Virus record (IMG/VR): IMGVR_UViG_3300023184_000293 | Coordinates: 1 to 37,625 of that record | Strand: one strand, 5' to 3' | Length of the DNA stretch: 37,625 nt | Source: a virus | Shown here: one piece after another, positions 1 to 37,625 of the stretch | Numbering within the stretch: position 1 is the first letter of the stretch | Layout of the letters: every line of letters starts with the position of its first letter | Made by a program: the position numbers and the translations under genes | The notes under the pieces: model-generated | The model's input: only the letters and a program-made list of their open reading frames with translations | The model's database searches: none | Told to the model about the DNA's origin: nothing

Positions 1-1596
1 GATCCCGCCATTCAAGACCCATGCGGCGCGGATGCACGGTGGTGTTTTGTCACTGACGATTTGCCCAAAGACGAGTACTACCGACTGTATCCCAACGCTG
101 CACCTATCAGTAGCTTGCAATCCCTTGGGATTGGCGACCAAGACTTAACAAACTGGTTGCGGGATGACACGGTGCGGATTGCGGAGTATTTCTATGTGGA
201 GTACAAGCCAGAGACATTGAATCTCTATCCCAACAACATCACGGCGTTCAACAACACGCCTGATGACAAGCAACTCAAGATGCTCTACGGCAAACCTCTT
301 AAAAACCGGGTTGTGCAGCGAGAAAAAGTTTGCTGGGTCAAAACCAATGGTTACGAAGTGCTGGAGAAGCGCGATTGGGCGGGTAAATACATCCCTATTG
401 TGCGGGTGGTAGGCAACGAGTTTGAAGTTGACGGGCAAATTTATGTCTCCGGCCTAGTGCGGAATGCCAAGGATGCCCAGCGGATGTACAACTACTGGGT
501 TAGCCAAGAAGCAGAGATGTTGGCCCTGGCGCCCAAGGCTCCGTTTATTGGCTACGGTGGGCAGTTTGAAGGGTACGAAACCCAATGGAAGACAGCCAAC
601 ACCACCAACTGGCCTTACTTAGAGGTCAACCCAGATGTGACTGACGGTGCTGGCGGGAGTCTGCCACTGCCCCAACGTGCCCAGCCCCCGATGGCCTCTA
701 GTGGCCTTTTGCAAGCCAAATCGGGGGCATCTGAGGATATTAAAGCTGCCACGGGGCAGTACAACGCTAGTCTGGGCATGGGCGGTAACGAGCGCAGCGG
801 CAAGGCCATCCTAGCCCGTCAGCGTGAGGGTGACGTTGGCACTTACCACTATGTAGACAACCTAGCCCGTGCCATACGCTACGTGACCCGGCAACTGGTG
901 GACATGATTCCCAAAATCTACGACACCCAACGGATTGCCCGAATCATTGGTGAAGATGGTGAGACTGACATGGCAAAGATTGACCCATCCCAAGAGATGC
1001 CGGTCAAAAAAATCGTTGACCAGCAAGGCATTGAGATTGACAAAATTTACAACCCTAATGTGGGCAAGTACGATGTGGTGGTGACCACCGGCCCCAGCTA
1101 CAGCACCAAACGGCAAGAAACACGGGAAGAAATGGCGAACCTGTTGCAAGGCAACCCCCAACTGTGGGCGGTGGCAGGCGATTTGTTTGTTAAAAACATG
1201 GACTGGCCTGGTGCGGATGAGTTGGCTAAACGGTTGGCTAAGACCATTGACCCTAAACTTATGGGCGACGACAAAGACCCAGCTTTGCAAGCCGCCAATA
1301 TGCAGATGCAAGCAATGGGGCAGGAAATGCAGCAGATGCAAGATATGCTGCAAAACGTCCAACAGTCAATGGAAGCGCAAGACCTAGAAATCAAGCGGTT
1401 TGACTCTGAGGTCAAAGCCTACGATGTAGAAACCAAACGTATGACCGCAGTGGCTGCTGCCATGACGCCAGAGCAAGTGCAAGAGGTGGTAATGGGTACG
1501 ATTCACGGCATGATTACTAGCGGCGATCTTATCAATGAAATGCCAGGGCGTGACCTTGGTATGCCAGAAATGGAACCACAAGGGATGCCACAATGA
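1..1596 (+). CDS. Portal protein, P22 gp1-like (3' part, 5' end lies at right edge of window)
   Basis: This is the C-terminal part of the dodecameric head portal through which DNA is packaged and ejected. The frame is open from base 1, so no start is present here; the first possible start (TTG at 61) is internal. Joined to the N-terminal part at 35949-36527 the protein would be 724 residues, almost exactly the length of P22 gp1 (725). The last ~130 residues are rich in Met, Gln and Glu (repeated QMQ, MQQMQ) and look helical, as expected for the portal barrel. The stop overlaps the next start (ATGA at 1593). The family is recognised from sequence; the junction with the right end is inferred from the 1098-base match. 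Confidence 0.9.
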   Translation, partial: DPAIQDPCGADARWCFVTDDLPKDEYYRLYPNAAPISSLQSLGIGDQDLTNWLRDDTVRIAEYFYVEYKPETLNLYPNNITAFNNTPDDKQLKMLYGKPLKNRVVQREKVCWVKTNGYEVLEKRDWAGKYIPIVRVVGNEFEVDGQIYVSGLVRNAKDAQRMYNYWVSQEAEMLALAPKAPFIGYGGQFEGYETQWKTANTTNWPYLEVNPDVTDGAGGSLPLPQRAQPPMASSGLLQAKSGASEDIKAATGQYNASLGMGGNERSGKAILARQREGDVGTYHYVDNLARAIRYVTRQLVDMIPKIYDTQRIARIIGEDGETDMAKIDPSQEMPVKKIVDQQGIEIDKIYNPNVGKYDVVVTTGPSYSTKRQETREEMANLLQGNPQLWAVAGDLFVKNMDWPGADELAKRLAKTIDPKLMGDDKDPALQAANMQMQAMGQEMQQMQDMLQNVQQSMEAQDLEIKRFDSEVKAYDVETKRMTAVAAAMTPEQVQEVVMGTIHGMITSGDLINEMPGRDLGMPEMEPQGMPQ

Positions 1597-1955
1597 AAGG
1601 GAATGAATTTGTTGGTATGCTGTTTTTAGCGCGTGATGTAGCGCACAGCGTTCACCTTAATACTCGCAGTTATTCCAAACACGTTGCGCTGAATATTTTT
1701 TACGAACGCATTATTGGCGCTGCTGACGATTTTGCTGAAACTTATCAAGGCAGATATGGTTTGATGGGCCAAATTACGTTGGGCAGCAACAAAAAAACAG
1801 CCAATATTATTGAATTCCTGCAAGATTCACTTGCCGAAATTGAAGCTGCAAGATACGATGTGTGTGATAAATCAGACTCATCTTTGCAACAATTGATAGA
1901 TAATATCGTTGAGATATATCTTCGGACTTTGTACAAATTAAAATTCTTGGCGTAA
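1593..1955 (+). CDS. Conserved phage protein, all-helical (DUF5856-like)
   Basis: A 120-residue protein starting in a 4-base overlap with the portal gene, so probably translationally coupled to it. It is predicted largely helical, with an N-terminal stretch LARDVAHSVHLNTRSYSKH and a later AETYQGRYG. The pattern (aliphatic, H-x-x-H-L, K-S-Y, Y-E, D-x-F/A-E, YQG) resembles the phage family I remember as DUF5856, whose small four-helix members have no known function. Base composition is more AT-rich than in the portal. The gene sits between portal and fibre genes and may be a late accessory gene. Family assignment is from memory and moderate. Confidence 0.75.
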   Translation: MKGNEFVGMLFLARDVAHSVHLNTRSYSKHVALNIFYERIIGAADDFAETYQGRYGLMGQITLGSNKKTANIIEFLQDSLAEIEAARYDVCDKSDSSLQQLIDNIVEIYLRTLYKLKFLA

Positions 1956-1963
1956 GGATCATC

Positions 1964-2272
1964 ATGGAACTTTTAAACCCAATGAGCAAAGCGGATTTCC
2001 CCGCTTTTACTGCAACAGCCGGTGCAAGCGCAGGCAACACAACTGCATGGAGTGCTGGCCCTCAAGGTGTTTTGGTCTGGTGCGAAGTGCCTTGCTATGT
2101 TGAAGTGGGTGTTGGTGCTGTTGCTACCAGTGCCAGCACACCGATCCCCGCTTATACACCCATCCCGTTTGTTCTGACACTCAGTTCAAATGGCTCCCCT
2201 TGGCGTGTTAGTGTGTTGCGAATTGGTAGCACAGACGGCACTGCATACTGCAAACCGATCAATAAGCAATGA
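1964..2272 (+). CDS. Small beta-rich phage structural protein
   Basis: A 102-residue protein with an AAGGA ribosome site about 5 bases before the ATG. It is rich in Ala, Thr, Val, Pro and Gly with alternating hydrophobic residues, suggesting a beta-sandwich, and it contains WSAGPQGVLVWCE and a C-terminal VLRIGSTDGTAYC. There is no signal peptide or membrane segment. Small proteins of this kind in podoviruses are usually head or tail decoration proteins. Its stop overlaps the next start by ATGA. I do not recognise a named family; a structural role is inferred from the neighbours. Confidence 0.7.
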   Translation: MELLNPMSKADFPAFTATAGASAGNTTAWSAGPQGVLVWCEVPCYVEVGVGAVATSASTPIPAYTPIPFVLTLSSNGSPWRVSVLRIGSTDGTAYCKPINKQ

Positions 2273-2433
2273 GCTTTGGTGTCGCCCTTCGCAATTCGGT
2301 GGCCATTGGCCTAGCTGGTATTGCCACGCTGTTTTCAGGCACACGCGACAGTGGTGCTTCAGTAGGCAACCTTCTCACCGAATCTGGCGACAACCTCGTC
2401 CAAGAGGACGGTGGACAAATTCTTTTGGAGTGA
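2269..2433 (+). CDS. 54-residue phage protein, hydrophobic N terminus
   Basis: This short gene starts at an ATGA overlap and ends six bases before the tailspike start, with its final GGAG codons serving as the tailspike ribosome site. The product begins MSFGVALRNSVAIGLAGIAT, a weakly hydrophobic stretch, and ends with ESGDNLVQEDGGQILLE. That acidic ending (ESGDxLVxEDG..LLE) recurs in small proteins located beside phage fibre genes. Function unknown. The overlapping start and stop and the recognisable C-terminal motif are the evidence that it is real. Confidence 0.7.
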   Translation: MSFGVALRNSVAIGLAGIATLFSGTRDSGASVGNLLTESGDNLVQEDGGQILLE

Positions 2434-2438
2434 CCTAA

Positions 2439-4781
2439 ATGGCCGTCAATCTTTCCCCCGTGGGCGGCGTTGCGGCCCAGTTCTTTACAAATACTGGCGC
2501 TGTTCTGACTGGCGGTAAGCTGTATACATACCTTGCCGGTACAACTACACCTACACCAACATACACTACCAGCACGGGAAATGTCGCCCGTACTAATCCT
2601 ATTGTGTTAGATGCTGCTGGGCGTGTGCCTGGTAGCGGTGAAATTTGGGTAACTGTTGGTGTGGATTATAAATTTGTACTAACAGACAGCAATGATGTGT
2701 TAATTGGCACTTATGACAATGTTACAAGTTCTTTTAATACCGATGCGTCTTTGGTAAGTTACACACCCGCAGGAACAGGCGCTGTAACAACAACAGTACA
2801 AGCAAAATTACGCCAAACTGTTAGCGTCCAAGATTTTGGCGCTGTTGGTAATGGTGTGGCTAACGACACTGCGGCAATCAATTTGGCTTTGGCTGCATCC
2901 ACTTATGTGGTCATTCCGCAAGGAACTTATGCAGTAAATGCAACATTGACTATTCCTGCCAATACCACAGTATTGATTCAAGGAACTATTCGACCTTTTG
3001 CCAATCCTGGTACTGCCATTCCATTTTTCACTATTACAGGTTCAAACGCAAATGTAATTTTTGAAGGTGGCAGGATTGATGGCCTTTCTAATGCGTACAG
3101 CAATTTTCAAACTGGCATTTACGCAAGCGGCGGCGCAACGACACGATTAAGCAACATCAATGTCTCTAATGGAAATTTCCAAAACATAGGCATAGACAAT
3201 GGCGGCACAGCGATCAGCTATGACGGCATAAGCAACGGTAAAATTACTGGTAATTTGATTGAAAACTGCGGTCAAGTTAGCAATTTAACTTTTGCTGGCG
3301 GTGGCATTTATATGCAATATTGCACATCAATATTAGTTGATGGCAATACATTGAACAAAGTTGGCGCTAGTGGTATTACAAACTCTGGCGGTGTGAATTG
3401 CATTATTACAAACAACAATTTAACCACCATTACTTTGTTTGGTTTTAAAGGCGGGTATATTCCTGCTGTTGCGACAACAAATAGCAGCATATCCCCCACT
3501 GTCAATTCTTTTTCTGTTGCTTACTCTGCGGCGGCTTTGCGTAATTTGCAAGTTGGTCAAGCAGTGTTGGTGATGAACGCCGCTTATCCATCAGCACTTG
3601 GATATATTGGCGCAGTCACAAATAACACCACATATCTGACCATCTCTTTGAATGCGCCGATGAACGTAGCGCCAGATAGCGGCGTTAGCGTTCAGATTCT
3701 TGAAACAGGCACAGTTTATTCTGATAACACTGTACATTTCACGGGCGATAACGGTTGGGATATAAATGGCTGGGCAAACATTACTGTTGTGGGTAATAGT
3801 TTGTATGGCCCTGGTGTGTATCAAGGCGCTGGCATCTTTGGCGGTTTGGCGGCTGGCTTTTGGTTCGGCTACGACCCTCAAGATGGATATAGCAAATTCA
3901 TAACTCAAGATTTGTTGATTAGCGGCAATTCAATCACTAACTCTTATGGTACTTCTATTAGTGTTCAAGCCACATCTAACAACGTCAACATTTCGAACAA
4001 TTTAATTACCAATCCAAATCGCAGTAGCAATGCCAACTCTGGTGGTATTGATTGCAATCAATACACCTTTTATAGATCAAACAATCAAATAATTAGCGGG
4101 AACATCATCACGAACGGTTTGAATTTTGGTATATATAACAACTTTGCATCAAATGTAACCATTAGCAATAACCAAATCTATTCGTTTTTAGGGGTACAGG
4201 TTAACGCTCAACAAGGCTGCATTGTTGAAGATAACAACATCAACACAACTGCCACAATAGCAACTGCTTATGGCGTATTGGTTGCAACAACTGGCGTTGC
4301 CAATAGCGGTGTTGTCATTGCAAACAACATCATAAATGTGGTCAATGGCTATGGCATTCGTAACACAGATGCAGGTTATTCTTTAAATGCGGCTTTCAAT
4401 GGCAATTTGATTTATGGTTCGGGCACATACACGGCGTTTAGCAACAACGGTGCGGATGACGCAACCGCAACAAGCGTAAATGGTGCAAATCAAGTTGAAC
4501 GCCATGTAACTCAATTTGCAACGGGCCAAACAATAACTTTTGCAATTATTGTTGCTTCTACTGCAAACGTATTTTTGTTAAGTGTTCAATCAGAAGCATC
4601 GGCGAATGTGGGGTTGATTGGTCTTTATTTAATTTCAAGATCGGGAACTGGAACGCAAATCACAATTTTGTCTGCTTGTGCTGATGTAACAGTTGCGCTT
4701 AATGCAAGCAAACAAATAACTGTAACAAACAACACTGGCGCAAACCGCACCATTTCTTCAGCAATTTCTGTACTTCAATAG
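2439..4781 (+). CDS. Tailspike / receptor-binding protein with right-handed beta-helix
   Basis: A 780-residue tailspike. Residues 1-100 look like a phage head-binding domain (FFTNTGAVLTGGKLYTYLAG, then a conserved IVLDAAGR and YKFVLTDSNDVLIG). Residues ~128-150 carry VSVQDFGAVGNGVANDTAAI, the entry motif of the pectate-lyase-type (Pfam Pectate_lyase_3) beta-helix. Residues ~200-650 are dominated by N-x-I and SNN-type turns typical of parallel beta-helix coils. By family it should trimerise on the virion and bind or cleave surface polysaccharide; the substrate cannot be read from sequence. The gene is visibly more AT-rich than the portal or coat genes, a common sign of exchange of receptor-binding genes. 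Confidence 0.88.
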   Translation: MAVNLSPVGGVAAQFFTNTGAVLTGGKLYTYLAGTTTPTPTYTTSTGNVARTNPIVLDAAGRVPGSGEIWVTVGVDYKFVLTDSNDVLIGTYDNVTSSFNTDASLVSYTPAGTGAVTTTVQAKLRQTVSVQDFGAVGNGVANDTAAINLALAASTYVVIPQGTYAVNATLTIPANTTVLIQGTIRPFANPGTAIPFFTITGSNANVIFEGGRIDGLSNAYSNFQTGIYASGGATTRLSNINVSNGNFQNIGIDNGGTAISYDGISNGKITGNLIENCGQVSNLTFAGGGIYMQYCTSILVDGNTLNKVGASGITNSGGVNCIITNNNLTTITLFGFKGGYIPAVATTNSSISPTVNSFSVAYSAAALRNLQVGQAVLVMNAAYPSALGYIGAVTNNTTYLTISLNAPMNVAPDSGVSVQILETGTVYSDNTVHFTGDNGWDINGWANITVVGNSLYGPGVYQGAGIFGGLAAGFWFGYDPQDGYSKFITQDLLISGNSITNSYGTSISVQATSNNVNISNNLITNPNRSSNANSGGIDCNQYTFYRSNNQIISGNIITNGLNFGIYNNFASNVTISNNQIYSFLGVQVNAQQGCIVEDNNINTTATIATAYGVLVATTGVANSGVVIANNIINVVNGYGIRNTDAGYSLNAAFNGNLIYGSGTYTAFSNNGADDATATSVNGANQVERHVTQFATGQTITFAIIVASTANVFLLSVQSEASANVGLIGLYLISRSGTGTQITILSACADVTVALNASKQITVTNNTGANRTISSAISVLQ

Positions 4782-4791
4782 GGGATAAATC

Positions 4792-5772
4792 ATGGCAGAT
4801 AAAAAAATCTCAGCACTAACAAGTGCAACCACACCACTCGCTGGCACAGAAGTTTTGCCAATTGTTCAATCAAGCGCTACGGTTAAAGTTGCGGTTGATG
4901 ATTTAACAGTAAAAAACATTCGCTCAAATGCCACAAGTGGATTGCTCCAAGTTGTTGGCCCTGCGGCTGCTTCAACAAGAGTAATGACAACCCCAGATGC
5001 AAATTTTAGCGCGGCACGAATAGATGCTGCACAAACATTTGTAGGCGCCCAATTATTTAACGGCGCAACAGGTGTTACTTCTGACCCTTTTTCTAGCGGT
5101 GCAACTCAAGTGGTTCTCAGGGGTGGTACATCAGGCGTGTCTACTGTTCTTCAAATTGGTGGATATACCGCATATCCTGCAATACCTTTTGCAACCAATG
5201 TTTGTGATGCAAATGGCTTTAACGCTGCCGCTACTGCAAACGTAATGGGGTATCACGCTGCAACCACTAGGTCTTTAAATGCTGGCGGTACTGTAAATGC
5301 CTTGGGTACTGATTACGCTGAATACATGACCAAATCTGGTGACTTTACAGTTGCCAAAGGTGATGTGGTTGGCATTAATGAACAAGGCAAACTGACCAAT
5401 GTATTTGCTGATGCCGTGTCCTTTGTTGTCAAATCAACCAACCCATCTTTTGTTGGTGGCGATGCTTGGGGTTCTGTGGATGCTGTTGGTTTAAGACCAA
5501 ATGAAGAAGCTACACAAGCAGAAAAAGATGCCTATGACGCCGCATTAGAAGTTGCCCGTCAACAAGTTGACCGCATTTCTTTTGCTGGTCAAGTGCCCGT
5601 CAATGTTACAGGCGCAACGGCAGGGCAATACATCATTGCGATTAACGACAATGGCGCAATCAAAGGCCAAGCCGTAAGCAACCCAACATTGGAGCAATAC
5701 CAACAAGCAGTTGGTAAAGTCATCGCTATTGAATCTGATGGCCGTGCCAAAATCATTGTTAAAGTTGCATAA
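4792..5772 (+). CDS. Tail fibre-like protein with Peptidase_G2-type C-terminal chaperone domain
   Basis: A 326-residue protein. The N terminus (MADKKISALTSATTPLAGTE, then LPIVQ) matches the start of many phage appendage proteins, and the same idea appears in the gene at 9682. From residue ~173 the sequence GTDYAEYM, then GDVVGIN, VVKSTNPSFVGG, W, VGLRP, FAGQVPV and VGKVIAIESDGRAKIIV resembles the Peptidase_G2 / intramolecular-chaperone domain. That domain helps fibres trimerise and in some phages cuts itself off. Whether this copy is self-cleaving cannot be decided from sequence alone. It directly follows the tailspike and shares its AT-rich composition, so the two may have moved together. 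Confidence 0.82.
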   Translation: MADKKISALTSATTPLAGTEVLPIVQSSATVKVAVDDLTVKNIRSNATSGLLQVVGPAAASTRVMTTPDANFSAARIDAAQTFVGAQLFNGATGVTSDPFSSGATQVVLRGGTSGVSTVLQIGGYTAYPAIPFATNVCDANGFNAAATANVMGYHAATTRSLNAGGTVNALGTDYAEYMTKSGDFTVAKGDVVGINEQGKLTNVFADAVSFVVKSTNPSFVGGDAWGSVDAVGLRPNEEATQAEKDAYDAALEVARQQVDRISFAGQVPVNVTGATAGQYIIAINDNGAIKGQAVSNPTLEQYQQAVGKVIAIESDGRAKIIVKVA

Positions 5773-5849
5773 ACATAAAGAATTCCAGCATAATGCTGAA
5801 AACAACCGTATCGGCGAGGTTCACCGAGGAATCTTAGGATTCAGAAAAC
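5773..5849 (+). promoter_or_regulatory. Intergenic leader with two inverted repeats before scaffold gene
   Basis: These 77 non-coding bases separate the fibre module from the scaffold-coat module. CAGCAT-A-ATGCTG (5786-5798) is a 13-base palindrome with one central base. GAATC-TTAG-GATTC (5829-5842) is a 5-bp stem with a 4-base loop just before the scaffold start. There is no T-run, so neither is a clear terminator, and no strong -35/-10 pair is visible. They may be operator-like sites or mRNA structures that affect scaffold translation. Only the symmetry is observed; the role is unknown. Confidence 0.35.
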
Positions 5850-6590
5850 ATGACTGAAGAAGTCCAAGCCCTAGCGGAATTAGCCCCCGCGCCGGAACTG
5901 GAAACCACGGCGGTTACTCCAGAACCTGTAGTTGAAACGCCGGAAGTAGCAGCTAAGACATTCTCGCAAGAGGAACTTGACGCCGCTATTGGTAAACGCC
6001 TTGCAAGAGAGCAGCGAAAGTGGGAACGAGAGCGACAGCCTGCGCCAGCAATGGCAGTGGACTTGCCGCCGCAAGATCAGTTTGAGTCGGTCGATGCTTA
6101 TGCAGAGGCCAAGGCTTACAAACTGATTGAGCAGCGGGAACTCCAGAAACAACAAGCTGAAATTCTTGATGGGTATCACGAGCGTGAAGAAACGGCTAGG
6201 TCTAAGTACAGCGACTTTGAACAAGTTGCCTACAACCCCAGCCTCAAGATTACGACCGTGATGGCACAGACGATTCAATCGTCGGACATTGGGCCTGACT
6301 TGGTTTATCACCTTGGCTCAAATCCGAAAGAGGCAGATCGTATTTCTCGACTAGCGCCTATTTTGCAGGCTAAAGAGATTGGACGACTTGAAGCTAAACT
6401 AGCCGAGAACCCCGTCCAAAAGCGTACTTCTGGTGCGCCTGAGCCGATTTCACCAGTTACCGCCCGAGGGGTGGGTTCTGGGTCTTATGACACAACTGAC
6501 CCACGGTCTATCAAGACCATGAGTACCAGCCAGTGGATTGAGGCCGAAAGAGCGCGACAAATGAAGACGTTACAGGCGCGAAAGTTTTAA
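5850..6590 (+). CDS. Capsid scaffolding protein
   Basis: A 246-residue, highly charged, helical protein immediately upstream of the coat gene, the usual place for a scaffold. The first ~40 residues are Glu/Pro/Ala-rich and probably disordered. Residues ~42-60 (FSQEELDAAIGKRLAREQR, then KWERE) are the conserved phage scaffold motif, followed by coiled-coil-like helices. Scaffold proteins direct coat assembly into the prohead and then leave. The C-terminal residues (IEAERARQMKTLQARKF) are basic and may form the coat-binding end, as in P22 gp8. The call rests on composition, motif and position. Confidence 0.85.
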   Translation: MTEEVQALAELAPAPELETTAVTPEPVVETPEVAAKTFSQEELDAAIGKRLAREQRKWERERQPAPAMAVDLPPQDQFESVDAYAEAKAYKLIEQRELQKQQAEILDGYHEREETARSKYSDFEQVAYNPSLKITTVMAQTIQSSDIGPDLVYHLGSNPKEADRISRLAPILQAKEIGRLEAKLAENPVQKRTSGAPEPISPVTARGVGSGSYDTTDPRSIKTMSTSQWIEAERARQMKTLQARKF

Positions 6591-6611
6591 TTTATTTTTT
6601 AAGGAAAAATC

Positions 6612-7826
6612 GTGGCTAACAGTATTCTTACCATTGACATGATTACTCGGAAAGCTCTTGAGATTCTTGAGAACAACCTGGTAATTACTCGCAACGTGAA
6701 CCGACAGTACGACGACAGCTTTGCTGTTAACGGTGCAAAAATCGGCTCAACCTTGCGTATTCGCCTGCCTGATCGGGCGCTGGTGACTGACGGTGCAGCC
6801 CTGCAAGTGCAGGACGACAACGAGCAGTTTACAACCCTGACCGTGGCGAGCCAAAAGCACATCGGCGTGAATTTTACATCCGCTGAACTGACCATGCAGA
6901 TGGACGACTTTGCAGACCGGGTTCTCAAGCCCCGTATCTCTCAGTTGGCCTCCAGCATTGACGCTGACGTTGCCAACGCTTACAAGTCAATCTATTCGAC
7001 TGTTGGCACTCCCGGCACTGTTCCAGCTACTTCTTTGGTTCTGTTGCAAGCGCAACAAAAACTGAATGAAAACGCTGCGGTTATGTCGCCTCGCTACGCT
7101 ACTGTCAATCCTGCCGCTAACGCTGGTTTGGTTGAGGGCATGAAAGGCTTGTTTAACCCCACCGACACCGTGTCACGCCAATTCAAAAACGGCATGATGG
7201 GTACTGGTGTGCTTGGGTTTGATGAAGTCAACATGAGCCAATCCATCAAGGTTCACACCACTGGTACACGGTCTACGACTGATACGATTTTGGTTAACGG
7301 TGCTGTTAGCACCCAAGGCCAAGCAACGATCAACATTGACGGTGGTACTGGCGCTGCAACTATTGTTGCTGGTGATGTGTTTACTATTGCAAGCGTGTAC
7401 GCAGTTAACCCACAGACCCGTGAGTCAACTGGTTCGTTGCAGCAGTTTGTTTGCACCTCTACCGCCACTGCATCTTCTGGTGCATGGACAAGCGTTGCAA
7501 TAAGCCCAGCAATTTATACCAGCGCCAGCGCCTTGGCTACCGTTGACAGCTTTCCTGCTGACAACGCTGCCGTGACGTTTGTTGGTACTGCATCTACTGG
7601 CTATCCGCAGAATTTGATTTACCACAAGGACGCAATAACGTTTGCTACGGCTGACCTCCTCATGCCGCAGGGGGTAGATATGGCTGCTCGCGCAAACCAT
7701 AACGGTATTTCTCTTCGTGTGGTCAGGCAATACGATATTAACAACGACCGTATGCCTTGCCGTATCGACGTTCTCTACGGTTTTGGCACTATTCGTCCTC
7801 AGATGGCTTGCCGTCTTTGGGGCTAA
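6612..7826 (+). CDS. Major capsid (coat) protein, P22 gp5-like
   Basis: A 404-residue coat protein of the P22 type (HK97 fold). The N terminus ANSILTIDMITRKALEILEN is followed by NLVITRNVNRQYDD, then IRLPDRALVTDG and the Q.HIGVNFTSAELTMQMDDF stretch that is characteristic of this family. P22 gp5 is 430 residues, so the length fits. Translation starts at GTG, with a strong AAGGAAA ribosome site at 6601-6607 that supports this start. The stop is followed within ten bases by a strong terminator hairpin. The high-level product is expected to form the icosahedral shell together with the upstream scaffold. Confidence 0.93.
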   Translation: MANSILTIDMITRKALEILENNLVITRNVNRQYDDSFAVNGAKIGSTLRIRLPDRALVTDGAALQVQDDNEQFTTLTVASQKHIGVNFTSAELTMQMDDFADRVLKPRISQLASSIDADVANAYKSIYSTVGTPGTVPATSLVLLQAQQKLNENAAVMSPRYATVNPAANAGLVEGMKGLFNPTDTVSRQFKNGMMGTGVLGFDEVNMSQSIKVHTTGTRSTTDTILVNGAVSTQGQATINIDGGTGAATIVAGDVFTIASVYAVNPQTRESTGSLQQFVCTSTATASSGAWTSVAISPAIYTSASALATVDSFPADNAAVTFVGTASTGYPQNLIYHKDAITFATADLLMPQGVDMAARANHNGISLRVVRQYDINNDRMPCRIDVLYGFGTIRPQMACRLWG

Positions 7827-7833
7827 ATTGAAT

Positions 7834-7853
7834 GGGGCTTCGGCCCCTTTCTT
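7834..7853 (+). terminator. Rho-independent terminator after coat gene
   Basis: GGGGC-TTCG-GCCCC forms a 5-bp all-GC stem closed by a UUCG tetraloop, followed by TTTCTT. It lies eight bases after the coat stop codon. A terminator here would let coat mRNA be made in excess of the downstream tail genes, by partial read-through. Confidence 0.8.
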
Positions 7854-7879
7854 CGTAACATCTTTCAAAGGAAATTATC

Positions 7880-8305
7880 ATGGCTCTCCCTAATGGTTCT
7901 GGTGGTTATCAAGTCGGTGACGGCAATACTGGTGAAATTCAGTTTAATGCCCAGCCTACACCAAGCGCAGTCGCCGCAGGCGCAGCAACTCTAACCGTGG
8001 CTCAACTGGCTAACCGGATTATTCTTGGTTCCCCAGGCGCGTCTGCTGCTGCCTATACGCTCCCAACGACTGCTTTGATGGACGCTGCTTTCCCAAGTAT
8101 GCCCAACAACTCGGCCTTTGAGTTCCAAGTGATTAACGTAGACGGCTCCAGTTCTGGTGTCATTACTATGACTGCTGGTACTGGCTGGACGGTTGGCACT
8201 TCTGGCTCGCTAGGTCTTATGACCATTGCGGCTGTTGCAGGTACGTCTGCTACCTTCCGCGCCCGTAAAACTGGCGATGCTACTTGGACTTTGTACCGTT
8301 TGTGA
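7880..8305 (+). CDS. Putative head decoration / structural protein
   Basis: A 141-residue Ala/Gly/Thr-rich protein with a clear AAAGGA ribosome site. Its centre (AYTLPTTALMDAAFPSMPNN, then SAFEFQVINVDGSS, GVITMTAGTGWT, then FRARKTGDATWTLYRL) reads as a compact beta-rich domain; the ending resembles phage decoration or fibre-knob domains. It is the first gene after the coat terminator, where head decoration proteins often sit. No enzyme motif or membrane segment is visible. Structural role inferred from position and composition. Confidence 0.65.
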   Translation: MALPNGSGGYQVGDGNTGEIQFNAQPTPSAVAAGAATLTVAQLANRIILGSPGASAAAYTLPTTALMDAAFPSMPNNSAFEFQVINVDGSSSGVITMTAGTGWTVGTSGSLGLMTIAAVAGTSATFRARKTGDATWTLYRL

Positions 8306-8312
8306 TAGAAAC

Positions 8313-8337
8313 GCCTCACGCTTACAAGGCGTGGGGC
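8313..8337 (+). terminator. Intercistronic hairpin (weak terminator or mRNA-stability stem)
   Basis: GCCTCACGC and GCGTGGGGC pair as a 9-bp stem (one G-U) with a 7-base loop, directly after the previous stop and before the ribosome site of the next gene. It is followed by ATTTATAA, not a real T-run, so it is at best a partial terminator. Confidence 0.45.
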
Positions 8338-8354
8338 ATTTATAAGGAAACATC

Positions 8355-8771
8355 ATGTCAAATAGCCAATCAATCGGCGTCGCATATTCCGACCCAGAAT
8401 TCACCACAATGTATGCCAGTACTGAAATTGGCTACACAACTGCTGCCCAAACAGCAGTAACCCAAGCCACCAGCAAATCCACGGGCGTGACTGCAAACAC
8501 CAGTGCCGGGCGCATTACCATGAACAACGCAGCTTTGGCTGGTGCTACTGCCGTGTCATTCATTTTGACTAACAGCATTATTTCTACCAATGACGCAATG
8601 ATTGTGAATATTGGTAGCAATACCACTGGTAGTCTTGCTGGGGCTTACACCGTTTACGTTTCGTATTTGGCTGCTGGTTCTGCTTTGATTACTTTGCGGA
8701 ATTTGACTGCTGCAACATCGTATTCTGAGGCCGTTGTCATCAATTACGTCATCATCCACGGCGCAACGTAA
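8355..8771 (+). CDS. Structural protein with AVTQATSK-type beta domain
   Basis: A 138-residue protein with an AAGGAAA ribosome site. Residues ~33-138 contain AVTQATSKSTGVTANTSAGR, ITMNNAALAGATAVSFILTN, then DAMIVNIGS and YVSYLAAGSALITLRNLT. This pattern is matched by the C-terminal half of the gene at 9682-10350 (AVTQATSRTTGVTLNKTTGA, then TAATFTVTNS, DVIILNQ, VTAVAAGSFNLTFR), so the two share a paralogous domain. Such domains occur in phage virion appendage proteins. The exact role is unknown. Confidence 0.7.
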   Translation: MSNSQSIGVAYSDPEFTTMYASTEIGYTTAAQTAVTQATSKSTGVTANTSAGRITMNNAALAGATAVSFILTNSIISTNDAMIVNIGSNTTGSLAGAYTVYVSYLAAGSALITLRNLTAATSYSEAVVINYVIIHGAT

Positions 8772-8773
8772 AA

Positions 8774-8962
8774 ATGGTCATTTATCTACGTCACCCGGTT
8801 CACGGTACAAAAGTGGCTTGCGCTGAATTGGAAGCTGTTTACGATGAAAAAAACGGTTGGGTGAGGTATGATTTAGGTGATGTTGAACAACCTGCCACGG
8901 TAAACGAAATGAAACGTCCCCGTGGCAGGCCGCGAGTTGAGGTTGCTGAACTAGGAGCATAG
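8774..8962 (+). CDS. Small conserved phage protein (62 residues)
   Basis: A short protein with N-terminal beta strands (VIYLRHPVHGTKVAC), an acidic middle (EAVYDEKNGWVRYDLGD) and a basic tail (MKRPRGRPRVEV) that looks like an AT-hook (PRGRPR). The start lies two bases after the preceding stop with no good ribosome site, so it probably depends on coupled translation. Similar 'LRHPxHGTKVA ... NGWVRY' proteins occur beside gp4-like genes in podoviruses as far as I recall. Function unknown; DNA contact by the basic tail is only a suggestion. Confidence 0.7.
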   Translation: MVIYLRHPVHGTKVACAELEAVYDEKNGWVRYDLGDVEQPATVNEMKRPRGRPRVEVAELGA

Positions 8963-8965
8963 GGT

Positions 8966-9679
8966 ATGACCACATCTGCTGGCGACCAGATAAACGGGGC
9001 GTTGCGCCTGATTGGGATGTTGGCAGAAGGCGAAACACCTTCCGCAGCCACATCTCAGGATTCGCTGACTGCGCTCAATCAGATGATTGACTCATGGAAC
9101 ACTGAGCGTCTGTCAGTGTTCAGCACTCAAGATCAGGTGTTTACCTGGCCTGCCAGTATCCGCAGCCGCACACTAGGCCCATCGGGTGATTTTGTTGGCA
9201 ACAGGCCAATTTTGGTGGACGATGCTACCTACTTTCGGGACGCTGCCACCAACGTCAGCTACGGCATCAAGATCATCAATCAACAGCAGTATGATGGGAT
9301 TGCAGTCAAAACAGTGACTAGCACTTATCCACAGGTGTTGTGGATAAATATGTCGTATCCCGACATTGAAATGTATGTCTATCCAGTGCCGCTTCGTCCG
9401 CTGGAATGGCACTTTATTTCGGTTGAAGAATTGACACAGCCAGCAGTGCTGGCAACCACGTTGTCCTTCCCACCAGGCTACCTACGGGCCTTTAGGTTCA
9501 ACCTAGCTTGTGAGATTGCCGCTGAGTTTGGCGTTGAGCCAAGTCCACAAGTCTCACGCATTGCCATGACCTCCAAGCGCAACATTAAGCGCATCAACAA
9601 CCCTGACGATGTGATGGCGATGCCTTACGGCATAGTCGCCAATCGTCAACGCTACAACATTTACGCTGGGAATTTTTAA
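8966..9679 (+). CDS. Tail accessory factor / head-completion protein, P22 gp4-like
   Basis: A 237-residue protein starting MTTSAGDQINGALRLIGMLA with the helical N terminus of the P22_Tail-4 (gp4) family. The family sequence continues through LNQMIDSWNTERLSVF, TLGPSGDF, RPILVDDATYFRD, the YDGI motif and a C-terminal helix (LRFN/FNLACEIAAEFGV). gp4 binds the portal after packaging and forms the first ring of the tail tube. It is longer than P22 gp4 (166 residues) but typical of phage homologues with an added beta domain. It sits just before the gp10-like gene at 10350, which joins the same tail complex. Confidence 0.88.
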   Translation: MTTSAGDQINGALRLIGMLAEGETPSAATSQDSLTALNQMIDSWNTERLSVFSTQDQVFTWPASIRSRTLGPSGDFVGNRPILVDDATYFRDAATNVSYGIKIINQQQYDGIAVKTVTSTYPQVLWINMSYPDIEMYVYPVPLRPLEWHFISVEELTQPAVLATTLSFPPGYLRAFRFNLACEIAAEFGVEPSPQVSRIAMTSKRNIKRINNPDDVMAMPYGIVANRQRYNIYAGNF

Positions 9680-9681
9680 TC

Positions 9682-10350
9682 ATGACTACCGTTGCCATTT
9701 CTGGTCTGCCCGTTGCCACCGTCATCAACGCTGCCGACATTGTTCCTTTTGTCCAATCTGGCACAACCAAGAGCATCAGCAAGACTCTGCTGTTCACCAG
9801 CCCTGCATTGGTGACGCCTGCGCTGGGGACGGTTGCCAGTGGCAACATCAGTGCCTGTACCAGTACAAGCATGGTGTTGACCACACCTGTGCTTGGCACG
9901 GTAACTTCAGGAAATATCAGCGCCTGTACTAGCACCAGCATGGTTATGGTCACTCCAGTGCTTGGTGCAGCTACAGGAACAAGCCTAGCGGCAACTGGTG
10001 CAGTCACATCCTCTGGCACGGCAGGCGTAGGCTACGCAACAGGCGCTGGCGGTGCTGTTACCCAAGCAACCAGCCGCACAACAGGCGTGACGCTGAACAA
10101 AACAACTGGTGCTATCACCATGTTCAGCGCAGCAGGCACAACGACTGCGGCAACCTTTACCGTGACCAACAGCACCGTGGCGGCAACGGATGTAATCATC
10201 CTCAATCAAAAGTCAGGCACTGATCTGTACGATTTGATGGTGACAGCAGTGGCCGCAGGAAGTTTTAACCTGACATTCCGCACCACTGGCGGCACTACCA
10301 CTGAAACGCCGGTCTTTAACTTTGCCGTTATCAAAGCTGTAGCTGCTTAA
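9682..10350 (+). CDS. Fibre-like structural protein with internal repeats
   Basis: A 222-residue Thr/Ala/Ser/Val-rich protein. Residues 1-45 (VAISGLPVATVINAADIVPF) resemble the start of the 4792-5772 fibre gene. Residues 48-93 are two tandem 23-residue units that begin LGTVASGNISAC and LGTVTSGNISAC. Residues ~120-222 share the AVTQATS beta domain with the 8355 gene. The mosaic of repeats and beta domain suggests an elongated trimeric appendage. It lies between the gp4-like and gp10-like genes, so it may be a tail component or decoration. Its stop and the next start overlap (TAATG). Confidence 0.7.
   Translation: MTTVAISGLPVATVINAADIVPFVQSGTTKSISKTLLFTSPALVTPALGTVASGNISACTSTSMVLTTPVLGTVTSGNISACTSTSMVMVTPVLGAATGTSLAATGAVTSSGTAGVGYATGAGGAVTQATSRTTGVTLNKTTGAITMFSAAGTTTAATFTVTNSTVAATDVIILNQKSGTDLYDLMVTAVAAGSFNLTFRTTGGTTTETPVFNFAVIKAVAA
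9823..9960 (+). repeat. Two tandem 69-base units within the fibre-like gene
   Basis: Units 9823-9891 and 9892-9960 each encode a 23-residue segment (LGTV.SGNISACTSTSM, then V). Codons differ at many third positions, so the repeat is maintained at protein level and is not a recent DNA duplication. Confidence 0.75.
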
Positions 10351-12005
10351 TGAAATCGCCTATCCTTGGTTCGGCCTATGTTGCCCGTAGCGTCAATGCT
10401 GCGGACAACAGAATGGTCAACCTGTTCCCAGAAGTTATCCCAGACGGAGGGCAAACAGGCGGGTTTCTAAACCGGGCGCCTGGACTTGACTTGCTGGTGA
10501 CGGTTGGGACAGGGCCAATACGGGGCTTGTGGACGTTTGGCGGCGTTGGCTATGTGGTTAGTAACACTGAACTCTACAGCCTCACCACGGCCTATGTAGC
10601 CACCTTGCTGGGCACGGTAGTAGGTACTGGCCCGGTTAGCATGAGCGACAACGGAACTCAGTTGTTTATTGCAGCCAATGGGCCGGGTTACATCTACAAC
10701 AGCAGCACAGCAGTCTTTGCCCAGATTACTGACGTTGACTTTGCTGGCGCGGCTATAGTTGGCTACTTGGACGGCTACTTTGTTTTTACTCAGCCTGACA
10801 GCCAGATATTCTGGGTAACGCAACTGCTGGACGGTTCCTCCGTTGACCCGCTTGACTTTGCCAGTGCCGAGGGTTCGCCTGACGGCCTAGTCAGCATGAT
10901 TGTTGACCACGCACAAATTTGGTTGTTTGGCACTAACTCAGTCGAGGTCTGGTACGACTCTGGCGCTGCCGACTTTCCCATGACCCGCATCCAAGGCGCG
11001 TTCAATGAGATTGGCTGCGCTGCGGCCTTCTCTGTTGCCAAGCTGGACAACGGCATTTTTTGGTTGGGCGCAGATGCGCGAGGCCAGGGCATCGTCTACC
11101 GGGCCAATGGCTACACCGGCACTCGCGTTAGCACTCACGCCATTGAGTACGCCATTGCCCAGTACGGCAACATTTCTGACGCCATTGCCTACACTTACCA
11201 GCAAGAAGGCCATGCTTTCTATGTGCTGACATTCCCCACCGGCAACGCCACTTGGGTTTACGATGTGTCCACCCAAGCCTGGCACGAACGGGCTGGGTTT
11301 GACAACGGCCTGTTTATGCGCCACAGGTCAAACTGCCAGATGGCGTTTAACAGCCAAATTGTGCTGGGCGACTACGAGAACGGCAACATTTACGCTTTTG
11401 ACTTGGATGTGTACTCCGACAACGGTGACATCCAAAAGTGGTTGCGCTCATGGAGGGCGTTGCCAACAAACCAAAACAACCTCAAGCGCACAGCCCACCA
11501 TACCTTGCAGCTTGACGCTGAAACAGGCGTAGGGCTGGGCATCACGCCAGAGCAAACTGCTGACGGCATCCTTACTGAGTTGGCAAACGTCCCAGCAGCA
11601 GGCCCAAGCTACCAACTAATTGCCGAGTTTGATTGGCAGTATTTAACAACCGAGTCGGGCTTTGAAATTACTACCGAAGCTGGCGATGGTTTTGAATCGC
11701 TAGTAACCTTTGCTTATTCTGGGCCTGATACGGCTGGCGCTGAGATTGTTACTGAGCAATTCCCAGCCACACCAGGCTATGACCCGCAATGTATGCTGCG
11801 CTGGAGCGACGATGGCGGTCACACTTGGTCAAGTGAGCATTGGGCCAGCATGGGCAAAATTGGTGAGTACGGCTACCGCACGTTCTGGCGGCGTCTTGGC
11901 ATGACAGTCAAGCTGCGAGATCGGGTTTACGAGGTCAGCGGCACTGACCCGGTAAAAATTGCCATTATGGGCGCTGAGTTGGTGCTAAGTCCAACGTCAA
12001 GTTGA
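10350..12005 (+). CDS. Packaged DNA stabilization protein, P22 gp10-like
   Basis: A 551-residue protein of the Phage_stabilise (P22 gp10) family. It starts MKSPILGSAYVARSVNAADN, then RMVNLFPEVIPDGG and FLNRAPGL, the hallmark opening of the family. It continues with repeated beta-propeller-like segments (GLWTFGGVGYVVS, WLFGTNSVEVWYDSG, FWLGADARGQGIVYR, HAFYVLTFP, WVYDVSTQAWHER). In P22, gp10 forms the hexameric hub below gp4 that plugs the tail and anchors the spikes and needle. It is somewhat longer than the P22 protein (472). Translation begins in a TAATG overlap with the upstream gene. Confidence 0.9.
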   Translation: MKSPILGSAYVARSVNAADNRMVNLFPEVIPDGGQTGGFLNRAPGLDLLVTVGTGPIRGLWTFGGVGYVVSNTELYSLTTAYVATLLGTVVGTGPVSMSDNGTQLFIAANGPGYIYNSSTAVFAQITDVDFAGAAIVGYLDGYFVFTQPDSQIFWVTQLLDGSSVDPLDFASAEGSPDGLVSMIVDHAQIWLFGTNSVEVWYDSGAADFPMTRIQGAFNEIGCAAAFSVAKLDNGIFWLGADARGQGIVYRANGYTGTRVSTHAIEYAIAQYGNISDAIAYTYQQEGHAFYVLTFPTGNATWVYDVSTQAWHERAGFDNGLFMRHRSNCQMAFNSQIVLGDYENGNIYAFDLDVYSDNGDIQKWLRSWRALPTNQNNLKRTAHHTLQLDAETGVGLGITPEQTADGILTELANVPAAGPSYQLIAEFDWQYLTTESGFEITTEAGDGFESLVTFAYSGPDTAGAEIVTEQFPATPGYDPQCMLRWSDDGGHTWSSEHWASMGKIGEYGYRTFWRRLGMTVKLRDRVYEVSGTDPVKIAIMGAELVLSPTSS

Positions 12006-12006
12006 T

Positions 12007-12735
12007 ATGGCAGACATCACCCAAATCCCTGCGCCTCGGGTTGCTTTTACCCAAGACGGGCAGATCACGACCCAATGGTTTCGTTGGCTGAACAACGTCT
12101 ACACCATCACCGGCTCTGGCCTTGGCATCACGCCAGTAATCAACGGCGGCACGGGGCTGGGCACGATTCCGACCAACGGCAAGCTGCTGATCGGCAATGG
12201 CACAGGTTACACGCTGAACACTCTAACTGCTGGCACAGGCATCACTGTGACCAACGGAGCGGGGACGATAACCGTTACCAACAGCCTGCCGGACTTGACT
12301 GTGGTGCTGACGGGCGCAGGCACCACGGTGGTTACTGGAACGTACCCAAGTTTTACAATTACCAGCAACGATGCGTTTGTAGGCACGGTTACGTCAGTAG
12401 GCGGCACTGGCACGGTCAATGGCATCACGCTGACAGGCACGGTCACTACTGCTGGCAACTTGACGCTTGGCGGTACGCTCAGTGGGGTTAGTCTGACTAC
12501 GCAAGTCAGTGGGACATTACCTATAGCAAATGGCGGTACGGGTACAACTTCTACAACTTTTGCTAGTCTGACAACCAATGTATCTGGTATCCTGCCTATA
12601 GCAAACGGCGGGACAGGCACTTCCACGGCTGGCGTTAGCGCCACCATCGTGACTGCTAAACTGACCGCACTCGGCGCAAACGGCAGCATGACTTTTACAA
12701 ACGGTTTGCTTACGGCGCAGACTCCTGCAACTTAG
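12007..12735 (+). CDS. Tail fibre / needle-position protein with NGGTGT repeats
   Basis: A 242-residue protein starting one base after the gp10-like stop. The first ~40 residues (FTQDGQITTQWFRWLNNVYT) form a phage fibre N-terminal motif. The rest is Gly/Thr/Val repeats including INGGTGLGT, then two copies of (G/S)xLPIANGGTGT near residues 170-205. The VxNGGTG motif is typical of collar and fibre shafts. In P22 the tail needle gp26 follows gp10, but this protein is beta-repeat rich and not helical, so it is not a simple needle homologue. A distal fibre or tip protein is the best guess. Confidence 0.72.
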   Translation: MADITQIPAPRVAFTQDGQITTQWFRWLNNVYTITGSGLGITPVINGGTGLGTIPTNGKLLIGNGTGYTLNTLTAGTGITVTNGAGTITVTNSLPDLTVVLTGAGTTVVTGTYPSFTITSNDAFVGTVTSVGGTGTVNGITLTGTVTTAGNLTLGGTLSGVSLTTQVSGTLPIANGGTGTTSTTFASLTTNVSGILPIANGGTGTSTAGVSATIVTAKLTALGANGSMTFTNGLLTAQTPAT

Positions 12736-12740
12736 GGTAG

Positions 12741-13199
12741 ATGATGCCAGTAATGTCTGCTCAATGGCAAGAAGACAGCAAGGCCAACAAACAGCGTTGG
12801 TTTTTAGGCCATCAAGACGCCATTGACTTTGTGAACTGTTTTTTTGATGCGGTCGAGTTGTGGGACGATCTGATTGACAAGGACGTTGAAGTCTTGGACG
12901 AACACGTTAACCGGGCTTTTTTGTCGTTGATGTTTGTGCTACCCGCCAACCGCTGGTTTGTGGCAAACTACAACTACTACCAGCCTTTAATCATGGCGTC
13001 GATTAACGGGTTCCATGATGCAAATGAGATGAGCAAAAGTGACAAAAAACATCTGAGGAACTTGGCGTTTCACATCCGCAATTTTGGGATTGAGATACAT
13101 ATTGCCACCGCATTTTTGATTGGTGGTTTTGAGCATATGCGTAAGGTGTCCCGCGAAATCCGCGAGTTCTACGCTTTTGAGGAGTTTGAAAATGCCTGA
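12741..13199 (+). CDS. Conserved phage protein of unknown function, helical
   Basis: A 152-residue, Trp/Phe/His-rich, mostly helical protein. It contains GHQDAIDFVNCFFDAVELWD followed by DLIDKDV, then RWFVANYNYYQPLIM, HDANEMSKSDKKHLRNLAFH and a C-terminal helix. The DD-x-I-D cluster superficially recalls isoprenoid-synthase Asp motifs, but the protein is too short and lacks the second motif, so I do not claim that. Starts at 12741 and 12753 are both possible. It sits between the fibre gene and the ejection genes and overlaps the next gene by 8 bases. Function not recognised. Confidence 0.7.
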   Translation: MMPVMSAQWQEDSKANKQRWFLGHQDAIDFVNCFFDAVELWDDLIDKDVEVLDEHVNRAFLSLMFVLPANRWFVANYNYYQPLIMASINGFHDANEMSKSDKKHLRNLAFHIRNFGIEIHIATAFLIGGFEHMRKVSREIREFYAFEEFENA

Positions 13200-14133
13200 T
13201 CCAGTAACAGGGGTAAGCGCAGGAGCATCGCTACTTGGCGGCTACCTATCTTCTAGAGGTCAACAGCAAGCTGCGGCAACTGGCGCGGAAGCAGCTACAA
13301 CGGCTGCTGGAATACAAAGTGATGCGGCTAGAGAAGCACTTAGGCTGCAAAGGCAACTTGCTGACGAGCAGGTACTGAGAAACGCGCCGACCGTACAAGC
13401 TGGTGATACTGCCAGAAACCGAATGTTGGATTTGATAGGCTTGAGTGGCAGGACGGGTGCTGCTGGCTATGGCTCGGCTAACCAGCCATTTAGCATGGCG
13501 GGGTTTGACCCTAACTCGCTGATGCGTAACTTTGGCGCGGCAGATTTCCAGACTGACCCTGGCTACAACTTTCGTCTAAGCGAAGGCTTAAAGGCTATTG
13601 ATCGGCAAGCCGCTGCTAGAGGTGGGATGATGTCTGGTGCAGCCCTAAAAGCCGCAGGGCGCTATGGACAAGATGTAGCCTCGCAAGAGTACGGCAATGC
13701 TTTTAATCGTTTCCAAACCAACAGAGCCAGCCAAGCAGGACTTTTTGCAGATGCTTACAACCGCGACCGAACACGCCAAATGGACGAGTACGGACGTTTA
13801 AGTGACTTTACAAACAGGGGTTTAAACGCTGCCAATAACACAGGCGCAAACCAAGCTGCCTATGGAACAAACGCTGCTAACCTGATAAGCCAGGGCGCAC
13901 AGGCAATGGGCCAAGGCGTCCTTGGCGCTGGGCAATCAACGGCTGCTGGGCAGTTAGGCGGCGGCAGGACGGCACAGTCTGCCATAGACGCTGCGCTTCA
14001 AGGATACCAAAACAACCAGATGATGAATTTGTTTAGACAATCATCGTATGCCCCACAACAAGCTGCATACGCTCCACAACAAAATGCGCCTTACGACCCA
14101 TACAGCAGGTTTGGCTATGGAACAAATGCTTAG
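13192..14133 (+). CDS. DNA transfer / ejection protein (internal virion protein, P22 gp7-like role)
   Basis: A 313-residue, Ala/Gly/Gln-rich protein. The chosen ATG at 13192 has GAGGAG 6-11 bases upstream; the frame is open further upstream but that part only shadows the previous gene. A short Gly-rich helix (GASLLGGYLSS) near the N terminus could insert into membrane. The centre, FGAADFQTDPGYNFRLSEGL followed by KAIDRQAAARGGMMSGAALK, AAGRYGQDVASQEYGNAFNRF, is a strongly conserved phage DNA-transfer motif. Such proteins are packaged in the head and ejected to build the periplasmic channel. It starts the ejection cluster, with two large partners downstream. Confidence 0.85.
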   Translation: MPDPVTGVSAGASLLGGYLSSRGQQQAAATGAEAATTAAGIQSDAAREALRLQRQLADEQVLRNAPTVQAGDTARNRMLDLIGLSGRTGAAGYGSANQPFSMAGFDPNSLMRNFGAADFQTDPGYNFRLSEGLKAIDRQAAARGGMMSGAALKAAGRYGQDVASQEYGNAFNRFQTNRASQAGLFADAYNRDRTRQMDEYGRLSDFTNRGLNAANNTGANQAAYGTNAANLISQGAQAMGQGVLGAGQSTAAGQLGGGRTAQSAIDAALQGYQNNQMMNLFRQSSYAPQQAAYAPQQNAPYDPYSRFGYGTNA

Positions 14134-14142
14134 GAACTAATT

Positions 14143-16161
14143 ATGGCAACGCTTAACGAAATGATAGCGCAAGGAGCGCAGTTCTATACCCCTGATCCAG
14201 CAGCGCAGTACAACAAGATGGCGCAGATGCAGAAGTATCAGCAAGAGAATGAACTTGCCAAAATGCAGATGGAAGAGTACGGACGGGCACGACAAGAGAG
14301 CAATGCCTTGCGCCAGTTCTTGCCGGGTCTTAACGAAAGCAACCGCAGTCAGTTGCTGGGCTATGGCGCAGCGGGACAGGGCGTTTACAAAGCGTTGGCT
14401 GAAGGGGGTAAAGAACAACGGTTATCGGAACAAGCAGTTTCGCAAACCGCGCTGCACAAATCTAACATTTTGAAAAATGCTGTTGAGCAAACCAGAAATG
14501 CAGTTGCGGGAATAGACCCAACTGACGTAGAAAGTTACGCAGCACTTCGTACAGGCGTTTTGACTCAGTATCCAGAACTTACACCGTATATGCCTGCCGC
14601 ATGGGACGCAAACGTCAAGCAAAGACTGATTACTACCGCTGCTAGTGTGTTGGAAGGGCAAAAGCCTAGGCCACCTGTTATTTTAAGCCCTGGGCAAATG
14701 GCTATCCCAGGTAATGACCCGAGGTTAATGGGAACTGGTGTAACTGCGCCAGCGGCAGCACCTGTTGCAAAAGCAGAACCTACAACCAACGAAATAACAA
14801 ACGCAAAAGCAATAGCGTTGGGAGTGGGCATAGAGGGTTCGCCTGAGTTTAATGAAAGATTTCAAACTGAACTTGCAAAATTAACAGATAAGAAAGTTCC
14901 CGTAGCCGCAGAACCCACTACACCAGAAATAAAAAATGCAATGGCATTAGCCTTGGGAGCAGGCCCGGTAGGCTCGTTTGCTTACAACGACAGATTACAA
15001 AAAGAACTTACAAGATTGACAACTAAAGCTGAACCTGTAACTGCTCCACAGGCACTTACAACCGAAGAAAGAAATGCACGGGCAATTGCATTAGGCGCAG
15101 GCCCAGAGGGTTCGGATGCGTTTAACGCTGCATTACGCACAGAAATTTCAAGGATGACCGCAAAACCTGCTGCTGCCGTAACAGCACCAGAACCCACAAC
15201 CAATGAAATTAAAAACGCTAAAGCAATTGCATTAGGATCAGGCCCAGAGGGTTCTTTTGCATACAACGACAGAATGCAAAAAGAACTTGCAAGATTAACA
15301 GCTAAAACTGAACCTATAACCGCAGCGCCAGCACCTACTCCAGAAATGAAAAATGCAGATTCGTTTGCGCGGTTAAAAGGCGAACCGGGTACGCCTGCGT
15401 ACAACAAAGAATATATTGCACGAATGGAGAAATTTACGGCTAAATCTAGCGGTGGTGGTGAGGGGGGTGGAACGGCAGTGCCTAAAGCGCCATCTGGTTA
15501 TCGTTTTAATAAAGCTGGCGATTTGGAACCTATCCCTGGTGGCCCAGCGGCAGGTAAACCTCTGACAGATTTGCAAAAACAAGGACTTAAAAAAGACTTT
15601 GCCGCTGACACATCTAAAATTAAAGCAGCAGTAGACACAGCCGATGAAATGGAAAAGTTAACTGATGATTTAGTTGGCAATACAGATAAAAAAATAAAAC
15701 CACATCCGGGTCTTAGCGGCATTACGGGATATCAAGGTTTGCTGGCATCTTTTCCAGAAAGCCCGGTTACATCTGGTAATGCAGCCAAAGCAGAACAAAA
15801 GTTGGAAACTTTTAAAGGAAAAATTAAAGCATTGGGTAGGTCAATTGCGTCTTTAGATGGAAAACTTGGCAATATGGCTGTTCAAGAATGGCAAATGGTT
15901 TCTGACTCTGTTCAAGCAATTAAACCAACTGCTGGGAATCTTGAGGAGCAAATGCGTGACGCCGTTCGGCAAGCCCGTTTACTTGCTAAAAATCTTCGAG
16001 ATAAATTTGACCTTACTTACGAAGACACAACACCAGCAGCCGCACCCAGCAGACCAGCGGCTGCTGCACTTGCGCCAGCAGATAAGCAGGCGTTAGATTG
16101 GGCAAACGCTAACCCAAAAGATCCTCGCTCACTTCAAATCAAACAGCGTTTAGGACAATGA
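14143..16161 (+). CDS. Internal virion / ejection protein with tandem repeats
   Basis: A 672-residue protein. The first ~150 residues are helical and Gln-rich (EMIAQGAQFYTPDPAAQYNK, then coiled-coil-like heptads). Residues ~212-435 consist of about five imperfect ~43-45-residue repeats, each with a core E-x-x-N-A-x-A-(I/L)-A-L-G-x-G-x-x-G-S plus F-N/Y-N-(E/D)-R and E(L/I)xxLTxK. A Gly/Pro linker follows, then a helical C-terminal part with PHPGLSGITGYQGLLASFP and LRDKFDLTYED. Its position between two ejection proteins suggests a packaged, ejected protein. No enzymatic domain is visible. Length and repeats make a P22 gp20/gp16-like role plausible. Confidence 0.75.
   Translation: MATLNEMIAQGAQFYTPDPAAQYNKMAQMQKYQQENELAKMQMEEYGRARQESNALRQFLPGLNESNRSQLLGYGAAGQGVYKALAEGGKEQRLSEQAVSQTALHKSNILKNAVEQTRNAVAGIDPTDVESYAALRTGVLTQYPELTPYMPAAWDANVKQRLITTAASVLEGQKPRPPVILSPGQMAIPGNDPRLMGTGVTAPAAAPVAKAEPTTNEITNAKAIALGVGIEGSPEFNERFQTELAKLTDKKVPVAAEPTTPEIKNAMALALGAGPVGSFAYNDRLQKELTRLTTKAEPVTAPQALTTEERNARAIALGAGPEGSDAFNAALRTEISRMTAKPAAAVTAPEPTTNEIKNAKAIALGSGPEGSFAYNDRMQKELARLTAKTEPITAAPAPTPEMKNADSFARLKGEPGTPAYNKEYIARMEKFTAKSSGGGEGGGTAVPKAPSGYRFNKAGDLEPIPGGPAAGKPLTDLQKQGLKKDFAADTSKIKAAVDTADEMEKLTDDLVGNTDKKIKPHPGLSGITGYQGLLASFPESPVTSGNAAKAEQKLETFKGKIKALGRSIASLDGKLGNMAVQEWQMVSDSVQAIKPTAGNLEEQMRDAVRQARLLAKNLRDKFDLTYEDTTPAAAPSRPAAAALAPADKQALDWANANPKDPRSLQIKQRLGQ
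14776..15440 (+). repeat. About five imperfect ~135-base coding repeats
   Basis: The repeats encode EPTTNEI/EPTTPEI/LTTEERN/EPTTNEI/APTPEMK starts, then (K/R)NAxAxALGxGPxGS or its decayed fifth form (FARLKGEPGTPAYNKEY). Units 2 and 4 are closest to each other (both contain GPxGSFAYNDR.QKEL.RLT.K). Variation is mostly in codons and linkers. Confidence 0.8.
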
Positions 16162-16162
16162 C

Positions 16163-18598
16163 ATGGCTGCATTTGACCCTGATGCTTACCTAGCGCAAAA
16201 AGCGTCTGCGCCTGTTGCTTTTGATCCAGATGCTTATCTAGCGTCAAAAGCCCCCGTTGACCGTAGCTTGGTTTCTCAAATACCAACTGAGCGCGGGGCT
16301 AATTTAACACCGACACCGCAAGAACCGGTATCGTTGATCGACAGGATTTACGGCGCAGCAGAGGTGTTGCCTGCAATGGCAGGGGGGATGGTTGGTGGTG
16401 TCGTTACGCCAATTGCTCAATTGGGCTATGAACTTTTTGGTGGTCAAGCGTTTACGCCACAAGGCAGAGCAGCAGCAGCAGAGTTTGGCAAAAAAGTACA
16501 AAGTCAGTTTTATCAACCCAGAACTGAAAAGGGGCAGGAATACACTGCCGCTATTGGAAATGCTTTAGCGCCCTTAGTTGGAGTGCCTATTCCAACACTA
16601 AATGCTTTTGGTCAATCTGTACCGGCTGCTGCCCGTGCTATTCGTGACGTTGGACGCAGTGAGGCCAATTTTATTGGTGGCGCTATTGCCGTGCCTCTTG
16701 AGGCCCGTGCAGCGCGTATTCAAGAAGGGCGTGTTGCTCAAAGCTACGCTAATGCGCCAATTATTGATGCAACAAAAGCGGCAGAGCGTCAAGGTTTGGC
16801 AATGGATCCAGCTGTTACCAACCCAACAATGAGAAACCGTTTTAAAGGAATGTTGGTTGGCAAAGCCTTTGATGAAGCTGCTCTCACGTACAACGCTGCT
16901 CAAACAACTAAAGTAGTTCGCCAAGATTTAGGTGTTGCCCCAACTGAAAAATTAAGTGTTGCTGCTATTGACCGCGCATTAGATGTTGCTGGAAAACCTT
17001 ACGATGTAATTCGCAAAATGGGTGTTTTGCAAACTCCGCAAACATCTTTAAATGCGCTTGAATCTCTTAGAACCCCAGCTTTAATTGGTGGCGAACAATC
17101 AGCAGCAGCAGTGGGTTCTTTGATTAATGACGCAATAAACAAATTGCAACAAGGTCGTAGTGGGGCTTTGTTGTTAGACGACATTCGATCAAATCGTCGA
17201 AATGCAAACGCTGTTTACAAAGCTGAATCAGTTAATCCTGATCCATTGTTAAAAGCAAAAGCTGATGCTCAAATGTCAATTGCAAATATTTTGGAAGACA
17301 TAGTTGACGCCAATGCGCCAAATTCCAAAGCATTGTCGGAAATGAAAACGGCACGAGTTCGCATGGCTCAAATTTTTGACCATGAACGAGCCATTAACTT
17401 TGCCAATGAAACTGTTGATCCTCAAGTTTACGCAAAATTGCTAGATGAGAAAAAAGGCGGTATGACCGGCGTTGGGGCTGACCTTGGAAAAGTTGCGGCT
17501 ACTGTTCCAAATTTGATGAATACGCAAGCGCCTACGGCTCAAGTAATGCCAAAGGCTACACGATCTGGAGTATTGGGTGCAGCAGGCGCTTTGGCGGGTG
17601 GCATGGTGGCAGGTTATCCAGGCGCTATTGGCGGGGCTGCTCTTGGTGGCGCTACTGGAATTATTGGAAATAGATTAGTCGCCAAAGGAATGGTGACGCC
17701 GGAATATCAAGCGTCCCGCGCTATGCCTACAGATTACCGGCCTGCGCCAAATATGTTGCGTCCCGTAGAGCCAAGTTATTCACCAAATGCGTTGGTTCCG
17801 TATGACTACAGTCAATCAGTTTTGACGCCAGATCAAATTCCAAATTTTGTACTGCGTCCAAGTGGCCCCGGCCCACTTACTACCCCCGGTGTTGCGCCTG
17901 GGCCTGCCCAGATAGGAATGTCACAAGGCCCGGTTGGTGGACAAATGGGCGCTCTACGTATGGAAGATGTTCGCGCTCGGGATTTGTCTATGCGCCAAGG
18001 CGCTGCCGCTGAAGCACAACAAGCTGCTGCGGCTGCGGCAGCACGGCAACCCACAGGCATAGGCGCTGTGTTAGATTTTGACCCCATTACCGGCACGTAC
18101 AAAGTCGGCGGGGCTGGTGTTAAAGGAGCAACACCAGAAATTTTTATGGAGAATTTAGGCAAGTCGTTAACAACCGCTACTGAAAAAGTTGCGGCTGGAA
18201 AATTGTTTGACCTTACAGCGGCTGAAAAAGTAGCGTTTGACAAAACCAAGGTAGACCTTGCTACCGCTGCGCCGGAATTCAAAGGCTTGACTGACAAAGC
18301 CCTTGCGTCAAAAATGATGGATCGTCAATGGGTTCAAGATGCGGTTACAAAAATTGAAGACAAAGCAAGAGCATTTCAAGATATTGCAGACCAAGCAAAA
18401 AATGCTCAAATGAAACGCGATGCCGTAATAAAAAGAGATCAAATGCTTGATCTTTTAACCGGGCTAGAAGAAACTTTGCGTCAGCCCAGACCAGTTTCGG
18501 GTACTGGGCAAGGCCCAAAAACTAGGGCGGCTAAGGCTAACCAGTTAAGCCCTAGAGAAGTCACCAACGCTATGGATATTTTAGGCGGTTCACAATGA
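16163..18598 (+). CDS. Large internal virion / ejection protein (P22 gp16-like role)
   Basis: An 811-residue protein. The N terminus has two copies of AFDPDAYLA(Q/S)KA about 15 residues apart. Gly-rich hydrophobic stretches occur at ~residues 70-100 (AMAGGMVGGVVTPIAQLG) and ~470-510 (GVLGAAGALAGGMVAGYPGA, then IGGAALGGATGIIGN). They are Gly-zipper-like and could insert into membranes when the protein is ejected. The remainder is helical, with a Pro/Gly linker at ~540-620. No catalytic motif is apparent. It is the last and largest gene of the ejection cluster; AGGA lies 7 bases before the start, and its stop overlaps the next start by ATGA. Confidence 0.78.
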   Translation: MAAFDPDAYLAQKASAPVAFDPDAYLASKAPVDRSLVSQIPTERGANLTPTPQEPVSLIDRIYGAAEVLPAMAGGMVGGVVTPIAQLGYELFGGQAFTPQGRAAAAEFGKKVQSQFYQPRTEKGQEYTAAIGNALAPLVGVPIPTLNAFGQSVPAAARAIRDVGRSEANFIGGAIAVPLEARAARIQEGRVAQSYANAPIIDATKAAERQGLAMDPAVTNPTMRNRFKGMLVGKAFDEAALTYNAAQTTKVVRQDLGVAPTEKLSVAAIDRALDVAGKPYDVIRKMGVLQTPQTSLNALESLRTPALIGGEQSAAAVGSLINDAINKLQQGRSGALLLDDIRSNRRNANAVYKAESVNPDPLLKAKADAQMSIANILEDIVDANAPNSKALSEMKTARVRMAQIFDHERAINFANETVDPQVYAKLLDEKKGGMTGVGADLGKVAATVPNLMNTQAPTAQVMPKATRSGVLGAAGALAGGMVAGYPGAIGGAALGGATGIIGNRLVAKGMVTPEYQASRAMPTDYRPAPNMLRPVEPSYSPNALVPYDYSQSVLTPDQIPNFVLRPSGPGPLTTPGVAPGPAQIGMSQGPVGGQMGALRMEDVRARDLSMRQGAAAEAQQAAAAAAARQPTGIGAVLDFDPITGTYKVGGAGVKGATPEIFMENLGKSLTTATEKVAAGKLFDLTAAEKVAFDKTKVDLATAAPEFKGLTDKALASKMMDRQWVQDAVTKIEDKARAFQDIADQAKNAQMKRDAVIKRDQMLDLLTGLEETLRQPRPVSGTGQGPKTRAAKANQLSPREVTNAMDILGGSQ

Positions 18599-18843
18599 CA
18601 CCAGAAGACCGCGCCCTACTTGTCAGTGAATTTTCTTCTGTCTTGCGTGAGCGCAGGGCAGAGAACATCCTCTCACCTGAAGAACTGGCGTGGGTAAAGA
18701 ACGCCATCAAAGCGCAGAACGACATGGAAAAGCTGCGGAAGGCCATCATTGAGAAGACACTCGCCGGTCTGATCTGGGCGGCTATTCTTGGCGTGGCCTA
18801 TCTGTTTGTAGACTTCCTCCGAAACCACGGGCTGAAGATATGA
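18595..18843 (+). CDS. Small protein with C-terminal membrane helix
   Basis: An 82-residue protein: an acidic/basic amphipathic helix (residues ~1-55, LRERRAENILSPEELAWVKN) followed by one membrane segment (LAGLIWAAILGVAYLFVDFL) and a short basic tail. It overlaps both neighbours by ATGA. Membrane proteins with this layout are common just before phage lysis genes, but it lacks the multiple helices of a standard holin. A membrane-anchored late protein of unknown role is the fair description. Confidence 0.72.
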   Translation: MTPEDRALLVSEFSSVLRERRAENILSPEELAWVKNAIKAQNDMEKLRKAIIEKTLAGLIWAAILGVAYLFVDFLRNHGLKI

Positions 18844-19631
18844 ACTATTACCTCAATGCCTTCAATGAAATGTTGCGTAAGCGGCAGATGCAGAACCAGA
18901 TGATGGGTGGTAGTGGCGGTGGGCAGATGCCGCAGATGATGATGGGTGGTAGTGGTAGTGATGAGGGTCGAAGTTCAAACCCTAGCTGGGATGCCTTGTC
19001 CAATGCTGAAAAAGCCGCCTACTATTCTGCCAATCCCACGATGGCAGCAATTACGCAAGGCTTGCAGAAAGGGTTTGGCATGACTAGCTACGGGATGCTG
19101 CAAAACGCCCTAGCGCCAAACTTTGTGCGGGAGCAACAAGCAATTGCTCAAGGCTTTCCAAACGTAGAAGCCTATTCTGGGTCAAGAAACTTTGGCAAAG
19201 AAAGCAGCCTGCCAGCCGAGGGTGTTGTTAGCCCAGGGATGCCACAGTCTAAAGGGTTTTTTGAGTCTTTGTTAAGCGGTATTCTTCCTAGTTCCAATGT
19301 GTCTTTGAATCCGGTGGAAGTTCAAGATCGGGCGCCATCACTTACGCCAGCAGGAATGGCAGCAGCAGCACCAGGGGTAGCAGAGGCAAACGCTGCTGGA
19401 TACGATTCAGGCATGGGCAACTTTGGTGGCTCTGACACCTCCAACAGCTTTGGTGAAGGCCAATACAACCAAGGCGGCATGGTCAACGCCCAGCACCTAA
19501 TGGGCCGCGCTCCTGCACCTGACGATGGCTACGGGGCGCTACAGGGCGGTGAGTACGTCATCACCAAGGCGGCGGTGGAGAAGTACGGCAAGCGCATGAT
19601 GGACGCCATCAATAATGGCACTTTCCGCTAA
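18840..19631 (+). CDS. Late structural protein, Met/Gly-rich, C-terminal GEYVITKAAVEKYG motif
   Basis: A 263-residue protein. The N terminus is low complexity (MQNQMMGGSGGGQMPQMMMG). The last ~55 residues contain QGGMVNAQHLMG, PAPDDGYGALQGGEYVITKA and AVEKYGKRMMDAINNGTF. This DDGYxALxxGEYVI..AAxxKYG ending is widespread in phage virion-associated proteins as far as I recall, with no established function. The middle is Ala/Gly/Ser-rich and probably disordered. It is placed between the ejection genes and the lysis cassette. Confidence 0.72.
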   Translation: MNYYLNAFNEMLRKRQMQNQMMGGSGGGQMPQMMMGGSGSDEGRSSNPSWDALSNAEKAAYYSANPTMAAITQGLQKGFGMTSYGMLQNALAPNFVREQQAIAQGFPNVEAYSGSRNFGKESSLPAEGVVSPGMPQSKGFFESLLSGILPSSNVSLNPVEVQDRAPSLTPAGMAAAAPGVAEANAAGYDSGMGNFGGSDTSNSFGEGQYNQGGMVNAQHLMGRAPAPDDGYGALQGGEYVITKAAVEKYGKRMMDAINNGTFR

Positions 19632-19633
19632 TT

Positions 19634-19786
19634 ATGGAGTTTTTCGAGGCACTGGCAAAGGGTTGGCCCATGCTGCTGGCGTTGATAACGCTCATCATTG
19701 TGCTGGCAAAAATGGACATCAAAATCGCTGTGCTGGAAGAAAAAGTTAAGAGTTTGTTTGAGATTTTTAACCGCAAAGACAAATGA
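19634..19786 (+). CDS. 50-residue membrane protein in lysis cassette
   Basis: The product starts MEFFEALAKGWPMLLALITL and continues IIVLAKMDIKIAVLEEKVK, then a basic end. It has one membrane helix (about residues 10-25) followed by an amphipathic helix with heptad-like spacing. It starts two bases after the previous stop and overlaps the next gene by ATGA. Topology resembles small accessory lysis or signal-anchor proteins, but no specific family is recognised. Confidence 0.7.
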   Translation: MEFFEALAKGWPMLLALITLIIVLAKMDIKIAVLEEKVKSLFEIFNRKDK

Positions 19787-20007
19787 AAGCTAAACTCACC
19801 TTCTTCGTTACGCTCATGGTCAGCATGACACTTTGCATTGTTGTTTTTGGCATGGTTGCTGTGCTAATGATTGGTCTGTTTGACGAGAAAGTGGACAACA
19901 GCGAAATCTTTAAACTGATTAGCCCAGCTTTCCAGACGATTGTTGGCGGCTTTATCGGGCTGCTTGCTGGCGTCAAACTATCACATGATGATGAGGAAAC
20001 AAAATGA
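19783..20007 (+). CDS. Small membrane protein with two predicted helices (possible holin or antiholin)
   Basis: A 74-residue protein. Segment 1 is FFVTLMVSMTLCIVVFGMVA plus VLMIGLF, segment 2 is AFQTIVGGFIGLLAGVKL, and they are separated by an acidic loop (DEKVDNSEIFK). It has a charged C terminus (SHDDEETK). Two helices, small size and position immediately before a holin-like gene and an endolysin fit a holin/antiholin partner. Overlaps both neighbours by ATGA. Role inferred. Confidence 0.68.
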   Translation: MKAKLTFFVTLMVSMTLCIVVFGMVAVLMIGLFDEKVDNSEIFKLISPAFQTIVGGFIGLLAGVKLSHDDEETK

Positions 20008-20390
20008 TTGGATTAGACGCAATTCTTGGTATTGGCGGCAAGCTGATTGACAAACTTATTCCTGACCCTGCTGCCCAAGATGCCGCACGGTTGGAGTTAC
20101 TCAAGCTGCAACAGTCAGGTGAACTGGCGGCAATGACTGCCCAAACGGAAATCAACAAGGCAGAGGCCAGCAACCCGTCTGTGTTTGTGTCGGGCTGGCG
20201 TCCAGCGATTGGCTGGGTCTGCGCTTTGGCGATGGGGTATCAGTACCTTGCCCGACCGCTTTTGGTTGCCTTCATGCCTGCTTTGGCCTTCCCTGGCCTT
20301 GATGACAATCTTTGGCAGTTAATGATGGGTATGCTGGGCCTAGGCGGGTTGCGGACGTTTGAAAAGACCCAGGGCGTAGCATCAAAGTGA
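20004..20390 (+). CDS. Holin, 3TM (GTA_holin_3TM-like)
   Basis: A 128-residue protein. The N-terminal amphipathic part (LIPDPAAQDAARLELLKLQQ, then SGE) is followed by NPSVFVSGWRPAIGWVCALA, LLVAFMPALAFPGLDD and WQLMMGMLGLGGLRTFEK. The PSxFVxGWRPxIGWVCA motif and the layout are those of the GTA_holin_3TM (holin of three TMs) family. Holins permeabilise the inner membrane to release or activate the endolysin. The next gene starts inside its stop (GTGA), coupling holin and endolysin synthesis. Confidence 0.85.
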   Translation: MIGLDAILGIGGKLIDKLIPDPAAQDAARLELLKLQQSGELAAMTAQTEINKAEASNPSVFVSGWRPAIGWVCALAMGYQYLARPLLVAFMPALAFPGLDDNLWQLMMGMLGLGGLRTFEKTQGVASK

Positions 20391-20809
20391 CCCCGCATTT
20401 CACACTTGCCGAGTTGACGCACACCGACCACCGCAGCCTGGACAACACCCCAAACGCTGGCGAACTGGCAAACTTGCAGCGGCTGGCGCAGTTTCTGGAG
20501 TTGGTAAAAGCCAAGCTAGACAACAAACCAATTATGGTGAACTCGGCCTTTCGATCTAAGCAAGTCAATGACTCAGTGGGCAGTAAAGACACTTCTCAGC
20601 ACCGGCTAGGCTGCGCTGCTGACATTCGTGTACCCGGCATGACCCCTGACCAAGTTGTACGTTCTATCATGAGCCACGGGCTGTATTTTGACCAGATCAT
20701 TCGAGAGTTTGACGCCTGGACGCACATCAGTATCCCCAACACAGCAGCCCTGTTACCCCGGCGTCAAGCGCTAATCATTGATAAGCTAGGCACTAGACCC
20801 TTTGTTTAG
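20387..20809 (+). CDS. Endolysin, Peptidase M15 type (D-Ala-D-Ala carboxypeptidase-like)
   Basis: A 140-residue protein of the Peptidase_M15_3 type, a zinc peptidase that cuts peptide cross-links of peptidoglycan. It begins MTPHFTLAELTHTDHRSLDN, a usual opening for the family. The zinc-site residues are visible: H72 and D79 in SQHRLGCAADIR, and H113 in WTHISIP. Start is GTG at 20387, overlapping the holin stop. No signal peptide, so export depends on the holin. The 3' end overlaps by 24 bases with a convergent small gene on the other strand. Confidence 0.9.
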   Translation: MTPHFTLAELTHTDHRSLDNTPNAGELANLQRLAQFLELVKAKLDNKPIMVNSAFRSKQVNDSVGSKDTSQHRLGCAADIRVPGMTPDQVVRSIMSHGLYFDQIIREFDAWTHISIPNTAALLPRRQALIIDKLGTRPFV

Positions 20810-20950
20810 TGCCCGGTACGCCTCAATCGCATCCCTGAGGTCGCCCCGCAACTGCTCAAGCTGGTCTTGCTGCTCCTGCAGCCGCAAGTAGGCGTCCATA
20901 GCAAACTGGTCGAGCGTGGCTCTGTCCCACGTTGCAAAGGTAGGTGTCAT
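20786..20950 (-). CDS. 54-residue coiled-coil protein, last gene of leftward micro-gene cluster
   Basis: The product starts MTPTFATWDRATLDQFAMDA and continues YLRLQEQQDQLEQLRGDLRD, then AIEAYRALNK. Residues 20-50 show heptad-like spacing of Leu and long charged residues, so a coiled coil is likely. The start ATG is inside the stop of the upstream HTH gene (ATGA on the minus strand), which supports it as a real gene. Its 3' end runs 24 bases into the endolysin gene from the other strand. Function unknown; it might be a partner of the HTH protein. Confidence 0.65.
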   Translation of the reverse strand: MTPTFATWDRATLDQFAMDAYLRLQEQQDQLEQLRGDLRDAIEAYRALNKGSSA

Positions 20951-21165
20951 GGGTGTGGGCAATCGTCAGGGACAAAGGCTAGGCAATGCACCGCTGCGTG
21001 TTTGCTTTTGGACTTGACCCAGCGGTCGATATAGGTGTCAGGCATCAAAGTTAATGACCTGTTGATTGCTGATGGCTCTGCGCCCAACATAAGTGCCAGT
21101 TGCTTGGCAGTCAGACCATCAGGCGCTTGGGCCAAGGCATCACGGATTTGCTTAGATATCACCAC
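20947..21165 (-). CDS. Small winged-helix / HTH protein
   Basis: A 72-residue protein. Residues ~1-45 (ISKQIRDALAQAPDGLTAKQ, then LALMLGAEPSAINRSLTLM) form a helix-turn-helix of winged-helix type; the rest (DTYIDRWVKSKSKHAAVHC) is a short wing and tail. GTG at 21165 is the only suitable start; it lies in the stop region of an upstream 36-residue gene. A DNA-binding role, perhaps a regulator of phage or host genes, is likely but no target can be seen. It is the only recognisable regulator in the leftward cluster. Confidence 0.75.
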   Translation of the reverse strand: MVISKQIRDALAQAPDGLTAKQLALMLGAEPSAINRSLTLMPDTYIDRWVKSKSKHAAVHCLAFVPDDCPHP

Positions 21166-21269
21166 GGCGCATCCTCATGGTTGGCAGGGTTAAACGGGAT
21201 AGGCTTGTTTGGCTGCGGTTTGGGCAGTTTAGTGGGGAAGGGCCAGTTATCCATTAAAAGTTCATCCAT
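21159..21269 (-). CDS. 36-residue Pro/Asn-rich micro-protein
   Basis: The product is MDELLMDNWPFPTKLPKPQP followed by NKPIPFNPANHEDAPW. It starts inside the last codons of the upstream 108-residue gene (overlap 16 bases) and ends 7 bases into the downstream HTH gene. Proline-rich with an FNPANHEDAPW ending and no predicted secondary structure. The ORF is only supported by this tight packing; the function is unknown. Confidence 0.5.
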   Translation of the reverse strand: MDELLMDNWPFPTKLPKPQPNKPIPFNPANHEDAPW

Positions 21270-21580
21270 GTTTTAGTTACAAAATCATATCGGCGGTTGC
21301 GGACGTAAGCCGCCATTTCTGCATCAGTCATTTGTGTGGTGACTGGCGCAACGTAGGTTTCAATCCGCTGGGGGAATGGTTCAGTTCTGGCGTTCCATTC
21401 CTCGGCAATCTTTTTGGCATCAAGTTCTGTTGTCACAACAGCACCAGGCTTCTCCAAAAAATTTAGGCAATTGATGCCATGCTTGTTCATTACGGCCCAC
21501 CAGGTTGGCCCAATCTGTTCAGCGCGGTAGGGCTTTACGGCGAAATACTTTGCTGGAATTGCCGTTAAATTGTGCGTCAT
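21254..21580 (-). CDS. Hypothetical phage protein (108 residues)
   Basis: The start ATG at 21580 lies in the ATGA of the upstream gene's stop; a longer frame with GTG at 21607 would only overlap that gene. The N-terminal part (KYFAVKPYRAEQIGPTWWAV, then MNKHGINCLNFLEKPG) is beta-rich. KKIAEEWNAR is a helix. The C-terminal part is MTDAEMAAYVRNRRYDFVTK. It looks like a small globular protein with no motif I recognise. Its role is unknown. Confidence 0.65.
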   Translation of the reverse strand: MTHNLTAIPAKYFAVKPYRAEQIGPTWWAVMNKHGINCLNFLEKPGAVVTTELDAKKIAEEWNARTEPFPQRIETYVAPVTTQMTDAEMAAYVRNRRYDFVTKTWMNF

Positions 21581-21828
21581 GTGCTGCGCTCCGTCAGACC
21601 CTGCCACAAGCGCTGTGCTGCGGGTGGGGTGTCAAACACAGGCAGGGTGCCGAACAACTTTGCCACCGGCTCCTGCGCTGGCTGTGCCAGTGCGGTAAAA
21701 AGATGCTCTCGCGCTTCTTGTGCAATTGTGTTGCCGAGACTGTTGCCATCTTGGTTGCCATTGCCGAGCTTGGATAGTTTGTCCAACGCCTCCAGCGCCT
21801 GCTGCGCGGATTGTCTCAGTGTGGTCAT
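21577..21828 (-). CDS. Hypothetical phage protein, MTTLRQSAQQALEAL type
   Basis: An 83-residue protein. ATG at 21828 is preferred over GTG at 21840 because it sits in the ATGA formed with the upstream 40-residue gene. It has an amphipathic N-terminal helix (TLRQSAQQALEALDKLSKLG), a short acidic helix (QEAREHLFTALAQPAQEPVA) and ends LPVFDTPPAAQRLWQGLTER. The N-terminal motif occurs in many small phage early genes I have seen; no activity is known. Confidence 0.65.
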   Translation of the reverse strand: MTTLRQSAQQALEALDKLSKLGNGNQDGNSLGNTIAQEAREHLFTALAQPAQEPVAKLFGTLPVFDTPPAAQRLWQGLTERST

Positions 21829-21947
21829 AGCATCCCCCACAAGAATCCTGCCAAGCCTGCAATGCCAACCAAAGCAAACAGCCCCAGGATACAGCTAGCA
21901 ATTACAAACATAAAATTTGCCAACTCATAGTCTTCATCGTCGTTCAT
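21825..21947 (-). CDS. 40-residue single-span membrane protein
   Basis: The product is MNDDEDYELANFMFVIASCI followed by LGLFALVGIAGLAGFLWGML. It has an acidic N terminus and one membrane helix running to the C terminus. AAAGGT lies about 8 bases before the ATG, and both ends overlap neighbours by ATGA. A cytoplasmic acidic tail with a membrane anchor is predicted. Function unknown. Confidence 0.65.
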   Translation of the reverse strand: MNDDEDYELANFMFVIASCILGLFALVGIAGLAGFLWGML

Positions 21948-22153
21948 AGCGTTACCTTTCTAGTTTTAAAACCACGGTGCGTAAAGCATTGCACCGACCC
22001 ATCCCCCAACAACTTCCAGCCTGCGTTCTCGCCGCACAGCTTTTGAATCTTTTCCTCGACCGTATCAACTCTTGCCTCATGCTCAGACGGGCCGTCCAAC
22101 AAGTAGGCCGTGGACATGACTAGGGCGATCAACCCTGCTGCCAGCCAGTTCAT
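21944..22153 (-). CDS. 69-residue protein with N-terminal membrane/signal segment
   Basis: Begins MNWLAAGLIALVMSTAYLLD, a signal-anchor-like hydrophobic stretch, then an acidic helix (SEHEARVDTVEEKIQKLCGE) and a C-terminal beta-like part (GWKLLGDGSVQCFTHRGFKT). Two Cys residues in the outer part could pair in the periplasm. Both ends overlap neighbours by ATGA. Possibly a small periplasm-facing protein such as a spanin-like or superinfection factor, but there is no family match I can assert. Confidence 0.65.
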   Translation of the reverse strand: MNWLAAGLIALVMSTAYLLDGPSEHEARVDTVEEKIQKLCGENAGWKLLGDGSVQCFTHRGFKTRKVTL

Positions 22154-22314
22154 GGTTTCTTCCCAAACTTCAGCACCTCCAGCCGTTCCCGGTTGGAGCG
22201 TAGGGTGCAGTAGCGTTGGTGGATGCGCTCTAGCATCTTTACCCGCTTATGCACCAACTTTTCTTCTTCCAACATAGCCAGCAGTTGTTCTTCGCTGTAC
22301 TCGTTAGCTTCCAA
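22150..22314 (-). CDS. Small helical protein, start uncertain (54 residues if TTG)
   Basis: Reads LEANEYSEEQLLAMLEEEKL, then VHKRVKMLERIHQRYCTLRS and a basic end. It is a charged, probably all-helical product. TTG at 22314 with GGAGA 10 bases upstream gives a 10-base overlap with the upstream gene; an alternative GTG at 22395 would overlap it by much more. Its 3' end overlaps the next gene by ATGA. Function unknown. Confidence 0.5.
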   Translation of the reverse strand: MEANEYSEEQLLAMLEEEKLVHKRVKMLERIHQRYCTLRSNRERLEVLKFGKKP

Positions 22315-22474
22315 GTGGAATTTTCTCCAAGTCTTCAATTTTTTTCTCCAGGTCTGTAATGCGTTGCACCACCTTGTTGTAAGCCCGACTTGCACTGTTA
22401 TGCGTCCGGGTGCGGATAGAGAGTTCAGCTTGCGCTGCCCTCAGTCTTGCCTTCAGTTGTATGATTTTGTTCAT
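22304..22474 (-). CDS. 56-residue coiled-coil protein, first gene of leftward micro-gene cluster
   Basis: The product is MNKIIQLKARLRAAQAELSI, RTRTHNSASRAYNKVVQRIT, then DLEKKIEDLEKIPLGS. It has a basic N-terminal helix and a C-terminal coiled coil (ITDLEKKIEDLEKI). It begins 11 bases downstream of an extended -10 promoter, which makes it the first gene of the leftward transcript. Function unknown. Confidence 0.6.
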   Translation of the reverse strand: MNKIIQLKARLRAAQAELSIRTRTHNSASRAYNKVVQRITDLEKKIEDLEKIPLGS

Positions 22475-22484
22475 GTTGTGCTAA

Positions 22485-22511
22485 AGTTTACCACAGTTTT
22501 ATGATTGTCAA
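22485..22511 (-). promoter_or_regulatory. Sigma70-like promoter for leftward micro-gene cluster
   Basis: On the minus strand TTGACA (22511-22506) is followed after 15 bases by TAAACT (22490-22485), with an extended -10 TGG directly before it. It starts right after the primase stop codon and points into the nine-gene cluster. The short spacer is compensated by the perfect -35 and the TGn element. The same TGnTA(A/G)ACT pattern occurs at 24554-24562. Confidence 0.6.
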
Positions 22512-24503
22512 TTACTTTTTCGCTTGCATCATTCCTGTTGCTGTGCCGGGGTCAATCACAATCCAGCCGTTCTCATGGGCTTCAATCAGTCCAGCGTCAA
22601 TGAGCGGCTTAATAAAAGTGCCGTCTTCCCGCAGGATATTTCGCCATGTTTTGCTCTTGGTTCCAATGAGTCCATTCTTTTCGCCATGCTCAATCAATGC
22701 AGATTTGGTGAGGTAAGGCGCACCCCCACGGTCTTCTGCACCTGACTCCCACCATGCTTTTTCAAATGACTTGAACCCGCTTGCCTTCTGGGTTTCTGGT
22801 GGCGGCTCACCTTTGACAATCACCGCGCTAGTGACAGGTTCGCCATCCTCGTCTAGCCAGCCGGGTATCGCTATCGTTTCAAGTTCAACGTAGACTGACG
22901 CTGCCATCTCAGCATCCTTGCTCTTGCGCTGCACGATCTGCATGGCAACCCCTGGCTTGCCGGGTATGACGCTGATCTCAATGTCCAAGGCTCCACGCCA
23001 TGCGCTTGAGCCACGGGCACGGTGCTGGGCTTCCTCTGACACGCCTGTGTGGTGAACAAGAATGACGGTGCAGCCAAACTCTTGCATAAGTGCAGCGCAG
23101 GCGTCCAGCATGGTCTTGGCGTCTTGGGCGCTGTTCTCGTCACCAGCCATGAATCGGTGCAGGGTATCCACCGTGATTACATCTGGCTTGATCTTGAGTG
23201 CGCGTATGGCCTCGACCACTTGCAAGTAACCGGCTGCGGTGTTGAGGTCTACGCCTGACTTGCTGACCCACATATTGAGGTTGCTGACACTGTTGTGGTG
23301 CTTCCAGGCTGCTATGCGGCTTCGCAGGCCGTGATGCCCTTCGCCAGCAAGATAGACCATGTTGCCGGGTTTGACTTTGTGTCCATGCCAGTTTGCCTTG
23401 CCACTGGCAATGTGCAGCATCCAATCCAAGGTCACAAAGGTTTTGCCGCCACCGCTGGGGCCATGCACCATTACAAGTGCCTTGTCCTGTATCCAGTGCT
23501 TTACAAGCCACGCAATGGGCGCAGGCTGCGCGGAAAAGCCATCGGCATGGATAAGGTAGTCGGTAGCCACCGGCTTCAACAGCAACGCCAAGTCATGCCC
23601 CGCTTGAACGTAATCGTTGGCGTCCCCTTGAGTCGGCGGCATGGTCATGCGTACCCCAAATTTTGCTGATGCTTGTTCTGCGTACCGCTGCCCAACGCCT
23701 GACGCATCGTTGTCTGCCACGATGCAAATGTCCAGTGTCGGGTGCGCTGTTTTTAAGATGCCTGCCACTGACACCAAGTTGCTGGCGCTGTAAGCCACGG
23801 CACAGGGTTTACCCGTAACCTCCGCTATGGTGGCTCCAGTAGCAAAGCCTTCAGCAAGGTACAGCGTATCGGCATCTTCCAAATGGCCCAGCATCCAAAA
23901 CATGGAGCCTGTCTGACCACCAGGGTGATACTTCTTGTCGCCGTCACCGGCAATGTATTGGATGGATGACAGTTCGCCGCCTGCGTTATACAAAGGAACC
24001 ATCAAGCGCCCGTCACCTGTCACCCTTGCGCCGTGAGGCTTGATGCCCTTGCGCTGTAAGTATGGATGCTCTGGATTTGCTGCGCTGCCCTCTACCCAGA
24101 TAATCTCCACCGTGTTAGCGGCAACTTCACGGGTCTTTTTCTGCTCGGCGTCCCGCTTGGTCTTAGCCTCTGCCAAACGTCTGGACTGCGCCATTTCCTC
24201 GGCAACTGTCAGGCTGCGCCCAATCTCTGCCCTCCAAGTCAATTCAATGCCGGAGCGCCAACAGCCAAAGCGCCCTGCTGGTATGCCATCACTGAAGGCA
24301 ATGTACCAACCGGGCTTGTCGTGCCCTGCCTCGCCCTTGGTTCCGCTGTTAAATCGGTGCAACTTGCCGTCAAGGTGAATGGCGTCAGGTGGCTTCAAGC
24401 CTGCGCCAAGCATGGCGTCCTTGAGTTGATCCTCTGGTGCGATAGGCGCTTGTTGCGCTGGCGGCGACCAGGGGCCACCGAGGATGCTTGCGAGGTCTGT
24501 CAT
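22512..24503 (-). CDS. Primase-helicase fusion (Toprim primase + RepA/DnaB-like ATPase)
   Basis: A 663-residue replication protein. Residues ~165-310 are a Toprim primase domain, with the acidic LYLAEGF at 214-220 and VADNDASG at 262-269. Residues ~325-540 are a RecA-fold helicase of the AAA_25/RepA type: Walker A GPSGGGKT (348-355), Walker B VITVD (442-446), and VILVHHTG (480-487). A short winged-helix-like C terminus follows. No zinc finger like that of T7 gp4 is obvious at the N terminus. The protein would prime and unwind DNA at the phage fork. It is transcribed leftward from the divergent promoter region, with AAAGGT about 8 bases before ATG. Confidence 0.9.
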   Translation of the reverse strand: MTDLASILGGPWSPPAQQAPIAPEDQLKDAMLGAGLKPPDAIHLDGKLHRFNSGTKGEAGHDKPGWYIAFSDGIPAGRFGCWRSGIELTWRAEIGRSLTVAEEMAQSRRLAEAKTKRDAEQKKTREVAANTVEIIWVEGSAANPEHPYLQRKGIKPHGARVTGDGRLMVPLYNAGGELSSIQYIAGDGDKKYHPGGQTGSMFWMLGHLEDADTLYLAEGFATGATIAEVTGKPCAVAYSASNLVSVAGILKTAHPTLDICIVADNDASGVGQRYAEQASAKFGVRMTMPPTQGDANDYVQAGHDLALLLKPVATDYLIHADGFSAQPAPIAWLVKHWIQDKALVMVHGPSGGGKTFVTLDWMLHIASGKANWHGHKVKPGNMVYLAGEGHHGLRSRIAAWKHHNSVSNLNMWVSKSGVDLNTAAGYLQVVEAIRALKIKPDVITVDTLHRFMAGDENSAQDAKTMLDACAALMQEFGCTVILVHHTGVSEEAQHRARGSSAWRGALDIEISVIPGKPGVAMQIVQRKSKDAEMAASVYVELETIAIPGWLDEDGEPVTSAVIVKGEPPPETQKASGFKSFEKAWWESGAEDRGGAPYLTKSALIEHGEKNGLIGTKSKTWRNILREDGTFIKPLIDAGLIEAHENGWIVIDPGTATGMMQAKK

Positions 24504-24531
24504 TTATTTTTACCTTTCTGTGAAAAAGTTG

Positions 24532-24562
24532 TTGACACTGTAGCATGAACTTGTGTTAGACT
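24532..24562 (+). promoter_or_regulatory. Rightward early promoter
   Basis: A perfect -35 TTGACA (24532-24537) lies 19 bases before TAGACT (24557-24562), which is preceded by TGT, an extended -10. It points to the Sak4-like gene. An inverted repeat CGTTCC...GGAACG (24570-24575 / 24592-24597) lies in the leader between promoter and ribosome site AAGGAG (24605-24610). Confidence 0.6.
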
Positions 24563-24566
24563 GCAA
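24537..24566 (-). promoter_or_regulatory. Possible leftward promoter overlapping the rightward one
   Basis: On the minus strand TTGCAG (24566-24561) and TACAGT (24542-24537) are separated by 18 bases and point to the primase-helicase. The match to consensus is weaker than the rightward promoter. The two occupy the same DNA on opposite strands, so they would exclude each other. Confidence 0.4.
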
Positions 24567-24616
24567 GCACGTTCCGAACTGAGTCCAGACGGGAACGCAA
24601 CCAGAAGGAGAGCCAC

Positions 24617-25282
24617 ATGGCTATATCGTTAAAACGTACCGGCGGCATCAGTGCCAACGGCGTGAAGCTGCTTGTCTACGGGCAGGCAGGGGCTGGCAAG
24701 ACCAGCCTGATTAAGACTTTACCGCATCCCGTGGTGTTGTCTGCGGAGGGTGGGTTGTTGTCTATACAAGATGCTGACCTGCCGTATCTTGAAATCACCA
24801 GCATGGAAGACTTGCGCGAGGCTTACGCTTGGGTAGCGGATTCTGACCACAAGTCGGTGGCGCTGGATTCCATCTCGGAGATTGCTGAAGTCTGTTTAAA
24901 CACCGAAAAGAAAAACAACAAAGACCCACGGGCGGCATATGGGGCCATGCAAGAGCAAATGGCAGACATTATTCGCGCCTTCCGCGACCTGCCAGGACGC
25001 CATGTCCTGATGACTGCAAAGTTAGAGAAGACGCAGGATGAAATGGGCCGTGTACTGTACAGCCCATCTATGCCGGGTAACAAGACAGGGCAGGCGCTGC
25101 CTTACTTCTTTGATGAGGTGCTGGCGTTGCGAGTGGAGAAAGACGCCGAGGGCAATACTCAACGCGCCTTGATGTGCGATAGCGATGGCATCTGGCTTGC
25201 GAAGGATAGGTCAGGCAAGCTGGGTGGCTGGGAAGCACCTGATTTGGGCGAAATTATTGCCAAGATTGGGGGTGTGGCATGA
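24617..25282 (+). CDS. Sak4-like single-strand annealing recombinase (RecA-fold ATPase)
   Basis: A 221-residue AAA_24-type ATPase. Walker A GQAGAGKTS is at residues 22-30, Walker B VALDS at 81-85, and a glutamine-free sensor region LMTAKLEKTQDE follows. Length and layout fit phage Sak4 proteins, which are minimal RecA-like ATPases that work with a phage SSB to anneal strands. The nearby SSB-like gene (26096) and PD-(D/E)XK nuclease (26655) complete a recombination module. Start has an AAGGAG ribosome site. Overlaps the next gene by ATGA. Confidence 0.88.
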   Translation: MAISLKRTGGISANGVKLLVYGQAGAGKTSLIKTLPHPVVLSAEGGLLSIQDADLPYLEITSMEDLREAYAWVADSDHKSVALDSISEIAEVCLNTEKKNNKDPRAAYGAMQEQMADIIRAFRDLPGRHVLMTAKLEKTQDEMGRVLYSPSMPGNKTGQALPYFFDEVLALRVEKDAEGNTQRALMCDSDGIWLAKDRSGKLGGWEAPDLGEIIAKIGGVA

Positions 25283-25557
25283 ATATCAAAATCATGGCCC
25301 ATGTGCATTATCAAAAATATGCGTGGCAAGAAAAAGGGGAATATCGACTTGCTTCTTTTAAGCTGGACGACAGCGCCGAACGCACTTATGTCGGTGAGCA
25401 AGAGATTGAGATTGACATCCCAGACAACTACGACCCGAGGGCGCAACAGATTGCTGCGCTTGAGGCGCTCAAGCAGAAGGTCATGGCTGACTACCACAAA
25501 AGCGTGATGGAAATCAATGAGCGAATTGGCAAACTCTTAGCGTTGGAGGCAGCATGA
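25279..25557 (+). CDS. Hypothetical protein in recombination operon (92 residues)
   Basis: Starts and ends in ATGA overlaps. N-terminal half is beta-like (MAHVHYQKYAWQEKGEYRLA, EIEIDIPDNYDP), C-terminal half is a long amphipathic helix (AQQIAALEALKQKVMADYHK). No recognised family. Tight coupling between Sak4 and the SSB-like gene suggests a role in the same process, but this is only inference. Confidence 0.7.
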   Translation: MNIKIMAHVHYQKYAWQEKGEYRLASFKLDDSAERTYVGEQEIEIDIPDNYDPRAQQIAALEALKQKVMADYHKSVMEINERIGKLLALEAA

Positions 25558-25724
25558 ACGAAACTTTAGAGGGTATGACCTTGCGCGATTACTTTGCGGC
25601 GAAGGCGATGGCTGTTTATTTTCAAGACCCAAACATTGAGGACATAGTTGGTGATCTCGCTTCAGTTGCCAATTGGTGCTACGAAGTGGCAGACGAAATG
25701 CTGAAAGCGAGGGAGCAATCATGA
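25554..25724 (+). CDS. 56-residue protein with TLRDYFAAKAM motif
   Basis: Starts and ends in ATGA overlaps. It reads MNETLEGMTLRDYFAAKAMA, VYFQDPNIEDIVGDLASVAN, then WCYEVADEMLKAREQS. The (M/I)(T/S)LRDYFAAKAM opening and the helical WCYEVADEMLKAR ending are recurrent in small phage early proteins. No biochemical function known to me. Confidence 0.72.
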   Translation: MNETLEGMTLRDYFAAKAMAVYFQDPNIEDIVGDLASVANWCYEVADEMLKAREQS

Positions 25725-26092
25725 GTCTCTACCAACGCTGGCTAGATGCCAAAAAACTTGAGGCTGCCGCAGTCAAAGACCGCCGGGAATTAGAAGACTC
25801 AATGGTCAAAGAGTTTGCCCTGCCCAAAGACTTGGAAGGAACGGTCAACCATGAGGTTGACGGCTACAAGATCAAGATGGAGGGCCGCATTAACAAGAAG
25901 GTTGACTCTGACAAGCTGCAAATGTTGGCTGCGGAAGCTGGCCTATCCGAACACTTGTCCAGCCTTTTTAGGTGGAAACCCGAGATCAACGTAAAGGCAT
26001 GGGATGCGGCTGCTGACGCCGTTACCGGGCCTTTGCTTGGTGCAATTACGTCCACGCCTGGACGCCCTACTTTCACAATCACAAAGGATTAA
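25721..26092 (+). CDS. DUF7173-like phage protein in recombination operon
   Basis: A 123-residue protein. ATG at 25721 is in the upstream ATGA; the longer open frame from 25673 only overlaps that gene. N-terminal helix (LYQRWLDAKKLEAAAVKDRR, then ELEDSM), then a beta region GTVNHEVDGYKIKMEGRINK and a helix-rich end with LFRWKPEINVKAW. This layout matches the small family I know as DUF7173, usually seen next to Sak4/SSB genes. Function unknown; family named from memory. Confidence 0.72.
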   Translation: MSLYQRWLDAKKLEAAAVKDRRELEDSMVKEFALPKDLEGTVNHEVDGYKIKMEGRINKKVDSDKLQMLAAEAGLSEHLSSLFRWKPEINVKAWDAAADAVTGPLLGAITSTPGRPTFTITKD

Positions 26093-26095
26093 ATC

Positions 26096-26602
26096 ATGGC
26101 TTTCCTCGACGAAGAATTTAGCATCGACTCCCTGCCGCAAGGCACTTCTAACTTTGAGCCACTGCCCGATGGCTGGTACAACGCTACCATCACCGGCGCT
26201 GAAGTCAAAGCAACCAAGGCAGGCGATGGCAAGTACATCGCTGTCAAGTACACCATTACCGGCCCGACCCATCAGGGCCGGGTAGTTTTTGGAAACTTGA
26301 ACATCAAGAATCCTAGCACCAAGGCTGAGGAAATTGGACGCCAGCAGTTAGGTGAGATTATGCGAGCCATTGGCCTTGCCAAAGTGCAGGATACCGACCA
26401 ATTGATTGGTGGCAACCTGGGCATCAAGCTGACGGTCAAGACCGGCGAATACGCAGGCAATGAGATTAGGGGCTACCGCGCACTTGGCGGTGCTGCTGCG
26501 GCTGCTGTAACGCCGTTTAAGCCTGCTGGTGCAGCGCCTGCAAAGTCTGCTACGCCACCTAAGTTTGGTGCGTCACCGTGGGCCAAGAAAACCCCCGCCT
26601 AA
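26096..26602 (+). CDS. Single-strand DNA-binding protein, DUF669-like
   Basis: A 168-residue protein with an OB-like N-terminal domain: FEPLPDGWYNATITGAEVKA, then YIAVKYTITGPTHQGRVVFG and LNIKNPSTKAEEIGRQQL. The C terminus is a flexible Ala/Pro/Lys tail (PAKSATPPKFGASPWAKKTP). The PxGWY ... VFxNLNIxNPs..A..IGRxQL signature is that of DUF669, which phages use as an SSB alongside Erf/Sak4-type recombinases. It lacks an acidic E. coli-type SSB tip. Confidence 0.85.
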   Translation: MAFLDEEFSIDSLPQGTSNFEPLPDGWYNATITGAEVKATKAGDGKYIAVKYTITGPTHQGRVVFGNLNIKNPSTKAEEIGRQQLGEIMRAIGLAKVQDTDQLIGGNLGIKLTVKTGEYAGNEIRGYRALGGAAAAAVTPFKPAGAAPAKSATPPKFGASPWAKKTPA

Positions 26603-26632
26603 AAAAAAGACCCCGCTTTTAACGGCGGGGTC
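26601..26632 (-). terminator. Strong terminator hairpin oriented for leftward transcription
   Basis: GACCCCGC and GCGGGGTC form a perfect 8-bp stem with an 8-base loop. An 8-A run lies before it on the plus strand and becomes a U8 run after the stem on the minus-strand RNA. On the plus strand the stem is followed by AATCAC with no U-run. It overlaps the SSB gene's stop. No leftward gene lies close upstream, so it would stop antisense transcripts from the rightward early region. Confidence 0.7.
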
Positions 26633-26654
26633 AATCACTACAGGAGAGAACAAC

Positions 26655-27668
26655 GTGCAAATACCCGAGTCCGAGATTACCATAACTTCACTGATCGACC
26701 AAGCCCATGAGGAACGCCTTGAAAAGCCCAGACCGCATTTAGGGGCAAGCACCTTGGGCCACCACTGCGAACGCTGGCTTTGGCTAAGTTTTCGGTGGGC
26801 GGTGCAGGAGAAGTTTAAGGGACGGATTCTCCGTCTTTTTCGGCGAGGCTTTAATGAAGAAGCCACCATCATTAGCGACCTACGGGCGGCAGGCATCCAT
26901 GTCTACGGCACTCAAACCAAGGTGGACTTTGGTAGCCATGTCTCTGGCAGTTTGGACGGGGTTGGCAAGGGCGTACCCGGTGCGCCGAAAACAGAACACG
27001 TGCTGGAATTCAAGACCCATAGTCTCAAGTCATTCAATGATTTGGAAAAGCATGGCGTGGGCAAGAGTAAGCCCCAGCATTTCGTTCAGTGTCAGGTGTA
27101 TATGCACGGGACTGCACTGAAACGTGCGCTGTACGTTGCCGTTTGCAAGGACGATGACCGCATTTACACCGAGAGAATTGAGTACGACAAGGAAGTGGCA
27201 AACAAGGCCATTGAACGTGGGCAGCGGTTGACTTTGACTGACCGCCTGCCACCACCTATCAGCACTGACCCAACGTGGTTTGAGTGCAAGATATGCCCTG
27301 GTCATGACTTTTGCCACGGCAGCAAGACGACAAAGCACGTTAACTGCCGTACCTGCGCCCACATTACGCCACTGAGTGATTCGACTTGGCACTGCGCCAA
27401 GTGGGATGACATTGTGCCGCTTGAGTCTCAACGTACCGGCTGCGAGTCTCATGTCCTGCACCCTGACCTAGTGCCCTGGAAGCGGCTTGAGGGGCCAAGC
27501 GATTGGGTTGCAGTCTACGAGATCGACGGGCTGGGGATTGCCAATGGTGAGCCAGGGGAAGGGGTGTATGGGTCAAAGGAACTGCTGGCTAATGCTGCGG
27601 CTTGCGCGAGTGGTGATCCGCTGATTGCTGAGGTGCGGCAGAAGTGGGATGGGAGGGTAGTGGGGTGA
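26655..27668 (+). CDS. PD-(D/E)XK exonuclease (Cas4/YqaJ-like) with Cys cluster
   Basis: A 337-residue nuclease. GTG at 26655 with AGGAGAG upstream is the preferred start; the frame is open further upstream only across the SSB gene and terminator. The catalytic core is visible: D101 (SGSLDGVG), E118-F-K120 (VLEFKTH) and Q145-x-x-x-Y149 (QCQVYM), the PD-(D/E)XK pattern. A C-terminal Cys cluster (CKICPGHDFC ... CRTC ... WHCAKW) could bind an iron-sulfur centre or zinc, as in Cas4-type nucleases. It would make the single-stranded ends used by the Sak4/SSB pair. Confidence 0.85.
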   Translation: MQIPESEITITSLIDQAHEERLEKPRPHLGASTLGHHCERWLWLSFRWAVQEKFKGRILRLFRRGFNEEATIISDLRAAGIHVYGTQTKVDFGSHVSGSLDGVGKGVPGAPKTEHVLEFKTHSLKSFNDLEKHGVGKSKPQHFVQCQVYMHGTALKRALYVAVCKDDDRIYTERIEYDKEVANKAIERGQRLTLTDRLPPPISTDPTWFECKICPGHDFCHGSKTTKHVNCRTCAHITPLSDSTWHCAKWDDIVPLESQRTGCESHVLHPDLVPWKRLEGPSDWVAVYEIDGLGIANGEPGEGVYGSKELLANAAACASGDPLIAEVRQKWDGRVVG

Positions 27669-28589
27669 ATGAACAAGGAGAATTAAATGAGTTGGCTCTT
27701 TTCGCAGGCGCTGGTGGAGGAATACTTGGTGGACACCTCCTTGGATGGCGAACAGTCTGTGCAGTTGAGTGGGAGCCATACCCAGCAAGCGTATTGTGCG
27801 CCCGACAAAATGACGGTCTTCTCCCGCCTTTCCCGGTTTGGGATGACGTACAAACCTTTAGAGGAGAGCCGTGGCGAGGAATTGTTGACGTTGTATCGGG
27901 CGGGTTTCCCTGCCAAGACATTTCAGTTGCTGGGGGGGGGGGCTGGCATTGACGGAGAGCGCAGCGGGATGTGGCGAGAAATGGCACGCATCATTCACGA
28001 AGTACGACCACGATATGTTTTTGTGGAAAACTCACCAATGCTCACTTCTCGGGGACTTGGAACCGTTCTTGGAGACTTGGCCTCAATGGGGTTTGATGCG
28101 AAATGGGGAGTGCTGGGAGCAGCAGACATTGGCGCACCACACCAAAGGAACAGGATTTGGATTGTGGGCAACGCTAGCAGCATCAGACGGTCAGCGGGGC
28201 GGGACGATCACGGACAAGATGACGGGTCAAAGCCTGCCACAGATGGTCAACACGCCAGCCAAATGGCCTACGCCGCAAGCCTCAGACAACAGGCCCAGAG
28301 CGACATTTGCGAGTACTCAAAGAAGGATGGAAATGGGCAAGCAAATCAGTTTGGAAGCGAAGGTGAAATGGACAACACCGACAGCACATATGGCGAAAGA
28401 AACAAATGCGCCAAGCGAATATTTAAGAAATACGCCAACATTAACAGCGCAAGCTGGTGGGCAACTGAACCCAACGTGGGTAGAGTGGCTTATGGGGTGG
28501 CCGCTAGGGTGGACAGACTTAAAGCCATTGGAAACGGACAAGTCCCACTGTGTGCCGCAACAGCCTGGAGACTCTTAAATGCTCCGTGA
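27665..28589 (+). CDS. C5 cytosine DNA methyltransferase, frame-disrupted at a G11 tract
   Basis: Two reading frames together encode one Dcm-type enzyme. Frame 1 (27665-27952, GTG start overlapping the previous stop) has SAM motif I LALFAGAGGGILGG, then CAVEWEPYPAS and catalytic motif IV VVSGGFPCQDISVAG, then stops. Frame 3, continuing to 28589, has GIDGERSGMW, motif VI YVFVENSPML, motif VIII GAPHQRNRIWIVG and motif X RLKAIGNGQVP. The switch occurs at 11 consecutive Gs (27932-27942); ten Gs would restore a single frame. So all catalytic motifs are present but in two frames. This may be a homopolymer sequencing error, a real mutation, or slippage/phase variation. Target sequence unknown. Confidence 0.82.
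27932..27942 (+). repeat. Poly-G tract (11 G) inside the methyltransferase gene
   Basis: The tract lies just after the catalytic PCQ motif. 10 Gs join the two methyltransferase halves; 11 (as here) truncates after 95 residues; 12 or 9 would join the N-terminal half to the other overlapping frame (27949-28578). Long mononucleotide G tracts are classic slippage sites. Confidence 0.85.
27949..28578 (+). CDS. Overlapping-frame protein (WPTPxASD / NPxWVEWLMGWPxGWTDLKP family)
   Basis: A 209-codon frame lies fully inside the methyltransferase C-terminal half, shifted by one base. It has no stop for 630 bases and its translation has features I recognise from stand-alone phage proteins: CSLLGDLEPFLETWPQWG, MRNGECWEQQTL, KWPTPQASD, then LNPTWVEWLMGWPLGWTDLK and P. 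The first possible start is TTG at 27949; ATG at 28015 is an alternative. Both frames at this locus therefore look like conserved protein, a case of dual coding. Function unknown; there is no recognised enzyme domain. I am confident in the motifs, less so that it is translated from its own start. Confidence 0.5.
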   Translation: MTESAAGCGEKWHASFTKYDHDMFLWKTHQCSLLGDLEPFLETWPQWGLMRNGECWEQQTLAHHTKGTGFGLWATLAASDGQRGGTITDKMTGQSLPQMVNTPAKWPTPQASDNRPRATFASTQRRMEMGKQISLEAKVKWTTPTAHMAKETNAPSEYLRNTPTLTAQAGGQLNPTWVEWLMGWPLGWTDLKPLETDKSHCVPQQPGDS

Positions 28590-30165
28590 ATACCAACAAC
28601 GCACCATCGACCAACTCTACGCATGGTTTGAAGCAGGCAACCAAGGCAACCCCTGCTTAGTCCTGCCCACCGGGTCAGGCAAGAGCCACATTGTTGCCGC
28701 ATTGTGCAAGGATGCCCTGCAAAATTGGCCCGAAACCCGCATCTTGATGTTGACCCATGTGCGCGAACTCATTGAGCAGAACGCCCAGAAGATGCGCCAG
28801 CATTGGCCGAATGCGCCACTTGGCATCTACAGTGCCGGGTTGCGCCAGAAAGAACTGGGCGAACCTATCACCTTTGCAGGTATCCAATCGGTGCGAAACA
28901 AGGCCAAGGAAATAGGTCATGTTGATCTGGTCATCATTGACGAGTGCCATCTGGTAAGCCACAAGGACGAAGGGGGCTATCGGAGATTGCTATCGGACAT
29001 TTATCAGACAAACCCGAATGTCAGGGTGATAGGTTTGACTGCCACACCGTATCGCCTGGGCCACGGCTACATCACTGACAAGCCTGCTATTTTTAGTGCC
29101 CTGATCGAACCCACCAGCATTGAGGAACTTATCCACAAGAAGTATTTGTCTACTTTACGTAGTAAATTGACCCGTACCAAGCTGGAGGTGGACGGGGTGC
29201 ATAAGCGTGGGGGCGAGTACATTGAGGCCGAGTTACAGGCTGCGGTGGACACTAAGGACAAGAACGTCAAGGTAGTGCGCGAGATCATCAAGCTGGGGGC
29301 CGAGCGCCAATCCTGGCTGATTTTCTGCGCCGGGGTTGCCCATGCCCACCATGTAAAGGAAGCCTTGACAGAACAGGGCATTGTTGCCGAGTGCGTGACC
29401 GGCGAGACACCGAGCGCCGAGCGTGACAAGATGTTGAGCGACTTCAAGGCAGGGCGCATCCGAGCGTTAACTAATGCCAATGTACTGACAACGGGATTTG
29501 ACGCGCCTGGGATTGATCTGATAGCTATGCTGCGCCCTACCATGAGTCCTGGCTTGTACGTCCAGATGGCTGGGCGCGGCTTACGCATTGCCGAGGGCAA
29601 GACTGATTGCTTAGTCTTGGACTTTGCCGGCGTAGTCGAACAGCATGGCCCCATCACTGCGGTTAACCCACCACCAAAGAAGGGCGACAAAGTAGGCGAA
29701 GCGCCCGTAAAGGTCTGCGATAACTGCCAAGAGATATGCGGCTTGAGCGCCCGAGTCTGTCCGGCCTGCGGGACACCGTTTCCCGAACCAGTGCGCCCGA
29801 CTCTTAAATTGTCCAACTTGGACATTATGGGCAACGAGGGCATTGACCTTGAAGTGACAAGCTGGCATTGGCGTAAGCATATCAGCCGAGCAAGTGGGAA
29901 GGAAATGCTCTCCCTGACCTATTACGGGGGTCTGTCCGACCTGCCAGTGACCGAATATTTGGCAGTAACTCACGATGGCTATGCCGGGGAAAAGAGCCGT
30001 AGGCTGCTGGCTGATATATCGCATCAAGCCAGTGTTGACCTAGATTATGGGGCCACTGACTTGCACCAGATGGCCCAGCAACTCACCGAGGGACTGCCAC
30101 CAGCGCGGATTGAATTTAAGCGTGAAGGCAAGTTTTTTTCAATTGTTAGGAGAATGTGGACATGA
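28579..30165 (+). CDS. Superfamily 2 DNA helicase with C-terminal zinc ribbon
   Basis: A 528-residue SF2 helicase. Motif I LPTGSGKS is at residues 29-36, motif II DECH at 121-124, motif III TATPYR at 154-159, and motif VI-like QMAGRGLRIAEGK lies further on, preceded by TGFDAPGID. After the helicase core comes a four-Cys ribbon (CDNCQEICGLSARVCPACG). Such proteins are common in phage replication/recombination clusters and probably help branch migration or replication restart. It starts 11 bases before the methyltransferase stop, so it is overlapped by it and translationally linked. Confidence 0.88.
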   Translation: MLREYQQRTIDQLYAWFEAGNQGNPCLVLPTGSGKSHIVAALCKDALQNWPETRILMLTHVRELIEQNAQKMRQHWPNAPLGIYSAGLRQKELGEPITFAGIQSVRNKAKEIGHVDLVIIDECHLVSHKDEGGYRRLLSDIYQTNPNVRVIGLTATPYRLGHGYITDKPAIFSALIEPTSIEELIHKKYLSTLRSKLTRTKLEVDGVHKRGGEYIEAELQAAVDTKDKNVKVVREIIKLGAERQSWLIFCAGVAHAHHVKEALTEQGIVAECVTGETPSAERDKMLSDFKAGRIRALTNANVLTTGFDAPGIDLIAMLRPTMSPGLYVQMAGRGLRIAEGKTDCLVLDFAGVVEQHGPITAVNPPPKKGDKVGEAPVKVCDNCQEICGLSARVCPACGTPFPEPVRPTLKLSNLDIMGNEGIDLEVTSWHWRKHISRASGKEMLSLTYYGGLSDLPVTEYLAVTHDGYAGEKSRRLLADISHQASVDLDYGATDLHQMAQQLTEGLPPARIEFKREGKFFSIVRRMWT

Positions 30166-30359
30166 CTACCCGTCACCCCGAACCCCAAATAGTTACCCTG
30201 TACCGCGCCACTCTCAAAGCCGAGCCACCGAGGGTCTGCCATACGTGTGACCATTACAACAAAGAGGGCTGGTGCGAAGAATTCCACGATTATCCACCAG
30301 TGGAGTTTGCATCCGAGCCTGGGGGCTGCGCCTTGTGGGAGTGGGAAATACCCTTTTAA
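30162..30359 (+). CDS. 65-residue Cys-rich protein (putative zinc-binding)
   Basis: Start ATG at 30162 is in the helicase stop (ATGA). The core reads CHTCDHYNKEGWCEEFHDYP and then GGCALWEWEIPF. Four Cys (C-x2-C ... WC ... GGC) suggest a small zinc knuckle. Such CxxCxxY...WC...C proteins occur next to phage VRR-NUC genes. It ends at a TAATG overlap with the next gene. No specific activity known. Confidence 0.75.
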   Translation: MTTRHPEPQIVTLYRATLKAEPPRVCHTCDHYNKEGWCEEFHDYPPVEFASEPGGCALWEWEIPF

Positions 30360-30694
30360 TGGAGTCCGAACATTTCCAGCAAGTGCGCCTAGTGTCTTGG
30401 TTTCGCAGGACTTACCCTGGCGTGAGAATCTTTGCCGTGCCCAACGGGGGCCATCGTGGGGCGTCACAAGGCGCTGCGCTGAAGGCAGAGGGTGTAACCC
30501 CTGGCGTACCTGATTTATTCGCCCCTGAGTGGCTGCTATGGGTTGAAATGAAACGCGAGGCCGGGGGCGTGGTGTCACCAGTACAAAAGGACTGGATTGC
30601 CTACCTGGAGAGTATTGGGCACAGGGTCATCATCGGGCGTGGTTTCGAGGATGCCAAGCGGCAGATTTTGGACGTAAAAAAGCCCGAGGGTTAG
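30359..30694 (+). CDS. VRR-NUC domain nuclease
   Basis: A 111-residue protein; ATG at 30359 in a TAATG overlap is preferred over the longer open frame. Motifs: FAVPNGGHRGASQGAALKAE, then GVPDLFAP, WVEMKREAGGVVSPVQKDWI and GHRVIIGRGFEDAK. The conserved PDLF ... ExK ... Q order is that of the VRR-NUC (FAN1-type, PD-(D/E)XK) family; stand-alone phage versions are thought to be Holliday-junction or flap nucleases. It is the last rightward early gene. Confidence 0.88.
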   Translation: MESEHFQQVRLVSWFRRTYPGVRIFAVPNGGHRGASQGAALKAEGVTPGVPDLFAPEWLLWVEMKREAGGVVSPVQKDWIAYLESIGHRVIIGRGFEDAKRQILDVKKPEG

Positions 30695-30702
30695 TCGGGC
30701 TT
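30676..30702 (-). terminator. Terminator for leftward cluster, at end of VRR-NUC gene
   Basis: AAGCCCGA and TCGGGCTT form an 8-bp stem with a 7-base loop. In minus-strand RNA the stem is followed by UUUU from the A-run at 30676-30679. It therefore fits a leftward terminator at the end of the 30727-32517 cluster. On the plus strand it sits over the stop codon of the nuclease gene and is followed by GGGGTGG. Confidence 0.7.
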
Positions 30703-30726
30703 GGGGTGGTGGGTTGAAAGGGGTGG

Positions 30727-30783
30727 TTACAGGTTTAGCAACACTGCCACCAAGGTGGCAAGCAGGGCTGCGAGTAGGATCAA
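30727..30783 (-). CDS. Possible 18-residue hydrophobic peptide
   Basis: TTG at 30783 overlaps the stop of the next gene upstream (TTGA) and the frame encodes a single hydrophobic helix, MILLAALLATLVAVLLNL. It is just before the leftward terminator. Its very short length makes it uncertain; the only support is the overlapping start and extreme hydrophobic composition. Confidence 0.25.
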   Translation of the reverse strand: MILLAALLATLVAVLLNL

Positions 30784-30866
30784 TTTGACCACCAGTTAAC
30801 AAGGGCAAGGGCAAGGCAGGTAGCAATGCAGAGGGCTAGCAGGTAGTCCCAGATGGTTTCGTTCAT
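30780..30866 (-). CDS. 28-residue single-span membrane peptide
   Basis: ATG at 30866 is in the stop of the upstream zinc-finger-like gene (ATGA). The product, MNETIWDYLLALCIATCLAL followed by ALVNWWSN, is a single hydrophobic helix with Trp at both ends. Short but well placed in an overlapping chain of genes. Function unknown. Confidence 0.45.
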   Translation of the reverse strand: MNETIWDYLLALCIATCLALALVNWWSN

Positions 30867-31012
30867 TCTCCCATCCCCTTGCATACTGGGCACGTAGTCC
30901 CATCAAATTCACCCTCACCACTGCCAGAGCAAGCAGGGCAAATGCCTGGATCGTACTCGCCTGGGCCATCGTCTGCCATGTAACTGGCTAGGTCATCGTC
31001 ATAATCAATCAT
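30863..31012 (-). CDS. 49-residue DnaJ-type zinc-finger-like protein
   Basis: ATG at 31012 is in the stop of the upstream 84-residue gene (ATGA). After an acidic N terminus (MIDYDDDLASYMADDGPGEY) it has CPACSGSGEGEFDGTTCPVC and then KGMGE. The two CxxCxGxG knuckles pair as in the DnaJ cysteine-rich zinc domain, here on their own. Small single-domain versions occur in phages, function unknown. Confidence 0.7.
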   Translation of the reverse strand: MIDYDDDLASYMADDGPGEYDPGICPACSGSGEGEFDGTTCPVCKGMGE

Positions 31013-31263
31013 GCTGTTACCTCTCTATTTACAATTTTGGCAACAATGGTAGTGATGTTTTCCCTATCATGTGAAAGCATGTTTCCCATAATGTCTAAAA
31101 TTACACTATCAAACTCATTTTGAACTTTTATTTGTTCATTTGTGCCATTATTCTGCGAGGCATACCAACATTTGGCATCTGCCTTAATAATCCTGTCTAA
31201 ATCTTTTTTATTAAGTCTGCGAAGATAGGCTGACAAAATGCGAGCGTGTTCTGATATATTCAT
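31009..31263 (-). CDS. Hypothetical helical protein (84 residues)
   Basis: Starts with GGAG about 11 bases upstream of the ATG and ends in an ATGA overlap. Reads MNISEHARILSAYLRRLNKK, DLDRIIKADAKCWYASQNNG and a second helix (FDSVILDIMGNMLSHDREN). Entirely helical, moderately AT-rich. No family recognised. Confidence 0.7.
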   Translation of the reverse strand: MNISEHARILSAYLRRLNKKDLDRIIKADAKCWYASQNNGTNEQIKVQNEFDSVILDIMGNMLSHDRENITTIVAKIVNREVTA

Positions 31264-31310
31264 TCTCTATTCTCCAGTAGTTAATGGCCTGCACAATGCA
31301 AACCCCTAAA

Positions 31311-31326
31311 CCCTGCACTGGCAGGG
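31311..31326 (-). terminator. Hairpin after GP88-like gene
   Basis: CCCTGC-ACTG-GCAGGG is a perfect 6-bp stem with a 4-base loop, 14 bases downstream of the GP88-like stop. On the minus strand it is followed by TTTAGGGGTTT, so at most a weak terminator or attenuator. Confidence 0.4.
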
Positions 31327-31339
31327 CTTAGAGGGTGCA

Positions 31340-31993
31340 TTAGGCAAGCTTGATTCTAATAATCTTACCTATTTTCTTGCCGTGAGCGGGGTATGCGATA
31401 ACTGGCACTGTTTTATCGTAGCAAGCCCTGCACCCGTTGCATTTACCCTCATGCTCATATGCGCGACAAAGGGTAACCATGTCAGGATTAACCCGAGAAT
31501 CGGGAACAATCACTGAACCATGCAAACCAGATATAAATTCACCAACAATTGAATCACTGGACGGGCGCACCATTACATTGTCAAGCTGCGCCATGGCACG
31601 TAGTACAAGTGCAAATTTGGGAAACTTGTGCATCCTGGTTGGGAGCCAATGTTTAACCCAAGGTGTACGCTGCATTACCTCTAGCATTTTTTCTGCTAGG
31701 CCCAAAGAATACATATCGCCCGAATCAAACCACCGAAAATAACAATCCCGCTCCAATTCTGCAACCATGTCGTCGCACCATTCCATACGCTGCCAATCGA
31801 TGCGATTGAATTCGCGTGGGGCTTTGACATTGGCAAAGACATAGTTACCCGTTGTGGCGTAACAGCCCTTGCAGGCATCCACCAAGACACCGGGTGATTC
31901 AATGCTACCTGGGCAAGTGTCTAGGGCTTGCAGTGACCAGCTGCGGATGCCATCTAGCTTGCTTGTGATGCTGATTTTAGGTTTCTGCTCCAT
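31340..31993 (-). CDS. GP88-like phage protein
   Basis: A 217-residue protein from the ATG at 31993 (AAGGA 7 bases upstream); the frame is open to 32140 but that part has no ribosome site. Its motifs SITSKLDGIRSWSLQALDTC, GVLVDACKGCYATTGNYVF, NRIDWQRMEW, YFRWFDSGDMYS, TPWVKHWLPTRMHKF and NVMVRPSSDS match the GP88 family first named in mycobacteriophage. Two C-terminal Cys clusters (CRAYEHEGKCNGCRAC) could bind metal. Several Cys and a CxxC suggest radical-SAM-like iron-sulfur chemistry, but that is inference; biochemical function is unknown. Confidence 0.82.
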   Translation of the reverse strand: MEQKPKISITSKLDGIRSWSLQALDTCPGSIESPGVLVDACKGCYATTGNYVFANVKAPREFNRIDWQRMEWCDDMVAELERDCYFRWFDSGDMYSLGLAEKMLEVMQRTPWVKHWLPTRMHKFPKFALVLRAMAQLDNVMVRPSSDSIVGEFISGLHGSVIVPDSRVNPDMVTLCRAYEHEGKCNGCRACYDKTVPVIAYPAHGKKIGKIIRIKLA

Positions 31994-32026
31994 TGTGATC
32001 CTTTGGTAAACGGGACAATTCCCGAC

Positions 32027-32049
32027 ACTGCGCCCGATATAGGCGCAGT
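32027..32049 (-). promoter_or_regulatory. Hairpin in leader of GP88-like gene
   Basis: ACTGCGCC-CGATATA-GGCGCAGT is a perfect 8-bp stem with a 7-base loop between the small gene at 32061 and the GP88 start. No U-run follows on the minus strand. Candidate mRNA stability or attenuation element. Confidence 0.4.
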
Positions 32050-32060
32050 AGCTGGTGCTG

Positions 32061-32207
32061 TCAACCGAGCAAATTTTGCAAGTGAGCAAGGTACATTCGT
32101 TTATAGTGAGACTCAGCCCACATTCCTGCCATCGTGCCAAATTTGCGAATGGTTGAAATTTCGGCTCTTTTATGAGCCATGAGTTTAAATTTGTGATGCG
32201 GGTTCAT
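32061..32207 (-). CDS. 48-residue basic protein
   Basis: ATG at 32207 has AAGGAAA 6 bases upstream. The product is MNPHHKFKLMAHKRAEISTI, RKFGTMAGMWAESHYKRMYL, then AHLQNLLG. It is basic, Met- and His-rich, probably helical. The upstream leader shares a 13-base sequence with the next gene upstream. Function unknown. Confidence 0.6.
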   Translation of the reverse strand: MNPHHKFKLMAHKRAEISTIRKFGTMAGMWAESHYKRMYLAHLQNLLG

Positions 32208-32229
32208 GGTAGTTTCCTTGGTTGGTTGA

Positions 32230-32517
32230 TTAGTAAGTAAGGCACTGTTCGTACATATCTGCATAGCCACAGGTTTGCATGAAATGTTCTGCAAAGGTGA
32301 GGGCAGACAACAGGTCAGAAAAGCTTTTGATGTACTGACCCTGCTCGAAAAGCTTGTAACCATCTTTTGTCTCGCGCACGACAATGAAGCCGTCACCGTC
32401 TGCACAGTACTCAAAACGAGCAGACTTGCCCTTGTATGCAGTGTTGACCTTGTATGCAGTGTTGAATTTTTCCCAAGATAGGGCAATTGTTGGATGTGTA
32501 AAATTGTCGATTCTCAT
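32230..32517 (-). CDS. Hypothetical protein (95 residues), first gene of leftward cluster
   Basis: ATG at 32517 has AAGGAAA 6-12 bases upstream; the open frame continues into the TGCAC region but there is no other ribosome site. The product reads MRIDNFTHPTIALSWEKFNT, AYKVNTAYKGKSARFEYCAD, then DGFIVVRETKDGYKLFEQGQ and a helical end. A duplicated NTAYK(V/G) comes from an 18-base tandem repeat. Beta-hairpin-like middle. No family recognised. Confidence 0.65.
   Translation of the reverse strand: MRIDNFTHPTIALSWEKFNTAYKVNTAYKGKSARFEYCADGDGFIVVRETKDGYKLFEQGQYIKSFSDLLSALTFAEHFMQTCGYADMYEQCLTY
32431..32466 (-). repeat. Tandem 18-base repeat inside the 95-residue gene
   Basis: Units 32431-32448 and 32449-32466 differ at one base. 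Repeat length is a multiple of three and adds six residues (NTAYKV/NTAYKG). Looks recent. Confidence 0.7.
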
Positions 32518-32736
32518 GATGCTTTCCTTGGTTGGTGAGACTAGAGTGTAACTGATTTTCTTACGTGCAACATCTTTTATCACACTATTTACTAAGTGTT
32601 TACCCTTGCTTTTTACCTTGCACTTTTTGCATATGCACTGCACGTGCATTTCGTGCAACTGCACTTTTTGCACTTTCATTGCACGTGCAAAAAGTGCAAT
32701 TCATGACAAAAACAACATAAAATTGCACGGGATGCA

Positions 32737-32756
32737 CACACTCCTTAAGGAGTGTG
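32737..32756. repeat. 20-base perfect palindrome
   Basis: CACACTCCTT / AAGGAGTGTG. As DNA it is a protein-site candidate, as RNA an 8-bp hairpin with TTAA loop. It is flanked on both sides by TGCAC/GTGCA motifs. Located 85 bases before terS. Confidence 0.8.
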
Positions 32757-32770
32757 CAATCGTGCAAATG

Positions 32771-32798
32771 TTGTGCAGCGTGTGCATGGGGGTAAAAT
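32771..32798 (+). promoter_or_regulatory. Candidate rightward promoter for terS and late genes
   Basis: TTGTGC (32771-32776), 16-base spacer, TAAAAT (32793-32798). GTGCA motifs lie within the -35 and spacer, so a TGCAC-binding protein would block or activate it. -35 match is only partial. Confidence 0.4.
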
Positions 32799-32840
32799 GG
32801 GGTTTAATGACTAGGTGGTTAGTAACTTTGGGGAAACCAG

Positions 32841-33332
32841 ATGTTTGAAGTGAATGTCAGGGCTGAGCTTTCGCAGGCTGTAATCGATAGCATGGTTGAA
32901 GACGGGCTGAGTCTTCGCAAAGCATCAGCAAAGCACCAGACGACCGCTCAGACGGTTCTACGGGCGGTTGCGGATAGCCCTGCCTTGGCGGAGCATTACG
33001 ACCGCGCGCGCGCAGCGGTTATTGAGAGACTGGCGGATGAAGTAATGGAACTTGCGGATGCACCAGTGGCTAAGCTAGACAATGGCGCAACTGATCCCGG
33101 ACTGGTGAGGCAAAGGCAATTGCAAGTAGATACACGCAAGTGGTTTCTCAGCAAGCTAGCCCCAAAAGTCTATGGGGATCGCCTAGACGTTTCAGTGAGC
33201 GATAACCGTATCTCTATTAGCGGCGCTTTGCTAGCCGCGCAGTCCCGGCTTGCACTGATGCACGATGCATCGCACGTGCAGGATGTGCAGACCAAGTTCG
33301 ACCAGGGGGAGGGGGGAGGGCCGAGCAATTAG
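32841..33332 (+). CDS. Terminase small subunit
   Basis: A 163-residue TerS. The N-terminal HTH (AVIDSMVEDGLSLRKASAKH, QTTAQTVLRAV) should bind packaging DNA; DRARAAVIERLADEVMELAD and RQRQLQVDTRKWFLSKLAPK, then VYGDRLDV form the helical oligomerisation part seen in Sf6/P22-type small terminases. The acidic/Gly-rich C terminus probably contacts TerL. Its gene lies directly next to the TGCAC array, a plausible binding target. GGGGAAAC precedes the start. Confidence 0.88.
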   Translation: MFEVNVRAELSQAVIDSMVEDGLSLRKASAKHQTTAQTVLRAVADSPALAEHYDRARAAVIERLADEVMELADAPVAKLDNGATDPGLVRQRQLQVDTRKWFLSKLAPKVYGDRLDVSVSDNRISISGALLAAQSRLALMHDASHVQDVQTKFDQGEGGGPSN

Positions 33333-33363
33333 GGCCACAGCTACGGAGGCTCCACGAACAATT

Positions 33364-33434
33364 TTTATTTTTTAATATATATTCTCGCAGTCGCCTCCAT
33401 GCACTATCGTGCTTTATTTTTTAATAATATATAT
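33364..33434 (+). repeat. Two AT-rich direct repeats between terS and terL
   Basis: TTTATTTTTTAATATATAT (33364-33382) and TTTATTTTTTAATAATATAT (33413-33432) are separated by 30 bases. This is the most AT-rich stretch seen in the window. It could be promoter-like (TTAATATAT), an unwinding element or part of a packaging site. terL ATG lies at the end of the second copy and has no Shine-Dalgarno site. Confidence 0.6.
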
Positions 33435-34956
33435 GCAAACAACAATCTACCAACCAGAAGACGAGCAGGAACTCATGGCAAGGCTATGGGTTCCATCGCT
33501 TAAAGATAACCCACTGGCGTTTGTTTTGTATTTGTTTCCCTGGGGTCAAAAGGGTACACCGCTGGAGCATTTCTCTGGCCCAAGAAAGTGGCAGCGGGAT
33601 GTATTGAATGATATTGCTACGCATATTAAAAATAACAAAGGAGTAATAGACTTCGCCGTACTCCAAGAAGCAGTATCAAGCGGAAGGGGTATTGGTAAGT
33701 CGGCATTGGTGTCATGGCTGACGATATGGATGCTGTCTACCAGGATTGGCAGCACAACCATTATCTCGGCGAACAGTGAGAACCAGCTACGGTCAATTAC
33801 TTGGGCTGAGATTACCAAATGGCTGGCGATGTCTATTAACAGTCACTGGTTTGAAGTCTCAGCCACTCGGGTGACGCCTGCGAAGTGGTTGACTGAGTTA
33901 GTCGAGCGGGATTTAAAGAAAGGTACAAGGTATTGGGGTGTGGAGGGTCGGCTGTGGTCAGCGGAGAACCCTGATGCTTATGCTGGTGTACACAATTTTG
34001 ATGGTGTGCTGGTGATTTTTGATGAGGCAAGCGGCATCGACGACAGCATCTGGGCGGTGACGGGGGGATTCTTTACGGAGAACACGCCGAATCGCTTTTG
34101 GCTGGCGTTTTCCAACCCACGGCGCAACACGGGGTACTTTTATGAGACATTTCACTCAAAACGGGACTTTTGGGTGACTAAGGTGGTGGATGCTAGGACG
34201 GTGGAGGGGACGGACAAAGCGGTTTATGGTCGAATTATTGATGAGTACGGGCCGGACAGTGCCCAGGCGCACGTTGAGGTGTATGGTGAGTTTCCGAGTG
34301 CGGGGGATGACCAGTTTATCCCATCGAATACAGTCGATGAGGCGATGAAAAGGCCGAAGTACAAGGACAATTCAGCACCAATCATTATTGGTGTAGACCC
34401 AGCGCGGTTTGGGGCTGATGCTACGGTCATTGCGGTGCGGCAGGGGCGGGATATTGTGGCGATTAAGAAGTATCGGGGTGATGATACGATGACGGTGGTG
34501 GGGCATATCATTGAGGCGATGGAGGAGTACAAGCCTGCGATGGTGGTAATTGATGAGGGTGGGCTGGGGGCGGGGATTGTGGATAGGCTCAAGGAGCAGC
34601 GGTACAAGATAAAGGGTGTAAACTTTGGGAACAAGGCCAAAAACCCGATCATGTACGGTAATATGAGAGCGCAGATGTGGGGTGACATGAAGGACTGGCT
34701 CAAATCTGCTAGTATTCCGCAGGATAGGTTTCTCAAAACAGACCTGATTTCGCCCTTGATGAAGCCTGACTCACGGGGTACGATCTTCTTGGAGAGCAAG
34801 AAAGAGATGAAAGCACGGGGTTTAGCTAGTCCAGACGCTGCGGATGCGATATGCGTGACGTTTGCTTTTCCTGTGGCGCATCGGGAGTACCGTGAGGCAG
34901 CGCCGCGCAGGTACTCAGATCACTCGGCGGTGTCTACTGGATGGATGGGATCATGA
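33433..34956 (+). CDS. Terminase large subunit (packaging ATPase-nuclease)
   Basis: A 507-residue TerL. Walker A-like SGRGIGKS is at 83-90, Walker B VLVIFDE at 192-198, and the RNase H-like nuclease acidic residues D322 (GVDPARFGAD), D374 (VVIDEGGLGAG) and D468/D471 (SPDAADAICV). The start is uncertain: ATG at 33433 lacks a ribosome site, GTG at 33409 is possible, ATG at 33475 has AGGA just upstream. TerL powers DNA entry through the portal and cuts concatemers; its stop overlaps the next gene (ATGA). Confidence 0.92.
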   Translation: MQTTIYQPEDEQELMARLWVPSLKDNPLAFVLYLFPWGQKGTPLEHFSGPRKWQRDVLNDIATHIKNNKGVIDFAVLQEAVSSGRGIGKSALVSWLTIWMLSTRIGSTTIISANSENQLRSITWAEITKWLAMSINSHWFEVSATRVTPAKWLTELVERDLKKGTRYWGVEGRLWSAENPDAYAGVHNFDGVLVIFDEASGIDDSIWAVTGGFFTENTPNRFWLAFSNPRRNTGYFYETFHSKRDFWVTKVVDARTVEGTDKAVYGRIIDEYGPDSAQAHVEVYGEFPSAGDDQFIPSNTVDEAMKRPKYKDNSAPIIIGVDPARFGADATVIAVRQGRDIVAIKKYRGDDTMTVVGHIIEAMEEYKPAMVVIDEGGLGAGIVDRLKEQRYKIKGVNFGNKAKNPIMYGNMRAQMWGDMKDWLKSASIPQDRFLKTDLISPLMKPDSRGTIFLESKKEMKARGLASPDAADAICVTFAFPVAHREYREAAPRRYSDHSAVSTGWMGS

Positions 34957-35207
34957 AAAAAGGTGTATCTTTATCAGTTGGGCGTGGCGAGAAGTTGCCA
35001 ACGTCCAAGGGCGCTGGTTTGACTGCCAAGGGCCGTGCTGTATACAATGCAGCCACTGGCTCTAACTTGAAGGCTCCTGCCCCAAACCCCAAGACCAAGA
35101 CAGACCAGGGCCGCAAGGATTCATTTTGTGCAAGAATGGGCGCAGTAGCGGCCAACGCCAAAGATGGCGAACGTGCCAAAGCAGCCCTTAAACGATGGAA
35201 GTGCTAA
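34953..35207 (+). CDS. Small basic protein (DUF6321-like)
   Basis: An 84-residue protein starting in the terL stop. Reads SVGRGEKLPTSKGAGLTAKG, then RAVYNAATGSNLKAPAPNPK and RKDSFCARMGAVAANAKDGE, ending ALKRWKC. The GAGLTAKGRAxYN..TGSNLKAP ... SFCARM ... LKRWKC pattern is the small phage family I know as DUF6321, often between terL and portal. Function unknown; could be DNA-binding. Confidence 0.78.
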   Translation: MKKGVSLSVGRGEKLPTSKGAGLTAKGRAVYNAATGSNLKAPAPNPKTKTDQGRKDSFCARMGAVAANAKDGERAKAALKRWKC

Positions 35208-35209
35208 TC

Positions 35210-35362
35210 ATGGCTACAAAGAAAATAAATCCGTTTGGCAAAGGAGAATCCAAAAAGATGGAGGCTGCTGAAAAGAAAATGGCCCCAAGCAAAAAAGCCT
35301 ATGCCGCTATGGAAAAGAAGATGGAACCCAGCCTCCACAAACCTATGGCAAGAAAGAAATAA
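35210..35362 (+). CDS. 50-residue Lys/Met-rich small protein
   Basis: ATG at 35210, stop overlapping the next start (TAATG). Product MATKKINPFGKGESKKMEAA, EKKMAPSKKAYAAMEKKMEP, ending HKPMARKK. Extremely Lys-rich, with a repeated EKKM.(A/P).KK/EKKMEP. Probably disordered nucleic-acid-binding. One of four consecutive small basic proteins here. Confidence 0.65.
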   Translation: MATKKINPFGKGESKKMEAAEKKMAPSKKAYAAMEKKMEPSLHKPMARKK

Positions 35363-35514
35363 TGGCTACCAAACCCGGCCTCTATGCCAACATCAACGCC
35401 AAGCAAGACCGCATCAAGGCTGGTTCTGGCGAAAAGATGAACAAAGTCGGCAGCAAGGCAGCGCCTAGCAAGCAAGATTTTATAAATTCGGCTAAGACGG
35501 CGAAGAAGAAGTAA
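35362..35514 (+). CDS. 50-residue phage protein, MATKPGLYANI type
   Basis: Product MATKPGLYANINAKQDRIKA, GSGEKMNKVGSKAAPSKQDF, ending INSAKTAKKK. The (K)PGLYANI.AK..RI.AGSGEKM...GSKAAP motif is a common small phage/prophage protein, usually adjacent to terL or portal. Both ends overlap neighbours by TAATG. Function unknown. Confidence 0.78.
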   Translation: MATKPGLYANINAKQDRIKAGSGEKMNKVGSKAAPSKQDFINSAKTAKKK

Positions 35515-35822
35515 TGAAACACAAGTTTGCAAACAATGGGACGTTGCCTGCAAACTTGCGGTTAAATCAGCTTCGGTATGATGTCAAGAAAAAATATGGG
35601 CTAAGTCTTGAAGAAACCACGTATTTGCGGTCACAACAATGCGAAATTTGCGGCCAAAAAGCAAGCAAAATGTGCATTGACCATAAAATACCAAAAACTT
35701 ATCGAGGCGTTTTGTGCCAGCAATGCAACACTCGGCTAGGATGGTTTGAGAAACACATTGATGTTATCCTTGATTACGTTGAACGAGGCCCACAAAATGC
35801 CACTTATCAAAAACTCAAGTAA
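35514..35822 (+). CDS. Recombination endonuclease VII-like protein
   Basis: A 102-residue protein of the Endonuclease_7 (T4 gp49-like) type. Key residues are in CEICGQKASKMCIDHKIPKT and then YRGVLCQQCNTRLGWFEKHI: two CxxC zinc pairs bracket the catalytic DH of a His-Me finger (CIDHKIP). It would cut branched DNA such as Holliday junctions. Located between terL and portal, it may trim branched concatemers before or during packaging. It overlaps its neighbours. Confidence 0.88.
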   Translation: MKHKFANNGTLPANLRLNQLRYDVKKKYGLSLEETTYLRSQQCEICGQKASKMCIDHKIPKTYRGVLCQQCNTRLGWFEKHIDVILDYVERGPQNATYQKLK

Positions 35823-35949
35823 AATTGCATTTAGTAAAAATGTTGCGGCGGAAGTAAAATTGGGAAAACCGATTAAACAAAGCGTAGCCATTGCTTATGC
35901 TGTTAAGCGTGAAGCTGAAAAGTCCACCCCTAAAGGTAAGAAGAAATAA
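35797..35949 (+). CDS. 50-residue phage protein, AFSKNVAAEVKLGKPIKQS type
   Basis: ATG at 35797 (GAGG about 9 bases upstream) overlaps the endonuclease gene by 26 bases. Product MPLIKNSSKIAFSKNVAAEV, KLGKPIKQSVAIAYAVKREA, EKSTPKGKKK. The SKKAFSKNVAxE...GKPxKQSxAIAYxVKR motif is a recurrent small phage protein. It ends in a TAATG overlap with the portal start. Function unknown. Confidence 0.8.
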   Translation: MPLIKNSSKIAFSKNVAAEVKLGKPIKQSVAIAYAVKREAEKSTPKGKKK

Positions 35950-37625
35950 TGGCTGACTACACCGGCATTAACAAGGTTGGTCAAGTTGCCAATGTCGGCG
36001 GGGGTGGTGACGGCAGCACTAATGATGACCAGCACGATATGCTGGCAACCATGCGCTCACGCTTGACAATGGCGGTGGATGCCTACAGTGACTCGCGCAG
36101 CAACGAACTAGACGACTTGCGATTTATGGCGGGTAGTCCAGACAACCAGTGGCAGTGGCCTGCTGATGTACTGGCGACTCGCGGGGCCGTCCAGGGGCAG
36201 ACCATCAACGCCCGTCCCTGCCTGACTATTAACAAGTTGCCGCAACACGTGCGCCAGGTCACAAACGACCAACGCCACAATAGGCCCAGCGGTAAAGTTA
36301 TACCTGCGGATGACGTTGCTGACCCTGAGATGGCAGAGATATTCAACGGGATAGTGCGGCACATTGAGTATATCAGTGACGCTGACACGGCCTACGACAC
36401 GGCTTGCGAAAACCAAGTCACCTATGGCGAAGGCTACATTCGCGTATTGACTGAGTACTGCGACGAAAATAGCTTTGACCAAGACCTTAAAATTGGGCGA
36501 ATTCGCAACTCATTTTCGGTGTTTATGGATCCCGCCATTCAAGACCCATGCGGTGCGGATGCACGGTGGTGTTTTGTTACGGACGATTTGCCCAAAGACG
36601 AGTACTACCGACTGTATCCCAACGCTGCACCTATCAGTAGCTTGCAGTCCCTTGGGATTGGCGACCAAGATTTAACAAACTGGTTGCGGGATGACACGGT
36701 GCGGATTGCTGAGTACTTCTATGTGGAATACAAACCAGAAACACTCAACCTGTACCCCAACAACATTACGGCGTTTAACAACACGCCTGATGACAAGCAA
36801 CTCAAGATGCTCTACGGCAAACCTCTTAAAAACCGGGTTGTGCAGCGAGAAAAAGTCTGCTGGGTCAAGACTAACGGTTACGAGGTGTTGGAGAAGCGCG
36901 ATTGGGCGGGTAAGTACATCCCTATTGTGCGGGTGGTGGGCAATGAGTTTGAGGTTGACGGGCAAATTTATGTCTCCGGCCTAGTGCGAAACGCCAAGGA
37001 TGCCCAGCGGATGTACAACTATTGGGTTAGCCAAGAAGCCGAGATGCTGGCCCTGGCGCCTAAAGCCCCGTTCATTGGCTACGGTGGACAGTTTGAAGGG
37101 TATGAAACTCAGTGGAAAACTGCCAACACCACCAACTGGCCCTACCTTGAGGTCAATCCAGACGTAACTGATGGTGCTGGCGGTAGTCTGCCACTGCCCC
37201 AACGTGCCCAGCCTCCGATGGCCTCTAGTGGCCTTTTGCAAGCCAAATCAGGGGCATCTGAGGACATTAAAGCCGCAACTGGGCAGTACAACGCTAGTCT
37301 GGGCATGGGCGGGAACGAGCGCAGCGGCAAGGCTATCCTAGCCCGTCAGCGTGAGGGTGACGTTGGAACTTACCACTATGTTGACAACCTGGCCCGTGCC
37401 ATTCGTTACGTCACTCGGCAACTGGTGGACATGATTCCAAAAATCTACGATACCCAGCGTATTGCCCGAATCATTGGTGAAGATGGTGAGACTGACATGG
37501 CAAAGATTGACCCGTCCCAAGAGATGCCGGTCAAAAAAATCGTTGACCAGCAAGGCATTCAGATTGACAAAATTTACAACCCCAATGTCGGCAAGTACGA
37601 TGTGGTGGTGACAACCGGCCCAAGT
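35949..37625 (+). CDS. Portal protein, P22 gp1-like (5' part, open at window end)
   Basis: Starts at ATG 35949 in a TAATG overlap. N-terminal portal motifs include ATMRSRLTMAVDAYSDSRSN, DDLRFMAGSPDNQWQWPADV and ARPCLTINKLPQHVRQVTND, then GEGYIRVLTEY and SFSVFMDPAIQDPCGADARW. From 36528 on it repeats the sequence found at the start of the window with ~93% nucleotide identity. The frame is still open at the last base, so the C terminus is outside the window, or at 1099-1596 if the molecule is circular. Together the two parts give 724 residues. Confidence 0.92.
   Translation, partial: MADYTGINKVGQVANVGGGGDGSTNDDQHDMLATMRSRLTMAVDAYSDSRSNELDDLRFMAGSPDNQWQWPADVLATRGAVQGQTINARPCLTINKLPQHVRQVTNDQRHNRPSGKVIPADDVADPEMAEIFNGIVRHIEYISDADTAYDTACENQVTYGEGYIRVLTEYCDENSFDQDLKIGRIRNSFSVFMDPAIQDPCGADARWCFVTDDLPKDEYYRLYPNAAPISSLQSLGIGDQDLTNWLRDDTVRIAEYFYVEYKPETLNLYPNNITAFNNTPDDKQLKMLYGKPLKNRVVQREKVCWVKTNGYEVLEKRDWAGKYIPIVRVVGNEFEVDGQIYVSGLVRNAKDAQRMYNYWVSQEAEMLALAPKAPFIGYGGQFEGYETQWKTANTTNWPYLEVNPDVTDGAGGSLPLPQRAQPPMASSGLLQAKSGASEDIKAATGQYNASLGMGGNERSGKAILARQREGDVGTYHYVDNLARAIRYVTRQLVDMIPKIYDTQRIARIIGEDGETDMAKIDPSQEMPVKKIVDQQGIQIDKIYNPNVGKYDVVVTTGPS
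36528..37625 (+). repeat. Divergent terminal repeat (matches 1-1098)
   Basis: 1098 aligned bases without indels; about 76 mismatches by hand count, all but one synonymous (Glu codon at 1033 versus Gln codon at 37560). Shows the genome is circularly permuted or redundant and closes at about 36.5 kb. The two copies are not identical, unlike a simple assembly overlap of one clone. Confidence 0.9.

Follow-up and report, generated by a model that had tools for sequence, protein, structure and literature searches.

An iteron array beside the small terminase gene of a freshwater phage is a probable replication origin, with the C-terminal end of a primase-helicase as its proposed reader

The DNA analysed here, referred to as the window, is the whole of a 37,625 bp virus record from IMG/VR (IMGVR_UViG_3300023184_000293), both ends of which (35949–37625 and 1–1596) belong to one gene family, as though a single gene had been severed there, a pattern that fits a complete genome linearised at an arbitrary position. 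On the plus strand it carries the small terminase gene terS (32841–33332; Sf6-like, PF20901 Sf6_terminase, phrog_1482) and the large terminase gene terL (33409–34956), and adjoining terS, at 32565–32786, lies the main iteron array, an element without strand that is made up of 17 TGCAC/GTGCA sites in both orientations, many of them separated by steps of 8–9 bp. As stated in the initial annotation, the array occupies a divergence point next to terS, with leftward genes on one side and terS, starting at 32841, on the other. A 663-aa primase-helicase (Toprim_3 plus AAA_25), which we propose as the initiator that reads the array, is encoded on the minus strand at 22512–24503. Positions 33304–33373 hold a further conserved element, GGGGGAGGGGGnAGGGCCGAnnnnnnAGGGCCAnC...ACGAACAATTTTTATTTTT, some 70 bp long; it precedes terL in most relatives whatever their array word, being located between terS and terL in the window type and, in the sister group described below, upstream of terS, and is a candidate late promoter or packaging signal.

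The dense TGCAC/GTGCA cluster noticed in the initial annotation is real: 18 TGCA cores are found in 233 bp of array. When the whole window is shuffled with dinucleotides preserved, the largest TGCA cluster per 233 bp averages 7.6 and never exceeds 11, and shuffling the array itself gives 6.5 on average and at most 12. The earlier estimate of about 19 cores in some 230 bases was slightly off in its count, and the palindrome TGCACGTGCA, said to occur several times, is present just twice (32639 and 32680). When all 5-mers were compared, GTGCA and TGCAC were the most clustered of the whole window, and the cluster is all the more striking because GTGCA is rarer than expected across the window overall (89 occurrences against 153 expected, both strands). 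An equal motif density was looked for in the remainder of the window, where the best 233-bp stretches hold 7 TGCA, and the density is therefore local to the array. Among these stretches is the 3' end of terS, which contains a secondary GTGCA/TGCAC cluster (33250–33290) that was found in 12 of the 12 GTGCA-class loci examined.

Two substructures can be distinguished within the array. The left block (32618–32699) consists of two 40-nt arms that are 78% complementary, with 2 nt between them, and holds ten TGCAC/GTGCA sites. The dyad core (32723–32767), where we propose that the helicase is loaded, is formed by a TTGCAC-GGGA-TGCAC pair, then a palindrome, then an oppositely oriented GTGCA pair and, written out, reads TTGCACGGGATGCA[CACACTCCTTAAGGAGTGTG]CAATCGTGCAA, so that the iterons on either side face inward. 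The 20-base palindrome reported earlier was recovered as the perfect CACACTCCTTAAGGAGTGTG at 32737–32756. Many window-type arrays likewise contain a palindrome with flanking iterons that point at each other; the very same palindrome lies within differently worded arrays at loci L075 (TTACACA) and L063 (ATTCAC), and related ones occur in the cultured phages 1N2-2 (ACACACCTATATAGGTGTGT) and PB15 (CACACCTTATAGGTGTG, read off the sequence). The palindrome score is 10 at the array, compared with a 95th percentile of 6.2 and a maximum of 10 in random 330-bp windows, and by the same score a clear palindrome is absent from some loci. A recurring dyad combined with exchangeable iterons fits an origin at which two helicase rings assemble. 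As to an AT-rich melting region beside the iterons, the AT fraction of 50-bp windows rises to 0.68–0.70 at 32575–32600 and at 32700, which is not exceptional. GC skew does not change sign at the array and so offers no hint of an origin, but skew tracks gene direction here and is uninformative.

Viral contigs were scanned twice, by terS and by terL, which resulted in 159 loci, most of which carry a dense short-word array upstream of terS with a word that varies by clade: GTGCA, TTACACA/GTGTAAG, ATACGCA, GATGCA/GATTCAA, ATGACCCAA or GTCCACA, and further ATGACTCACA, GCCAACA, ATAGCCCACA, CCAGCAC or CACTAAC. Relatives that keep terS were searched for absence of the array, and the array proved to be retained, but with a different word. 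For the six class words that were tested, sites are concentrated in the roughly 750 bp upstream of terS at loci of the matching class; loci of the other classes have fewer of them in that stretch, with partial overlap between classes (GTGCA, for instance, also occurs in the TTACACA class), and the dominant tandem step is 9 bp in four of the six classes measured.

Further information on the gene that the array accompanies comes from cultured phages. Over 80% or more of its length, the window primase-helicase has matches in seven phage records, and six of them represent four phages with named hosts, Salicola phage CGphi29, Idiomarinaceae phage 1N2-2 and Alteromonas phages XX1924 and PB15, at 51–55% identity; no match was found among the cellular genomes of the GTDB set. 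In 1N2-2 (GGTACA), XX1924 (GGTTCA) and PB15 (GGTTCA) the genome's strongest array of a short word begins right behind the primase-helicase gene, and in CGphi29 a weaker ATGTCCC/GGGGACA cluster is situated there, the strongest cluster of that genome being elsewhere. The array therefore accompanies the primase-helicase gene, and its location beside terS is particular to the wider group of the window.

The coupling between array word and primase-helicase was measured in a larger sister group (type 1), which has a 764-aa primase-helicase matching the NrS-1 primase (6k9e, 6k9c) and DUF5906, and in which arrays were labelled as TGACCC (D, 44 loci) or GTCCAC (C, 29 loci). Across these 73 loci, seven columns of the primase-helicase alignment, all at aa 719–741, split the D and C classes without error, compared with 0.715 for the best class-discriminating column of TerS and 0.669 for that of TerL. 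Array class changes 4 times on a tree of the primase core (residues 1–690), 15 times on the TerL tree and 19 times on the TerS tree. On the TerS tree the primase tip follows the array in seven of seven independent pairs (p=0.016); the primase tree offers just three to four such pairs, which are not significant alone, and these few independent switches weaken the perfect D/C discrimination. The loci found by terL agree, with D tips accompanying TGACCC (L113, L117), C tips accompanying GTCCAC (L138, L158, L162) and separate tips for the GCCAAC, AGCCCAC, CCAGCAC and ACTCAC words. The word is coupled to the C-terminus of the primase-helicase rather than to TerS or TerL.

Out of about 46 flanking ORF families within about 8 kb, a column accuracy of 1.0 was obtained solely for the primase-helicase, the small convergent ORF next to it and one ORF overlapping with the array. 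In a clade of about 79% identity the neighbour is a different protein that is the same across classes, and it is the primase tip that differs between them; the small convergent ORF, which performs perfectly in one clade and fails in the second, was therefore rejected. Two other ways of finding the reader, a rank correlation of genes against motifs over 21 genomes and sliding identity along the 764-aa protein, were too noisy, and it was column-wise class discrimination that succeeded. Structure prediction for the type-1 C-terminal domain is confident (pLDDT 86.6) and shows helices and then a beta-hairpin; the discriminating residues are located within this hairpin or adjacent to it. Foldseek searches with this domain returned only weak matches in the PDB, among which are several proteins of winged-helix type (RTP, MarR and PadR families); the viral models yielded an NrS-1-polymerase-like protein and, as weak matches, further PrimPol proteins.

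A comparable pattern is seen in the window type. In an alignment of 89 homologues the protein is strongly conserved except at about residues 601–630 (22614–22703, minus strand), its most variable segment (entropy 1.4–1.9) and the proposed specificity determinant. For the 17 genomes in which both array and tip are known, the types of aa 601–630 sort, by inspection, with array class. Primase-helicases 97–99% identical to that of the window (L288, L290, L291 and L294, together with L005 and L039 from partial sequence) are all accompanied by GTGCA arrays, and this persists where TerS is as little as 45% identical. The helicase part resembles RSF1010 RepA (1g8y, E 2.8e-6). The window-type C-terminal domain yielded no sequence match in the PDB and is predicted poorly (pLDDT 51.7), and no profile similarity was found between it and the type-1 domain; we therefore make no claim that the tips share an ancestor.

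Taken together, these observations lead us to interpret the array, with a probability of roughly 0.82, as the replication origin of the phage, in which iterons placed round a palindromic dyad core would be bound by the C-terminal domain of the primase-helicase. The array consists of multiple short repeats in regular register (17 sites in the window) and the putative initiator is a helicase fused to a primase, of the Toprim_3 plus AAA_25 kind in the window type and NrS-1-like in the sister group; judging from covariation, its C-terminal domain appears to be paired with the iteron word. From this we infer direct binding, loading of a double ring and firing of the origin, as follows. Primase-helicase C-terminal domains would engage the tandem iterons on both sides of the palindrome, which are oriented towards one another, two helicase rings would load in opposing directions with opening of the duplex, and the fused primase would then prime synthesis. 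Across the phage family a change of iteron word goes with a change of the C-terminal domain, and the family thus contains many specificity classes. Out of the three functions put forward in the initial annotation, it is thus the iteron-like origin that gains support, the pac site is contradicted by the TerS comparisons given below, and the late-gene operator may be a side function.

An operator array with no origin function, through which the primase-helicase tip or another regulator controls the divergent leftward genes and the late operon, is the best of the alternatives and in our view an improbable one. It would account for the placement between divergent gene clusters, and the coupling to the primase tip indicates the probable reader and not the downstream effect of reading. 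However, the reader so indicated is a replicative primase-helicase, the array goes with that gene to another place in the cultured phages, and paired iterons around a dyad resemble origins more than a simple operator.

Less probable still is that word and tip merely travel together on recombining blocks with no functional contact. They lie 2–3 kb apart in the sister group, where the ORF beside the primase co-segregates as well in the main clade, as linkage would predict. But co-segregation is weaker for the next gene lying between the two (best column 0.93) while the two ends agree at 73 of 73 loci, about 8 kb separates array and primase-helicase in the window type, the differences are restricted to a small segment of an otherwise conserved protein, and the distant cultured phages also have the array with the primase, at another genome position.

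Binding of the array by a TerS ring to begin DNA packaging, i.e., a pac or cos site, was initially favoured, as the array is directly upstream of terS in the window and its relatives and the words seemed at first sight roughly sorted by terS clade; it was dropped on finding near-identical TerS proteins with different words and is now regarded as very unlikely. The N-termini of TerS from L134, L149 and L128 are nearly identical and their array words differ, as is also the case within the group of the window, where L043 and L036 share 89% identity over 71 N-terminal residues, and conversely GTGCA arrays stand beside TerS N-termini with no detectable mutual similarity. The 19 class switches along the sister-group TerS tree, the best TerS column of just 0.715 and the position of the array behind the primase gene in cultured relatives all argue against this reading. 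Contig ends near terS, inspected for a cos-like break, showed no pile-up at one base.

The predicted origin can be compared with several known systems. The P4 alpha protein is a primase-helicase whose C-terminal winged-helix domain binds origin repeats (ori/crr), with unwinding and priming as the next steps (PMC4234260). In the window protein a Toprim-type primase and a helicase are likewise combined with a variable C-terminal domain, but its helicase part is RSF1010-RepA-like, its array is next to terS and roughly 8 kb away from the gene for the initiator, and there are many iteron words per family. In SaPI Rep and SCCmec Cch2 a C-terminal domain recognises short iterons and the origin is directly downstream of the gene (PMC7581432), an arrangement like that of our cultured relatives, in which the array is right behind the initiator gene; in the group of the window, by contrast, the array has moved to terS, the helicase is RepA-like and the carriers are free-living phages, not islands. 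The DNA-binding domain of PLE RepA covaries with origin iterons, with repeated specificity swaps, and mismatched pairs do not replicate (PMC8263062). Initiator and iterons seem to covary in the same manner here, but PLE RepA is a RepA_N protein with neither primase nor helicase, whereas the variable part here is the tip of a primase-helicase. When the fetched ORFs were searched for stand-alone copies of the C-terminal domain, every match was either a primase-helicase or a fragment truncated by the end of its locus, so that, unlike in PLE/ICP1, no Odn-like copy was found in the fetched loci.

Replication of RSF1010 also uses iterons (PMC4234260), and the window helicase domain matches its RepA, but RSF1010 divides these tasks among three proteins, RepC for iteron binding, RepA as helicase and RepB' as primase, whereas here they apparently form one chain. 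Finally, the NrS-1 primase, which the sister-group 764-aa protein matches, recognises the short word TTTGGTTA through a helix-bundle domain on a single-stranded template (PMC8718748), unlike the specificity mapped here, which falls at the C-terminal end. What is distinct in the present phages is the linkage of a RepA-like helicase to a Toprim primase and a variable C-terminal tip, the array beside terS, the two primase-helicase types with homologous terL and the many words per family; no description of the pairing between array and primase in these phages was found in the open-access literature.

With this interpretation an unexplained repeat array becomes a predicted replication origin for which a reader can be proposed by name, and the family becomes a natural catalogue of dozens of matched origin–initiator pairs with several words. 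Within each of two distinct primase-helicases the proposed specificity residues are confined to a single small segment, which, together with the natural pairs, makes the acquisition of a new origin specificity directly testable by swaps. Origins in environmental phages could be proposed from sequence alone, and the same system is present in phages with named hosts (1N2-2, XX1924, PB15 and CGphi29). A wider and decidedly tentative proposal is that in freshwater P22-like phages the tip and about 5–18 iterons switch together by recombination, giving at least nine words and origins that are deaf to one another. Such switching could be driven by evasion of origin-directed nucleases, of satellites or of rival phages, as has been reported for PLE and Odn.

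Several minor observations concern individual loci. Six loci had at first been left outside the D and C classes, and three of them, L217, L219 and L267, were inspected. One phage (L217, 5555–6106) has adjacent TGACCC and then GTCCAC arrays together with a primase tip of the TGACCC type, and this double array is possibly an intermediate of a specificity switch. At L219 and L267 an inserted gene, which from its sequence looks like an HNH homing endonuclease, separates the array from terS, and TGACCC clusters lie farther upstream; record MW202483 likewise has an annotated homing endonuclease upstream of its terminase genes. Loci L085 and L087 encode a TerL 95–98% identical to that of the window along with a short TerS, the other primase type and CCAGCAC/GGCACAC arrays, and replication modules seem to have been swapped beneath a near-constant terL.

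In part of the sister group, CACTAAC/GTTAGTG arrays are found upstream of terS at ten loci (L161, L132, L140, L096, L142, L146, L137, L102, L109 and L155), in which the repeats are inverted with 11-bp spacing, as opposed to the 9-bp tandem step, and accompany several different primase tips. The CACTAAC word does not account for these genomes, most of which also hold a few sites of the word predicted by the tip, and the CACTAAC array may therefore be a second feature with another reader, probably bound by another protein. In L281 and L282, for which the class word is GTCCAC, a run of CAGGCAGG repeats comprising 16 copies of an 8-mer is located upstream of terS.
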